A stretch of 64,000 nucleotides of DNA, taken from positions 916,476-980,475 of the forward strand of contig UYJD01000012.1 in NCBI GenBank assembly GCA_900618795.1, read 5' to 3'. Position 1 is the stretch's first letter, and each line of letters opens with the position of its first letter. Shown here one piece after another: positions 1-64,000 of this stretch. The notes under the pieces were generated by a model. That model did no database searches, had not been told where the DNA came from, and saw only the letters and a list, made by a program, of their open reading frames with translations. This DNA is from Cyanodermella asteris (lineage: Eukaryota; Ascomycota; Lecanoromycetes; Ostropales; Stictidaceae). Both the position numbers and the translations under genes were made by a program.

Positions 1-221
1 AGCAATGCTTGCCAGCGCTCATGAATACAATTGGACTGGACAGAGCTCCTTCGCTGCTAGTGATACCATTGCTTGCGTTGAACGTTGTCACGACTGGTGC
101 GGTGTTGTACGAGGACCACGTCGGCTCCTGGATCAATTTGCGGGCCTCTGCATTGAGAGGTCAATCAGACGTCCACCGAGCTTCTGGCGCCTGATGTACC
201 TCGGTGCAAAAAGCGCTCTTC

Positions 222-2396
222 TCACTTTCCCGCTGGCAGGAAATCCTTTCCTTTTTCTTCAATCGTTTTTAGAACTGGTTCTGGAACGCCATCCTTTGCT
301 TCCGAAAGTGCCGTACGGAGCTTGGCCGCGCCTTCGCGCACGAAAGAGTCGGTGGGATGATGTTGATGAGCTGCAAGGAGACAGCGGAACGCTGGTAACC
401 ATTTTTGCCTCCGGAGTTCCAGCTCGAACCCAGTCTTCGCAACTTCCAAATCGTCCAAGCTGAATTCCAATAAAGGCGTCAGGAATTTGACGGCGTCCTC
501 AAGGGGCTTTTGGGTCTCCAGCAATAATTTGCCTTCAGGATCCGGATCCGGCTTTTTCTGCTCAATCTCGCCACCGGCGGTCTTCTTGGCATCTCGCTTC
601 TCATGCTCGATCTGAGCTTGCTTTTCTGCCTCTTTTCGTGCCTTCTTCGCCGCCTTCTTCTGCTCTGCGGTATCCAGGTTGCCATTGGAGTTTGGTCCGT
701 TTGCCAGCTCGGGTTTCTCATCAAGACGCAGATATGCCCGAATGGCACCCAGCGCAGCACGCGTGTAGTACGGATGCTGGCGTAACTGGTCCTCCCACCG
801 AATCATGTCAATGTACGCCCGAATCTGACCCTTTCGCAAGGAGAAGCTGTGGAAGTCAAACTGGTCTTCTTGCCAAACGTCGTATATGTTATATACAGCA
901 TGGAAGCGCTTCAATGCTAGTCCTAGCTGGTTCTGCCTCAGCCGTGATTCACCGTCTTCGGTCAAGAACCAGATACTCTGCATCTCGAGAAGATCTCCCA
1001 GTGGTCCACCGACGGCGTCAGGCTTTGTGAATTTGCTCATGTTCTTGAGCGCATCGTCATTCTGGTCGTTTCGCAACTGATACTTGGCTGCTTTGGTGTT
1101 GATGTACCTGTCCTTCTCGTCTGTCGCCCTGGCGTGTTCCATGGTTGCTGATGCCTTCTGCAAATCGCCTCGGTGTTTCCAGATGCGCGCCTTGGTCATG
1201 TGGTAGTCCACTGACTTCTTGTTCTCCTTGAGAAGCTGATCAATGGCTGCGTCGGCTTTGTCGAGGTCTCTTGTAATGTGATAGCTGTAGTGCTGAGCAA
1301 GGTAATACAGGACGGCATCGTCAAAAGCCTTCTCGCCGGACGGCGTCGCCTTGAACCCTTCAACGAGAGCCTGTAAAGTGTCGCGTTTGAAGGCATCAGC
1401 GTACAGAGCTTTGAGATTGGCAAAAGTAGAGGGAACACCGCGTTTCAGCTTCCGCTGAAGATATGCTTCTGCCGCCTCTTTGAAATCAGACCCTTCCAAG
1501 AAGTTGAGTGGCAGTCGATGAGCGGCGTCCCCTCGCTTGTTCTTTTCGGCGTATACAGCATACATGGCCTTTCTCTTTTGGACATCCTTGCTTGTGAGAC
1601 CCAATGCCTGCTCAAGCCCGTCGTAGTACTCCCGATATTCCGCATTCCTCTCAAGGAGCTGTCGGTATACCTTTTCTGCCTCCTCCTTGCGGTCTAGCTT
1701 CAACAGATAGCGTGCACGGAATTCGAGGACAGACTGCTGGTCGGGTACCCGCTTTGTGGCCGAATCGAGATGCTCCAGCGCTCGCTCATAGTTGCCGGTC
1801 TCTGCAATGATGGTATTTCGGTACATGACGGCTTCCTGGTGCTCTACGTCGGTCTTGGGAGGGCTCTGCTGTAATGTATCCTCGTACGTCGTGAGAGTCT
1901 TTTCTGCACCTTCAAGATCGCCGTCGAGGTGTTGAGCAATTGCCAACGCTGTCCAGTTCATTCTGAAGCCAGGTCTGGCTTTCAGCATGCCTTGCCTACT
2001 TTGCACATATCCCGGATAATCACGTATCTGGATTTGCAGCATGGCAAGATCTCTCTGAATTTGTGTAGACTCGGGCTCAATCCGCAATGCCATCTTGTAC
2101 GCCTTCATTGATTCCTCAAAATTCTTCGCCGATCTGTAGAGCAAGCCATACACGTGCCAGCAGACGTGCGACCTCATGTCGTTCTTCAGTGCAAGCTTAG
2201 CCAAGTTGAAGGCCTCCTCAGACTGGCTCTGCGAGTTCAGGATCAGGGCCTTCATGGCCTGCGTGTCGCCATGATCAGGCTGCTTCTTGAGGATCTGATC
2301 AGCCGCTTTGAGCCCCTTTTTGTACTGCTTCGCTTCATAGTTCTTGACGACTTGCTGAAAGAGCGAGCGCTCTTTCGAGGGCAAAGGCTGGGGCAT
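222..2396 (-). CDS. NAA15: NatA N-terminal acetyltransferase auxiliary subunit (Naa15/Nat1-like)
   Basis: Single open frame of 724 codons starting at an ATG whose N-terminus (MPQPLPSKERSLFQQVVKNY) is typical of Naa15. Family knowledge: Naa15 is the large TPR scaffold that anchors the catalytic Naa10 subunit to the ribosome, so nascent chains with small N-terminal residues are acetylated. The sequence shows successive TPR-like helices from about residue 20 to 450 and a lysine/glutamate-rich segment (AAKKARKEAEKQ-type) near residue 600, as expected for the ribosome-facing region. The length is slightly below many fungal homologues but both ends look complete and no intron is needed. It is head-to-head with NAR1, sharing a 532-bp intergenic region. 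Identification is confident; start choice is good because upstream frames are closed. Confidence 0.9.
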   Translation of the reverse strand: MPQPLPSKERSLFQQVVKNYEAKQYKKGLKAADQILKKQPDHGDTQAMKALILNSQSQSEEAFNLAKLALKNDMRSHVCWHVYGLLYRSAKNFEESMKAYKMALRIEPESTQIQRDLAMLQIQIRDYPGYVQSRQGMLKARPGFRMNWTALAIAQHLDGDLEGAEKTLTTYEDTLQQSPPKTDVEHQEAVMYRNTIIAETGNYERALEHLDSATKRVPDQQSVLEFRARYLLKLDRKEEAEKVYRQLLERNAEYREYYDGLEQALGLTSKDVQKRKAMYAVYAEKNKRGDAAHRLPLNFLEGSDFKEAAEAYLQRKLKRGVPSTFANLKALYADAFKRDTLQALVEGFKATPSGEKAFDDAVLYYLAQHYSYHITRDLDKADAAIDQLLKENKKSVDYHMTKARIWKHRGDLQKASATMEHARATDEKDRYINTKAAKYQLRNDQNDDALKNMSKFTKPDAVGGPLGDLLEMQSIWFLTEDGESRLRQNQLGLALKRFHAVYNIYDVWQEDQFDFHSFSLRKGQIRAYIDMIRWEDQLRQHPYYTRAALGAIRAYLRLDEKPELANGPNSNGNLDTAEQKKAAKKARKEAEKQAQIEHEKRDAKKTAGGEIEQKKPDPDPEGKLLLETQKPLEDAVKFLTPLLEFSLDDLEVAKTGFELELRRQKWLPAFRCLLAAHQHHPTDSFVREGAAKLRTALSEAKDGVPEPVLKTIEEKGKDFLPAGK

Positions 2397-2928
2397 GGTG
2401 ACAAGGCAGGCTCACAGCCGGAAGGGACGAATGGCGTGGAAAGCAAGCGGTGCAGTCGTGTGTCGAAGGCTCGAGGAGAAGCTGAAGGCAAACTACCAGA
2501 GCTTTGGCACTCTGACCGCCGACGCGCAACAGCTTGTGATGGGCAGCTAGCTGGCAAAGGCGTGGAGAGACGAGTTCCTGCCCGCTGGTCGATGGGGAAG
2601 AAAAGCTTGAGCCACTGCAGGTTGTGCCTCAGCGGCTAAGCCACCGATGCTTTGGGGCGCAACATCCCCTGCCGCTCCGAACTCCGGCGGGGGCTCCCCG
2701 CTAAAGCGCCCGCCCGCGCCAGCTAAACCGGGCGCTGCTCCCCGCCGCCGACTGTCGGCGCCCACGCGTTTGTGCGTCACCGCGGAGCCCGTTTCGTCTG
2801 CCAGTGGCGAGCTTGCGATTTCTCAGCCGCCCGGGCCTATCTACGGATCACTAGAAGCACGACGCCTTCTGATACAACCATGTCTCATTCCTCGTTTCTT
2901 CTTTCAAACACTCCTTCCGATCGCCGTC
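2397..2928. promoter_or_regulatory. Shared divergent promoter region NAA15/NAR1
   Basis: This 532-bp interval separates two divergent housekeeping genes. The frame of NAR1 is open upstream of its ATG to 2647, but that stretch is GC-rich, low in family resemblance and precedes the conserved start, so I read it as 5-prime leader. Pyrimidine-rich tracts lie just before the NAR1 ATG. No specific factor site is claimed. Confidence 0.4.
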
Positions 2929-4653
2929 ATGAGCGCCATTCTTTCTGCTGATGACCTGAACGATTTTATCTCGCCCAGCGTTGCCTGTACCAAGCCAGTC
3001 GAAACCCTTCCCGACCCGCCTCCGTCTAACGCTTACGAGGTTACTACAGAAGGAAAGGACGTCCAAGAAGCAAGGACTGCTCAGATCTCTCTGACCGACT
3101 GTCTTGCTTGCTCTGGCTGCGTTACTTCCGCCGAAGCCGTTCTGGTATCCCTACAGTCTCACGCCGAAGTTCTCAATGTGCTAGACGCTGCGCCCCCCTA
3201 CCCTCTCGACCAACTCGGAGATGAAGGCATCGCCGAACCTGCGACCAAAGATGGCAAAATATTCGTTGCAAGCGTCAGTCCCCAGGTACGGGCGAGCTTG
3301 GCCGCTACATACAACGTGACGGAGAAAGAAGCCGGAGCAATGATCGAGCAGCTGTTATCCGGGCCAGAGGGACTACGAACCGGCGGTCGTTATGGCAACA
3401 AGTTTGTCTGGGTATTCGACACAAACGTCTTCAGAGACTTGGCTTTGGCTCTGAGCGCAGAGGAAGTAACGACGGGAGCGTCTAGTCCGTCAGCCGCCGG
3501 CGGAGCAGTCGATCTCGATTCACGATCGAAGCCACCCATCCTCACTTCCGCGTGTCCTGGATGGATATGCTACGCGGAGAAGACCCATCCACATGTGCTT
3601 CCTCACCTCTCCAAGGTCAAATCGCCACAAGCACTCGCTGGTGTTCTCATCAAGTCCGTTCTTGCGAAGAAGTTTGGTGTGGATCCGGCCCAGATATGGC
3701 ATCTGGCAGTAATGCCATGTTTCGACAAAAAGCTTGAAGCCTCGCGTCAAGAACTTACCGATGCTGCATGGAGCGATGTACCCATACCAGGATCTCCCAT
3801 ACGCGACGTGGACTGCGTGGTGACGGCAAGGGAGATAGTGATGCTAGCCGACAGCCGTGGCATCAGCTTTCCGTCGCTGCCAAAGAGGGGTTTGGAAGTC
3901 GGACGAAAGTCATGTTTTCCTGATCCTGTTCTCGACGAGTTTTTATTTGGTTCTGATCACCCGACCTGGCAGCGAGAGCCAGCAGCTGGCTCAGCTGGTG
4001 GCTACCTATATCAAGTGCTTTTGCTCCAGCGAGATCTACACCCAGGAAGCGAAATCAATGTCGTGCGAGGTCGCAACGCTGATGTTGCTGATTATCTTCT
4101 GGTTAAAGACGGGGTTACAGTATTCAGGGGCGCGCGCTACTACGGATTTCGAAATATACAGAACTTAGTTCGCAAGCTGAAGCCCGCTCGAGCCGGCCGA
4201 ATTTTACCTGGGGGTAAGGTGGGTGTTGCTCGACGGCCCAATGGGACATCACCGCGCGATCTGGATTATTCGTACATAGAAGTCATGGCTTGCCCAGGAG
4301 GGTGTACAAATGGTGGTGGTCAAATCAAGGTCTCCGATTTGAGCGACCTCCAGAGTCCCGTCAAACCTGATATTGGCCCGAAAGAATGGCTCGCGAAAGT
4401 CGACGAAGCCTATTTTTCGATGGACAGCGATGGAGAGAGCGCCACATCTACAAAGCCGCCAGCTGGATGCAGTGCCCAAGAGATGCTGACAAGAGCTGGC
4501 GAAGTCATTGGACATTGGTCACAAATCACGGGGATTCCCAAGTCCAAGCTTGTATACACCACTTATCGAGAGGTCGAGAGCGACGTTGGAAAGGGGGCGC
4601 CAGATATGGAAAAGGTAGCCGCGCTGGCTGGGAAGATTGGAGGTGGTTGGTGA
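2929..4653 (+). CDS. NAR1: Cytosolic Fe-S cluster assembly factor Nar1 (iron-only hydrogenase-like)
   Basis: 574 codons from the ATG at 2929. The open frame extends upstream, but the conserved Nar1 start ([13 protein letters not shown]) begins here. Nar1 is a component of the cytosolic iron-sulfur assembly (CIA) machinery that passes 4Fe-4S clusters to nuclear and cytosolic apoproteins. Visible ligands are Cys20 and the C58-x2-C61-x2-C64 group (DCLACSGC) for the N-terminal cluster. The H-cluster-like cysteines are in [15 protein letters not shown] and [13 protein letters not shown]. All expected cysteine motifs are present, so the gene looks functional. It is intronless. Essential in yeast. 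Confidence 0.93.
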
Positions 4654-4906
4654 ACTTTTTGCATTTACGAGGCTGATGGATAGTCCTCGGGTCGCGCGGA
4701 GCATTAGGCTGGTGTTTTCTGGTTATGATACCCTCGACGTCTGTTTCGAGCATGATAGAAATGGCTGAGAAAATTCATTATCGATCTGCGTCAACTTTAC
4801 AATTTGTGGAACGTCGTTATTCTTGCGAAACAATTTAGAATTTCATTCAGCAATACACTGTTGGCGTATCTTTTGATCCTCTAACCCAGTCTATGCATCG
4901 TATCTA

Positions 4907-6634
4907 TCAGGCAGCTTTGGGCTTCTCCAAAGTACCACGAACGCCCGTCTTTCCTCCAACTTCTCGCGCAGTAAACTGCAGCGCCAGCTCGGCGTTGACA
5001 TTCAGCGTAACCTCAACCCTTCCGCCCTTCTTGACACCTTTTACAGAAGCTTCTGCGAGAACATTGCCAACCTTCCAGATCTTTTCACGAAGCTCATCCT
5101 CATCGTCATCACTGTCATCGTCATCTTCGTCGTCGTCGTCTTCATTCTCAGCCTTCTCCCCATTCGTCTTTGCCTTGGGCTGGGGTTTTGTGATCTTGAT
5201 GTCACGAGTGGCTTCGACAATCTTCACAAGGACATCGCCGCCCTCTTTCGAGACAGCAAATGTCGCAGCCCGACGTACGGGGACCGCAGTCTCGGGCTCC
5301 AAGATGGCTCTGAATATTCCACGGTCTTCAGCATCTGTGAGTAACAGTACGCCGATGGCGTGTCGCAGATGGGGCGTCACAGTAACGGCCGGGTGTGCCG
5401 ACTGCTCGATGTCTTCCGTATCAAAGTCCTGCACAAGCGATGCCTGGATAGCCGCGCCACGAACAGCAAGCTCGGAGGGGTTGATGGCGTTGGGCAATGT
5501 AGATGGCGCGAGGATGGTCGTGGATTCAGGGAAGAGAAATCGGAGATTGGAAGCAATTTTGGGCGTGTGCGCGCACCCACCAGCCAAAATGACCTCGTCG
5601 ACGTCCAGAACATCGAGGTCAGCCTTCTTCACAACGCCTTCGACGGCGCGGGTAAAAGCACCGAAGACCTTGTTGGCCAGAAGCTCGTAACGGGTTCGGT
5701 TGACGGTGGAGCTGAAGTCGATGCCATTCGCCAGACTCTCAATACTAAAGCTTGCGTTGTTCCCGATACTCAGAGCCTTCTTGGTGGCTTCGGCCTCAAG
5801 CTTGAGCTTGGCCAGGCTGCGGGCATTTTCCCGGGGATCCGACTTGTGCTTCTTGATGAACTCTTTGGCAAAGTGGTCGATGAGAACTTGGTCAAGGTTC
5901 TGTCCGGCATATTCGTAGTCATGCGTTGTCGCCAGAATTGTGTACATGCCTCCTCTTGATGCCACCACTGCCAGGTCAGACCTCATGCCTCCCAGGTCCG
6001 CAACGACGATTATTTTGTCGGTTGTGGTCGACTCAGGTCGGGCATCGTACGCAAGCACCGCTGCGACTGGCTCTGGTATGAATTGTAGGACCTCAATGCC
6101 AGCATTCTTAGCGGCCTCTGTGAGCGCCTTCTTCTGTTCGTCGCCGAAGTTGGTGGGCACGGTAATAACAGCGGAGTTGACCTGTTTTCCAAGGTAGCCG
6201 GACGCTGACGAGACGAGCTGCTTGATATGGCGGGTAGTGATCTCGGAGATGGAGACGGTATTGACGGCGTCAGATTCAGTGTCCTGTATCGAAACGGCGA
6301 CAGTTGAATCGTGCTTCTGAGGGTGGGCAGAATTCTGGCAAGGCGAAGGATCTATTGAGCCAAAATCTTTGCCGATGAAGTCGCGAAAGTAGGCAACAGT
6401 GTTCTTGCCATTTCGTACTAGCTGTGCTTTGGCCTGTGTGCCGTGGTATTCCTCTCCGCCGACATAAGACAAGATGGAGGGGATTTGGCGGTCACCTTCC
6501 TCGTTGGCGATAACCTCAACCTGCCCCTTGCTCGAGGTGTGCGCAATGGAGCTGTTTGAATTACCAAAGGATAGACCGATCGCGAATCGCTCTGGCGGCG
6601 TCACAGTCGCTCCGTTGTCTTCGGCGCCACTCAT
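4907..6634 (-). CDS. SSZ1: Hsp70-like ribosome-associated complex subunit Ssz1
   Basis: 575 codons from the ATG at 6634; the frame is open 65 codons further upstream but the Hsp70 domain (FAIGLSFGNSNSSIAH) follows this ATG closely. Ssz1 pairs with the J-protein zuotin to form the ribosome-associated complex, which stimulates Ssb chaperones at the tunnel exit. The sequence has an Hsp70 nucleotide-binding domain with phosphate loops (ADLGGMRSDLAV, ILAGGCAHTPKI) and a short C-terminal beta-rich part, shorter than canonical Hsp70, as expected for Ssz1. Odd feature: a run of about twenty mostly acidic residues in the C-terminal part (about 5085-5150). Divergent with RRP40. Confidence 0.9.
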   Translation of the reverse strand: MSGAEDNGATVTPPERFAIGLSFGNSNSSIAHTSSKGQVEVIANEEGDRQIPSILSYVGGEEYHGTQAKAQLVRNGKNTVAYFRDFIGKDFGSIDPSPCQNSAHPQKHDSTVAVSIQDTESDAVNTVSISEITTRHIKQLVSSASGYLGKQVNSAVITVPTNFGDEQKKALTEAAKNAGIEVLQFIPEPVAAVLAYDARPESTTTDKIIVVADLGGMRSDLAVVASRGGMYTILATTHDYEYAGQNLDQVLIDHFAKEFIKKHKSDPRENARSLAKLKLEAEATKKALSIGNNASFSIESLANGIDFSSTVNRTRYELLANKVFGAFTRAVEGVVKKADLDVLDVDEVILAGGCAHTPKIASNLRFLFPESTTILAPSTLPNAINPSELAVRGAAIQASLVQDFDTEDIEQSAHPAVTVTPHLRHAIGVLLLTDAEDRGIFRAILEPETAVPVRRAATFAVSKEGGDVLVKIVEATRDIKITKPQPKAKTNGEKAENEDDDDEDDDDSDDDEDELREKIWKVGNVLAEASVKGVKKGGRVEVTLNVNAELALQFTAREVGGKTGVRGTLEKPKAA

Positions 6635-7181
6635 CTTTGCGGTGGTTGTGTGAGAGGGGTGCGATGGTGGAGGAATTTTGCGAGGCGCAAACCCAAAAAA
6701 AGTTCTGTAACCACGCCGGCGCTCCGCTCGGCTGGCGAATTGTTCACTACGCCATCTGCCGCAGTGTGAGCTATATCGAGCTCTCTGAATTCGATCATCA
6801 GTCTGGTGCACTAGCACGCGATTCGACACAATCTACAGCTCAAACCTAGCCTTTCTTTTGACGATTGATCAAGGGTCCCCATTCTGCTGCCGCTGTATTC
6901 TCTTCCGGCCAGCGGCAGCGTAATTGGTGGCGCGGCTTTGCCAACCGACTGTATCTCGAAGCTAAGGACCTCGTAGACGTGCCTTTGGCTGTGTTCGAAA
7001 CTGTTATTTTGGGGCTTGAAAAGTCGAACTGCGACGTCAGCGGAGATCTCATCTACAGAGCAGTTTTCGGCCAGAGAAAGCAAACGAACAAGGAGCCATA
7101 AAGGAAAGTTATTCTTACGCAAGTTTCAGCTCCCAAGTTCTCTGAGCCCGAAGCAATCAATTCATATTTCTGGGTGCCAAA
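6635..7181. promoter_or_regulatory. Shared divergent promoter region SSZ1/RRP40
   Basis: 547 bp between two divergent genes that both serve RNA/translation functions. Short frames here show no family resemblance. I see no sharply defined TATA or factor site. Confidence 0.35.
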
Positions 7182-7960
7182 ATGCCTCTTCTCGTCTTAC
7201 CAGGCGAAGATGTGCCCCCGGGGACATTTCCTGTTTCCGCCAAGGAAGGCAAACCGTTGAGATTCGGACCTGGATTACAGCAGATATCACCATCCGAAGC
7301 TGTACCCAACCTTGCCGGGGCGCTGCTCACCGACAATCGCAAGCAGGCTGCATGGATAGAAAGTCCAGAAGGCAGAGTCAGTCTCAGAAGAATTCGTGAA
7401 AGTGAGTGGCTGCTAATATTCAATAGTATCTGCCAGCCTTCAACGACCCTGTGATAGCAACAGTCATTCGCAGCCAGGCCGAGCATTTCAGTTGCACCAT
7501 TACGCCTCACGCACCGACAGTTGTACTTCCCCATCTGGCATTTGAGGGCGTCTCGAGAAAGACTCGCCCACAATTCCCACGAGGCGCACTCGTATACGCC
7601 CGAGTAGCTTCCGCCAACAAGTTCCTCGAAACGGAACTTACCTGTGTTGATCCGGCTACTGGAAAGAGTGAAGGCTTGGGTGAACTCAAAGCAGGCATGA
7701 TATTCGACGTCAGTCTGGGGTTTGCCCGACGCTTGCTCTTGAGCAAGCAGCGCGAGAAGGGCAGCATCAGTATTCTCGAAGACCTGGCTGAAAAGGTAGC
7801 ATTCGAAATCGCGGTTGGCCGCAACGGAAAGGTTTGGGTCGACAGTGCCAGTATCAAAGATATTCTGCTGGTTGGCAAGGCTATCCAGGAAACTGACTGC
7901 GGCTTTCTCAGTTTGGATGAGCAAAAGAAGTTGGTTCGAAAACTACTCAAAGCACGATGA
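7182..7960 (+). CDS. RRP40: Exosome RNA-binding cap subunit Rrp40 (EXOSC3-like), two exons
   Basis: Join 7182..7376 and 7427..7960, 242 codons. The intron 7377-7426 (50 nt) begins GTCAGT and ends AATAG, with a CTAAT branch-like site. It was chosen because it restores the family sequence EGRYLPAFNDPVIATVI across the junction; the stronger-looking GTGAGT at 7402 gives the wrong phase. Rrp40 is an S1/KH cap subunit of the nuclear and cytoplasmic exosome that guides RNA into the core. The protein shows the N-terminal PGD-type beta domain, an S1-like centre (GALVYARVASANKFLETELTC) and a KH-like C-terminus with GRNGKVWV. The length matches yeast Rrp40 (240 aa). Confidence 0.9.
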
Positions 7961-10900
7961 TTTGGACGCGTCGAATGGCCGCTTTTACATCCAGCTCGCC
8001 AAAGTGCGTGTCACTCGCAACATGTCATCGAAGTTCAGAGGTGACTCCTTGGATATCTTGAGCACTGCATCATGGTCTGCGTCCGAATTCGATGCTCCGA
8101 TCACGAAGCCCAAGTTTCAGTTTGTAATCGATGCGACATATTGTCAAGTGGTCGCCAGGGGAAATGAGCAATCTCGTCACTGTCGACAACACGTTCACAT
8201 CAGAAAACAAACCGATCACAATTCCGTGGCAGATCGGCTGTATCAGGGGCGATTTGATGGCTCAATCTATCGAAAGCTGCCTAGCCATTTGAGGCCCGGG
8301 TTGATGTACTCATCTCCAGCGATTGTTCCTCAGCATCAATTACAGAGTTCATCCGTTACCAGCTGAGCAAGTGAAGCCGATTAGAAGGTCTGACCTGGCC
8401 ATAGTATCTCAACAGAGTGGCTCAAATCGAATCGTTGCGATGGTCCTAGGTCTCTGACTTGACGATGACCCATACTCGCCAAAGTTCGCCGTGTTGCAAA
8501 AAACAGTTCCGACCCTCCCTTCAGCCGTAAGGAATCACATACCCGCTTTACTTGCAGCACAGGTGGCGAGCGGCAGAACCCGCAGGCTCCACAGGAAAAC
8601 ATACACATTTTACATGTGGCAAGCTGTCAACGGGCGTATGGCACGCGATGGTGGGCGGTGATGTCGAAAGTATGGTCATCTCATACGTGACGTCCACAAG
8701 TATGGGGCTACTCGAGCATGTCCACCAGGGATGTCAGGGCGATATGCCGCTAGTCCGTAGCTATGATTGGAAGTGTCTAAGCCCTATAACAAGTCCGACA
8801 TTTCCGCGATCAGCCAGTGACACCAAAGACAGGCACCGTGATGTGGACATGAAGTTTGTTTCCGGAGGCAATACCGGACGTCGTTAGCTGAAAGACGACT
8901 TACCCTGCCGTGTCAACGTGTATATGAGCAAAAGCGTTAGGGATCCTTGACTTATCTCACGAGACCACTTCAAGTTCTATGAACCTTATATAAAAGCTGC
9001 TACTGTGGAGAAACTGTGCTCGAATCGCGTTCGCTTCCCCGAAATCGAGTCGGTCATGGAGTTCGAGGTATTGAGGCGGTGAGATCAAGAAATAGTGAAC
9101 ATCGGACATCGGTGAACGTTCGCTGTGTAGACAGGCCGGAATATCGCTTTGTGCGATTGCATGTACGTAAGCGATGACCACCAACAATATTCCATGGGCG
9201 AAGAGACCCCTGGTAGCAAATCGAGGGGATGGCGGTTCGATACTTTCGGTCCCGCCGTCCCCTTGGGTCCCACGATATTGATATTCACACGCCCCTACCT
9301 ACCTCATGTCTTCATGCAACAGCTGACTCCGACCACTGTCGCCATCCTGGTCTTATTGCATTGATTGGTTGCGCACACAAACGATCTTCAACCACTGGAG
9401 GTGCCGCCTTTTGCCGAGGGTACTTTCACGCAGCGACCAACTACAATCGCAGACTATTGGCCCTCTTGGAAGTCTCGTCGCCTTTGAGATACGAATCCTG
9501 ATCAGCTGATGGCATTGGGCAATACTGCGTCTAGATCTTGCCTGTCAGAAGCCATTCGCCTCGTCATGTACTTTGGGCTTCTCTGCCTCGACGGGCAATG
9601 CTAAGCATCCGCCCTTCGCGTTTTCAATGATGGTGTCTTTTATTCTGTGCTACAAGCAATGCCGAGCATTTCTCAAAAGCGGCTCGTGGCCATTGAACGG
9701 CGGCCGATTTCGGTTTCAGACTCCAGACAGGGCACGCTTCGGGACCAGGTAGTTGACAAGTACCTATTCTAAGACGACTCGCACCAATAGGCCCCGAATG
9801 CTACGCCAGATGCCTTCGACAGGTACCCATCAGAGACAAGCAGCTTCACGGAAACGGACGGACCACTTGCCCTGCTTACTGTTTCTGGCACGGTAAGCCC
9901 CCCTTGTGACCACCACGAGTGTCGTTTGTGAGACCAACAAAATTGGTCGGGTTACACGAGGGTTTGACGGGGCAAGGGTCGTCATGTCATGCGGTCTTGG
10001 CTAATCGATCTCGTTCAGAGGCGGTTCATTGGTGGTGGATCGGAAAAGCCACGCTTGTAGAAACCTGTACGGTACGGCTGACCAACCTGGATCCTGGTCC
10101 TGCAAGTGAGATCCTTCGGGCGTGCGCTACCGGCGTGTCGGCAGACTCATAGCGGTACCCAGTACACCGCAGGAGCTGACGAGGCAGATGTTTTCAAGTC
10201 GAGGCTTTCAGGGAAGGCGAAAGGAGTGAGGCGCATTGAAGGCGATTCATGCAGCCCGCCTTAGGTTCTGTCTGTATACCTGGCCAGAGCCAGCTTAATC
10301 GTTACAGCGAGGCATCAGAACTGTCCGGTGCTGAGCTTGCACCGGAATTCTAAAGGGTTTCCGCGTCATCACGGCCACCTTACGACTGGATCAGACTACT
10401 CAAGTTGGCTCAGCAAGTACTCTCCTCCGACGCAAAGATTGCCGAGCGTTCAGAGAATCGATTCGTATCTAAATCCTTGATGAGGGAAGTCGTGCTCTCA
10501 CTTGTCACGCCATCAGCGCGGCATGGCGAAACCGTCTTGCGTGGGTGTGAGAAGACCGGCGATGACCAGCCCATAGATCATAGCCTCGCGGGGTGATGGG
10601 TCAGCTTACGGCTGTCAGCGAGTGCTAAGCTTATCAGCATACCAATTGCATACAAAGCCATGGTTGAGGCATCTGCCACTTAGGGCTCGTGGCGAGCCAT
10701 GACTTGAATGAGCTCTCCGAGGCGCATGCCATTGCCGTCAGCATGGCTGCTTCGTTTCATGGAGACTGACACGCTGCGGTGGTGCTTTTTTCTCTTACAG
10801 AACGACCTTCTGTTGGCTTCGTACATGGGCTGCTGGTCATTGGTCTGGACTGACAGTATCGGCCAAAAGGTTCTCTGGTGCGGTTCACTGTGGCGCTGGG

Positions 10901-11022
10901 CCTCCTAACATCTCTGCCGAATCAGAACTGAGCGTTGGCACATCCTCAACAAGGTATTGTGGATTGAAACCCGATCATCGATCTCCCATGGCCTGGCCCC
11001 ACAACAATGGCTCAATGCCGGC
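7961..11022. other. Gene-poor interval, no supported gene
   Basis: About 3.1 kb between RRP40 and the broken ligase. Only short frames (under about 185 codons) occur; none shows family resemblance, coherent splicing signals or codon character like the neighbours. No repeat or tRNA was recognised by eye. It may contain regulatory DNA or decayed sequence. Confidence 0.5.
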
Positions 11023-12886
11023 TCATCGGTGCATACCATGTAGCTTATCAAGCCGCCACAGGTACAGCCCGAGTCCAATAATTCCGAGCACAAAAAAGGG
11101 AATTGCCGTGGTCCACCTATCGACCCACGTTCCAGCTGTACGATCGCTATTGCCAGACCTAGTGGCGGGCCAGCTTCGTACCTTGTTATGTTTGAGCCAA
11201 GCTGGAAGCACGTCATGCAGCTCAAATTCGGCCTCAGGGCTGGGCAAGGTGATACCAGTGTCCTGTTCTGAGCCTGATGCCCCAACCGTAGCCTCGTGTT
11301 CCTGTTGCGAGACAGCCCCGACACGCACAGGAGTGGCAAGATACTCGGCTTTGATGACTCTCCGTAAAATTTTCCCAGCGGGATTTCTGGGTATGCCTTT
11401 GACGACAGTGATGGCGATCGGAACCTTGTAGGCTGCCAAGCGTTCTCGAAGCCAATCCTGGAGCTCTGCAGGATCGACGGCATTGGCGTCTGATGTGAGT
11501 GTGATGAAGGCCCAGGGAACCTCACCAGATGTACCATGCTTGTCCTCTGTCCCGACGACAGCGCAGTCCTGAACATGTTTGTGGGATGCAAGAACGCTCT
11601 CGATCTCCGCAGGTGCCACTTGCCAGCCGCGAACCTTGATCATGTCTTTCTCTCGATCAACGATGTAGTATCATCCTAGGTGGTCACGAGCAGCAATATC
11701 ACCTGTTTTGAGCCATCCATCAGCGGTGAAGCTCTCCGTTGTGGCTTGTTCGGCATTGAGGTAGTAACGAAAAGGATGTGGCGCCTTGACCTGAAGTAAG
11801 CCGGGAATGTTGGATCCCATCAAGAGCCTGTTCGACGTTACATGCAGCAACCTCATCTCATACCCTGTGCAAGGGACACCAACTGTCGGAGTTGCCGCAT
11901 TTTGCAACGCAAAGGCAGCAGACGTGATACTTGCTCCATGAGGGAAGTTATTTTCGGTCATCCAAGGAGTGCTGCAAGTCCATCCAGCCTCGGTAGCACC
12001 ATAAAGTTGAACCAATCTTGCAGACGGAGCAGTCAAGAGCGCCGAGAAGGATGAGGCAAGTGATGTGCTGAGCGGTGCGCCAGCGCACATTACCTCTCGA
12101 ACTGAGGCTAAAGCTTGACTGGTGGCAGACATTGGTGCTGTCAGTGCAATCAGCATGCTAGGCACCACTGGGAATTCCGTGACATGATAATCGGCAACAG
12201 CGCGCAGAAACTTCTCGGTATTGAAGCGAGGCATGATATATGTCGGTGTGCCGCAGCGCAGGGCTGCACAATGAACCAGGGGTGCCGCGAACGCATGCAT
12301 CAGAGGAAGCGATACCAGTCTCGACACCGCGTATGGCTTCGCCTTGGTTTCGCTTTCGATGTAGCTTCCGCTAACAATTTGGTAAGCGTGCGAGACGGCG
12401 GCGAATTTCGGGGCGCCGGTGGTCCCTGATGTTGAATAAAAGGCAGTCGGGACAACGGCGGCTTCGGACTCGCTAAGCACATCCCAGTCGGTTTCGCCAT
12501 GCTGCAGGAGGGCGCGCCAGCACCGTGGATCGCTGAGTGAGGCGTCGTGTCCATCACATAAAAATATGCGCGACGGGTCCAGCAGACACGTGGATGCTGC
12601 TGCAGTCGCCTTGTCCAGCATGGGTGTTTCGGTGACAATAAAGTCGACATTGCAGGCGGACAACAGTTGCTCCAACTCGTGCACCGTGTGGCCAGGGTTC
12701 CCTCCCACCACACGAGCGCCAGTGCCGACGATCGCCAGGAACAATATAGGGTAGTAGATCTGCATCAAAATAAGAACATTGTGCTTGTAGCGGGGATTGT
12801 GTACAAACACTGCTCAGGGTGAGAATGCAGACAGTGCCTCCTCTCTGGAGTCCATGTGCTCGAAAACCTGCAATCAACTGACACAC
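11023..12886 (-). pseudogene. Adenylate-forming ligase (4CL/acyl-CoA synthetase-like) with in-frame TGA and C-terminal membrane anchor
   Basis: Read as complement of 11023..12759 joined to 12809..12886, with an incomplete N-terminus. The intron 12760-12808 ends TTTGATGCAG and restores TLSSIYYPILFLAIVGTG. ANL-superfamily core motifs are visible: STSGTTGAPK (P-loop), YGATEAGW, GWLKTGDIA, KVRGWQVAPAEIE and the catalytic-lysine motif NPAGKILRR. A hydrophobic segment (AIPFFVLGIIGLGLYLW) near the C-terminus suggests membrane attachment. A single TGA at 11671-11673 interrupts the frame just after TGDIAARDHLG, where the family has an aromatic residue; the same frame resumes as YYIVDREKDMIKVRGW. The first exon(s) upstream of 12886 could not be fixed. 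Either a recent pseudogene or a base error. Substrate unknown. Confidence 0.7.
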
Positions 12887-15800
12887 GTATCGTCGTGCCT
12901 GTGAATTCGATATGTAATGTCTCGGGTCACTGGCGTCGATGAATATCTGGCCAAGTCAGGAATCTCTCTGCTGGGGCCAAAGTGGGATACACACCGCTTT
13001 GCTCGCATCATATTTCGGAGCACCGAGCACCCATGATACAAGGTCCATGGTGGGAAACGAAAGTATGGCAGTGGCAGAATGCCGGGTGGGATGACCAGAG
13101 GCGAATCAAGAGTGCAGGGAACGCAGCGTTCCCAAGTGCAGCTGTCCAATCTGTGGGACATTGACGCTTATATGGACAGCCTTCGTACCGGTTCCAGTTC
13201 GGTATATGTCTTGACGTACCTCGGCGCTATTCTTGATTCGTCCAGTACACAAGGGAGGTAATTGGAGGGTAGATACTTCCGCAATAGAGAGCGAATCAGA
13301 TTAGAAGCATGCATCTCGAGGCCGTATTGGCCAGATGACGAGGTACGTAGCCAGAAAGCACCGGCTCGTGCTGTGGAACGAAACGGAACAATGCAAGACC
13401 AGAGACGGAAAGCTGACACGCAACAGGTATTTTCGAGTTAAAGTCGGCCCCAACTTACGTGATTGGGTCGAGATATCTTTGGGATGACTGCACGACACTG
13501 GTCCTGTAGTGACCGTCAAGAGAGGCCAAATATCCTTCGAACCAACAGCAGGATCGTCGGTGCTGCAAGTGGCACTGCACAAATGAGGCGTGTGAATCGA
13601 ATCACCGCATGTGGCACTGCTAGATAGACACCATCATCTTGTGAGGCAGAGTCGACGGACCTTCAGCTGACAAGCCGAATCCATCGGAAAGGACGCAACA
13701 TATTCCGCACGGAGGAAGCCGAGTAGCGAATGTACATTTTGGTATCGCAATCAAGAATGCAATGAGAACGAGGCGGTGCTTTGCAGGCACCAATAAAACG
13801 CGTCAAGATCGTGTTTGTCAAGAGCCTTAGTAATTTGACCAAACACAAGACGGGGACACACACACACAGGAGATAAGAAAAGCAGCCACCCCCAGGAACG
13901 AGCGAGGGTCGATTCGGCAGCGAGCATGTCCTACCTGAGATCTAACGAGCTTGGGATTGTAGGCTTGGTGGCGGACAGGAGGCCTGTATCTGGGCCGCTT
14001 GACCACGCGAGAACCAGCAGCAGAAGGCAATGTTCGTCGAAGGCTAAGGTATGGGGATCTCGGACGGAATGGTGCCCAGCAAAGGCAAGTCGATGCCCTT
14101 GCAGGGGTTGAAGAGTGTGGTAGCGAGTAGAGGATGGAGGAGGATGAAAACCGCGACAATCGACCAGGTGTGGTCAGCACTTCCGCCTTGAGACAAGAGA
14201 AACTGGGCTTTGAGGCTGCCACGAGTCCAACTTCTTCCATCCCTCATCCCCGCCCCTCCAGCAATCCATCAGTGTGCCATCACACGGCCGCTACGGCTGT
14301 CGATAATCTGGCCATTGCGGCGTCGATGGTGAAAATATACCTCGATCTGAGGACATTGCATCATTGACCATCTACCGCCTTACGGTTGTTTCATGCCGGA
14401 ACCAGCAGGTCTGTAGTATTTTGACGCTGTTCAGGAAGATGACTGTGCAGCTTATTTGACATCGGTAGTTCGTGCTCGCACGGTCCATTTACAAGAGTTC
14501 GTCGCGTGCCGTGAGCCGACGTGAATGCTGCCAGCTTCTTTACCAACTGGCAATTGGCACAATGGCCCGATCGGGGCCAGGAGCCATTTCTGTTTGCTAA
14601 TGAATGCCGAAAAAGATGGCATACCGCTACGAGGGTCAGCTTTCAAACTCATATCACACGAAGGCACTACATAGCGGTAAGCTTACTTCAAGTGTGTCAC
14701 ACGATGCACCGGCCCACTGCACGCAACGGCTGTCAACGACTCACTGGCAGGCTCTCATGTCTGCCGCCACTTGGAGCAAGGTATTGCTGCCGATAGAGCT
14801 ATACGAATCCATCATGAGCTGACAAGCTGTGCTATTGTTCATCAGAGTGGATTCATAGGTACTCAGCTCACCACCCTACGAGAACCCGGCCAGGCCATGG
14901 CGAGGTATATCCTCATTCGGACCTTGTACGGGGCCGACTATCGACACAGTCGCAACAGAAAGATGGTGTTTCCGAGGACTCTATGTATCGCTGCAACTCT
15001 TCACGCTCGCTTCCAGCCTGTATAGACTGCTGGATGATAGCAAAGCTGGACCTGGGCACAGACAACATAATGCCCACCTCTTCTTTGTGTACGGATATGG
15101 GCAATATTCGGAAAGGCTACCGCATTCACAGAGCTAAAGCCTAGCCAAGGCGTCTTGGAAAATGATATGCTTACTCGCGATCGCGGAATTGCATGGCTGC
15201 TCCGCAATTCCCCGAACCCCCGGCCGGATAACTACCGATATGGAGGTAGCGTGCATGCTTGCAAGGAATTGCGACGAAGCGGGTCGGATCGGTAGAGGGC
15301 TGTAGGGAACGTGTGATACACACCGGACGAATTCCGCATGGAAAGTCGACATTACCTTACAAATGATCCGGCCATGCCGAAGTCTCTCTCAATCTCTTCG
15401 ACATCTGTCCGACAATGGTCGCGGCGGTCAATGTTAGCAAAGCCCGATGATCGCTCTCCTCCAGCTGAGAATCTGAGTATTCGACCACGGGCCCCACTAT
15501 AAAGTGGTTGCATGCAGAAGCTTCAACTGCTGCTGAAGACAGAAGTACCGAGACGACCAATTTTCGAAGGTAGTGCCGGAAGGTGACAGTTGTGTTGGTG
15601 ACTTCATGTATGGGCTGAACACGCCAGTGTACATCTTGTTGAAGCTAGTGCTGTTTTTGTTATGGTATAGTTTGGCTAAAGCTTTCGATGTTCCAGTTTC
15701 TCCAATCAACTCGTGTACTTCGGTTACAATGAATGCTGCAAAACTCCGTGCGACTCAATAAAGTTGTTGATTATCCTGATTAGCGCGCTTTGAGGAGAAG

Positions 15801-16064
15801 TGAGATCTCGAACTTTGCGAACGAGGTCGTGAAATTCATGACTCCGTTAAGTGAGTCAGAAGTCGGAGGTTGAAGGATCTAAGGATGATGGCAGTCGCGT
15901 GAACGAGCTGGCGGGATTTTCATCAGACGACATGGAAGCATCTATCCGCGGCCATACCAGGCATCCATGGTAGATGCCCTGCAGATGTTCGTGCTTACCT
16001 TTGGGACCGATTCACGGCATTTTGGTGCCTCGATGAGCTGCGGCCATTGATCGGGAAGACAGAC
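12887..16064. other. Gene-poor interval upstream of the ligase
   Basis: About 3.2 kb without a supportable gene. The missing N-terminal exon of the ligase may lie in the first few hundred bases (12.9-13.2 kb), but no convincing start was found. Remaining frames are short and unlike any family I recognise. Confidence 0.45.
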
Positions 16065-16493
16065 GTACTTGTAACGCGGGCACGGGTTGGTTGACTATGT
16101 AGGCGACCAATGAAGGTCGGCGTCAAGTCTGAAGNNNNNNNNNNNNNNNNNNNNNNNNNNNNNNNNNNNNNNNNNNNNNNNNNNNNNNNNNNNNNNNNNN
16201 NNNNNNNNNNNNNNNNNNNNNNNNNNNNNNNNNNNNNNNNNNNNNNNNNNNNNNNNNNNNNNNNNNNNNNNNNNNNNNNNNNNNNNNNNNNNNNNNNNNN
16301 NNNNNNNNNNNNNNNNNNNNNNNNNNNNNNNNNNNNNNNNNNNNNNNNNNNNNNNNNNNNNNNNNNNNNNNNNNNNNNNNNNNNNNNNNNNNNNNNNNNN
16401 NNNNNNNNNNNNNNNNNNNNNNNNNNNNNNNNNNNNNNNNNNNNNNNNNNNNNNNNNNNNNNNNNNNNNNNNNNNNNNNNNNGTGACAGTACT
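16065..16493 (+). mobile_element. LTR-retrotransposon copy (solo LTR or gapped element) with 5-bp target duplication
   Basis: An element starting TGTAACG at 16070 and ending TGACA at 16488 is flanked on both sides by the direct repeat GTACT (16065-16069 and 16489-16493), as expected from retroviral-type integrase. Ends are TG...CA. The first 65 bp match, with two differences, the end of the copy at 42.2 kb in inverse orientation, so this is a dispersed repeat. The interior is a run of N (16135-16482), so whether it is a solo LTR or a full element collapsed in the gap cannot be seen. Confidence 0.75.
16135..16482. other. Assembly gap (348 N) inside LTR copy
   Basis: Run of 348 undetermined bases. 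Frames reported across it are artefacts. Its position inside a repeat suggests the assembler failed on an LTR element. Confidence 0.98.
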
Positions 16494-18608
16494 GACATGT
16501 CCGAGACTTTGGGCCAGACATTGGGCGTAAATCATTTGAGATCAACTTGCCTTTCCTTGACAGCGGCACGGCTGGCGGCCACTGCTCCTTGGCCTCGAAT
16601 CGAGGAATTCATCCTGCCGCGCATCGTGCCCAATGACTCCATCTAAATCGGTCTACAGTCCATGCGCTGACTTGGAGGCGAGAAAGGAAACGAACCCGAC
16701 GAAGGATGCTCAGGAAGGATGACCACACAAGACGTTCACAAAGGAATGATAGAGTCTGCTCTCTCTGCAAGTCGGCCAGCCTGACGCCGTGCTCGGCTGA
16801 TGGCGCATATCTTCGTCCCATGATTGCCGTGCAACTTGACCTCGGACGCATCTCGCAATCCTTCGCTGCGGGTAACCGCTGCACACAGCCGTCTGACTAT
16901 CGCTGCTCGCCACGGCCGTGTCCATCAAGGACGTCAGGACGCTGGTTCAGTCGCTGCCCGATCTACCCCAGCTAGCTCATGTCTCACTTACACGCTGCTT
17001 AGCCGTGTCAGAATGGAGGATGCCATCCAGCGCGGCAGCGGCTTCGAAGCAACTTTCACTCCGTGGCGGCAGACTGCTGCTATACTCAGCTTCGACCAAC
17101 CTCGCCCCATGCCCTCTGCATCGTCATCAGCAGCCTCACGATCAGCTCTGTCGCTGTGTCGTCCTGCAGCGGGAGATCCGTCCGGGGTGACCCAAGATTC
17201 GCGGTGCCCATTTCCCTCTGCAATGTCGCTGTTCGGCGCTGCTCGGCCAGTCGCCCGCCTCAGGCCCCTACCAAGACGAAAAATTCAACCGTTCTGCAGC
17301 TCTTGCTGTCGTGTTTAACGACTCTACACGTGGCACTGTTCAGCCTCCGTGTGCACAAGACCTGGCTATCTTCTCCACAGCTTGCCTGTACCGTCGAACA
17401 CTCTCCGCCGGCCATACGGGCCAGTGTGCGGATCCGTTGTCGACGCTGCGCTGGCGCCAGAGCAGTCAAGCACCGAGGGATCCATCGCCACCAGAATTCG
17501 GCGCCGTTCCAGGATGATGCACTTCGCCTGTGGGCGTATCATGCGCATCGCGGCACGCTCCCCGTCGGGGTTTGTCTGGGCAGGATGATCGGCCAGACAC
17601 CCATCCTCCTATGGAATTGCACACACCGTCGAGAACCAAAGCCTCATCTCTGTTAACGACACACCCTGGCTGTGGGCTCTTCCTCCAGCCTGGACTCAGA
17701 TCCCGGGCACTACAGGTCCAGCACCAATAGCCCCGAGATCTTACCCATCCCTTGACCGGACATGGATCTCATCGCCGGAATTTTCCTGGCCTTTGTAAGT
17801 GAAGATGCACATGCACCCAATATCCAGGTTCCGGCGACTTTGTGCCTCAATCACGACGCCAGAGAGGTGGCGCACAGCGTTCGTCTTGGCTGCCGGCACT
17901 TGACCTTGTCCTCGTCGGCTTTGACCCCAGTTACCTTTGGAGAACCCTGCTTATTGTCTTTGGGAATCAGAAGCCACTATCTTGCCTTCAATCCCGAGAT
18001 CCTGGAACACCCACATGCAGAAAAGGCGTACTGGTATATGCAGTCCCGTATGCGACAACAACGAGCCTTGTTCTCTCTGGCCAGGTCTAGTATAAGCGCG
18101 ATGCAGATGCTGTTGTCCTCGCTTTCGATCCCTCTACTTTTCTACTTGTTGATTTGTCCCGCTCTTGGAGTTCGTCTGACAAATACCCCATTCTCCACGC
18201 TTTGTGGCTTGTGTCATCAATTGAAGTGTCCTGATCTGTCCTTTTCGTTCTTCCTCATCCTGACTTCTGCCGTTCACACATGAGCTGTACCGCAATCAGC
18301 TTGTTAGTGAGACAGCCTGGCCCGCAAACTGATCAACCAACACGACCTGTTAGCCTAGGCATCTGAAACCAACAGCTCGGCCGATGAGAGGCGTGGATTC
18401 ATCGTCGATCTCCCGCTCGCTGCTCATCTGCCTCAGATCACTCCTGCATCTTGCCAAGGAGGTTCTTCTGTAACATACACCTTCCAGCTCAGACACTCCT
18501 TGAACCCCATCCTCCCTCGCGACGACGTCCGTCTCGAAGCGGCACGCTGCAAGCTCAATCAGGGCATAACCACAGATTGAGATATTATTTACTATCATAA
18601 CGGGTATC
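16494..18608. other. Interval without a supported gene
   Basis: About 2.1 kb upstream of the TmpA-like gene. Frames of 160-200 codons exist at 16.8-17.7 and 17.8-18.3 kb but are rich in Ser/Pro/Arg/Leu, overlap each other in several frames and show no domain, so I do not call them. It probably includes the promoter of the gene at 18609. Confidence 0.45.
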
Positions 18609-20348
18609 ATGAAACAGATCTGGACTGAGAGAGTGGACATGACGGTCAGCGAGAAGCGAATCAGCACAGCATCGTCTCCGGCAAGTGATAAGGGCCGACT
18701 CGGTGCTTCCACACTGGCAGGCAATGAGCATTCTGAAAACTCTGTATCTCTGGCTTGCGAAAGCTTCACAGTCCATCTGAAAGTGGTTCAGTCCGCCGAC
18801 GCGGTGATAAAGGGGTCAAAGGGTAAAGACCATCGGCTCTCGGAAGCCTCGACGTCATGCTCCCTCAAAGCTGTTTCACAGTCAAAATCACAAGGAGTGG
18901 TACTCAAAGTACCGAGCAAAGCAATTCGAGACATGACGTCTGGGATTGATGTCGAAGCTCAGGAGACCACTACTCTTCCTGCCAAAGTTCATCATTCCAT
19001 TGTTCGAAACATCCGACACAGGCTTCTTGGCGTATATCATCGCCTCTTTTCGGTCGTCTTCCTCGCCAATCTAGCAACTTTCATATGGTATGCTTACACA
19101 TGGGGATCGGTACCCTCACTGCAGTCTCTATCGACAGTCTCCATTGCCATTGTTGCAAATCTATTTACTGCATCGTTATTCAGGACGGACTACTGGATCA
19201 ATTTTCTCTACACATTGGTACTGTGGGTCCCACATTGGATGCCACTCTTCGTTCGGAGGAGGCTCGCAAAGGTCTACGAGTTCGGAGGCGTGCATAGTGG
19301 AGCTGGAGTTGCGACCGCCGTTTGGACCATATTCTTCACCGTCCAAATTACACGGGCTTTCGTCACGAGTGTACCCCACGTTGGCGCAGCTCCTGTCATC
19401 TTCACCTATCTTCTCATTTCGCTCCTGACTCTCGTTATCCTGGCAGCTGTGCCGGCTTTCCGACGGGCACAGCACAACCATTTCGAGGCTATACATCGAT
19501 TCTGCGCGTGGGGAGCCTTGGTATTGTTCTGGGTCCTCGAAATGCTGCTAAACAAGTCATATGCCACAGCTACATCGCAGCATTTTGCGGAATCTCTGTT
19601 TTTGAGTCCTGTCATCTATTTACTGATGGCCACAACTTTCTTGACCATCTTGCCGTGGTTACAGCTCCGCAGTGTCGCATGCTATGCGCAGGAACTCTCG
19701 TCCCACGCGGTCCGCCTATATTTCCAAGCCCCCGCCATGGGTCCAGTGAAAGGTGTTCGCATCAGCACCTCTCCCCTCCTCGAATGGCATTCCTTCGCAG
19801 CAATACCCACGAACTCATCGATAAGCCTCAGGCAGCAGGATCTACCAACTGCGCGGGTGATGCAGCCTGGGCCTCGCTACTCAGTCCTCGTATCGCGTGC
19901 CGGCGACTGGACAAACCATGCAATTTCCAATGGCCAGACTTTACGTCGCTACTGGATCAAAGGGATCCCAGTCCGAGGGGTAGCGCTCGTCGTGCGTCTA
20001 TTCCGTCGGGCCGTCATCGTTACGACCGGTAGTGGCATTGGTCCTGCTTTGAGCATGCTTGCGGGAAGCGAGACTGTGCCCTGTAGGCTGGTGTGGAGCA
20101 CTCCGGATCCGGAAAAGACGTATGGCAGTCAAGTGTTGCAAGAGGTATGCAACGCGGACCCGGATGCAATCATTTGGGATACGAGGAAGAACGGTCGGCC
20201 CGACATGGTCAGATTGGCCTGGGAGGCTTACAGAGACTTCGACGCTGAGGCGGTCGTTGTGATTAGCAACCCGAAGCTGACTGGGGCTGTGGTGTACGGG
20301 ATGGAGAGTAGGGGGATTCCAGCGTATGGACCGGTGTTTGATAGCTGA
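18609..20348 (+). CDS. TmpA-like integral membrane flavoprotein (ferric-reductase-like fold)
   Basis: 579 codons, no intron required. A hydrophilic N-terminus (about 1-130) is followed by several hydrophobic helices (first near 147-165, the rest to about 350). A C-terminal FAD/NAD(P)-binding region follows, containing VIVTTGSGIGPALSMLAG (about residue 474) and ending IPAYGPVFDS. The architecture matches the fungal TmpA family; in Aspergillus nidulans TmpA is a plasma-membrane oxidoreductase acting in a FluG-dependent conidiation signal pathway. Some members of that family carry an N-terminal AMP-binding domain. This protein lacks one, but a separate adenylate-forming gene lies 6 kb away. Family call is fairly sure; a developmental role here is inference. 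Confidence 0.75.
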   Translation: MKQIWTERVDMTVSEKRISTASSPASDKGRLGASTLAGNEHSENSVSLACESFTVHLKVVQSADAVIKGSKGKDHRLSEASTSCSLKAVSQSKSQGVVLKVPSKAIRDMTSGIDVEAQETTTLPAKVHHSIVRNIRHRLLGVYHRLFSVVFLANLATFIWYAYTWGSVPSLQSLSTVSIAIVANLFTASLFRTDYWINFLYTLVLWVPHWMPLFVRRRLAKVYEFGGVHSGAGVATAVWTIFFTVQITRAFVTSVPHVGAAPVIFTYLLISLLTLVILAAVPAFRRAQHNHFEAIHRFCAWGALVLFWVLEMLLNKSYATATSQHFAESLFLSPVIYLLMATTFLTILPWLQLRSVACYAQELSSHAVRLYFQAPAMGPVKGVRISTSPLLEWHSFAAIPTNSSISLRQQDLPTARVMQPGPRYSVLVSRAGDWTNHAISNGQTLRRYWIKGIPVRGVALVVRLFRRAVIVTTGSGIGPALSMLAGSETVPCRLVWSTPDPEKTYGSQVLQEVCNADPDAIIWDTRKNGRPDMVRLAWEAYRDFDAEAVVVISNPKLTGAVVYGMESRGIPAYGPVFDS

Positions 20349-21335
20349 GGCAATTGAATCGTTGTGATTAAGAGACAAAACAGACCCAACCACGTTCAGT
20401 TCGTACTTTGCCGCGAGATTTGACTTTTGGTGAGATATGTGGCTCGTTGTGATCCTGGAACACGAAAAGCAACTGAGCGTACGCGCGCAGTAGTGGTAAA
20501 GCTACAGAGCAAGCTCACTGGCATTGTAAAACCTTGAACTCTACTACGACGCTGTTGAAGATGGTCAAAGATTTTTGAAACCGTCCAATTAATTCGCCAG
20601 CAGCGATTGAGGCTGGTAGCTCTGTATAACAAAGCGCATCGGACCTTATGCTGTGCCAGCGTTACCAACCATTTTCAGGTGGTGCACGAACTGATGATCC
20701 AGCTGAGTCTCATCTGCGATGCTGCGACAAGTCCAAGCAATCCAACAGTGCAATAAACAGTACGTCCCAAGCATTTCAAAGTTTCATAAGAGTGTAGTCG
20801 GCGATGAACGTGTCAAAGCCCGAAATTCGGCTCTTTTGGCCAATTTTGCAAGAAACACAGTCGGAAGCTTCATTTCGGCTGAACTATCGAGATCAGCGCC
20901 TAGGTGCGATAGTACATTATACTGCAGATGTCGTGCCACGAAGCGACATCGCCTATGTTGACTCGAAGCAAAGCCCCGAAGAACGATACAACGATAGAGC
21001 CATGGCTGCGACTTTTGACACTGTCACTCAAAGCTGCAGCGGAGTGAGAGTATTCCAGACGACAAAAGACTTTGCTGATCGGAGGGGAACTTTTTGTGAG
21101 TAGGCCAGTGGGTGGTGGTGTTTGTGATACCTAATCTTGGAAGTGAGTCTCATGCTGCGCTATGCTGTTTTAGGATCAATCTATCACGGACGCGACGCGT
21201 TGCCCGCTTTCGATCGCGTTCACCCAACTAGCAGATGACGACCAGCCCCTCAGCGACCGTACATTTCATTCCGCCTTTCGTTGAGCACCTATTCCTTCAG
21301 AGTGCCGCTGACCTGCTCAGAATCGCAGTGTCGCA
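20349..21335. other. Intergenic region before MCM3
   Basis: 987 bp with only short frames and no recognisable gene. It should contain the terminator of the TmpA-like gene and the MCM3 promoter; an ACGCGACGCGT stretch about 140 bp before the MCM3 ATG includes ACGCGT, resembling an MCB cell-cycle box, at about 21190-21200. Confidence 0.35.
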
Positions 21336-24271
<2,936 letters not shown>

Positions 24272-24817
24272 GACGCGCACGATTAGCATGAGCGGCGTTT
24301 AGCTACGGTTCGATTTGTCAACGGATACCCGGGTTGCGATAGAGTCACCAGGCAGGAGAGGGTTTGAGACTTTGGAATGTTGCTCTGATATGAACGTTAT
24401 TTTACGCGATTGCTCTTATTGCAAGGTAGAATGAATGCAGGAACGTGCTGTGCTCCCTGCTCGGTAAGAATAGTCACACCATGGTCAAGATTCCATCAAT
24501 CGTAATGAACGAGTCATCCATCGTGATCGCAAACTCGAATCAACATTACAAGTCATGATCGGCTGTTACGGCTAGACTCGTCTCGAAATCACTCGCAAGA
24601 TCAATTACTGATCCAGAGTTCGGAGCGCAATGGTGGAATATAGATTTTTGGCCAAAGAAAAGGGCGCTGTCGTTGTAGATGGGTCCAACTTCCAAGTCTA
24701 ATCATGGCCCACATCGGAGCCCTATCTACCTAGTGGTTCATGTCCCAAGCCCTGCAATAGTTTTGCGGGAAGTGCTGGGGAAGATTGCGCGGAAGTGTCC
24801 GACTGATTACAGAACAC
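24272..24817. other. Convergent 3-prime intergenic region MCM3/eIF5A
   Basis: 546 bp between two convergent genes, moderately AT-rich with long stretches lacking open frames. It presumably holds both polyadenylation regions. No gene seen. Confidence 0.4.
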
Positions 24818-26135
24818 TTATTTCGGGGCCTCCTTGCAGTCCATGGCCAACTCCTCACCCATGGCGGAGAGAATGATGACCTAAAGCGGAGTAGTCAGCA
24901 TTCAAGTTCCCGAAGCAACGATGATGTGCGCAGTAAAGCTTGACGATTTCCAGTTTGTCTCCCGGCCCTTTCTCGGGTTGAAGCTCGAGCTTTGAGAGAC
25001 AAATGTTTGAAATAATTGGCACAATTTTGCTCCGGTCTGGGCGGTGGGATAGTAGTCTAGGACAAGCTGGAAGTCGCAAATCGGGGTCTAGTGGGGAACC
25101 TACATTGATGTCCTTCTCCTCCTCCTTGAAGAGCTTGGTGATCTTCTCTCCAACTTCGCCGTCGGGAAGCTTCTGTATATGGTGATTAGTATATGCTGGT
25201 AAATAAAAGTGGCGAGAAGTTGCTGATTCGTACCACGTCATCCTTCATGTCGCCACCATCAGTCATGAGAGAGAGGAAACCGTCCTCGCTAATGTCGAGA
25301 AGCTGCATTTCGTTACGACGCACGTTGGGAACGTCCTGTATGAACGTTAGCAATCAATTTGCTGAAAACCGCCAAGAATAGGCTCCTCAGCCTTGTCTCC
25401 GGTCCCCAGCCATGTCCTCCATGTTCGTTCATATGCTGGGTCTGGGCTCTTGACTCGTATGGAGGCCCAAGGCCGAGGGTGTCCTGAGATTTCGTAGACT
25501 CACCATGTTGTGGGTGGACGGGCAAAGTTCTTCAAGCTTCTTTCCGGTGAAGATGTCAATAGCAACCTTGATGCTTGTTTAGTACATCTTCCTGACATCT
25601 AGCGTGGAGCCGGTATTTACCAAATGGACCCTGTCTCAGTCAGTACGCGCTCATCAGTCAGATAGAAAGTTGGCCTGCTCACTTGGCGTGTCCGTGCTTT
25701 CCGGTCTTCGAGGTCGACATGTCAACAATCTTGCAAGGACGTCCTGGCTAATGTCAGAACTCCTCCTTATTACAATTCTGGTGTATATTACCCTTGATCA
25801 CGACGTGTCCGTTCTTACGCAGAGCCGAGCATTGCATAGGGAAAGTGGTCGAAGCGCCGGCATCGACGCTGTCGAAAGTGTGCTCATGCTAGGGATTCCT
25901 GTCAGCCGAAACGTTCCAAAACTCGAACAACCCACAGTTCATAAGTCCCGATTGCAAGCCAGGCTGCGCGCTGCATCATCGCGATGCCCAATCTCCAGTG
26001 CGACGCCTGTACCGGCCAAAAGGAGTCGAAAAGCTGTCGCTGGCCGGGTTTGCAGGCGCGATGAGGGGCACACGAACGCGGGCAGTGGCAAGCTCTGCGG
26101 AGCGAGGAGGCGACTTACCTGCGCGTCGTCCGCCA
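24818..26135 (-). CDS. Translation factor eIF5A (hypusine-containing), eight exons with a 10-nt micro-exon
   Basis: Complement of 24818..24880, 25104..25172, 25234..25335, 25504..25566, 25621..25630, 25683..25743, 25792..25888, 26118..26135; 160 codons, all junctions GT-AG and phase-consistent. eIF5A rescues ribosomes stalled on polyproline and other motifs. The hypusine loop [12 protein letters not shown] is intact (modified lysine expected at Lys54), followed by the C-terminal OB fold ending MDCKEAPK. Length and sequence are canonical, which validates the exon chain. Oddities are the 18-nt first coding exon and the 10-nt fifth exon (25621-25630), encoding the last base of Lys59 plus Val-His-Leu. 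The gene is essential in yeast and usually highly expressed. It is divergent with VPS52. Confidence 0.93.
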
Positions 26136-26599
26136 TGGTGATGATTGATGTTCGGGGTTGGAGCTGCAGCAGAGAGAGAGAAAGGAAGGGGGTAAGAGAG
26201 CGTTGGTCTGATGGTAGGACGCGATGGGCAAATTTCAAATCTGGCCGGCGCAGGGTAGAAACTTGTAGGCTCTCGCTGCTCGCCGCCAGAGCAAAGTGTG
26301 GGGCTTAACACCGCCAAGCGCCGCCCACTCCAATCACAGCCACGCATTATAGCTTGCGGCAATGACACCTCGTCTCGCTTTCTCATGACTGTGGCCGTGC
26401 CAACGGCTGCACACCTACCTGTCATGCACAAGCTTTGAGTCAAAAACCGCCGACCACCATTGGGTGTCTCTACGTCTGCTGCTATCCGGTCCTTCGCATG
26501 ACTCAAGTACCTCATGTGTTGCGTTGAGTACCGCGGGTTTTGATAGAGCTACTCCGTTCTCGTTCCTTGCTCACCCCTACAAATACTTTGCTACCAAAC
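26136..26599. promoter_or_regulatory. Shared divergent promoter region eIF5A/VPS52
   Basis: 464 bp between divergent starts. Next to the eIF5A start the plus strand has a GCAGCAGAGAGAGAGAAAGG-type purine run, i.e. a pyrimidine-rich leader on the eIF5A coding strand, as common in strongly expressed fungal genes. No specific factor site claimed. Confidence 0.4.
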
Positions 26600-28654
26600 A
26601 TGGCAAGCGTCTGGCTCGACCGCCTTGCGCCTGGCTCCTTACCAACGAGTCGGCGCGGCTCTCCAGCTGCCCGCAAGCTTGCTCCGACTCCAGCTCGACC
26701 CAGCCTTGACAGCCGCAGTACCACACTTTCGGTCCTCACGCGATCGAATTCCTCATCGAGTACTTTGCCCAAAGGAGGTAGGTCGGAAGCTCCGGGCCTG
26801 CGACACGATGTATCTCGTCCTTCAGATATTCGGGATCCGTTTCAGGTGGTAGACGAGATTCTAGGAAAGTCGGTCTCAGAAGCTCAAGAGGAGGAATCAG
26901 ACAATACAAGGGGGCTCGGCGTTGAACCTGGGCAGCTCGAAGAAGACATAGATTTCGGTGGACTGAGCTTGAACAAATATCTCGAATCACCTTCATCAAC
27001 AGACCCACCTTCACAGATGACTGTTCGTAGCATACAGACGGCCGAAGAATGTAGGTGTTCCGAAGGCGTAAATGCGTAGCCGGGTCTGACACGTGGTCCA
27101 GATGAACGCGAGAGGAGCAAGTTTGAGGAATTGCACAAGACCATTGCCAAATGTGACGAGGTCCTCAAGTCAGTCGAGACCTCCCTGAACGTCTTTCAGA
27201 AGGATCTCGGTGCAGTATCGGCAGAAATCGAGTCTCTACAGGATCGCTCGACTGGTTTGGCTACGAAGCTCGAGAATCGCAAGGTAGTCGAGAAGATGCT
27301 TGGTCCTGCCATCGAAGAGGTCTCAGTCTCTCCTGCCATTGTGAAAACGATCGCCGAAGGGCCGATCAACGATGAATGGGTTCGGTCGCTGGCAGAGTTG
27401 GAGAAAAGAGGCAAGCTCGTCGACAGCAAGCTTCAGGAAGCATCCCCATCCAAGGCTGCTCAGGAGGTGCGCCCTATTCTCGATGATCTCAGGAAAAGAG
27501 CAAATGAGCGTATACGTGACCATGTCGTAGCTCAGATCAAAGCAATGAGATCACCCAACATCAATGCGCAGATCATCCAACAGAACAACCTTGCCAAGTA
27601 CAGGGATTTATTCGGATTTTTGGCGAAACATCAACAGAAGCTCTCTGGCGACATCGTGCAGGCATATGTTAACACGATGCGCTGGTACTATCAAGACCAC
27701 TTTACCCGATACAGGACAGCCCTCGAGAAACTGAAAGTCGTTCAGATCGGGAAAGACGACACTATCGGCACAGATCCAAGTGTCTCGCGAGGAACGAGAC
27801 ACGGCGCGTCAGGTGCTGTCTTTGATCTCGGAAGAAGAGGTGACATCCTGAGCCCTTCAAACACCACCGCTATATCTTCTTATCTCGCAGAGGAGGACAA
27901 GGGAGTGCACCATATCGAAGTACCTTTCCGAAACTTCAATCTCGCACTCATTGATAACGTCTGTACGGAGTACAGCTTCCTGACATCATTTTTCTCTACA
28001 CTGAGTCACGCGCAGGTTTCGCAAAGGATCGCAGAGATTTTCCAGCCAACTTTTGCCCTAAGCAAAGACATACGGCAGGGGCTTCTGGAAGTTGGCACGC
28101 TTGACTGTCTGGGAATACTGCTCTGCATTCGCCTAAACCAGCACTTTGCATTTGAACTGCAACGGAGGAGAGTGCCGGTATTGGACGATCAAATCAATGC
28201 AACCAACATAGCACTCTGGCCGAACTTCCAAAAAGCCATGGATGCCCATATCGAGAGCATCAAAACTCTGGCAAACACGCTGTCAGCGCGCAGTGCGGCC
28301 AGCAAGCTCAGTTTCACCGGCAGCAGCGCAGACGCAAGCAAGGCGAGCATGGCACCGCATTTCCTCACACAGCGTTTCGGTCAGTTCCTGTTCGGCATCC
28401 TTTCCATCAGCAAGGAGAGTGGCGATGACGAGCCGGTGGCAAGCAGCCTGAGTAGACTACGGTCGGAATATGAATCGTTTCTTGCCAAAGCGGCGAAGAA
28501 CGTGGGTGGCTCGGATGTCCGGAAGAGGGAGAGATTCATGGCCAACAACTTTGTGCTGATTGAAACGATCATCGCCGATACGGAGGGCAGGTTGAGTGAG
28601 GACCAAAAGGCCTGGCTAGCTGAGCTGCGAATGAAGAGCAAGGCAGCAAAGTAG
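26600..28654 (+). CDS. VPS52: GARP complex subunit Vps52 (Sac2 family), two exons
   Basis: Join 26600..27050 and 27102..28654, 667 codons. The intron (51 nt, GTAGGT...TCCAG) joins AEEYERERSKF in frame. Vps52 is a core tether subunit of the GARP (and EARP) complex, capturing endosome-derived vesicles at the trans-Golgi. The N-terminal 150 residues are Ser/Pro-rich and probably disordered. From about residue 150 there is a coiled coil (HKTIAKCDEVLKSVE) and then the conserved Vps52 core, with NAQIIQQNNLAKYRDLFGFL and a VQAYVNTMRWYYQDHFTRY region matching the family signature. Convergent with the next gene, leaving 73 bp. Confidence 0.85.
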
Positions 28655-28727
28655 CTCGAACATAATGGAGTCATCAGACATGGTCAAACACTGGAATCGC
28701 ATGCACAAATCTATACGCATCGTAGTA

Positions 28728-29807
28728 TCATCCGTAAACCTTCGTCCCTTGGGCCATCTGCGGCATTGCCGAGGGAGCTTTTGTGTCCGACGGCAGAACC
28801 CCCATAGGTCTGTATTGCTGTGTCTCCATGAACGCGCTTCTGTCACCTTGTGCCTGTCCCGGTTGCTGTGTGCTGGGAGCTTCAGCAGCCGGCTTTGAGC
28901 GCAACCGCTTCGTTACTAATACGGCCAACACAATCAAAGCGAAGACGGCGAAACAAGCACCAACGACGATCCCAGCAAGAGCGCCCGCTGAAAGCGAAGA
29001 CTCAGTCGCAACATTCGACGTGTCTGTTGCTATCGGTCCGTCCGTAGGCACCGATTCGTCCGTCATCGTCGCCGTCGTCGCCGTCGCCGGGAACAGGTGA
29101 GCTCTCGAGCTACTTTGCGAAGCAACCGGAAAGCCGTTTGCCTGTCTCGTCGACGTCGAAGTGATCCTCGAAACACTCGTACTTCTCGTGAAGCTGCCGG
29201 CGGTGGTTTGCGTCGCAGCCAAAGTCCCCGTATACGCAGGAGTGCCCGCCGCCAAACTCAACGCGACAGGTCTCGACTGCAGCGAGAACAGGACCCGACC
29301 ACAGCAGTCTCCCTGCTGAAGCGGAACGCTGTCGTCGTGACAACAGAGCTGCGTTACCGCGCCGTCGCAAGCCCAAAGATACGCATCTCCAGCGACGCCC
29401 CCTGTTGTGTGCCAGAACCTTCGGTCAGTAAAACCCCATGCCGACTCTCGATACGGTGTTTCGATATTTGCTCGGCTTTTCTACTTACCTGTGACGCAGT
29501 ATGCTGGACAGCCGGTCTCCCAATCCGGGTCCTGACACGACGAGGCTCGGTACAGGCCGGTGTAGTTGTACGGTCCCGGATCGGCTTTTCCGGGAAAGTA
29601 GGTCAGCGAGCCGTCGTCGTGGTTGTTCTTGTCTTGACAGAGGCCGTCGGTCACGCATGTGTCGCCGGACGGACAGCAGTAATTGCTGCCGTAGCCGCAC
29701 TCGAAGTCGTCGGTGGTTATTGTCTGGTTTTCATAGTAGCAGGTTGCAGCCGTGAAGGCGAGCCGAGTCAAGACTACTGCAAAGGGATACAGAGCGCGTG
29801 AATACAT
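28728..29807 (-). CDS. Secreted Cys-rich, Ser/Thr-rich single-pass membrane protein, two exons
   Basis: Complement of 28728..29401 and 29489..29807, 330 codons; the intron (87 nt, GTAAGT...AACAG) is phase 1. The N-terminal signal peptide (MYSRALYPFAVVLTRLAFTAA) precedes a cysteine-rich ectodomain with about 14 cysteines including CC pairs (YCCPSGDTC, QLCCHDD, DCCGRV). A Ser/Thr-rich stalk follows, then one transmembrane helix (AGALAGIVVGACFAVFALIV) and a basic cytosolic start (TKRLRSK). This layout resembles fungal wall-sensor or mucin-like proteins, but I recognise no named family. Function is unknown; surface location is a confident inference from topology. Confidence 0.75.
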
Positions 29808-30216
29808 CGTTGATATAGGGCGACAAGACGAAAAAACATCGTGGCACACGAATGAATGATATAGCTTGTTATTTTTGAGTATCGCGGAGCTGCATAGTTT
29901 TTTGGGCTGTGCCTTATAGGCTGCCGCGGGACCTGCCTGTTGTGGTGGTGTAGTTTAGCATCTCTCGCTGTCGTAATTCCCCGCCTACGACATGGGACGG
30001 CCAATTGGCGGAGCGCGACGCTGTTTAGCGTTCGTGTTCGGTCCAAGAAAAGATGCTGCTAGCTAACGGATAGCGAACCAGGCTTGCACGGATTCTGTTA
30101 GGACTCTGGACCCGTAGCTGCGGCACATGTACGGCAGAAGAAGCTCGATTACATAACAAAGTCAGTCACCACTCTGGGTCTTCGATTCTGTTCGCTCAGG
30201 CTATAGAGTAGAGCTG
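29808..30216. other. Intergenic region
   Basis: 409 bp between the start of the Cys-rich membrane protein and the stop of the MFS gene, both on the minus strand. No gene seen; it probably holds the promoter of the former and the terminator of the latter. Confidence 0.4.
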
Positions 30217-31896
30217 CTAAGTCTTCTCTGCGCTCTCGCCGTCTACTGCTTGACGTCTTTCTGCTTCCTCTCTAGCCGCCTTGAGCTTCTCTCCAATAGG
30301 ATGGTACGGGTCTCGTTGCCACGTCAGGATAGAGGCAACGAGTCCCGCCACGCCAACATATAAGCAGATTCTCATTGTCTCCGTGAACGCTTCGGCATAT
30401 GCCAGCCTCACAAGATCAGCCTGTTGCGGAGTCAGGAATCTCACGGCCTCACTCGAGTTCTGTAATGCTGTAATCAGCTGCGGCGGCAGCAAGCCTGCCA
30501 AGGAGATCCCAAGTTGTCGGACGAGTAAGCCGTTTCCGGCTGCTATTCCGATGCTTCCCCCGAGTATCCTCACTTGTGCTGCTACCCCTTGAACCACCGC
30601 TGAGTCCTTCTTTTCGGTCTCGAATGAGACCATCATGGAAATGGTGGAGTATGTCAGTCCTGAGCCGGCACCAAGAAGAACTTGGAAGCCATATTCTTTT
30701 GTTGGACTGTCGAGGTCTGCCGGTAAGGTAGTCATGAGACCTGCGCCGAGGATCGCAAGCATGGCTGCCACAATGAAAGTTGATGTGCAACGGTTGACTA
30801 CGCGGTTCACCATGCCACTGACCACAGAGAAGACGGCGCTTGAACAGAGGAGTGGAAGGAAGTGAACGCCGGCCGTGGATGGTAACGACTGGTTGACCAA
30901 CTGATATCTTAGGGGAATGAAGTAGATCATGGTGAGGCTGATAAAGCCTGTGAATAGTGTCGAGCAAACCCCAGCAAATATTCGTCTTCTCCTGAGAATG
31001 AGGATCGGAAAAGCAGCAGCTATGCTGGTATTGCTGATGACGAACCCCCAGATGAACAGGCCGATCCAGCTAAGACATCCAATTACCAGCGCAGAGATGA
31101 CCTCTGCGCTTGACCAAGATGCATTGCCAGTGGCTCCTCGCTGCAGGCCGAATACCACGAGACACGAAGCTGCGATGAGAAGCACCGTACCAAGCCAGTC
31201 AAACTCCCGGAAAGGCCTCTTTTCAGCCGGGTCATCGAGACCATTTGGCCAAGCGATGACGAACAGAATGATTGCAACCCCAGACAACGGAGCATTCAGC
31301 CAGAAGATCCACCTCCAGGTAACGTACGTGGTGAAAGCTCCCCCAACGAGAGGACCCACGGCTCCGGCAGTGGCGATGATGACACCAATGACCGCTGAGA
31401 TGACAGGTTTCCTTGCGTCGGGCGTAATTTCGACAAGAACCACGATACCTAAAGCATACAAGCCTGACCCCCCGAGACCTTGCAAAGCACGACACGCAAT
31501 CAAAGCATTAACGTTTGGGCTCCAACCACAGCCAAGCGATCCGGCCAGAAATATGACCAGCGAGGCGATCACTGCTGGGCGGCGACCGGTGAAGTCAGAG
31601 GCTCTGGCGAAGACTGTTGCAAAAGACAGATAGCCCAGAGTGTAGGCCAAAACCACCCAAAATGATGTTGATAGAGAACCGAATTCCAGGGAGATTGTGT
31701 AGATCGCCGTTGCGATGATGGTACTGTCCAGCAAGGAGAGGAACAGGCCGATAGAAAGGGCTAGTGTGACGAGTATATAACGCCATAAGGGTAAAGGTGG
31801 TGCTTCGGTGTCTTCTGATGGTTGACTCTGACTTTCTGTTTGTGTGTCGGAAATTCTGTTCCCCTTGCTGGGGTCTCGGAGAGGTGAGGAAGACAT
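30217..31896 (-). CDS. MFS multidrug-type transporter (DHA2/14-TMS-like)
   Basis: 559 codons without introns. A hydrophilic N-terminus of about 38 residues is followed by about 14 hydrophobic segments. Motif-like elements include LDSTIIATAIYTIS in TM1, a conserved loop with RASDFTGRRP between TM2 and TM3, and the antiporter-type GLGGSGLYALGIVVLVE in TM5. The family exports drugs, siderophores or fungal metabolites using the proton gradient. It sits about 24 kb from the RiPP-like locus with housekeeping genes between, so a link is unlikely. Substrate cannot be read from sequence. Confidence 0.88.
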   Translation of the reverse strand: MSSSPLRDPSKGNRISDTQTESQSQPSEDTEAPPLPLWRYILVTLALSIGLFLSLLDSTIIATAIYTISLEFGSLSTSFWVVLAYTLGYLSFATVFARASDFTGRRPAVIASLVIFLAGSLGCGWSPNVNALIACRALQGLGGSGLYALGIVVLVEITPDARKPVISAVIGVIIATAGAVGPLVGGAFTTYVTWRWIFWLNAPLSGVAIILFVIAWPNGLDDPAEKRPFREFDWLGTVLLIAASCLVVFGLQRGATGNASWSSAEVISALVIGCLSWIGLFIWGFVISNTSIAAAFPILILRRRRIFAGVCSTLFTGFISLTMIYFIPLRYQLVNQSLPSTAGVHFLPLLCSSAVFSVVSGMVNRVVNRCTSTFIVAAMLAILGAGLMTTLPADLDSPTKEYGFQVLLGAGSGLTYSTISMMVSFETEKKDSAVVQGVAAQVRILGGSIGIAAGNGLLVRQLGISLAGLLPPQLITALQNSSEAVRFLTPQQADLVRLAYAEAFTETMRICLYVGVAGLVASILTWQRDPYHPIGEKLKAAREEAERRQAVDGESAEKT

Positions 31897-33146
31897 GGAT
31901 TGAAAATGTGCTCAAACGGCGTCAATGGGTTAAGCACGCATCATGCATGAAGAGGGAAGAAGACTGGGAATTTTATGAGACACAGCATCAGAGGGCTCTC
32001 AAATAGACTTGTTTGAGGAGGAACGAGGATTTGCGGCGTAACCTGCTGAACACATTTACAGTTTAAGCAATGAATTGTGCGTAGAATATGTGTGTGCGGT
32101 TTAAGCGCATTCATCTCATAGGAAGTACAATATATGTGTGAGGTACGCAGGCACTCAAGTTTCATGCCTTGACAGTGCATCCTTCGACATATAGCGTGGA
32201 CTTAGTTCTTACTGACAACTCGCAAGGGACTGTTAGGATGGCTTGCATGCGGCCGTAGGCTTGCTGATGGCGTCTGACTGGGATCGTCTGCAGTAGCGCT
32301 GGTGTGAGATACTACGGCCGTAGCTTCTGCCCCGATGTCGTTGAACAGTTGTTAACATGTTGGAACATCAGCAGGAGCGACGTTCTGAGTGTTGGAACTT
32401 CGTCAGCGAACATACGACCTATCGGTACTGACGTGATCCGGTGGGCCCTTTCAAATGAGACATTGCATGGTTAAATGTAGCAGGTATCAGGTTTTACTCG
32501 CACAATTAGGTTGGCAAGAAACCAAAGCTACCTGGGATACAGCTCTTCAATGACGAAGCAAAGTTCGGCCAGAGGTTGATTATATTCACACCCATACGTA
32601 TCATTTTTCGAAAATCCGACTCTCGCAGTTGGCTGGACAGTATATAGTGGCATGTTCCAGACTGAAGAAGGCTCTGAGGCGTGGGGAAGTCGAAGGGAGA
32701 TGGCCGCCTCTGCACAAAGAGAGTTTGTCTGAACCCGGCACCAATGACGCCGCAACCAGTCCAGTCCGCGCCGGTTCCATCTCCACCATCGGCAAGGCTA
32801 TCTTCGACAACCATGCTTGGCATTCGCCCGCTCTTGGGCTGCCAGTCGCCCAGTAGCAGACTCTTGAGCCCCTCCATCGAGTGTGATTGAGGGACAATGT
32901 ACTATGACGTCGCTCATCGCAAATGCCAACTCGAAGCATCAGCTATATTTGCCTCACGAACCGCGCTCATCATAGAAAACGTCACTGTTCTTGGAACGTC
33001 ACATACTCCGTCTACAGCATCTTCGAAAGTGTTTCGCCGTCTTTGTGAAGCGCGTTCAGTCTCCATGAGTCTTGTTTGAGGTCAATGTGGTGGCATATAC
33101 ATCGGAAGAGGACGCGACGACGCTCCTGAGTCGTCGCGAGTATACG
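31897..33146. promoter_or_regulatory. Divergent intergenic region MFS/TOK channel
   Basis: 1.25 kb between divergent genes with only short overlapping frames. AT-rich stretches near 32.0-32.2 kb lie close to the transporter start. No gene or specific operator recognised. Confidence 0.4.
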
Positions 33147-35558
33147 ATGGGGATTTCAGATTCCGGGCTCTCGATGAGGCCGGCAGCAGTGGAGCCCGGC
33201 AAACGAGCCGCTGAACACAAGCTCGACGATCTCATCCAGGAGGTTGCGCCGGACAACAGCGGATTGGAGCTTCGAAACTATCGCTCTGGGGATCAAGAGG
33301 AGGAGACAGGCACCGAGCCGCCTGGAACCGAAGCCGACGATGGAGGTAGCTCAGAGGTACAACCACATCGCTTCTTCAGGCTCAGACCCGCCGACGACGA
33401 CGAGCCCGAGGACTGGTGGTTCGCATCAACGGCGATACCTCTACTTGCAGCTACAATTGGACCTTTGGCCAACGTGCTATCAGTGGCCTCCATAGTCGGC
33501 AAGTGGAGAGAGCAATACGATCCGAACAATCCAGGCATCCAGGATGCCGCGTTCGAGATTCCCGATCCAGATTGGGAAATTGCAATCAATGCCATCTCTC
33601 TGGCCTGCGGCGTGATTGGAAACCTCTTTTTGTTGTTCAACTTTACACGAGCTGTGCGCTACATAGTGGCCCTGCCCGCAACAATCATCATGTGGTGCCT
33701 TGCATCCGGCATGCTGATAGGCATACTCGTCACCATGTCTGACATTGAGCCGCCTCCCGCAGATGGTCTTTGGAGTCAAGCATTCTGGTACGCAGTCATG
33801 GCTGCAGCGTTGTATTGCATCGGTCTCCTGCTTCTCTGTATAAACATGATTGGTTATTTTCTGGGCCACTACACGCAACATTTTGACCTCTCTGACGAGC
33901 AGCGCAATTTGATTCTGCAAACCATGGCATTCTTCATATGGCTGGCAGGCGGAGCGGGCATGTTTGCAAGAACCAACGGATGGTCTTACTCGAACGGACT
34001 TTACTTTTGTCAAGTCACGATTTTGACGGTCGGCTTCGGAGATTTTGCTGCGCCGAATGATCTGGGCAGAGGGCTCGTGTTCCCTTACTCTGTGGGCGGT
34101 ATCATCATGCTTGGTCTCGTCATTGCCAGTGTAGGCAAATTTGGATCTCAGCTTGGGCACTCTAAAATCGTGCGCAGGCGCATTGAGATTCGCCGAGCAC
34201 GTACTGTCAAACACTCTGTGAGGTCATCTTTCGAGGCTCGTGAGAGGACGAAAAGGACAGACACCCTGAGACGACGTCTAGTCCCGGGAACAGACGGGAC
34301 AAATCGACCGTCCATATCAGCGCCTTTCGACCCTCAGCGAGTAAGGGCGAGCACGATTGTGTTCGACAAAGACGTCGAACGAGCAGACACGGAAGGAAAC
34401 ATGAGCGAACCGCCAAGTCCGAGGTCGACCCATAGTGGAGTCAAACGCACAATGTCTATGCTCTCTACGATTAGCGAGACTCGACGCGGCAAACCCAGGT
34501 TTGGCCGCGCGCGGACCAAGAAGCCCAAGATTCTCGTATTAAAGGAGGAGCGTGACCGCTTCAATGCAATGAGGGACATACAGGAGAACAACATGAGATT
34601 TAAGAAGTACTTTGCGCTGTCAATGTCGATTCTCGCGTTTGGAATATTATGGTGCGTGGGAGCCGTCGTGTTCTGGATCGCCGAGCACGACACGCAAGGT
34701 ATTTCATACTTTGAAGCCTTATATTTCTGCTACGTCAGCCTGCTCACGATCGGCTACGGAGACCTATCCCCGAAAAGCAATGCTGGTAAGCCATTCTTCG
34801 TGGTATGGTCGCTGATTGCGGTGCCTACCATGACAATTTTAGTCGCCGACCTTGGCGATACAGTTATTGCAGCCTACAAGCGTGGCACATTCACTCTCGC
34901 AGACTGGAGTGTCATGCCGAAAAAGGGTGCTTGGGCCAAGTTCATCAACAACAATCCTCGGCTCAAGGGATTCATTGAGCAACACCAAACCAACAAGAGG
35001 ATTGAGAAAGGTTTCGACGTTGGTCCCGACCCCCGCGAAGGTCTCGGCGCACCCGCGACTATCGAGAAACTTGCGACTGAGAATCTTGACGAGCACGACA
35101 TGGCTAAGCGACTTGCTCAAGCTATTAGAAAGACTGCGGACGACCTCAAATCCGGCAACAGGAAAAACTATACCTACGAAGAGTGGGTCGAGTTTACACG
35201 TTTGATACGTTTTACGACATATGACCATGAAAATGAAAGCAACAAAGGCCTGATAGAGTGGGACTGGATAGGAGAGAACAGTCCCATGATGGCGGATCAA
35301 CACGAATGCGAGTGGGTTCTAGACCGTCTTTGCGAAAGCCTTGATAGATACATGCACAAGATGGTTCCTGAGCACGTCAAGGAGAGGCGGAAAAGCCAGG
35401 CTGAACGACGGCGCAGTCTTATGGAAGGGCGAAGGAATCATGTCGGAGCGCGGCGAAAAAGCAAGGGGCACGCATCATTGATGCCCCAAAGTCCCGGACT
35501 TACAAGCGACGGGGGCAGTCGACGTTCCAGTGTTAGATACAGCAGCGACGAGCAATAG
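33147..35558 (+). CDS. Outward-rectifier two-pore-domain potassium channel, TOK1-like
   Basis: 803 codons from the first ATG in the open frame. Fungal TOK channels have eight transmembrane helices and two pore loops and set plasma-membrane potential by K+ efflux. The protein shows an acidic N-terminus, a first block of helices, pore 1 with selectivity filter TVGFGD (about residue 293), and a long basic cytosolic linker (about 340-480). Then come a further TM pair and pore 2 with TIGYGD (about residue 533), and a long cytosolic tail ending in Arg/Ser-rich sequence. Both filters are intact. Intronless. Identification is confident. Confidence 0.92.
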   Translation: MGISDSGLSMRPAAVEPGKRAAEHKLDDLIQEVAPDNSGLELRNYRSGDQEEETGTEPPGTEADDGGSSEVQPHRFFRLRPADDDEPEDWWFASTAIPLLAATIGPLANVLSVASIVGKWREQYDPNNPGIQDAAFEIPDPDWEIAINAISLACGVIGNLFLLFNFTRAVRYIVALPATIIMWCLASGMLIGILVTMSDIEPPPADGLWSQAFWYAVMAAALYCIGLLLLCINMIGYFLGHYTQHFDLSDEQRNLILQTMAFFIWLAGGAGMFARTNGWSYSNGLYFCQVTILTVGFGDFAAPNDLGRGLVFPYSVGGIIMLGLVIASVGKFGSQLGHSKIVRRRIEIRRARTVKHSVRSSFEARERTKRTDTLRRRLVPGTDGTNRPSISAPFDPQRVRASTIVFDKDVERADTEGNMSEPPSPRSTHSGVKRTMSMLSTISETRRGKPRFGRARTKKPKILVLKEERDRFNAMRDIQENNMRFKKYFALSMSILAFGILWCVGAVVFWIAEHDTQGISYFEALYFCYVSLLTIGYGDLSPKSNAGKPFFVVWSLIAVPTMTILVADLGDTVIAAYKRGTFTLADWSVMPKKGAWAKFINNNPRLKGFIEQHQTNKRIEKGFDVGPDPREGLGAPATIEKLATENLDEHDMAKRLAQAIRKTADDLKSGNRKNYTYEEWVEFTRLIRFTTYDHENESNKGLIEWDWIGENSPMMADQHECEWVLDRLCESLDRYMHKMVPEHVKERRKSQAERRRSLMEGRRNHVGARRKSKGHASLMPQSPGLTSDGGSRRSSVRYSSDEQ

Positions 35559-35780
35559 CAGTAGCTCCAATCTAGTAAGAAATGACCACGAGCGGAGACA
35601 AGATTCATCGGGAGTGACGTGCAGGACCGCAGTGATCGCATGGATCGGTACGCCGAATCACGTGAGCAGTAGGGTTGGCCTTGGCACACCCGCAGCAGTA
35701 TTCTGGTGCCGGCCGCCTACTATCGCCCGTGGCCGCCACTTGGAGACTCGTCATTATCCTGCAACAAGACAACCGTCAAG

Positions 35781-36487
<707 letters not shown>

Positions 36488-36706
36488 ATGTTGAAGGTGT
36501 GGGGTTGGGCTCTGGCGTACTGGTCATACTTGTGGTTTAGCATCCGCACGGATTGAATGAATACTTGAAGCATGCAAAGAAGGGTTACGATCAATTACGC
36601 ACGCTGGCGCTTTGAGAACATTGATTCATGACGGACCGGTCCGTCTCCTCGTCGCAAAAGAGAAGCTAGACTATCGTGGGAAGTGAAAGATGGGTCTGCC
36701 AGAAAC

Positions 36707-37725
36707 TCAGAATTTGAAAAGTCGCAACAATGCTTCGGCTCCTTCCTTTCCATCCCCACCATCCACGGGCTGATTCTCTCCGACATTTTCTGGGGTACTT
36801 GCCATGCTCTGATAGCTAAAGAAGAACAGCTTGATCGCGAATGACAGGCCAATGTGAAGTGCAACAATGACAATGAGGAGGATGCGGCTGACTTTCTGCT
36901 CCGTCGCATCAATCACAGGCCAAAAGTTCCTGACAAGGAACAGTATGCTGGCAGCGAATCCAACAGCCGTGAAGACCCAGTTGAGGATGGTCAGTGGACT
37001 CCAGCTGATACACGCCACGGGGATCCAGATCAAGTTGGCATACCCATACAGTGCCCAGCACTCAATCAGGTTGGCGCTTTCACTTCCAAACCATCGCAAC
37101 ACAGCCCACAGCGCAACCGGCACGATGGCAGTATACCCGTAGATCAACCCACTAGCAGCACTGAGCAAGCCAAAGTCGTACTCAAAATGATCCTCTTTCT
37201 TCATCGCAAGATACTGACTGATCGTGCCCGTGAGGAAGAGTATAAACACCACCGTCGTAGCGATCCAGAACGGCCCGTAAAGATCCGGGTTCCCGTCGAG
37301 AACATCCAGGAACGGCCGGCGCGGGTACAGCGCCGCCCAACATCGGTTCAGAATCTGGTTCGTGTCGACGTCGTGAAATTGCTGGTAGAAGGATAGGCTC
37401 CAGAGGTATCTCTTGCCGGCGAACGTGCCGCTGCCTCCCGACGATGCGTCTTGGTTCGTGTAGGGAAGGCTCTTGTTTCGGATGGACGTGTCTTCGAAGT
37501 CTGCGCAAACGGGTCAGTCAAGAAGGTCTTGCAAGAGGGCGAGATGGTGCTGGCGTACTAGAGGAGTGGAATTCGAGGTCTTCTTGGAGATCGGTGTGTC
37601 CGAGGTCTCCCTGGTTTCCGGTCAGTAATTGTATGGAGTAGACAGGTAGGCTTGTGACAGGGTCAGCATACTTCGCCGTCGACGTCTACGTCCACTACCG
37701 CATCGTACTGTCCTCGGTTCGCCAT
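36707..37725 (-). CDS. Yip1-domain Golgi membrane protein (YIPF1/2-like), three exons
   Basis: Complement of 36707..37500, 37559..37610 and 37672..37725, 299 codons. The acidic N-terminal part (VVDVDVDGE, GDLGHTDLQEDLEF) precedes a conserved cytosolic motif (KRYLWSLSFYQQFHDVDTNQILNR as the region around residues 70-95). Five hydrophobic helices typical of the Yip1 domain follow (LYGPFWIATTVVFILFL, LLSAASGLIYGYTAIVPVAL and others). YIPF proteins bind Rab GTPases and shape Golgi membranes. Introns have GTATGC and GTACGC donors and CCAG/GCAG acceptors and are all phase-consistent. Subfamily assignment (YIPF1/2 versus other) is tentative. Confidence 0.8.
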
Positions 37726-38214
37726 TCTGATTTGTTCGTAGCGCGTGGAATAATTGACCTCTTGCTATCTCGAAGCTGTCACGGAGCCTTTGAAGCGTGG
37801 CAGCTTGGAGCTTGGCACGTCAGCCAATTCGATCTAGCAGCGCGGCTGAACTTAATTCCGCGGTAATCTGAAACGACCGGAAGGTGTTCCATACTGTCGG
37901 CACTCCATACAAGTACATTATCGCCCGTTTCTCTTGCTATGTGTCTTCTCAAATGGTGCATTCTCAGTACCTATCTCAGTGTCTGTAATCGTGGTAACGA
38001 TCTGCGCGCCAACGCAGATGCAGCAATGTTGGGGCGCTAGCAAAATAGACGTGTGTGCAAATAAAAGAGCCAACTAAATTATGTTACCACAGAGGCAGCA
38101 AACAGACGCGGTGGGGATGTGGTGATGTAGTGATGTCTAATCTGCAAGTTTCGATCGGGTCAGAAATACTCCTAGTAATTCCGATCAATGCCGTTGTCAG
38201 TCCGATCCACAGCC
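37726..38214. other. Intergenic region
   Basis: 489 bp between the YIPF-like gene start and the stop of the AIF-like gene, both minus strand. It likely holds the YIPF promoter. No gene seen. Confidence 0.4.
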
Positions 38215-39497
38215 CTATACTCCTTTTCCGTGAGTAGACTCTGATGTTCGCTCGACGAAGAACGTCCTCGACTTGATCAAAACGCACAGCCAACTCGGCA
38301 TGCGCCAGCCAAACAATATAACGACCCCATCACTCCGACCCAACGGCGTAAACTGCAGATTACGGTGCTGCCACTTCGAATAAGGACTGTCCTTGACACG
38401 AGCATCTGAGAGAAGCATTAGCGGAAGCCAAGTAAGCTTGCCCGTCCTTCGAACTTACCTCCGGCCGCATTCAGTCGATCGACTTTGAAGCTCTGACCCA
38501 AGCTCTTGTACGCAAGCTTGACATCGAAGAGCGACCCATCCGAGTAGCTAGCCACAGAGCCGAAAGCGTACACGTCCTTGATCTCCGGAACACCAAGACG
38601 GAATGTGTGAGCGTCACACTTGACCAGCTTCTTTTCGTTCAGCCAGCTTTCCGGCACAAAAGCGCTGTTCGGCTTCAAGCCACTCGAGGGAATGTAGATA
38701 TCGACCTGCCGTGTCTCGCCATTGTCGAGCGTAACAGACGTGGTATTGTCCGCTCGACGCTCGATGCTCGCGACCCGAATACCGTGGACGACTTTCACAC
38801 CCTTCTTGACAAGCTTCGCTTCCGCATCGGCTCCAAACCGCTGGTTATCAATCCCAGCCAGCAAGCAGCTCGTCCCCGACAGAACCGTCACGTCCTTGGA
38901 CGAGCCGAAGCGATCCACAATCTCGCCGGCCGTCTCCACGCCAATGGGCCCGCCGCCCGCGATCAGGATCGTCTTGGCATCTTCGAGGCGGTTGTGAACG
39001 TCCTCGTAAGCTGCTCGCAGCCGCTCGGTCCCGCACGTGATGCCCCAGAAGTGGTCGTCGGAATCTGCGCCGCTGGCGATGATCAAGCTGTCGTAGGTAA
39101 TGCTACCGGGGCTGTTGCCCTCCGTACCGTCGTAGTGGACCGTCTTGGCCGCGGCGTCGATGCTCGTGGCTTTGCCGATGACGAGCTTGGCTTGATCGCC
39201 GTATTGCTCGAGACCCGGTCCGATGTCCTTGAGACCCGTGTCGAGGCTTTGCAGATGGGGTTGGATCAGCGCGCGTGGCGAAGAGATACGATGGAGGAAC
39301 TTGGAAGCTGGCGTGAGAATCGTGACGTGGTATTCGCGGCCGGTGGATTTGAGTGTCGGAATCACGTTCTTTAGAAGATGGTGCGCTGCGGTCACTGCGT
39401 GCCAAAGTCAGCATTGGACTGAATAGAATGACCGGCGGCCATACATACGGCCAGCGAAGCTTCCACCGATTATCAAGACATTGTAGACGTCCGACAT
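38215..39497 (-). CDS. AIF/AMID-like FAD-dependent NAD(P)H oxidoreductase, three exons
   Basis: Complement of 38215..38405, 38459..39394 and 39449..39497, 391 codons. The N-terminal FAD Rossmann motif is VLIIGGSFAGLTAAHHLL, completed across intron 1 (GTATGT...CGCAG). A second dinucleotide motif ILIAGGGPIGVETAGEIV lies near residue 165. A YAFGSVASYSDG stretch marks the conserved flavin-contacting end. Intron 2 (GTAAGT...TCTCAG) is needed to reach the conserved tail FTPLGRSDGVVILFGWRMPSW; reading through gives a premature end. Family members are apoptosis-inducing-factor/AMID-type NADH oxidoreductases of mitochondria or membranes; a true cell-death role is not implied. Confidence 0.83.
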
Positions 39498-39920
39498 GAT
39501 TATTGATTACGATAATAAATTCTGGCAAGGCACAACCGGGGTGGCTCTGATGTTTGGTTCGAAAAGCAGGGCCAATACAAGGAACAGCGTTCAAAATGAC
39601 GGAACTTTACTGCTTTAGGAGGCACGCTTGAACGACATTCCATCTGCATGCCTGGGAAATGCCCTACCACGACTCTGATGCCACCACCAAATGGCTTATT
39701 TCTTCGCTGTCAGCGACAAAATCTGCTCTACAATGTGGTCATCTCAACAAGTGTGGTGCTCATAAGAATTGGCCCGAGTGCAACAGTGCACCTTTTGGCG
39801 TTTGTGCGCTGGATATTGAGCATTGATTCAAAGTGCTGACTGCCGCCATTCCTTTCTGCTTCCATATCGCATGTCTGTTCCTAGACTCGAATAATGTTGG
39901 GGCTCACGCCGGCAAAGCCT
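39498..39920. other. Intergenic region
   Basis: 423 bp between the AIF-like gene start and the stop of the next minus-strand gene. No coding signal seen. Confidence 0.35.
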
Positions 39921-40679
39921 CTACAGCATAAGGCACCACTGAGGTTTCTGCGATGCAGCGCAATTACCACACCATTGCTTTTGACAATCCAGGCATTCAT
40001 ACCTGCTGTGTGGCATGCCCCGTTGACAACCAGAACACCAATAGTTACCGCTCTGTGTTATAAGTATCCATCTATGAGCGTGCTCCGGGCTGGGAGCTGC
40101 GTCAAGATCCGCTGTTCGTGTATGATCCGGCTGCTCCGCCAGTAGATTGCTCGATGCTATCTCTTGTTGCACTGATGCCACGGCAGCGTCTGGACCTGCC
40201 ACAAGCTTGGGAGAGCTTGATTGCTCTGCTGCTGGGTGCGGAGGGAGGGAAGCCTTGTGTGGTGATCTATCCAGCTGTCCTGAGTTCAGGTCCTCTGGAG
40301 GAAACCCGGTTCCGGTAAAGAGCATGTCGTGTTCATTGACATTGGAATCCGTGCGATGTAGAGTCTGTCTCGGTGGTGTTTTGGAAAGCTGAAACATTGG
40401 ATAGCGAAAATTTGCTCGGCTTTTTCGGCTCGCAAAATACTGGTCCTCTCTCAATTGCTCGTTGGCCGTCTTTTCATCAAGCGCCGCCCAATTCAGCCGA
40501 TCAAGGATATTGGCACGTTTTCTTGGCTCTCCCGAGATCATTTCGGCTGCCTCGTCCAGTTGCTTCACCCATTTGTCCCATTCCTCAAAGCCGACAGCTT
40601 TGCTTTGCTGCGCAGGACCCACGCCGGCCGCTCGGTTCTGAGCCCTCGTCCGCCGGACGAAGCTCGGAAGGTCCTCCAT
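39921..40679 (-). CDS. Hypothetical protein with C-terminal Cys-rich zinc-binding-like motif
   Basis: 252-codon frame from an ATG at 40679, 120 bp downstream of the RBR-type gene on the same strand. Residues 30-200 are hydrophilic and mostly low complexity. The C-terminus has a tight cysteine array (WCSGCQRGMPHSRYECLDC then WCGNC, with a last C near the end) that looks like a small treble-clef or zinc-ribbon finger. I recognise no family. It could be an independent gene or a distal exon of the RBR-type gene, since that gene's own C-terminus is uncertain. Confidence 0.5.
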   Translation of the reverse strand: MEDLPSFVRRTRAQNRAAGVGPAQQSKAVGFEEWDKWVKQLDEAAEMISGEPRKRANILDRLNWAALDEKTANEQLREDQYFASRKSRANFRYPMFQLSKTPPRQTLHRTDSNVNEHDMLFTGTGFPPEDLNSGQLDRSPHKASLPPHPAAEQSSSPKLVAGPDAAVASVQQEIASSNLLAEQPDHTRTADLDAAPSPEHAHRWILITQSGNYWCSGCQRGMPHSRYECLDCQKQWCGNCAASQKPQWCLML

Positions 40680-40799
40680 CCCTCCAGGTCTATCTTCCGG
40701 ATCCTGGGCATCATGACGTTCAGTTGAGCCATCGGGATGTCCGTGAGTGAGTGTCTGACTCGAACGCGGTCTTCCAAAAGTGGAAAATGTCTGCGGCGG

Positions 40800-41792
40800 T
40801 CACGATGGACGGTTGGTAACTCCCATGTAAGGGGCAAGTCTCGGGTGGATTGGAGGTCTTGATCTTGGGGCCGCTGAGGGATCTCCTGATGCTCGCGGAT
40901 TCAAGAACCTCGTTGATCCTCTGTTTCTTGCCCACGGCGGTCGTAGGTTCTCATTCCCCTCGACATTGTCAGTGGCAACCCTGCAACTAGACTCGCATGC
41001 GCCGTGTGCCTTGCAGTAGTAGCAAAACCGATGTCCGCAGACACAACTGTTGGGTCAGCATCTGCCTGGTCACTTGTAAAATATCGAAGACTGAACAAGC
41101 TTGGCGTGGGATCGTACTTACCGGATTCTATGGCAACCATCACTCTTCTCGACCATGTGGTTGCAGAGCGGACATGATTGCCACTGCTTTTCTTTCGCCA
41201 GCCTGTTCACTGGCTCATCCTCGCTGGAAACTGAAGGGCAAGGTTCCCCACGGTGAGCCGTGGCCTTGCATTGCAGACAGGTCTCATGCTGACATTTCGG
41301 GCAAAAGCCGATTTTCTGCACTTCATCGTGGGCTGACTTCCGGAGGAACAAACCGCAGGTCTTTTTCGCACAGAAGACCTTTGGCGTACAGTAGTGCTCT
41401 TCCTCTCGGGCGTCCTATGCATCCACAAGATCCGGCAAGTATTTCTTCACGAACTCTTTATCGACTTGAGCTCGGCAAGAGCATGGGCTTTCGGGGGGGA
41501 AAACAGCGAGTGACGGCAGTGAAAGCTCGACAAACCTTTTGATGCATTTGGAACAGATTAGGAAGCCGCAGCAATGGAGTCTGTGGACCTGCTCCGTCTC
41601 ATAGCAGCATTTGCATTCCGGCTCGGATCCAGTTCCTGGAGAAAGTTCTGGACCGGATTCAGTCTCTGAAGAGGATTCAGACCCTAGTTCAGTCCCTGAA
41701 GAAGCGTCCGCCGCTTCAGACCTTCTCGACACCTCTGCGTTAGTCAATCTCCTCCATGTTTCGATGGCTGCTTCGACGGATCTGAATTCCAT
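40800..41792 (-). pseudogene. RBR-type (RING-IBR-RING2) E3 ligase-like gene with in-frame TAG
   Basis: Complement of 40800..41046 and 41122..41792; the intron (75 nt, GTAAGT...CAACAG) is phase 2. The N-terminus has a Ser/Glu-rich repeat (SESSSETESGPELSPGTGSE), then a RING1-like cysteine set (CKCCYETEQVHRLHCCGFLICSKCIKRF). An IBR-like block follows (FCPKCQHETCLQCKATAHRGEPC) and RING2-like residues CPLCNHMVEKSDGCHRIR joined to CVCGHRFCYYC. RBR ligases pass ubiquitin through a RING2 cysteine. A TAG at 41415-41417 (codon 126) separates RING1 from the IBR part in one continuous frame and no plausible intron removes it. Either a pseudogene or an error. The start at 41792 is the only ATG preceding RING1. 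Confidence 0.65.
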
Positions 41793-42046
41793 CTATTTAA
41801 TTATGCACCAAGGCTGACCAGCGGAACTATCGCAATCCTCTATCAGCGTGTGAGCAGGTGAATTCACCAGCCATGTGGCTTCGAGGACGTCGGCTTACTG
41901 GAAGAGACAAAGTTGTACTGTAATGATAATCCGAATGTGCGTAAAAATTGTCCAATAAGGCTGAATATGACAATGATGGTAGTAAGCTAAGGTCGAACTG
42001 ATTGTCAGTGTAAAGGTCAAGCGAAAGTAAGTTGATGAAATGTGAG

Positions 42047-42225
42047 CCTGTTGTNNNNNNNNNNNNNNNNNNNNNNNNNNNNNNNNNNNNNNNNNNNNNN
42101 NNNNNNNNNNNNNNNNNNNNNNNNNNNNNNNNNNNNNNNNNNNNNNNNNNNNNNCCTTCAGACTTGACGCCGACCTTCACTGGTCGCCTACACAGTCAAC
42201 CAACCCGTGCCCGCGTTACACCTGT
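42047..42225 (-). mobile_element. Second copy of the LTR element, inverted, with 5-bp target duplication
   Basis: On the plus strand the element begins TGT (42052-42054), runs into a gap, and ends CGTTACA at 42220. The direct repeat CCTGT flanks it (42047-42051 and 42221-42225). Its 66 visible right-end bases are the reverse complement of the first 65 bases of the 16-kb copy with two differences. Element size is unknown because the gap is a 100-N placeholder. It lies between the RBR-type gene and the carboxypeptidase gene and interrupts neither. Confidence 0.75.
42055..42154. other. Assembly gap (100 N) inside LTR copy
   Basis: Exactly 100 N, a conventional placeholder for unknown length. 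The true content could be a full retrotransposon. Confidence 0.98.
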
Positions 42226-42471
42226 TTATGTTCTTCGCAAGCTGGGGGCCGAAATCGATGGAAAGAGCGACTGTGGCAGGGCTGGCGCTGAGCGGGATGT
42301 GCCAAAGTCAAACGAACCTTCTCCACGAGATAAATGAGAAGAGTGTGGAAGTCGCAAGGCCGGTATATCACCAAAGTGACAGCATTTGTTGTACAGTCTT
42401 TCATACTTACCATCCTATCTAGCAAGACATTTCTATCCAGAATCAGTCTTTTCCAAAATGAACAATGCTAC

Positions 42472-43983
42472 TCAGATTGACACACTGAAATCCGCCGTAG
42501 AGCTCAGATTAGTCCTCCGGCCAAGCAGCACCTCCATAGCCGCAAACGCCGCTCCCGGAGAATCCGTCCAAATCTCATGACCCGCACCTTTGACAAAGAA
42601 GTACGTTAAGCCTCGATCCTCCACCCAAGCACCAACCTCACCGGCCTGCGTCTGTGCCATTGTGTTTTCCAAACCGGCCACTCGAGGGACGGCGAAGGTA
42701 TTGTCCGGATACTTATCGAAGCCCCGCTTGCCGCCCCACGTAACATTCTGAATCGCCATGAGAGTACCATTGTACGTCAGCGCCATGTCAAAGTGGCCGC
42801 TCCCGATCATCACGTTCCCGAGCGTGTCGATGACGCGCCCCAGCGTCCCATCCGCAACTGGGGGGTTGGGGTTGGAGTTGGTCAGATCGACCCCGTTGTC
42901 GAAGGGCACTGCATAGACGCAGCCAGAGAAACTGGTAGTCGGAGGCACGTGCAGAGCCTCTTTGACATCGGTCCGGTTGAAGTAGTTGGTGTTACCGGGC
43001 ACGATCGCATCTGGCGCGGCACTGTCGAGTATCACCTGTGAGATCAGCGGGCAGAATAAGGGTACGTGGTAGACGTCGAAGCAGGGGTTGGCGTCGAAGG
43101 CAGAGATGTAGGCGAGGGAGAATACGTCGCATTCGTCGCGGCTGCTGGCTTCGGTGAGGAGCGGCATTGGCTGTTGTTGTGCTGGGAACGTGAACCACTT
43201 GTTGACGTAATCGCTGATTCTGCACGATTCGTGTAGTGCTTCGAGCTGAGCGATGGTCGAGTCGTTGAGCAGTATAATGTCCTTCCATTTCAGCACAAAG
43301 GGAACGGTGTGCGCTTCTTGCTGCATGAAGCGGTCTCCGATGAGAGGCGAGTGCAGCGAGACACCTGCCAGATTGAACTTGTTCGACTCGCCGGCATCCG
43401 GAGTAGCACCGATGAATGCATCGGCAATGTAGCTGACAAAGTACCCGGCGTAAGATTCTCCCGCGAGGTAGATTTGGTAGTCCTGTACACCAAACAGCTC
43501 CATGAAATTTTCATAGAAGCAAATGAACTCCCGGGCGAGGCCTCGCTCATCAGTGATGTTCGGAGTGCCAACCGAGTAGCCGCTGCCTATCGGCTGGTCC
43601 ACATAGAGAACGTTCGTCAGACGACTAATGGCCCAAGGATTCTCCACCGGGGCGTCAGTACCAGGATACCAGACAAACGGACCATTTTCGCCGATAAGAC
43701 CCAAGAGCGAAGAGCAGCCCGGACCACCAGTCAGCCAAATTGTAATCTCCTCAGATCCGGCGGGGTTATCGGTCGGGAAGAACCAGAAGAACAGGTCTCG
43801 GGTCTCGGTTGTACCGCGTGAGATGGGCAGCATGCCGGCGAAACTTTCGGTGAGCGCGAATTCGAAACCGGGTAGCTTGTCTTTGACGAGGTAAGGTTTG
43901 GTCGAGTTGGAGAGGAACTTGTCAGCGTGGACGAGCTGCAAGATGCCCAAGAGGCCGAGAAGGAGTATCATGATTGACTTCAT
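42472..43983 (-). CDS. Secreted serine carboxypeptidase (peptidase family S10)
   Basis: 503 codons, intronless. The signal peptide (MKSIMILLLGLLGILQLVHA) is clear. S10 landmarks are LTGGPGCSSLLG (oxyanion region, about 85-95), nucleophile Ser177 in GESYAGYF, and the catalytic histidine in GAGHEIWTDSP (about residue 469); an acidic catalytic residue is expected in the NVMIGSGHFDM region. Several N-glycosylation sequons (NST, NIT, NDS, NRT, NGT, NVT) support secretion. It removes C-terminal residues, usually at acidic pH. It is 13 kb from the RiPP-like cluster with housekeeping genes between, so a role in trimming that peptide is only speculative. Confidence 0.9.
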   Translation of the reverse strand: MKSIMILLLGLLGILQLVHADKFLSNSTKPYLVKDKLPGFEFALTESFAGMLPISRGTTETRDLFFWFFPTDNPAGSEEITIWLTGGPGCSSLLGLIGENGPFVWYPGTDAPVENPWAISRLTNVLYVDQPIGSGYSVGTPNITDERGLAREFICFYENFMELFGVQDYQIYLAGESYAGYFVSYIADAFIGATPDAGESNKFNLAGVSLHSPLIGDRFMQQEAHTVPFVLKWKDIILLNDSTIAQLEALHESCRISDYVNKWFTFPAQQQPMPLLTEASSRDECDVFSLAYISAFDANPCFDVYHVPLFCPLISQVILDSAAPDAIVPGNTNYFNRTDVKEALHVPPTTSFSGCVYAVPFDNGVDLTNSNPNPPVADGTLGRVIDTLGNVMIGSGHFDMALTYNGTLMAIQNVTWGGKRGFDKYPDNTFAVPRVAGLENTMAQTQAGEVGAWVEDRGLTYFFVKGAGHEIWTDSPGAAFAAMEVLLGRRTNLSSTADFSVSI

Positions 43984-44650
43984 GTCGGTGAATAATCAGG
44001 ATGTAACCTCTTGGGAATCTTGCCAGATGTGTAGGTTAAGAACTGGAAAAAGAAAGTTTGATGGATAGTGCTATGCCCAAGCACATGCGAGAGGCTCAAT
44101 TGTTTACCTAACAGCAGATACCACCCTTGGACCTATCACCATAGTAGCCGCTAGCCTGACTCGATATCAAACAGCGAAGGGCGAATCACCGATGAGACCG
44201 GGCATGGAGATCGGCTGCCTAACAGTGAATTTGGAAGCGACCGTGCAGCTAGAAACTGGGAAGTGGCAATAAGCCAGTGGCATGTTTAGCTCAATGTCAG
44301 CAATTGTGCATATTGCGACAATGGCCGATATGGGTTGGGCATCCTGCTCTGCGTTCAACGGCCACACGTGAAGATGAAAGCCGAACTGTCTATGCGCGTT
44401 GTCAGAAGCTGTGACACATGAAAATTGCCTCGCGAACATGCAGGTACCAGTTTCTGAGTACAAGCATACATCTTGCTAAGAGATAAAAATACAGAACAAA
44501 CGCTGTGGAACACACGACCTGTTGCGAACACCGCATCTGATCCAGAAAATTGGTCGGAGTTTCGCTTGGATGCATTTAGCTAACAATGCTAGTTGGCGAT
44601 TGAGAAAAAAGTATGTAATCGTTGGTATCCAGTCACGTAGCTCATTCTGA
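43984..44650. other. Intergenic region
   Basis: 667 bp between the carboxypeptidase start and the annexin stop, both on the minus strand. Contains only short frames. Confidence 0.4.
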
Positions 44651-47360
44651 TCATCTGACCGCTCCCCGGCAGAGCGCAACGCAAAACTTGCTGAAATCGC
44701 CCTTGGTGCCATCTTCGATATCGTGTTCGAGCGGCGCCGGATAGCGCTTGGCATATTCGGCCTTGACGCGTGCAAGATGCTTCGGCTCCCAATGCAACCG
44801 CACCAATCTGGATACAATAAGCTCCGCACGGTCCTTGGATGTCTCAGCGATGGCTTGATGCAGCAGTAGCGCATCCCGGACAGGTCGGTTGATTACCCCG
44901 TTGAGGATGTGAGCGAGTGTTTCTCCCTGTACACTGTTAGCCTGTGGTAGACTTTGAGTATGCCTTCTCACTTACCACAAGGTTTTGTGACCGCTTCACC
45001 ATCTCCCTGGCAAAGTTTTGACGGTACGCACGTTCGTACTCTTGCAAGATCATTCGAAGATGCTCGTCGCTTCTGGTGACGATGATGGTCAACATTGCGG
45101 TTTCGCCACCGTCTTTGCTGACGAGGGCTTTGTGCAGCTCGGCAACATCTTTATCAACAGCCTTCATGCTGACCTCCCGATCCTCATCTCGCTTTGCTTC
45201 CAGAGCTTTGAGTACTGCCACTCGAAACTTGTCCTTTTTCAACTCGCTCTCCATGCACTTGGTCAGGCTGTCACCATAGCGCTTGTCTGTGAATGCTTCC
45301 TTGATGGCTTTGATTTCGTCATTTGACCTGCCAAAGAGACACTCGATGAGAAGCTCTCGTCGGCTCGAGCCGGACTGATACCAGAAGTTGGCCCAATGGG
45401 CTTCGCTTTCCCATCGCCCCAAGGCGCAGGCATATGCTGCTTTGCCCAGATTGGTGCCGCCGACCTTCAATTTGATATGTTTGGCAATGTTGATACCCTT
45501 CCCCTGGATCTTGGCGTGCTTCTTGTATTCCGTGCGAAGAAGAGAGATGCTCTCGTTGCTCAGAGTTGGCAGGATTTTGATCAGAACATCCGGCGATGGA
45601 TTTGAGCCTTTGAGCTCGCGTGCGAGAATCGTGGCATCATGTTCCGGGTCGTAAGTTGGCACTCCAAGCTCGCGAGCTCGTTTCAAGATAGATTTGGGCT
45701 TTCGCTCTCTTCTTTCTTCGTCCTCATCACTGGAGTCGGTCTCTTCGGAAGATCGGCGCTTCTCCCTGCGGGCCACTGCCAGCTCGAGATCTGACAGGTC
45801 TGAGTCGTCGGGATGATGGGCCAGAGCCATCGGGGATGGCATTGGCGAGATAGATTGATAAGTGCCACGATAAGATTCCAACAACGGACTACCTGGAGGT
45901 GCCCCGACCGAGCCGCGCCGAACATGGCCACCCGCCCCTGGAGCAGCCAAGGTGAGGGCGCCAGACTTGTGTCCTGAGACAGATAGACCGCGAGCTCTTT
46001 CCGCCAGACCTGGTGATGGTTGAGGCGCTCCACGTCCCCCTGGGTGTATCTCGACCACTTGATGCTTGTTACGCTTCTCTTCAGATTCTCTCCGCCCATT
46101 TCCCGGTCGCTCTTTGATTCGATCGTCTTTATCCCGTCGCCGTTCGTCACGACGGTCGTCATATCGATCATCGTAGCGGTCCTCCTCACGGTACTTGGCG
46201 TGGTAGAGCTTGTCGAGACGTTCGTCTTCGTCACTTTCGTCGCTGTCCTCGTCGTCATAACGTCGTCGTGTATCATCGCGTCGTCTGTCGTCAACTTCGG
46301 GCCGGCTTCCACGCCTGAGATCGTGATCATCTTCGTCGACATACCTGTCACCTCTACGGTCGTGCTTGGGCTTAATCTCGTGGTAGTCACGATCGCGTCC
46401 TTTGTCCCGTTCGCGATCACGGTCATGGTTGTCCCTTATTTGGACGTTCTTCGACCGCTTTTGCTTCAGCTCCTTCTCCTCGCGTTCTTCCTTTTCTCTC
46501 TTCAGCATATCCAGTTGCCGTCTCAGATCTTCCTGTCGCCGCAGTTCGTCCTTTTCTTTCTCCAGACGTTCGAGATCCCGCCTGCTCATGCCGTGCCTTT
46601 CATCTCTGCTGTATTTGTCACTCCTGTCACGCGTGTCTCGATCGTCGTAGCTTGGTTGCCGTCCGTGTCGGCTGGAAGCAACAGTGACTTGGGCCCCCGG
46701 ATTACGCGTATAGACAGGCCCATCGTTGCTCGGTGTTCTTGTATAAGGTGCCTTGTTGTTTTGGACGTAGCGAACCTCAGGATCAACGGCCGCATACTGG
46801 TATTGTGGTAGCTTCTCATATTGGGAGTTGTTCATGGTGTATGAAGCTGTCCGACCATGCCCATTGGGCCGTTCTTGACGGTCCGAGGGTCTGTTGTCTT
46901 CATCATCCTCAAATTGACCCGGAATTGCATACTCCTTGTCCCGGGGCTGCTCCCGTCTCTTGTCATCACGCCGATACGTCTTCTCTTTCAGGTCGTCTTC
47001 CGTCGCATATCTATGCTTATCTACGTATCTACTCGCGTACTTCCTCTTGTCCTCATAGCCGTCCTCTTCCTCGTCTTCATCATCATCGTCGTATTTGCCC
47101 CGCACCAGTGCTTTGTCTGGCCCTCTTGTGTAACCACTACGACGACGATCCTCAGGCTCGCTCACGAGACTGTCATCAGAGTCCTCGTCATCGTAGTATT
47201 TCTTGGATCTCGAAGCCGGCGGGGGCGCAACTGCAGGCGAAGGTGCGCGCCGTGCAGGAGAGGGAGCTCGGATGTCGCGTGAACGGGAGCGATCGCGATC
47301 ATCACGACGGCCGGGAGACTTGGATCGGCTTCGAGCGCCAGACCCTCCAACTGAGAGCAT
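44651..47360 (-). CDS. ANXC4-type fungal annexin with long charged N-terminus, two exons
   Basis: Complement of 44651..44926 and 44976..47360, 886 codons; the intron (49 nt, GTAAGT...TACAG) joins RSQNLV to GETLAHILNG. The first 550 residues are disordered and very rich in Arg/Asp/Glu/Ser, with an RS-like start (GARSRSKSPGRRDDRDRSRSRD) and a predicted charged coiled coil (LERLEKEKDELRRQEDLRRQ region). The last 300 residues form four annexin-like repeats (for example DATILARELKGSNPSPDVLI and ELIVSRLVRLHWEPKHL). Annexins bind phospholipid with calcium; the canonical GxGT calcium loops are weak here, as in ANXC4-type proteins. An additional upstream exon is possible because TCTCAG lies just after the chosen ATG. 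Confidence 0.8.
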
Positions 47361-48455
47361 ATTCGAGGACGTTTATTTGCGAAGAGCGAACAAACAATGG
47401 ACAAATGCAAGGAAGCGATTACGCAGCAATGGCCATATAGTCAGACGAGAAGTGCATGGTGGAGTATGCTCCTCCCTCAGGCTTGCGCATAAGCCCTAGG
47501 AGCGGCCTATGCCGACAAGGCTGAATTGTTTGGGCAACGGCAAGGTAGCATCGCCGTCTCTCGGTAGTACCTGTGAGACTGGAACAGAAGGGTTCGAGGC
47601 CATGAAGCGCCCCGCATGCCCGCTCGTCGCCTATCAACTGTTGCGAAGCGGCATGATTTCCACTAGTGGGAGCCTCGGGTGTCACTGCAATTAGAACGGC
47701 AGCTCATCCTGGGCGCCAACATTGACAGCAGCCGCGCGCATTCTCCTCAAAGCTCGTACTATTATGCTGACCAGGGAGCGACATTGAACGAGAGCTGGAA
47801 TTGGCAGAACGACGACATGCACGAAGCACCGTGTTCTGTGATCTGCGTGTCACGTGAAATTCGCGACTCGTGCCCGCTTCTTATCGAAGCCTGAAGCCGT
47901 TTAGGACAGATACGCATAGTAGCATCCGGCTGCTCTAAGTTTTGTGTCTATCGTGACCTTTAGGCATACTCTTAATGCGATCAACGACTACATGACGCCC
48001 TTGGTGGTATTTCCTATGAACTGAGGAGAGCTTCCCATGGTAGTACTATCTGACCTTAGCCCAAGGGAATTCCGTCGGATGGCGATTCGGGCTCGGAAGC
48101 TTCGTTCCATGGCCATCCTACGACGTCAAGACCTAGTCCTGGACACGAGAAGATGCAAAGTCGTGAATCACGCGAGTTTCACGTATTAGGAGGTGACTTT
48201 CTTCAGTACGCCAGTGTGAAGTTTCCGCAGCTTGCAACAGCTCCGTGCATTCCAAGCCATGAGTGACACATTGTTCTCGAACGCAAGCTGCTAGCTAATA
48301 ACGGCGATTCGAAGCATCGTTCTATACATGCAATTGCCTTCCTCGCATAGGTCATAAAGCTCGTGCATCGATCCTGCCAGTGCGGCTCACAAGCTGCACG
48401 TGACTTCAATTTACGCGTCTGCGGCGCGTCTACCCTGGCTCCGAAGCGAATTCGA
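47361..48455. promoter_or_regulatory. Divergent intergenic region annexin/DPB2
   Basis: About 1.1 kb between divergent starts. Short frames only. It could hold an additional 5-prime exon of the annexin gene; no clear MCB or other site was picked out. Confidence 0.35.
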
Positions 48456-50774
48456 ATGTCGAGCACGCCAAACCAACATCAAAAACTATATCACACCATG
48501 GACGTACATGCACGGCGACTCCATCCGGGTATGACGCCGAAAGGTGTCTCTGCAGCTATACCTTCGTCCTCGCCAGCATTTGCTACTCCAGCGTTTCCTA
48601 TCCGCGCGCCCGCACCCCCCGCCGGCCCAAAGACATCAGCCGTCCTGCCAATTGAAGTTCCCATAGTGAAATTCCGACCGTTGGCTGTCCGAGTATTTAC
48701 GAAGCGACACAACCTTAACCTCAACTCACAAGCTTTGCAAACGCTGGCAGCCTTTGTTGGGAAGCACTGTGGAACGGGATGGCTGCAGGAGGGACTTGCA
48801 GAGAAAGTGTTGGAAGAGGTTGCGCGGCGATGGAAGAAGAATGGTGGCGCTTTCATTGTTGACGGCGAAAGCAAGGAGCTGCACGCCATATTGAAAGAGC
48901 TCGGGCACTGCATGGTGGGTGGGAAGATAACTCTGGCCGCCAGTGTTTTAAATCGACAAACGAGTTTTGGCATGAGCGGCATGAATCTGAATGCTGAATC
49001 TGCAGTGGACTCTGGAGCGGAACAGACGCAAGAAATTGAGGATGAAGAGATCTCACAGGATCCCCGCCAGTATCTCAGGGTAATCAGCGCCTTCGACCAG
49101 CCCCGCTTAACGTTCAACCATCTGAAGAGGCATTTTGAGAAGGTCCAGAAACCGGCAACTCTATTTCCTGATCCGGCGACACGTACGGCATTCTACAAAC
49201 AGCGATACCACATGGTCCATCAGCGTTTAATGAGAAATGAAACCTTCCAAGCACCATCTAACGTTCCCGTCCGACACGCCACTCTCCAAAGATCCGCCTC
49301 AAGTTTTATACCCCAACAGTCCTACAAACTTTCCAACATTACAGACCTTCTCGGTCGGAGCGGAACCTCTCATATCTTGCTGGGTCTACTTACGCTCGCA
49401 CCTGCGGGACACTATGCCATCACCGACTTGACGGGCAGTATCATGCTCGAATTGTCTCTAGCTACACCAGTACCTGAAAATGCATGGTTCGTTCCAGGCA
49501 TGATCGTGATTGTTGATGGTACGTACGAGGAGGAGAGCATCAACGCATCTACAATGGTCGGTAGCAATACTGGAATCGGCGGCACGATAGGAGGAAAGTT
49601 TATTGCATCTACAATAGCGGGTCCGCCTGCTGAGCGGAGGGAGAAGACTCTGGGCATCAATGACGGAAAAGACATCGACCAATTCGCTGCTGCCAGTGGA
49701 TTCGGCTGGGTCGACTTTCTGGGTGTTGGCAGTGAGAAGTCAGCTGGACCTCGAATGAGGCGGATAGAAGGACAAGTGTTGAAAAAGTCGGACGCTGGCG
49801 GCCGCGGCAGAGTTGTGGCTATTGGTGAGCTGAATTTGGATGTGCCGGAAACAGTCGAGGCTTTGCGAAAGATCCTCAGTACCTACGAATCTGACGAGCC
49901 TGGGACGACACCGATGACATTCATCCTCATGGGCAGCTTTGTGAGTGCGGCCGGGATGGCAAGGTATGGAAGTGCCGGCAGTATCGAGTACAAAGAGTAC
50001 TTCGACGTGCTTGCGTCGGCACTTTCAGACTACCCAAGAGTCTTGTCCGCCGCGACCTTCGTCTTTGTGCCTGGCGATAACGATCCGTGGTCGTCTGCCT
50101 TCTCCGCTTCTGCTACAACCACCGTCCCTCGGCAGTCTTTGCCAGCAGCGTTGACATCCCGGATAAAGCGAGCATTCACGACGGCGAACGGTGAAAAGGA
50201 GAGGACACCAGCCACGGGAGTGGACGGCGACGTGGTCTTCACGAGCAACCCTGCCAGGTTGTCTCTCTTTGGGCCTGCTCAGGAGATGGTGATCATGCGT
50301 GATGACATTACCAGTCGCGTACGGCGGCAAGCAGTGACCTTTCCGGCCGATGTGAATGATGATGAGCACATGGAGCAGCTCGACGAGGTCATGGACATTG
50401 ACGCTGACATTGCCGAAGCGGAGACCAACGAACCGGAGATTCAGCAAGCAGGACCTTCGAAAAAGATATCCGAGGAGGATGTGAAGACGGCAAAGAAGTT
50501 GGTGAAGATGGTTATTGACCAGGCTTACCTCGCCCCGTTCTCGAACCTCATTCGACCGACACTCTGGGACTATGCCCCTTGCTTACACATGGTTCCACTA
50601 CCAACTTCCATGATCCTGATGGATGCAGAGGCCCCTGCATTCGCTTTGGGCTACGAAGGCTGCTTCGTACTGAATCCCGGCAAATGCCTCGTCGAGAACC
50701 GCAAAGGGCAAGCTCGCTGGGCCGAGTACGACGCGACTACCAAGAGAGGCAAGACCATGCAAATCAACTTTTGA
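48456..50774 (+). CDS. DPB2: DNA polymerase epsilon subunit B (Dpb2)
   Basis: 772 codons from the ATG at 48456 (MSSTPNQHQKLYHTM); an alternative start is the next Met at 48498, and the frame is also open further upstream. Dpb2 is the essential second subunit of the leading-strand polymerase and links it to GINS. The sequence shows the N-terminal domain (FRPLAVRVFTKRHNLNLN, WLQEGLAEKVLEEVARRW), an OB-fold region, and the inactive calcineurin-like phosphoesterase domain (FILMGSFVSAAG, FVFVPGDNDPW, LPAALTSRIKRAF). It ends GKTMQINF. Convergent with RMT2, with 34 bp between stop codons. Confidence 0.9.
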   Translation: MSSTPNQHQKLYHTMDVHARRLHPGMTPKGVSAAIPSSSPAFATPAFPIRAPAPPAGPKTSAVLPIEVPIVKFRPLAVRVFTKRHNLNLNSQALQTLAAFVGKHCGTGWLQEGLAEKVLEEVARRWKKNGGAFIVDGESKELHAILKELGHCMVGGKITLAASVLNRQTSFGMSGMNLNAESAVDSGAEQTQEIEDEEISQDPRQYLRVISAFDQPRLTFNHLKRHFEKVQKPATLFPDPATRTAFYKQRYHMVHQRLMRNETFQAPSNVPVRHATLQRSASSFIPQQSYKLSNITDLLGRSGTSHILLGLLTLAPAGHYAITDLTGSIMLELSLATPVPENAWFVPGMIVIVDGTYEEESINASTMVGSNTGIGGTIGGKFIASTIAGPPAERREKTLGINDGKDIDQFAAASGFGWVDFLGVGSEKSAGPRMRRIEGQVLKKSDAGGRGRVVAIGELNLDVPETVEALRKILSTYESDEPGTTPMTFILMGSFVSAAGMARYGSAGSIEYKEYFDVLASALSDYPRVLSAATFVFVPGDNDPWSSAFSASATTTVPRQSLPAALTSRIKRAFTTANGEKERTPATGVDGDVVFTSNPARLSLFGPAQEMVIMRDDITSRVRRQAVTFPADVNDDEHMEQLDEVMDIDADIAEAETNEPEIQQAGPSKKISEEDVKTAKKLVKMVIDQAYLAPFSNLIRPTLWDYAPCLHMVPLPTSMILMDAEAPAFALGYEGCFVLNPGKCLVENRKGQARWAEYDATTKRGKTMQINF

Positions 50775-50808
50775 TAGAACTTGAATGACGGACATGATTT
50801 GATGCGTT

Positions 50809-52113
50809 TCACGAGAAGAACGAACAAATTGGAAGCTGGTACTTCTTCAACGTCCAGTATGGCCGCTTCGTGCCCTCCCACGTGCCTTGATCAGCCAGGT
50901 CCGGAACGTCCAGTTCTGTCCAGGCAACCTCGTAACCGCACTCCTGCAAATCCATGGATAGTATGTTCTTGTAGACGTCGTACGAGATCTGCCGGTCAGC
51001 GCCGAGGCCGTTGAAGAAGCTCCATTTCCCGCTGTCGGCCAGTAAACCGATGATATGCTCGTCAAACAACATCTTGAACGCGCCGTAGTCCTCGGCAAAG
51101 GTATCGAAGAAGATGGCATCGAACTGCTCGCCATCCTCAACCAGCTGCGGCACGACATCTTGCCACCTACCCTCGTGAACTTTCACGCCCGCCTTTTCAT
51201 GCCATCCTTGTTCCCGCATCTCGGCAAGGACATCCGGGTGGGCTTCGACGATGTGGTGAGACTCAGGCTTCTTGGCCTGGAACATGCCATCCACGATCCC
51301 CATGCCGTGCCCGATATTCAGGACCCGTAGACCGTCCGAGGGCGAAAGTAAATCGGCCGTCTTCTGCATAATGTCCGTCTCCCAGCTCATCATGACGCCG
51401 TTCGCGTCCCTGTCGAGCAGAACGTCTGGCTGAAATGTGAGTTTGGACTTGAGGAATTCCTGGTTGCTTTCCGCTACTTCCGTCCCTTCCGTCCCCTCGG
51501 CATCTCCATCCTCAATCTGACTCGCAGCAGCAGCGTCGGCGCCAGCGTCAGCGCCGACGTTTTCGGTTTCCTTCTCTGCTTCACCCTCATCAGCGTCGTC
51601 GTCGTCGTCGTCGGCAAGTCGCTCGTACTCCTCAAGTTTACTCAACAACATCTCCGCCCTCGTCCCCGCATCGACCAGAACCTCGTAAGCCTCCCTCAAA
51701 CCCAGCCTGAACGCAACACACCCCGGCGTCTCCCCGTTTGCATCCAGCGCATTCCAGATCGCGCCGTGTTGCAGCAACCACTGCACGGTCGCTTTGCACT
51801 TTTCGGCCGTGCCCGCTGACTCGGGGTTCGGTGCTACGGGTTCATCGCTGTGGCCGTTCAAGGATGCATGGCCGTTCGTCGAGGGCTGCTGGTTGTTGTT
51901 GTCGTTGTCGTCGTTGTTTTCGTCGTCGTCTTCGCAGGCAACTATGGCGGCGTGCAGGGGCGTGATTCCCGAGTCTGGGTCTTGGCAATTTACGAGGTGG
52001 GCGTCGGTTTTTAGGAGAGTTCGGATGAGGGGGATGTCGTGGTTTGTGGAGGCGAGGAGGAGTTCTTGGACGGGGAGGGAGATTGTGGTGGCCAGCTCGG
52101 GTGGGACGTCCAT
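50809..52113 (-). CDS. RMT2: Protein arginine N5-methyltransferase 2 (Rmt2-like)
   Basis: 434 codons from the ATG at 52113 (MDVPPELATT); the open frame extends nine codons upstream without an ATG. Rmt2 methylates the delta nitrogen of arginine, in yeast on ribosomal protein uL11. The N-terminal half carries ankyrin-like repeats (DPDSGITPLHAAIVACEDDD, WLLQHGAIWNALDANGETPG). Two acidic low-complexity inserts (DDDENNDDNDNNNQQ; DDDDDDADEGEAEKE) follow. The C-terminal SAM-binding domain has VLNIGHGMGIVDG as motif I and DAIFFDTFAEDYGAF. The protein ends with the typical GTKRPYWTLKKYQLP tail. Confidence 0.9.
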   Translation of the reverse strand: MDVPPELATTISLPVQELLLASTNHDIPLIRTLLKTDAHLVNCQDPDSGITPLHAAIVACEDDDENNDDNDNNNQQPSTNGHASLNGHSDEPVAPNPESAGTAEKCKATVQWLLQHGAIWNALDANGETPGCVAFRLGLREAYEVLVDAGTRAEMLLSKLEEYERLADDDDDDADEGEAEKETENVGADAGADAAAASQIEDGDAEGTEGTEVAESNQEFLKSKLTFQPDVLLDRDANGVMMSWETDIMQKTADLLSPSDGLRVLNIGHGMGIVDGMFQAKKPESHHIVEAHPDVLAEMREQGWHEKAGVKVHEGRWQDVVPQLVEDGEQFDAIFFDTFAEDYGAFKMLFDEHIIGLLADSGKWSFFNGLGADRQISYDVYKNILSMDLQECGYEVAWTELDVPDLADQGTWEGTKRPYWTLKKYQLPICSFFS

Positions 52114-52696
52114 GATTGATTCGACCTGGAGCTCGGGCAAGGAAGTGGAAGATGTGAGTGATTGCTTCCTCGTTCAGTTTGTAGGCTTCTTTCTCTCGGT
52201 GGTCTTTGAAGGTCGGGGCAATTATGAATAATACGATCAGGTCGGAGGGTGTTCGGAATGAGTTTTCAAACTCGACGCCAGTGGTCAGGATTGTGTCGTA
52301 AGCTGAAGTCAAAAAATCCGTAAGTCGTCGCTCGGTGTTTTGATCTGTCCGGCTTCTCAGGTTTTGTCGTAATGTTGGAACGAGAATTCTCAATTTCTTG
52401 TCAGTGCATCGACACGCAGGTAACAATCACGTTGGGTGGAGCTGGACCTGCGAAAATCACGGACAACCCGCTTTGGACCCACCCAACTTCGCTTTCACTT
52501 TGACGCGTGGGGATATTATATTTCGTCTCACAAACCTGAGCGCTGGGGCCATAGAATTAGGTATGTCAATCTTTTATTTCGTGTTCTACGGCATTGGGAG
52601 TATGGTCTTACAATACGTGCAAAGCTTGATCATGAGATGAGGGATTATCGATTTTGGGTTCTAGTATTCATATCACGCAGGCAGTCAGCGCGTTCA

Positions 52697-53428
52697 TCAA
52701 GCCACAATCACGATCCAGTCATTCTTCAATTCTCGTTCAGAGCCTGGACTGGCAGCTGGAACAAAGTCGAATGTGGAGACACCGTCTTCTTCTGTTGCCG
52801 ATCCTTCCGCTTTTGCCTGCTTTGGCTGTCGCTTTTGCCCTGGCTTCGGCTTCGGCTTGCTTTTCGACTCAGCTTCCTCTTCGGCCTCCTTTTCGATCTT
52901 GTACTCGACCTTCGGTCCGGTACCTTTCTTCGGTAGCTCCGGCTCTTCGTCATCTCCATAATAAGTGCGGCCTTTCGCGAGGTACTTATCTTTGCGTTCC
53001 TCGCGATCCTCAATGTTGCTGACGGTTCCGCCGTACTTGGCCATGAAACCTACCTTGTGACCAAGCCTTTCGATGCCCCTGACGATAATCGGAAGATCTG
53101 TAATGGGGCAAAGCAGAGCACCGGCGCCGGTTGCATGTATTTCGGCCGGTCGCATCACCGGCATCTTATGGCTACCATTCCAAAGTCGCTCCGTAAGAAG
53201 TATCTTGAGGAGCTTGGCAAAGTTAGCGTCTGGTTGCCAGTCGCAATCTTCCGAATTCACGAAGAGTTCGAGGACAATATAGTTGCGCATGTTGACTCCC
53301 ATGCGGTCTTGCTCGACAACAGAGAGTTTGCCCACAGAGACGGGCTTGGCGCGCAGCCAGGTCAATTGTTCGATAGTCTCGGGGAGGAGATCATCGATCG
53401 TGATGTTTCTGCGTGCAGAGTTATACAT
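52697..53428 (-). CDS. Hypothetical protein, unrecognised
   Basis: 243 codons from the ATG at 53428 (MYNSARRNITIDDLLPETIE). Residues 1-150 look globular with a mixed hydrophobic pattern (KLLKILLTERLWNG, RGIERLGHKVGFMAKYGG). The rest is charged and lysine/proline-rich (SKSKPKPKPGQKRQPKQ) and ends KNDWIVIVA. No signal peptide, membrane helix or known motif was recognised. Amino-acid composition and uninterrupted frame support a real gene. It lies upstream of RMT2 on the same strand, 583 bp away, just before the RiPP-like cluster. Confidence 0.6.
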   Translation of the reverse strand: MYNSARRNITIDDLLPETIEQLTWLRAKPVSVGKLSVVEQDRMGVNMRNYIVLELFVNSEDCDWQPDANFAKLLKILLTERLWNGSHKMPVMRPAEIHATGAGALLCPITDLPIIVRGIERLGHKVGFMAKYGGTVSNIEDREERKDKYLAKGRTYYGDDEEPELPKKGTGPKVEYKIEKEAEEEAESKSKPKPKPGQKRQPKQAKAEGSATEEDGVSTFDFVPAASPGSERELKNDWIVIVA

Positions 53429-53960
53429 TGTCAATTATGCGGCGCGAAGGAATAGACGACGTGGTAGGCCGAGCTTAAGCAACTGGACGAAGGCGGTACA
53501 TGGAAGTACGGGCCAAGTCAATGTAATACTGCCTGCTGGTGTCCTTGCTCAATGATCCAAAGCTAAGTATGCTTGGACGGAGCATCAGGAGTACATTTTC
53601 ATCGCTTATATAAGCTAGCAGTTCTCATCTCACGTGATATGTCACGACTGTTGAACATCGGTGCTCAATGATCTGGAAATATCAAACACAGAATCCGCCA
53701 GGCCTGAGCCTACATTTCTGCAAGTCCGGGCGGGAGACACAGCTGTTTTTTATGCCGTCCTGAATCCGTACGCAGTTGCTCTAGCCGCGCCGCTCATTTT
53801 CTAAACTTCGCCCTCCGCAACAGTACTCGGAAAATCCTCGGCTCTGACTCTGGCACACTATCATCAGACGAGCTACCAAAGTCCATGGAGAGACGTGAAG
53901 ACATTGCAATTGCAAACCCCTTCTTCGTCGCCATCCTCGTGTTGACATATCTTCGCAGCT
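53429..53960. other. Boundary region between housekeeping block and RiPP-like cluster
   Basis: 532 bp with no coding signal. It separates the unrecognised gene from the first UstYa-like gene and is a candidate left border of the cluster. Confidence 0.4.
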
Positions 53961-54794
53961 TCACTGTTCAGGCCGTGGCTGCTCCTCCACCCACTCAAGC
54001 ACCCGATCATAATCCCTAAAAAATCTCGCCATGTTATGATTGCGATCGGGCAATCCCCCGTCGCCCAAATCACGAAAGGTCTCAAAACTCAGATCCGGAT
54101 TGCACATCAGCGCCTGCCGCACCACGTCCGCACAGTGATCAAGGTGAGCATGCAGCAATTCCTCCGTGTCCGTAAAGAACCACGGCTCTCTGCTTTGATA
54201 GTAGCCGCGATGCGTGTACTGCCACAGTATTTTGACGCAATGTAAGTGGTGGAAGACGCCGAGGTTGGCACGGTAGCCACCGCCTTGGGCTGGTGTGAAC
54301 TGGACTGCGTCTGCGGGTGCGTCGACCTCTTCGAATTGAGTTGAGTTGATGCGGAACGGAGCGTCTAGTATCTTGGGTCAGTAATCCTCTCGATCAGAGG
54401 GACTATCTGACCAACGCTTCAAAAGTCGGTCCCAAGCTGCGTCTGCGGCTGGTCCGGGATGCCGGAATATGGCTGAGTTCTCTTCTTCGAAACGGCGCCA
54501 GACGCGCTCATTGCTCACGTGGCGGTCGTACCAGCCTGAAATTTGTGTCAGCTTTGTTCGTAAAGATTTGAATCTTTTGTGCATACTCAAAGGGCCTGTT
54601 TGCGCGTTACATTCTCTCATATTGAAGATCCCGTACAGACATATGGACAAAGAGAGCAGGAAGAAGCCCATTTGCACAGCCCAAAAACAGATGAGACCGT
54701 GGTCCGGAAAGACTCCGCGTCGAGCTGGCTCCCTGTTCTCTTCGTCTTCAAGGAGCCATCTCTCGGTGTCTGTGCTGTCGGACTTGACGGTCAT
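53961..54794 (-). CDS. UstYa-like (DUF3328) oxidase-type protein, copy 1, three exons
   Basis: Exon 1 is 54611..54794, exon 2 starts at 54535, exon 3 is 53961..54364; the exon 2 donor (near 54400-54425) is not certain. The topology is a short cytosolic N-terminus, one transmembrane helix (HGLICFWAVQMGFFLLSLSI, about 31-55), then a lumenal domain. The conserved HPGPAADAAWDRLL precedes the signature motif HHLHC (54237-54251) and a second HLDHC (54132-54146) followed by VVRQALMCNPD. Family knowledge: UstYa/UstYb-type proteins perform oxidative cyclisation of RiPP core peptides (ustiloxin, phomopsin, asperipin, cyclochlorotine pathways) and other oxidations. Both HxxHC motifs are intact. Confidence 0.82.
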
Positions 54795-55208
54795 ATTTCT
54801 TGCGACGCGGACAATATTTTAGGTGAGTTTCTATCCGGCGTACTTTGAAGGTAGAAGCGCGGTGGACTGGACGGTGGGGGAAGGTCCACCAAGCAGAACC
54901 AACTCTCCGGCAGGGCACCTTTGCACGAATAGACGAGCTGCGGGGCTCGATATGGACACTGCAGATCAGCTTTTACACTCCGAGCAACATTGATGCATCG
55001 CTGCATTCACAAAAGTTCAGAGCCGAGCTGATATGCATGGTTGCTATTTCTTGTCCGGCTCAGCAAAGCTCAGACACGAGCCTCGAATGCTGAAACTATC
55101 AAAATTGGAAAGCAACGTTATTCAGCCTTGCGGCAGATCCTACACTCCACCACACAACTGCCATTCCGTCGTACTACAGTTCTTGGCTTTTCCATGATTT
55201 ACAGCTAT
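54795..55208. other. Intergenic region
   Basis: 414 bp between UstYa-like copies 1 and 2, both minus strand; no gene seen. Confidence 0.35.
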
Positions 55209-56207
55209 CTATGGCGGCTTAGCAAAGATCTTGGAGCCCAGCGGGATCGGCAGATCGCTTCCATCAGGGGTGTCAGGGATCTCGTTCTCCTTGATCCAGC
55301 GCTCGACGGATCCAATATCACGACATTTGTGGAAAGTGTTGAAGTTGGCGTAGGGATCTGGTGTGGCAGTGATCCACTGGTGAGGGATGATACCAACGTC
55401 AGCGTTGCACATAATATTCTGACGCAAAATCTCGATGCAGTGTTCTGCACAGAATTAGCTCTGGTCTGGAGACTTCCAAGGTAACCTTACGAAGATGGAT
55501 CTTGACCGTGAAAGGGCGGTCGGTAAACACGGGCGCCATTTGCTCTGGCTTCTCTGGATTGTTGTAATAGTCTTGGTGGAGACCTTGTCGAAGCATGTTC
55601 AAACACTTATTTGCTGTCAGTCAAAGCAACTCGGCACAGAGAGCAGCCACGATTGGTCTCTTACATGCATATGATGGCTGAATTCGAGGAACCCAATGTA
55701 TCCTCCACCGTACTCCGGTGTCAGTCGAGCAGCATCTTGAAAGTGCTCCTTCGCACCAGGCAGCTTCATGAACTCGTCCTCTGGAATGGACGCGTACTTG
55801 ACATAGCCCCATTTGTCCCACGCAGCATCGAGCTCCGGGCTTGGATCGCCAGTGAACTCAGACGGATATCCTAGTGTCCCATTGAACTGAGTGAGATGCG
55901 GCGTGGGATCCATGTGCTTCAGAATCGGAGAGTACGGAGAGCTTTGGTACAAGCACATCTGGTCGATCTCTTTCTCCGACAGAGAGTGTCGACCGACGAA
56001 GAACATGGCGAGATAGCTGCCGGCCAGGACCAGCGCACCGACAGCCCAGAGGCCGTTCTTCGTAACCCGTCGGCTCCAAAGTTGGGAGGCGGGCTTTCGA
56101 AGACCGGTCACCAAGCCGTCCCGAGTGCCGGTGCAGCTCTCATCGTCGGAGTGCTCTTCATCCACTGGCTTCTCAATCGAGATGCGGCTGTACTGCTGGG
56201 CGTCCAT
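55209..56207 (-). CDS. UstYa-like (DUF3328) oxidase-type protein, copy 2, three exons
   Basis: Complement of 55209..55444, 55491..55605 and 55665..56207, 297 codons, all junctions phase-consistent. The cytosolic N-terminus (about 50 residues) is followed by one membrane helix (NGLWAVGALVLAGSYLAMFF, about 52-71). The lumenal domain contains DPSPELDAAWDKW, YGGGYIGFLEFSHHMHC and a second HLQHCIEILRQNIMCNAD. Both signature HxxHC motifs are split by introns: HHMH|C by intron 1 (GTAAGA...ATAAG) and HL|QHC by intron 2 (GTAAGG...TGCAG). Intact motifs imply an active enzyme. It lies 1.3 kb from the precursor gene in a divergent arrangement, so co-regulation from the shared region is plausible. Confidence 0.88.
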
Positions 56208-57535
56208 AATGTGTAATATGGCTGGGAGATTGAACTTCATGAGAGGTGCGGACCACAGCGGTCTCGAAGTGAGCGGACGTGATGAACCAATACAAGCGAT
56301 AGGCCAACGGCAAGAGCGAAAAGGCTCGGGAACCGATCTTCAGGGAGGATATGTAGCCCCGGACATCAGACCGACTCCTCATCGATCGCTGAAGCGTCCT
56401 GGCGAGTATCATCTTGCGGATGGCAACATCGAGGCGGGGTTCATCTTGCAGGTTTTCTTGTCCACCTCGAACGTGTCAACTCGTATGATCACACCAGGGA
56501 ACGCGTCACCACAGGGAGATCAGTGATAATGCATGACAGGCTGTGATCGCATGTCACACCGGTGGTGAGAACCAATTTGTGACGATACGATAATTCAACC
56601 CGTACGTAAGTAAAAGTGCCGAGTAAGTTTTACCCGCAGCGCTAGCGCGAAGTTTGTGTCCACGTGCCGCCATCCACTTGTTAGAACTCTTCCACATTTA
56701 CTTTCGCACATCTTCAGCTTCAAAGAGGGGAGCGTGGAGAATTTCGGACTGGTGCCATCACACCTTGCGTGGCAGTCTCTCTCTCGGCTTCATCGACTGC
56801 TCATCCGTCCTAAGATACGACATGATGTGGTCTGACGGCACGATTCTCCTCAATCATCGCCAGCTTCCGTTCTGAGCCGACCCATGTGAATCACGGGGCT
56901 GTTGCGGTCTCGATATTGTGCTGTTGACCGCTGTTTGGCGTGCGTCTAGTCGATCGGCAGCGCCAAAATGAGCGTTTTCTCAACCCCCTATATTTCGATT
57001 GTTTTCGTCAGCCGCTCCGTACTGTTCACCTGTCTGAGACGGCAGGTCCTGACACAGATCCAGAGATCCCTCAACTACTCTCTTCGAAGCTTACTGCCCG
57101 TCTCCGGTTATCCGCATTGGGTTCGATCGCAACTCACGATCCTATCCACCGCAAGCCGGTAGTTGTCTCCTCAGATCTTTTGCGGGGCCGTTGGGTCCGC
57201 AGGAACGAGCTCATCGAACACATTCCCCTCGGATGCCAAATCACGCAAGCTCGCACTACGTATGTCAGCTCTGGGAGCAGAGATCTGGGATCCCAGAAGA
57301 CCATGATATTGCAGGCGAGGACGAGGTGGGGTCCAACTCGTCCCCCTCTCGAGCCAAAGTCACGACAGAGAGTAGGTAGGAATCAACGACATTTTCGACC
57401 TCACATAAAGAAGCCTATCGTCCCCCATCCGTGTTTGCTTCTGTCGTCTTCTCTCTACTTGTGTAACTTCAATCATCCCGCTGCCCCAGTTTCAATTTTT
57501 CATACCAAGCAACTTCTTAGCTTCAAGTTGTGAAG
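56208..57535. promoter_or_regulatory. Divergent promoter region UstYa-like copy 2 / RiPP precursor
   Basis: 1.33 kb without genes. Before the precursor ATG there is a TATA-like CACATAAAG at about 57402-57410 and a long pyrimidine-rich leader (CTTCTGTCGTCTTCTCTCT region near 57437), typical of strongly expressed secreted-protein genes. No cluster-specific operator could be assigned. Confidence 0.4.
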
Positions 57536-57930
57536 ATGGTTCAAATCACTTTACTCGCTGCCTTGGCCACAGCCTTCTCCTTGGCCACCGGAGCACCGAC
57601 ACCTCACGTCCATGGTGCTGACAAGCGCACCAACATTTACCCCGGTGTCAAATACGAAGGCGACGTCGAGAAGCGCACCAACATCTACCCTGGCGTCAAG
57701 TACGAGGGCGATCTCGACAAGCGCACCAACATTTACCCGGTATCCTGGCCCAGCCGGGCGACCTCGTAGGAGATGAGCAAGCTAATAAGCATGCAGGGTG
57801 TCGAGTACGAGGGTGATGTTGAAAAGAGGACTAACATCTACCCGGTATCGGCTCCTTGAAGGTTGTCTTACAACGCAGATACTGACCGTCGTGACAGGGC
57901 GTCAAGTACGAGGGTGATATCTTCGAGTGA
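57536..57930 (+). CDS. Kexin-processed repeat RiPP precursor peptide (dikaritin-like), three exons
   Basis: Join 57536..57739, 57797..57844 and 57898..57930, 94 codons. The signal peptide (MVQITLLAALATAFSLATGA) is followed by a short propeptide (PTPHVHGAD). Four units follow, each starting after a KR dibasic site: TNIYPGVKYEGDVE, TNIYPGVKYEGDLD, TNIYPGVEYEGDVE and a last TNIYPGVKYEGDIFE before the stop. This is the layout of fungal RiPP precursors such as UstA, where Kex2 releases core peptides that UstYa-type enzymes crosslink through aromatic side chains; each unit here offers two tyrosines. Both introns (57 and 53 nt) cut at the same place, between Pro and Gly of repeats 3 and 4. The gene is flanked by five UstYa-like genes. 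The core composition matches no product I know. Confidence 0.88.
57631..57926 (+). repeat. Intragenic tandem repeat encoding the core units
   Basis: Four tandem units of about 45 coding bases encode KR-TNIYPGV(K/E)YEGD. Units 1 and 2 are contiguous; units 3 and 4 are interrupted by introns at the same codon boundary (CCG|GTATC). The third unit has Lys to Glu at core position 8. Near-identity of the units suggests recent expansion or gene conversion. Confidence 0.85.
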
Positions 57931-59074
57931 GCCATTTTTGCCTTGCGGGCATCCTCCGACCAGTCGATTGGCAACGTCTTGGACTGCCGCGAGGGCTCGC
58001 ATGCGGAGAGACGCATAGGTGTCGAAGGTCGCGTGGTTATTCATTGGACGTCTATGGCATTGCTGCATTTCAATGTTCATCGGTAGAAGCCGATGAATGC
58101 AGCAAGGCGTGAGAGGGTGAGAGCATAGTGTAGCCAAGTAAACTTGATTTCCCTTGCATCAAGCTCATCAACTTTTGTGGATTCCCTTCACACGATCCGA
58201 AGTTAATCATAGATAAGCCTTCTAGCCCGGTAAGCTAGAAGACGAATCCCGACGCCTCTCCGTATCGTGCACGGTCGTCAACCTTGGTCCACACCAACCA
58301 CACCACTTGTGCAACCTGATGATTACATCACATCAACACAGATCGGCGGATCAGCCGACTGAAGATTCACTTCATCGACACATGTGCTTGCGATTTCGGT
58401 CACTTGTGGTTTGCAGATCCATAACGTTCAGACTCCACAGATGTAGCGTCACCAAAAAGCACCCACGAATCAATAAGCACCATTTCGGAACGAGGTGAGC
58501 TATGACCACGCCGCTGACCAGCTTACAGGTCATCCTGCGCTACTGAGTCTTTAGCTCAGCCTCAATCATCCTGCAAGATCGAGTTCAGGGAGGTTGCGGG
58601 AACGGCATGAAGGCGTGGAATGTCGAAATGCTTTCTTTGGACCGCCAGCCCCTTTGGGACGGCGGGAAAGAGGTTCCATGCTCCGGTCCACTATTTCTTA
58701 CACAGCCCCAAGTTTGAATGTCCAAGAATACAATACAGATGATGTGTTGTCTGATTGTAATTGCTATCCTCACTCCCTATCCTCCTGCCGCCTTTCTTCT
58801 TCGCGCCCGCCTCCGCAGCTGAGACATGGTCGAGCTGGCTTTCACATCGGACTGCCGTGAAAGTGGGATGGCAGTGCGGGGAGAGTACGATCTCGATCAA
58901 CTCAGCTGTATTGCTATCGAGTCATCAGTGGAGCGGCTAGAAGGCAGTATCTTCGATCTTCCCCTTCTTTTCCCAGGAGACAAGTTTGCATCCGTCCCCG
59001 AGTTCTGCGCCCCTCGTCCTGTTTTGACAGCTTCAGTCTGAAGTCTCAAAAGCGTTTGACCACAATCAATCTAG
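57931..59074. other. Intergenic region between precursor and first NCNCG-type gene
   Basis: 1.14 kb, no supported gene. Frames present are short, antisense to each other and without secretion or membrane features. Confidence 0.4.
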
Positions 59075-59851
59075 ATGTCTGGTACAATGTACCAAAGAGC
59101 CAGCTCGACAGCCTCGTCCGAGTCACTGCTCGACGACAAGGCTGGCTACCCACGACGAGCACCCCCAACCCACCGTCGCTGGCTCGCGAAATGCCTTCCT
59201 AGCAGCCAGCACAGATACTATTCCGAGTCCGTTCAGACCACCTCTCACGACCGCTCTCGCTACTGGACCTTTTTTGGCAAATTTTTCCTCACCATCTTCG
59301 CCTTCTGGGGCGTTCTAAGCTTGGTCTTCCAAAGCAAACAATACGTGGACAACCACAGACCCGTCAACTGCAACTGCGGCGCCTCCATCGCAGAAGCAAA
59401 GTCAATGGGCTGCAAATACGACTCAATGGCCGCCGCCTGGTTGCCCGAGGTCTGTCGCGACGACGAACTAAACGCCGAATTCAATCGCGAGGGCCCCGGG
59501 CCGAACGGCGAGTGGCCGTACTGGTCGGATCCGCATGCAAAACACCCTTTGACGCTTGACGATATGGCTTTGTTGGCAGATAGCGGTAAGCCGTTCTTCA
59601 CGACTTGGGACTGGCATGTTGCGCACTGCTTTGGCTTCTTCAAGAAGCAGATTCGCGGCGGGTTTTCGCCGGCGAGTTTGGGAACGACGGATCCTTTTGG
59701 TCATATAGTGCATTGTCGTGAGTGAATGCGCCAGTTTTTTCCAGCGGCTTGATTGTTGATGCTGATATTGATTGCAGAGGAGATTGTGCATGGCGACCCC
59801 AACAAGCTAGTCATGTCTGGTGTTGGGCTCAACGCATCTTCCTTCACTTAA
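59075..59851 (+). CDS. Divergent UstYa-like membrane protein with NCNCG motif, copy 3, two exons
   Basis: Join 59075..59717 and 59778..59851, 238 codons; the intron (60 nt, GTGAGT...TGCAG) follows the second motif's cysteine codon. A cytosolic N-terminus of about 65 residues precedes one membrane helix (KFFLTIFAFWGVLSLVF, about 69-85). The lumenal part has NCNCGASIAEAKSMGCKYD (about 98-116), AAWLPEVCRDDEL, GPGPNGEWPYW and two HxxHC motifs, HVAHC (181-185) and HIVHC (210-214). It ends VMSGVGLNASSFT. I read this as a UstYa-related subfamily because of the single N-terminal helix and paired HxxHC motifs; the extra cysteines distinguish it from copies 1 and 2. Biochemical role is inferred from context. 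Confidence 0.75.
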
Positions 59852-60172
59852 GGGGTCGTTTGCGCAACAGAGTCACGTCGCTATGGCGGAGAGAGAAAGA
59901 ATAAACGCCCTAACAACACTGTCTTTACTTCAAAGCACGGCATGGTAGATGAAAAAGACCCAGAAATTGATCTTATACTGGCCAATGAAGCTGTATTTAG
60001 TTCCTGGTGCTACCCCCGACGGCGCCCCTTGCCTCAGGCGCCACGAGACGCACGTTCTCTCACATGTTCCCTTACACATCCCTAACATGAGGCTAAGCAA
60101 GACTAGAGGAATTTTGTGGCATGTGGCATCATATTCATCAGTCTGTTGCGAACGGAAAAGCTCAAATCATGA
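59852..60172. other. Convergent intergenic region
   Basis: 321 bp between convergent copies 3 and 4; no coding signal. Confidence 0.35.
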
Positions 60173-60937
60173 CTAATGACCGGCAAGCTCATCGTTGGTG
60201 AATCTGAGCTTCTCGGCCCAATCGAAGAGCTTCTCAAAATCCCGACACTGATGTACCTGGCCAAAGCCGTCCGGGCTGCCTTCGTCGCTACCTCGGGCTC
60301 CACTGCCACCGCCGAATCTACCTCTGAACGGCTCGAGTGAGCTGTCTGCGGAGCAGATGACGCTTTCGCGTAGATAGTCGAGCCAGTGCTTTCCGTGGCT
60401 CTCGCTTTCCAACAATGTACCATCCAGCGCCGCATAGAACTCCTTGTGCAACAAATACAGACAATGCACCTGGTGAAAGGCAGCCACGCCGTATTTTCCA
60501 GATCCATCGTTCTCTCGCGCCAAAACGAAGTCTGCGACCACTCCTGCCTCTTGGAGCTTGTGGATGGATACAAAGTCGCCTCCAGCAGGGAAGTACTTCA
60601 TTCATGCCTCGTGCGTTTTGTTGCTTGGCGCCTTGCGATACATCGGTTCGATGTCATAGACTCGGCCAATATTGCCGAGAGGTGGGAGTTCAAGCTCTGG
60701 CAGATACGCTCTCAGGGTCGAGTGAGGAGAAGAGGTGAGCAAACCCAAGTATTAGTGGAGAGCAAATGTCAGGAGTACCAACAGTGAACATGCCAGGGCC
60801 ACTGCGAGAGCAAAAGCTCGGCTTCTGAGACGTTGGAATTCATGGGAGGTGGAATGCTCGGTGTGCTCGTGGGGGAGCATTATCTGCTCATCGTCACTCA
60901 GCAACAAGCTGCGTTTTTCACGATGATGGCGAGACAT
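60173..60937 (-). pseudogene. UstYa-like gene, copy 4, with two in-frame stop codons
   Basis: One continuous frame from 60937 to 60173 is interrupted only by TAA (60752-60754) and TGA (60602-60604). The first part gives a basic cytosolic start and a membrane helix (SRAFALAVALACSLLVLLTF). The middle contains APSNKTHEA directly before the TGA, at the site where copies 1 and 2 have the AW of their PSPELDAAW-type motif. The last part has GVAAFHQVHCLYLLHKE, with intact HQVHC, then HWLDYLRESVICSADSSLEP in place of a second HxxHC. It therefore looks like a member of the family with a lost conserved tryptophan position. An unusual splice pattern cannot be excluded for the TAA. Probably a decaying paralogue. 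Confidence 0.65.
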
Positions 60938-61888
60938 GCCAGGTCGATGGGCGAGTTTCAGTCAAAGACGGGGTCTGGCCACACGAGTACTCAGAGCATA
61001 CTTCTTTCACTTGGAGGAATAGATCCGGGTAAGGAAATTCGGGGCATAGACAACTACTGGATATTCAGACGAGACTCGTCACTGTTCGATCGGGGCCGGT
61101 GACTGCCACTGCGATCTCCGTCGAGGACAGTGGGAATAACAAAGGCAATCTTAGCCGCCATCCTCAGCCGACTTTTAACGTTTTTGAGTAGAGCTTTGGT
61201 ACACGGGATGAAGCATTGGGTCAGCCACGAGGCTGTGGTCCTTCAGTGCAACTGTCGTGGCCATGGATCATCGTGGGTGGATCACAACGACGCCAAAGTC
61301 AATCTCTGGAACCTGTGCGCATGAACGAAGTGGCCGCAAGTGCCAGGGAAGAAATAATAATGGCCATTTCAGGAGTGGTGTCAACCTTGCAGTCACGTGC
61401 GCTGCGGGACGGCGACCGAGCCGTGTTTTCTGCCAACTTTAACACCAACCCTGACGAAACTTTACCGTCGACTTTACTTTCCACTAGCAGGGGTGAGCGA
61501 CCGGTAGAATATGAAAGCTTGCTACCCGCACCCTATCCCGAATACTGCAGGGTCTCGCTTCAGTTCACTGGAGACGAGCACGTTTCCAATTGCCGAGCAA
61601 TGTCTTGAAGAGGCCAACACACCAGGCCAATGGCCGTGGCAGTAGTCAGCACTGTCAAGACCGATACGCACGCCACCGTTCGCGAGTTCGGGAAAGTTGC
61701 CCTGAGATAGTTGAACCAAGAACGCTTCACGACTGAGGAATGTGCGGGGCCATCGCGGACAAGGCCAGACGCACCCACCCAGACTTTTTTTTCTCAAGCC
61801 AGTTCTTCCCTTCGTAGCATTCAGTTTCTGTTTTTCTCTACATGTCTTCTGCTGTGTGCAATCAGCAAAGTGCTGGTTGCAATCCCTC
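60938..61888. other. Intergenic region between copies 4 and 5
   Basis: 951 bp. A 72-codon minus-strand frame at 61560-61778 has a basic start and a hydrophobic helix (VACVSVLTVLTTATAIGLVC) like a UstYa N-terminus, but no HxxHC motif follows on that strand, so I do not call a gene. A plus-strand stretch with QCNCRGHGSSW near 61250 weakly recalls the NCNCG motif and may be a relic. Confidence 0.35.
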
Positions 61889-62891
61889 ATGCCTTCGAAA
61901 GCGCTGTTCGAAGGCTCGAACGGAACGGGATACGAGAAACTTATTCAGGAAGACCGACCGCTCCACGACGAAAGGCAGAGGACAGCTGCTGTAGTCGAAG
62001 ATGTACCCTTGATACCCTCCAGAGATTCAAGCAAGAGCGAACTATCACAATGGACTGCCGGGCTCATACTGCTCTGCAAGACGGTCATCATCGGCCTGGC
62101 TTTCTGGGGCTCAATATCTCTCGTACAGCCGCTTCCGTCGGATAGGTGGTCAGCTCCAGGAGTCGTCGACTGCAACTGTGGGAACAGCATCGAGGAGGCG
62201 ATAGCCAAGGGCTGCAAATACGATGCCATGGCGACATCGTGGCTCCCACCTGCTTGCAGAGACGACGAATTGGCCGACGAGTTTGACCACGCCGGGCTGG
62301 GCCCGAATGGTGAATGGGGCTACTATGCCGACCCGCATGGCAATGTCAGCTACACCTTGGAAGAGGTAGCCATGCTCGCGGCGAACGAAAAAGATGAGGA
62401 TCGGGGTTTCTGGACAACGCATGAGTGGTATGTTGAGCGCCCACAATCTCTCTCCCGGCTGATTGGAATCCATACTGACCAGGTTTCGCAGGCATATTGC
62501 TCATTGCATGTTCTACTGGCGCAAAGAAAGCAGGGCTCGACTGTTCGGCAAGTCAGGCATTGAGCAAAGCTTCTCGGGAGAATACCATACAGATCACTGC
62601 AGAAGCATTCTCTTGAGTTGCCGGCCGCTGCAAGAGATCAATACGCTGTCCCATGTTGGGCTCAATTCAGACATTCAGGGCGATGCTACCTGGTCACTCT
62701 TGTCGCAAAATGATACAAGTTACGATTCAGTCCGGGACCGTAAATACCTGTTTGTGTTTTCATCTCAGACATATGTACATCACACTACTTATGCGAGCAA
62801 ATTTGGGCGATGTGAGCCGCCATACTGCCTCGTTCCTACTCGTCAAAGTCATAGTTGCTGGGGCCCGGGCGCACTCCTGTATGTTCCGTGA
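61889..62891 (+). CDS. Divergent UstYa-like membrane protein with NCNCG motif, copy 5, two exons
   Basis: Join 61889..62427 and 62492..62891, up to 312 codons; the intron (64 nt, GTATGT...TCGCAG) splits the Trp codon before the first motif. Paralogue of copy 3: one membrane helix (LILLCKTVIIGLAFWGSISL, about 59-78), DCNCGNSIEEAIAKGCKYD (about 94-112), TSWLPPACRDDEL, GLGPNGEWGYYADPH, then HIAHC (181-185, exactly as in copy 3) and HTDHC (212-216). The conserved end resembles SHVGLNSDI near residue 240; the frame then continues about 70 residues without resemblance to copy 3, so the true 3-prime end may be spliced or earlier. Its tail overlaps, antisense, the candidate second precursor. Confidence 0.72.
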
Positions 62892-63101
62892 GTATATCAA
62901 AGAGAAACAGTGGCAGAAGCTGTTACCTCGTCGATCAAAGCCTTGCGGAACAAGTTGGATAGTACCACTGTCGGTTTCTGGGCAATGCGTGAGCACTTTT
63001 ACCTACGAGGTTCATCTCGGCTTACCAGTCTCAACGGGAATCGCAAGAGCGTTAAATGTTCCCAGGAATGCGAAGAACATCGCCCACAAAGTGGTCTGCA
63101 T
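62836..63101 (-). CDS. Candidate second small secreted RiPP-type precursor, three exons
   Basis: Complement of 62836..62876, 62927..62977 and 63027..63101 (the exon 1 end is best read as 63026), 55 codons. Two introns of 48 nt (GTAAGC...CCCAG) and 50 nt (GTAACA...TACAG) have sizes like those of the main precursor. The signal peptide (MQTTLWAMFFAFLGTFNALA) and a short acidic pro region lead to one dibasic site, RR at residues 41-42. The 13-residue tail GVRPGPSNYDFDE follows, containing one Tyr and an acidic end as in the main precursor. The second intron begins right after the RR codons. It was missed by simple frame finding. No homologue is recalled; the exon model is inferred from splice signals and phase only. 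Confidence 0.45.
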
Positions 63102-64000
63102 GGTGAGCAGGTTTGTCGATTATGGCAGGGCACAATGAGACGATTATTCAAAGGTTGGAAGGATTAAATAGTGAAAATGACTGGGCGGCCGAAAAGTGCT
63201 GGCAAACCTCAAGGGCTCAGAATTGAGTAGCATCTATCACGATGGTAGATTGATACCGCACGTCCAACCATAGCCTTCCAGCACGATTCGGGCAGACCGA
63301 TTGCAGGCGCAGCGGTGCAGCAATCATCTACCTCACAGACATGGCGGTGGACTAGTACGACCCGTCTCATCCCGCCCGAAAATCGCACCTTGGATAGCTT
63401 CACCATCGCATGGCACCGTTGAACGCCAGCCAGCACACCAGTCTAAATAACGTTGATCGGCGGACGTGTACGCGATACAGCTCGGGGCACGGGGCTTGCT
63501 GGCGCGCCTGGTTGGTAGCTGAGAATCTCAACTTTAGCATTCCGGATTGAGCAGACTTCTCGTGAATGCATACGTGGGCTCAATCGTCAAACGTCCAAAC
63601 GTTAATCAGCATAAACTTGCATGCTCGTGCACACTTAGAGCCCCAGGACTGGGATTCGTGCGACCTGGCACTCTCTCAGCTCTCTCCGCTGTCCACATTG
63701 GGCGTAGCGCCAGGCTCATCTTTAACCGCTTCTGCACAGTCAGAGCTCGTGTCGTGAGCTAGTAAGCATACAGCGCTGGGAAAGTAGTGGAGGAAAGATG
63801 GTTAATAGCATCCCCTACTCTACACATGACGCCACGCGAAAATCTCGCCGGTATATGCTTTTTTTTCTGAGGTTATGCGTGGGTAGGGTTCTTTTGGTGG
63901 GCCTCTTATGTTGAAGATTCTCAGAGAACGTGGTCGTCTTACCGCTCATTTCAGATTCACAAGGCCTAAATTGAATTCAAGGATAGGATCTGTCACGGAC
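63102..64000. other. Right edge of window, no supported gene
   Basis: About 0.9 kb with short frames only. Upstream of the candidate second precursor, so it may contain its promoter. The RiPP-like cluster may continue beyond the edge. Confidence 0.4.

What the first reader, a model, noticed from the sequence alone, without database searches (positions are those of the whole stretch)
53961..63101. Apparent undescribed dikaritin-type RiPP gene cluster
A repeat precursor with signal peptide and KR-bounded units (TNIYPGVKYEGD type) sits among five UstYa-like genes with HxxHC motifs within 9 kb. The combination is the hallmark of ustiloxin/phomopsin/asperipin-type biosynthesis, but the core sequence matches none I know, and there is no visible tyrosinase, methyltransferase or transporter. 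If functional it would make a new, possibly minimal, crosslinked or cyclic peptide family.
Basis: partly seen in the sequence, partly recalled or inferred. Interest (0 to 1): 0.93.

Follow-up and report, generated by a model that had tools for sequence, protein, structure and literature searches.

The report
Fungal repeat-peptide cluster with copper oxidases
A fungus carries an undescribed gene cluster that probably cuts a repetitive protein into small peptides and crosslinks them with copper enzymes, one set from a recognised enzyme family and one from a family that standard protein catalogues do not recognise.

Summary
The cluster is real. A 94-aa precursor (57536-57930, two introns) has a signal-like N-terminus and four KR-preceded units TNIYPGV[K/E]YEGD. 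Over the six unit pairs there are 28 synonymous against 2 nonsynonymous single changes, so the peptide is under selection. It has four relatives in Dothideomycetes, Eurotiomycetes and one unnamed source. In 16 units T1, N2, Y4, P5 and G11 never vary; the second Tyr can be L or F. Tyr4 is therefore the likely modification site.

Of the "five UstYa-like genes", three are Pfam UstYa (PF11807), one of them (D) interrupted by an in-frame stop. C and E match no Pfam or NCBIfam model. They belong to a family with two HxxHC motifs, with 8 members at 5 loci in this genome. Three loci, this one included, lie beside UstYa genes; another lies beside a repeat precursor with no UstYa found. That family is the most interesting part.

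A missing tyrosinase is ordinary for such clusters, and the right edge runs into 7.7 kb of N. Verdict: a new member of a known kind, with a new core family and an unrecognised candidate oxidase family. No chemistry is shown.

The parts
57536..57930 (+). Precursor gene, 3 exons, 94 aa: signal-like N-terminus plus four TNIYPGV[K/E]YEGD units each preceded by KR; introns 57740-57796 and 57845-57897
   Evidence: relatives
57797..57844 (+). Exon 2 of the precursor, 48 nt, exactly one repeat length, phase 0 at both ends; both introns cut the unit at the same point (NIYP|GV)
53961..54794 (-). Gene A, UstYa family (PF11807), 260 aa, HHLHC and HLDHC; intron 54365-54415
55209..56207 (-). Gene B, UstYa family (PF11807), 297 aa, HHMHC and HLQHC, each motif split by an intron (55606-55664, 55445-55490)
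59075..59851 (+). Gene C, 238 aa, Pfam-less double-HxxHC family (HVAHC, HIVHC) with an N-terminal hydrophobic stretch; intron 59718-59777
60173..60937 (-). Gene D, UstYa family (PF11807) interrupted by an in-frame stop at 60602-60604; first motif HQVHC, second HGKHW
61889..62891 (+). Gene E, same family as C (HIAHC, HTDHC); intron 62428-62491; the C-terminal end of the model is uncertain

Best explanation
This is a fungal RiPP cluster of the Kex2-processed repeat precursor plus UstYa kind. The precursor enters the secretory pathway (signal-like N-terminus read from the sequence, no predictor run). Membrane-bound lumenal oxidases UstYa A and B, and probably the double-HxxHC proteins C and E, use a two-copper centre and O2 to oxidise Tyr4 of each TNIYPGV unit, most likely joining it to a neighbouring side chain (Val7 is my first guess, since position 7 is V or I in 16 of 16 units). 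Kex2 cuts after KR, a carboxypeptidase trims the ends, and a small crosslinked peptide is secreted. Shown: repeats, conserved units with an excess of synonymous change, UstYa membership of A, B and D, the double HxxHC of C and E, and repeated co-location. Inferred: splicing, processing, copper chemistry, the crosslink and its position. The role of D is doubtful because its frame is interrupted.
For: Repeat precursor with KR sites and strong constraint on the unit. Relatives with the same TN[IS]YP units in Periconia, A. alliaceus, P. hordei and an unnamed source. Three PF11807 genes within 4 kb of the precursor. C-family genes lie by UstYa genes at 3 of 5 loci, the window included; chance about 1.5e-4 if 2.5% of the genome lies within 10 kb of a PF11807 hit, or 0.0037 for 2 of 4 without the window. 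They also lie near repeat precursors at C19 and C5. The model of C's relative P0004 is fairly confident (mean pLDDT 80.1; 13 of 18 ten-residue blocks from residue 61 on over 90) and puts each HxxHC on its own helix, as described for the copper UstYa protein CctR (PMC12435403). A published survey ties this layout to cyclised peptides (PMC7329392).
Against: No expression, proteomic or product data. Synteny with other species could not be tested. D is interrupted and could mark a decaying cluster. Homology of C and E to UstYa rests on the motif: hhalign probability 46.6 for one pair of alignments and 18-30 for three other pairings, and masking the six motif columns removes the similarity. The C-family model has no PDB match (best E 3.6), and the UstYa model failed (pLDDT 37.6), so the folds could not be compared. 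C-family genes at C15 and C5 have no UstYa near, and no precursor was seen at C6 or C15. No C-family hit was named from Periconia or A. alliaceus. 6,120 of 7,878 such precursors in fungi have no UstYa neighbour, so unmodified peptides may be common.
Confidence: 0.75

Rival explanations
1. The precursor makes linear secreted peptides (hormone or pheromone-like); the neighbouring oxidase genes serve something else.
For: Most Kex2-processed repeat precursors have no UstYa neighbour (6,120 of 7,878). Tyr9 is not conserved.
Against: Pheromone precursors almost never have UstYa neighbours (three exceptions, PMC7329392 abstract); here three UstYa and two C-family genes flank the precursor. Tyr4 is invariant in 16 of 16 units.
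Confidence: 0.13
2. The cluster is a decaying remnant: one UstYa gene is broken and the genes lie next to an assembly gap; no product is made.
For: In-frame stop in D inside the region of homology and a Trp in place of the Cys in its second motif.
Against: A, B, C, E and the precursor are open in the spliced models, and the units keep their sequence with 28 synonymous to 2 nonsynonymous single differences. The stop could be a strain allele or a sequence error.
Confidence: 0.12
3. C and E are not oxidases but accessory proteins (scaffold, chaperone or assembly partners) of the UstYa enzymes. This rival is compatible with the main reading of the cluster.
For: They match neither Pfam nor NCBIfam families, and profile similarity to UstYa depends on the HxxHC columns alone.
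Against: All four His and both Cys of the two HxxHC motifs are invariant in 12 of 12 members of one alignment down to about 20% identity and in 16 of 16 of another; the fragment P0014, left out of both, departs. In CctR, alanine mutants of these residues lose all activity (PMC12435403). One family member at C5 sits by a repeat precursor with no PF11807 hit near.
Confidence: 0.35

Closest known systems
Dikaritins: ustiloxin, phomopsin and asperipin-2a clusters (precursor plus UstYa/DUF3328)
   Same: Signal-like N-terminus, KR-bounded repeat units with Tyr, UstYa genes within a few kb; asperipin-2a is cited as a cluster with only its single ustY-type gene as signature and as an example of clusters without tyrosinase (PMC12048977 passages)
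   Different: Core TNIYPGV is unlike the EDYXI motif of ustiloxins and phomopsins (PMC6339444 section 10); no tyrosinase on the contig; two genes of another double-HxxHC family
Epichloecyclins (GigA)
   Same: Multicore Kex2-type precursor; a Tyr-Ile crosslink is described as likely in PMC9233826 (passages)
   Different: Different core (recalled, not compared here); Ile3 is Ser in 2 of 16 units, so an Ile3 link is unlikely to be universal
CctR, copper-dependent DUF3328 hydroxylase
   Same: HxxHC(x)nHxxHC, one N-terminal transmembrane helix, lumenal helical domain (PMC12435403, part 1 of 3 and passages read)
   Different: Acts on a non-ribosomal peptide; C and E do not match the DUF3328/UstYa Pfam model
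Kex2-processed repeat proteins (KEPs) at large
   Same: The precursor fits the description; 1,758 of 7,878 KEPs have DUF3328 neighbours (PMC7329392)
   Different: The TNIYP core was not found in the held papers; their supplementary tables were not read

Membership tests
Kex2-processed repeat protein (KEP) | Signal peptide then repeats between KR sites | tested here: met
   (signal peptide judged by eye and by a simple rule, no SignalP)
Dikaritin-type cluster (class-defining enzyme DUF3328/UstYa) | UstYa (PF11807) gene beside the precursor | tested here: met
   genes A and B; both have two HxxHC
Dikaritin-type cluster (older five-gene definition) | Tyrosinase gene in the cluster | tested here: not met
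   8 tyrosinase matches in the genome, none on contig C18; 7.7 kb on the right is N
Dikaritin-type cluster (older five-gene definition) | Methyltransferase, transporter or peptidase gene | tested here: inconclusive
   24 ORFs or gene models were scanned, not every ORF. None is a methyltransferase; a serine carboxypeptidase (13.5 kb left) and MFS transporters (26 kb left, and beyond the N run on the right) lie outside the cluster; the right side is partly unreadable
Dikaritin (product class) | Oxidatively crosslinked core peptide | not testable with these tools
   needs LC-MS/MS and gene deletion
UstYa/DUF3328 (for C and E) | PF11807 match | tested here: not met
   no match at E<=1; neither gene among the 68 matches
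UstYa/DUF3328 (for C and E) | HxxHC(x)nHxxHC | tested here: met
   motif helices 180-196 and 209-221 in the model of relative P0004
UstYa/DUF3328 (for C and E) | Single N-terminal transmembrane helix | tested here: inconclusive
   hydrophobic stretch seen by eye and a long helix 62-95 in the model of P0004; no transmembrane predictor was run
UstYa/DUF3328 (for C and E) | Same fold as UstYa | tested here: inconclusive
   hhalign probability 46.6, lost on motif masking; UstYa model too poor

The most novel reading that the evidence does not exclude
C and E stand for a second family of dicopper peptide oxidases, separate from UstYa in sequence, that modifies Kex2-processed repeat peptides with UstYa here and alone at other loci (C5, where a member sits by a KIDRR-repeat precursor with no UstYa found). 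Searches that look only for DUF3328 would miss such clusters.
Probability: 0.3. Interest if true: 0.75.

Novelty: new member of a known kind. Interest (0 to 1): 0.5.

Why it matters
Five UstYa-type products were counted in a 2022 review (PMC10512285 passages) against 1,758 predicted precursors with UstYa-family neighbours. A core family found in two fungal classes (Dothideomycetes and Eurotiomycetes), with one invariant Tyr, is a good target for product discovery. If the C/E family proves catalytic, genome mining keyed to DUF3328 misses a class of peptide oxidases. The precursor also looks like a case of repeat growth by whole exons: exon 2 is one unit in phase 0.

Tried and rejected
Tyr4-Tyr9 crosslink as the shared chemistry: rejected as general because position 9 is Y, L or F across 16 units. 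Ile3 as obligatory partner: disfavoured because it is Ser in 2 of 16 units. Chance clustering of motifs: disfavoured. A tyrosinase elsewhere on the contig: none on C18. Fold matches for the C family: none of note in PDB (best E 3.6) or among viral proteins (best E 3.8); the second aligner was not ready. UstYa structure: model too poor to use. Solved relatives by sequence: none of note for either family (best E 0.59; best E 0.47). I recalled, and did not verify, that InterPro groups proteins like C under a 'phomopsin biosynthesis associated' heading; a search for that phrase and its codes listed no relevant paper among the 15 of 126 shown, which matched another word. If true, the family would be known by association but not by function. 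The survey of other precursors covers 10 regions of 20 kb, 8 of them with a UstYa hit out of 34 UstYa loci in the genome, so it is not genome-wide. The strict caller found precursors in 5 of the 10 regions (C5:1320k, C7:1606k, C10, C11, C13); of these only C5:1320k and C10 passed its signal rule. It missed C19 and C7:186k, which I accept by eye from the looser scan, and it also reports other-frame artefacts at C5, C10, C11 and C13. The looser scan reports further pairs at C6, C5:76k, C7:1594k, C10, C13 and window 29619 that I take as spurious.
Full report
What is there. The window is G000:C18:916476-980475 of an unnamed 28.5 Mb genome, fungal by its gene content. At 57536-57930 a gene with two introns that look well formed by eye (57740-57796, 57845-57897) encodes 94 aa: a hydrophobic N-terminus, then four units TNIYPGVKYEGD, TNIYPGVKYEGD, TNIYPGVEYEGD and TNIYPGVKYEGD, each directly after KR. 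Summed over the six unit pairs, which are not independent, there are 28 synonymous single differences over 46 sites and 2 nonsynonymous over 170, with one two-base codon pair (Lys/Glu) set aside. Both introns cut the unit between NIYP and GV, and exon 2 is 48 nt, exactly one unit.

Relatives. Two searches of 5.8 billion proteins gave four relatives at E<=1: Periconia macrospinosa P0001, Aspergillus alliaceus P0002, an unnamed P0016 and Penicillium hordei P0017, the last weak (E 8e-4). Over 16 units with TN[IS]YP (window 4, P0001 4, P0002 3, P0016 4, P0017 1), positions T1, N2, Y4, P5 and G11 are invariant; position 3 is I (14) or S (2), 7 is V (15) or I (1), 9 is Y (8), L (4) or F (4), 12 is D (12) or E (4). 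Degenerate units of P0002 and P0017 lacking TN[IS]YP were left out of this count. No second copy was found in its own genome. The core strings were found in no relevant paper of the held library; supplementary tables of the surveys were not read.

Enzyme genes. A, B and D match PF11807 at 118, 168 and 73 bits (for D only its HxxHC exon was given). D is interrupted by a stop at 60602-60604, and the family match runs across it; an unpredicted intron could in principle avoid it. C and E match nothing in Pfam at E<=1 or NCBIfam at E<=10. Thirteen relatives of C were found, including Kalmusia, Aspergillus tanneri and Byssothecium. In a 12-member alignment, down to about 20% identity, both HxxHC motifs are invariant, as in the 16-member alignment A5. 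Left out of A4 were E, seven of the thirteen relatives and the third C19 member. E keeps both motifs. P0014, a fragment, has HRGKC in place of the first motif and ends there; the third C19 member shows only the first motif in its open frame. The genome has 68 PF11807 matches at 34 loci, and the window locus is among the larger ones (4 matches from 3 genes).

Is the C family tied to such clusters? With four queries the genome shows 8 members at 5 loci, a lower bound. The nearest PF11807 match is in the same cluster (C18), 615 bp (C19), 731 bp (C6), 334 kb (C15) and 1.24 Mb (C5) away. The fraction of the genome within 10 kb of a PF11807 match is 2.5%, so 3 of 5 has a chance of about 1.5e-4, and 2 of 4 without the window 0.0037 (a binomial estimate that ignores uneven gene density). 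At C5 a repeat precursor (SGKIDRR units) lies 1.4 kb from the C-family gene; about 2.2 kb of N nearby could hide another gene. At C19 a precursor with NIDTDFAYFIFKR units lies 3.4 kb away. No precursor was seen at C6 or C15. Control DNA without UstYa (53 kb of the window and 30 kb of L009-L011) gave no strict call; the looser scan gave one spurious hit in the window at 29619 and was not run on L009-L011.

Is the C family UstYa? Profile comparison gives probability 46.6 and E 2e-4 for A4 against A3, aligning both HxxHC motifs. The other three pairings give 18.1, 19.1 and 30.5. Reversed profiles give 0.06-0.33. Column shuffles reached the observed score in 1 of 150 (A5-A6, one outlier of 133) and 0 of 150 (A5-A3). 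Masking the six motif columns drops the probability to 0.35 and 0.06. The model of relative P0004 (not of C itself, whose spliced form the tool does not take) has mean pLDDT 80.1 and pTM 0.63: a helix at 62-95, and HxxHC 183-187 and 212-216 each on its own helix. It resembles no solved structure. The UstYa model from six sequences is unusable (pLDDT 37.6). So the shared motif is shown; shared fold and chemistry are inferred.

Context. Left of the cluster lie a DNA polymerase alpha/epsilon subunit B gene, an ankyrin-repeat gene and an unassigned ORF; the ankyrin gene looks like Rmt2, a methyltransferase of basic metabolism (recalled, not tested). Right of 64000 come 7,700 N, then GH16, GH5 and sugar transporter genes. 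No tyrosinase match lies on contig C18.

Comparison with the literature. DUF3328 proteins are described as binuclear copper enzymes, and the HxxHC residues are needed for activity of CctR (PMC12435403: part 1 of 3 and passages read). In a survey of 1,461 fungal strains, 1,758 of 7,878 repeat precursors had DUF3328 neighbours, at a mean distance of 3.09 genes, and 341 tyrosinase genes were counted among the 15 closest genes (PMC7329392: abstract and section 7). Dikaritin definitions have moved from a five-gene set to DUF3328 as class-defining (PMC12048977 passages). Nine such clusters were reported in Venturia inaequalis (PMC9632046 passages). By these standards the window cluster is a new member of a known kind; the unrecognised C/E family is what could raise it.

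Noticed in passing
G000:C5:1320150-1320629 (L026): Repeat precursor with AVSGKIDRR and AESGKIDRR units beside a C-family gene (C5:1318047-1318799) and no PF11807 match near.
   Followed up: partly
G000:C19:882291-889298 (L021, L022): Repeat precursor with NIDTDFAYFIFKR units, two UstYa genes and three C-family genes within 7 kb.
   Followed up: partly
G000:C10:155.8 kb, C11:1405.5 kb, C13:322.2 kb, C7:186.2 kb, C7:1606.3 kb: Five further repeat-precursor candidates (units like SLAPLHKNYNSDYSTEKR, ETDEDLAKFGRR, HKEITEADDS..LLNYRR, TQIAEGWKRHEE, AAPYAPAVDAWLVDDVEKR) close to UstYa genes; only C10 passed the simple signal rule.
   Followed up: partly
window 60173-60604: In-frame stop in gene D; the second motif of D is HGKHW, and a UstYa gene at C10 (L006) also lacks the Cys of motif two (HRMHG), so that Cys may be dispensable in some members.
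   Followed up: no
window 42475-43995: Serine carboxypeptidase (PF00450, 204 bits) 13.5 kb left of the precursor, outside the cluster.
   Followed up: no
G000:C18:980476-988175: 7,700 N directly right of the window, so the right edge of the cluster cannot be read.
   Followed up: no
window 16135-16482 and 42055-42154: Two runs of N inside the window.
   Followed up: no
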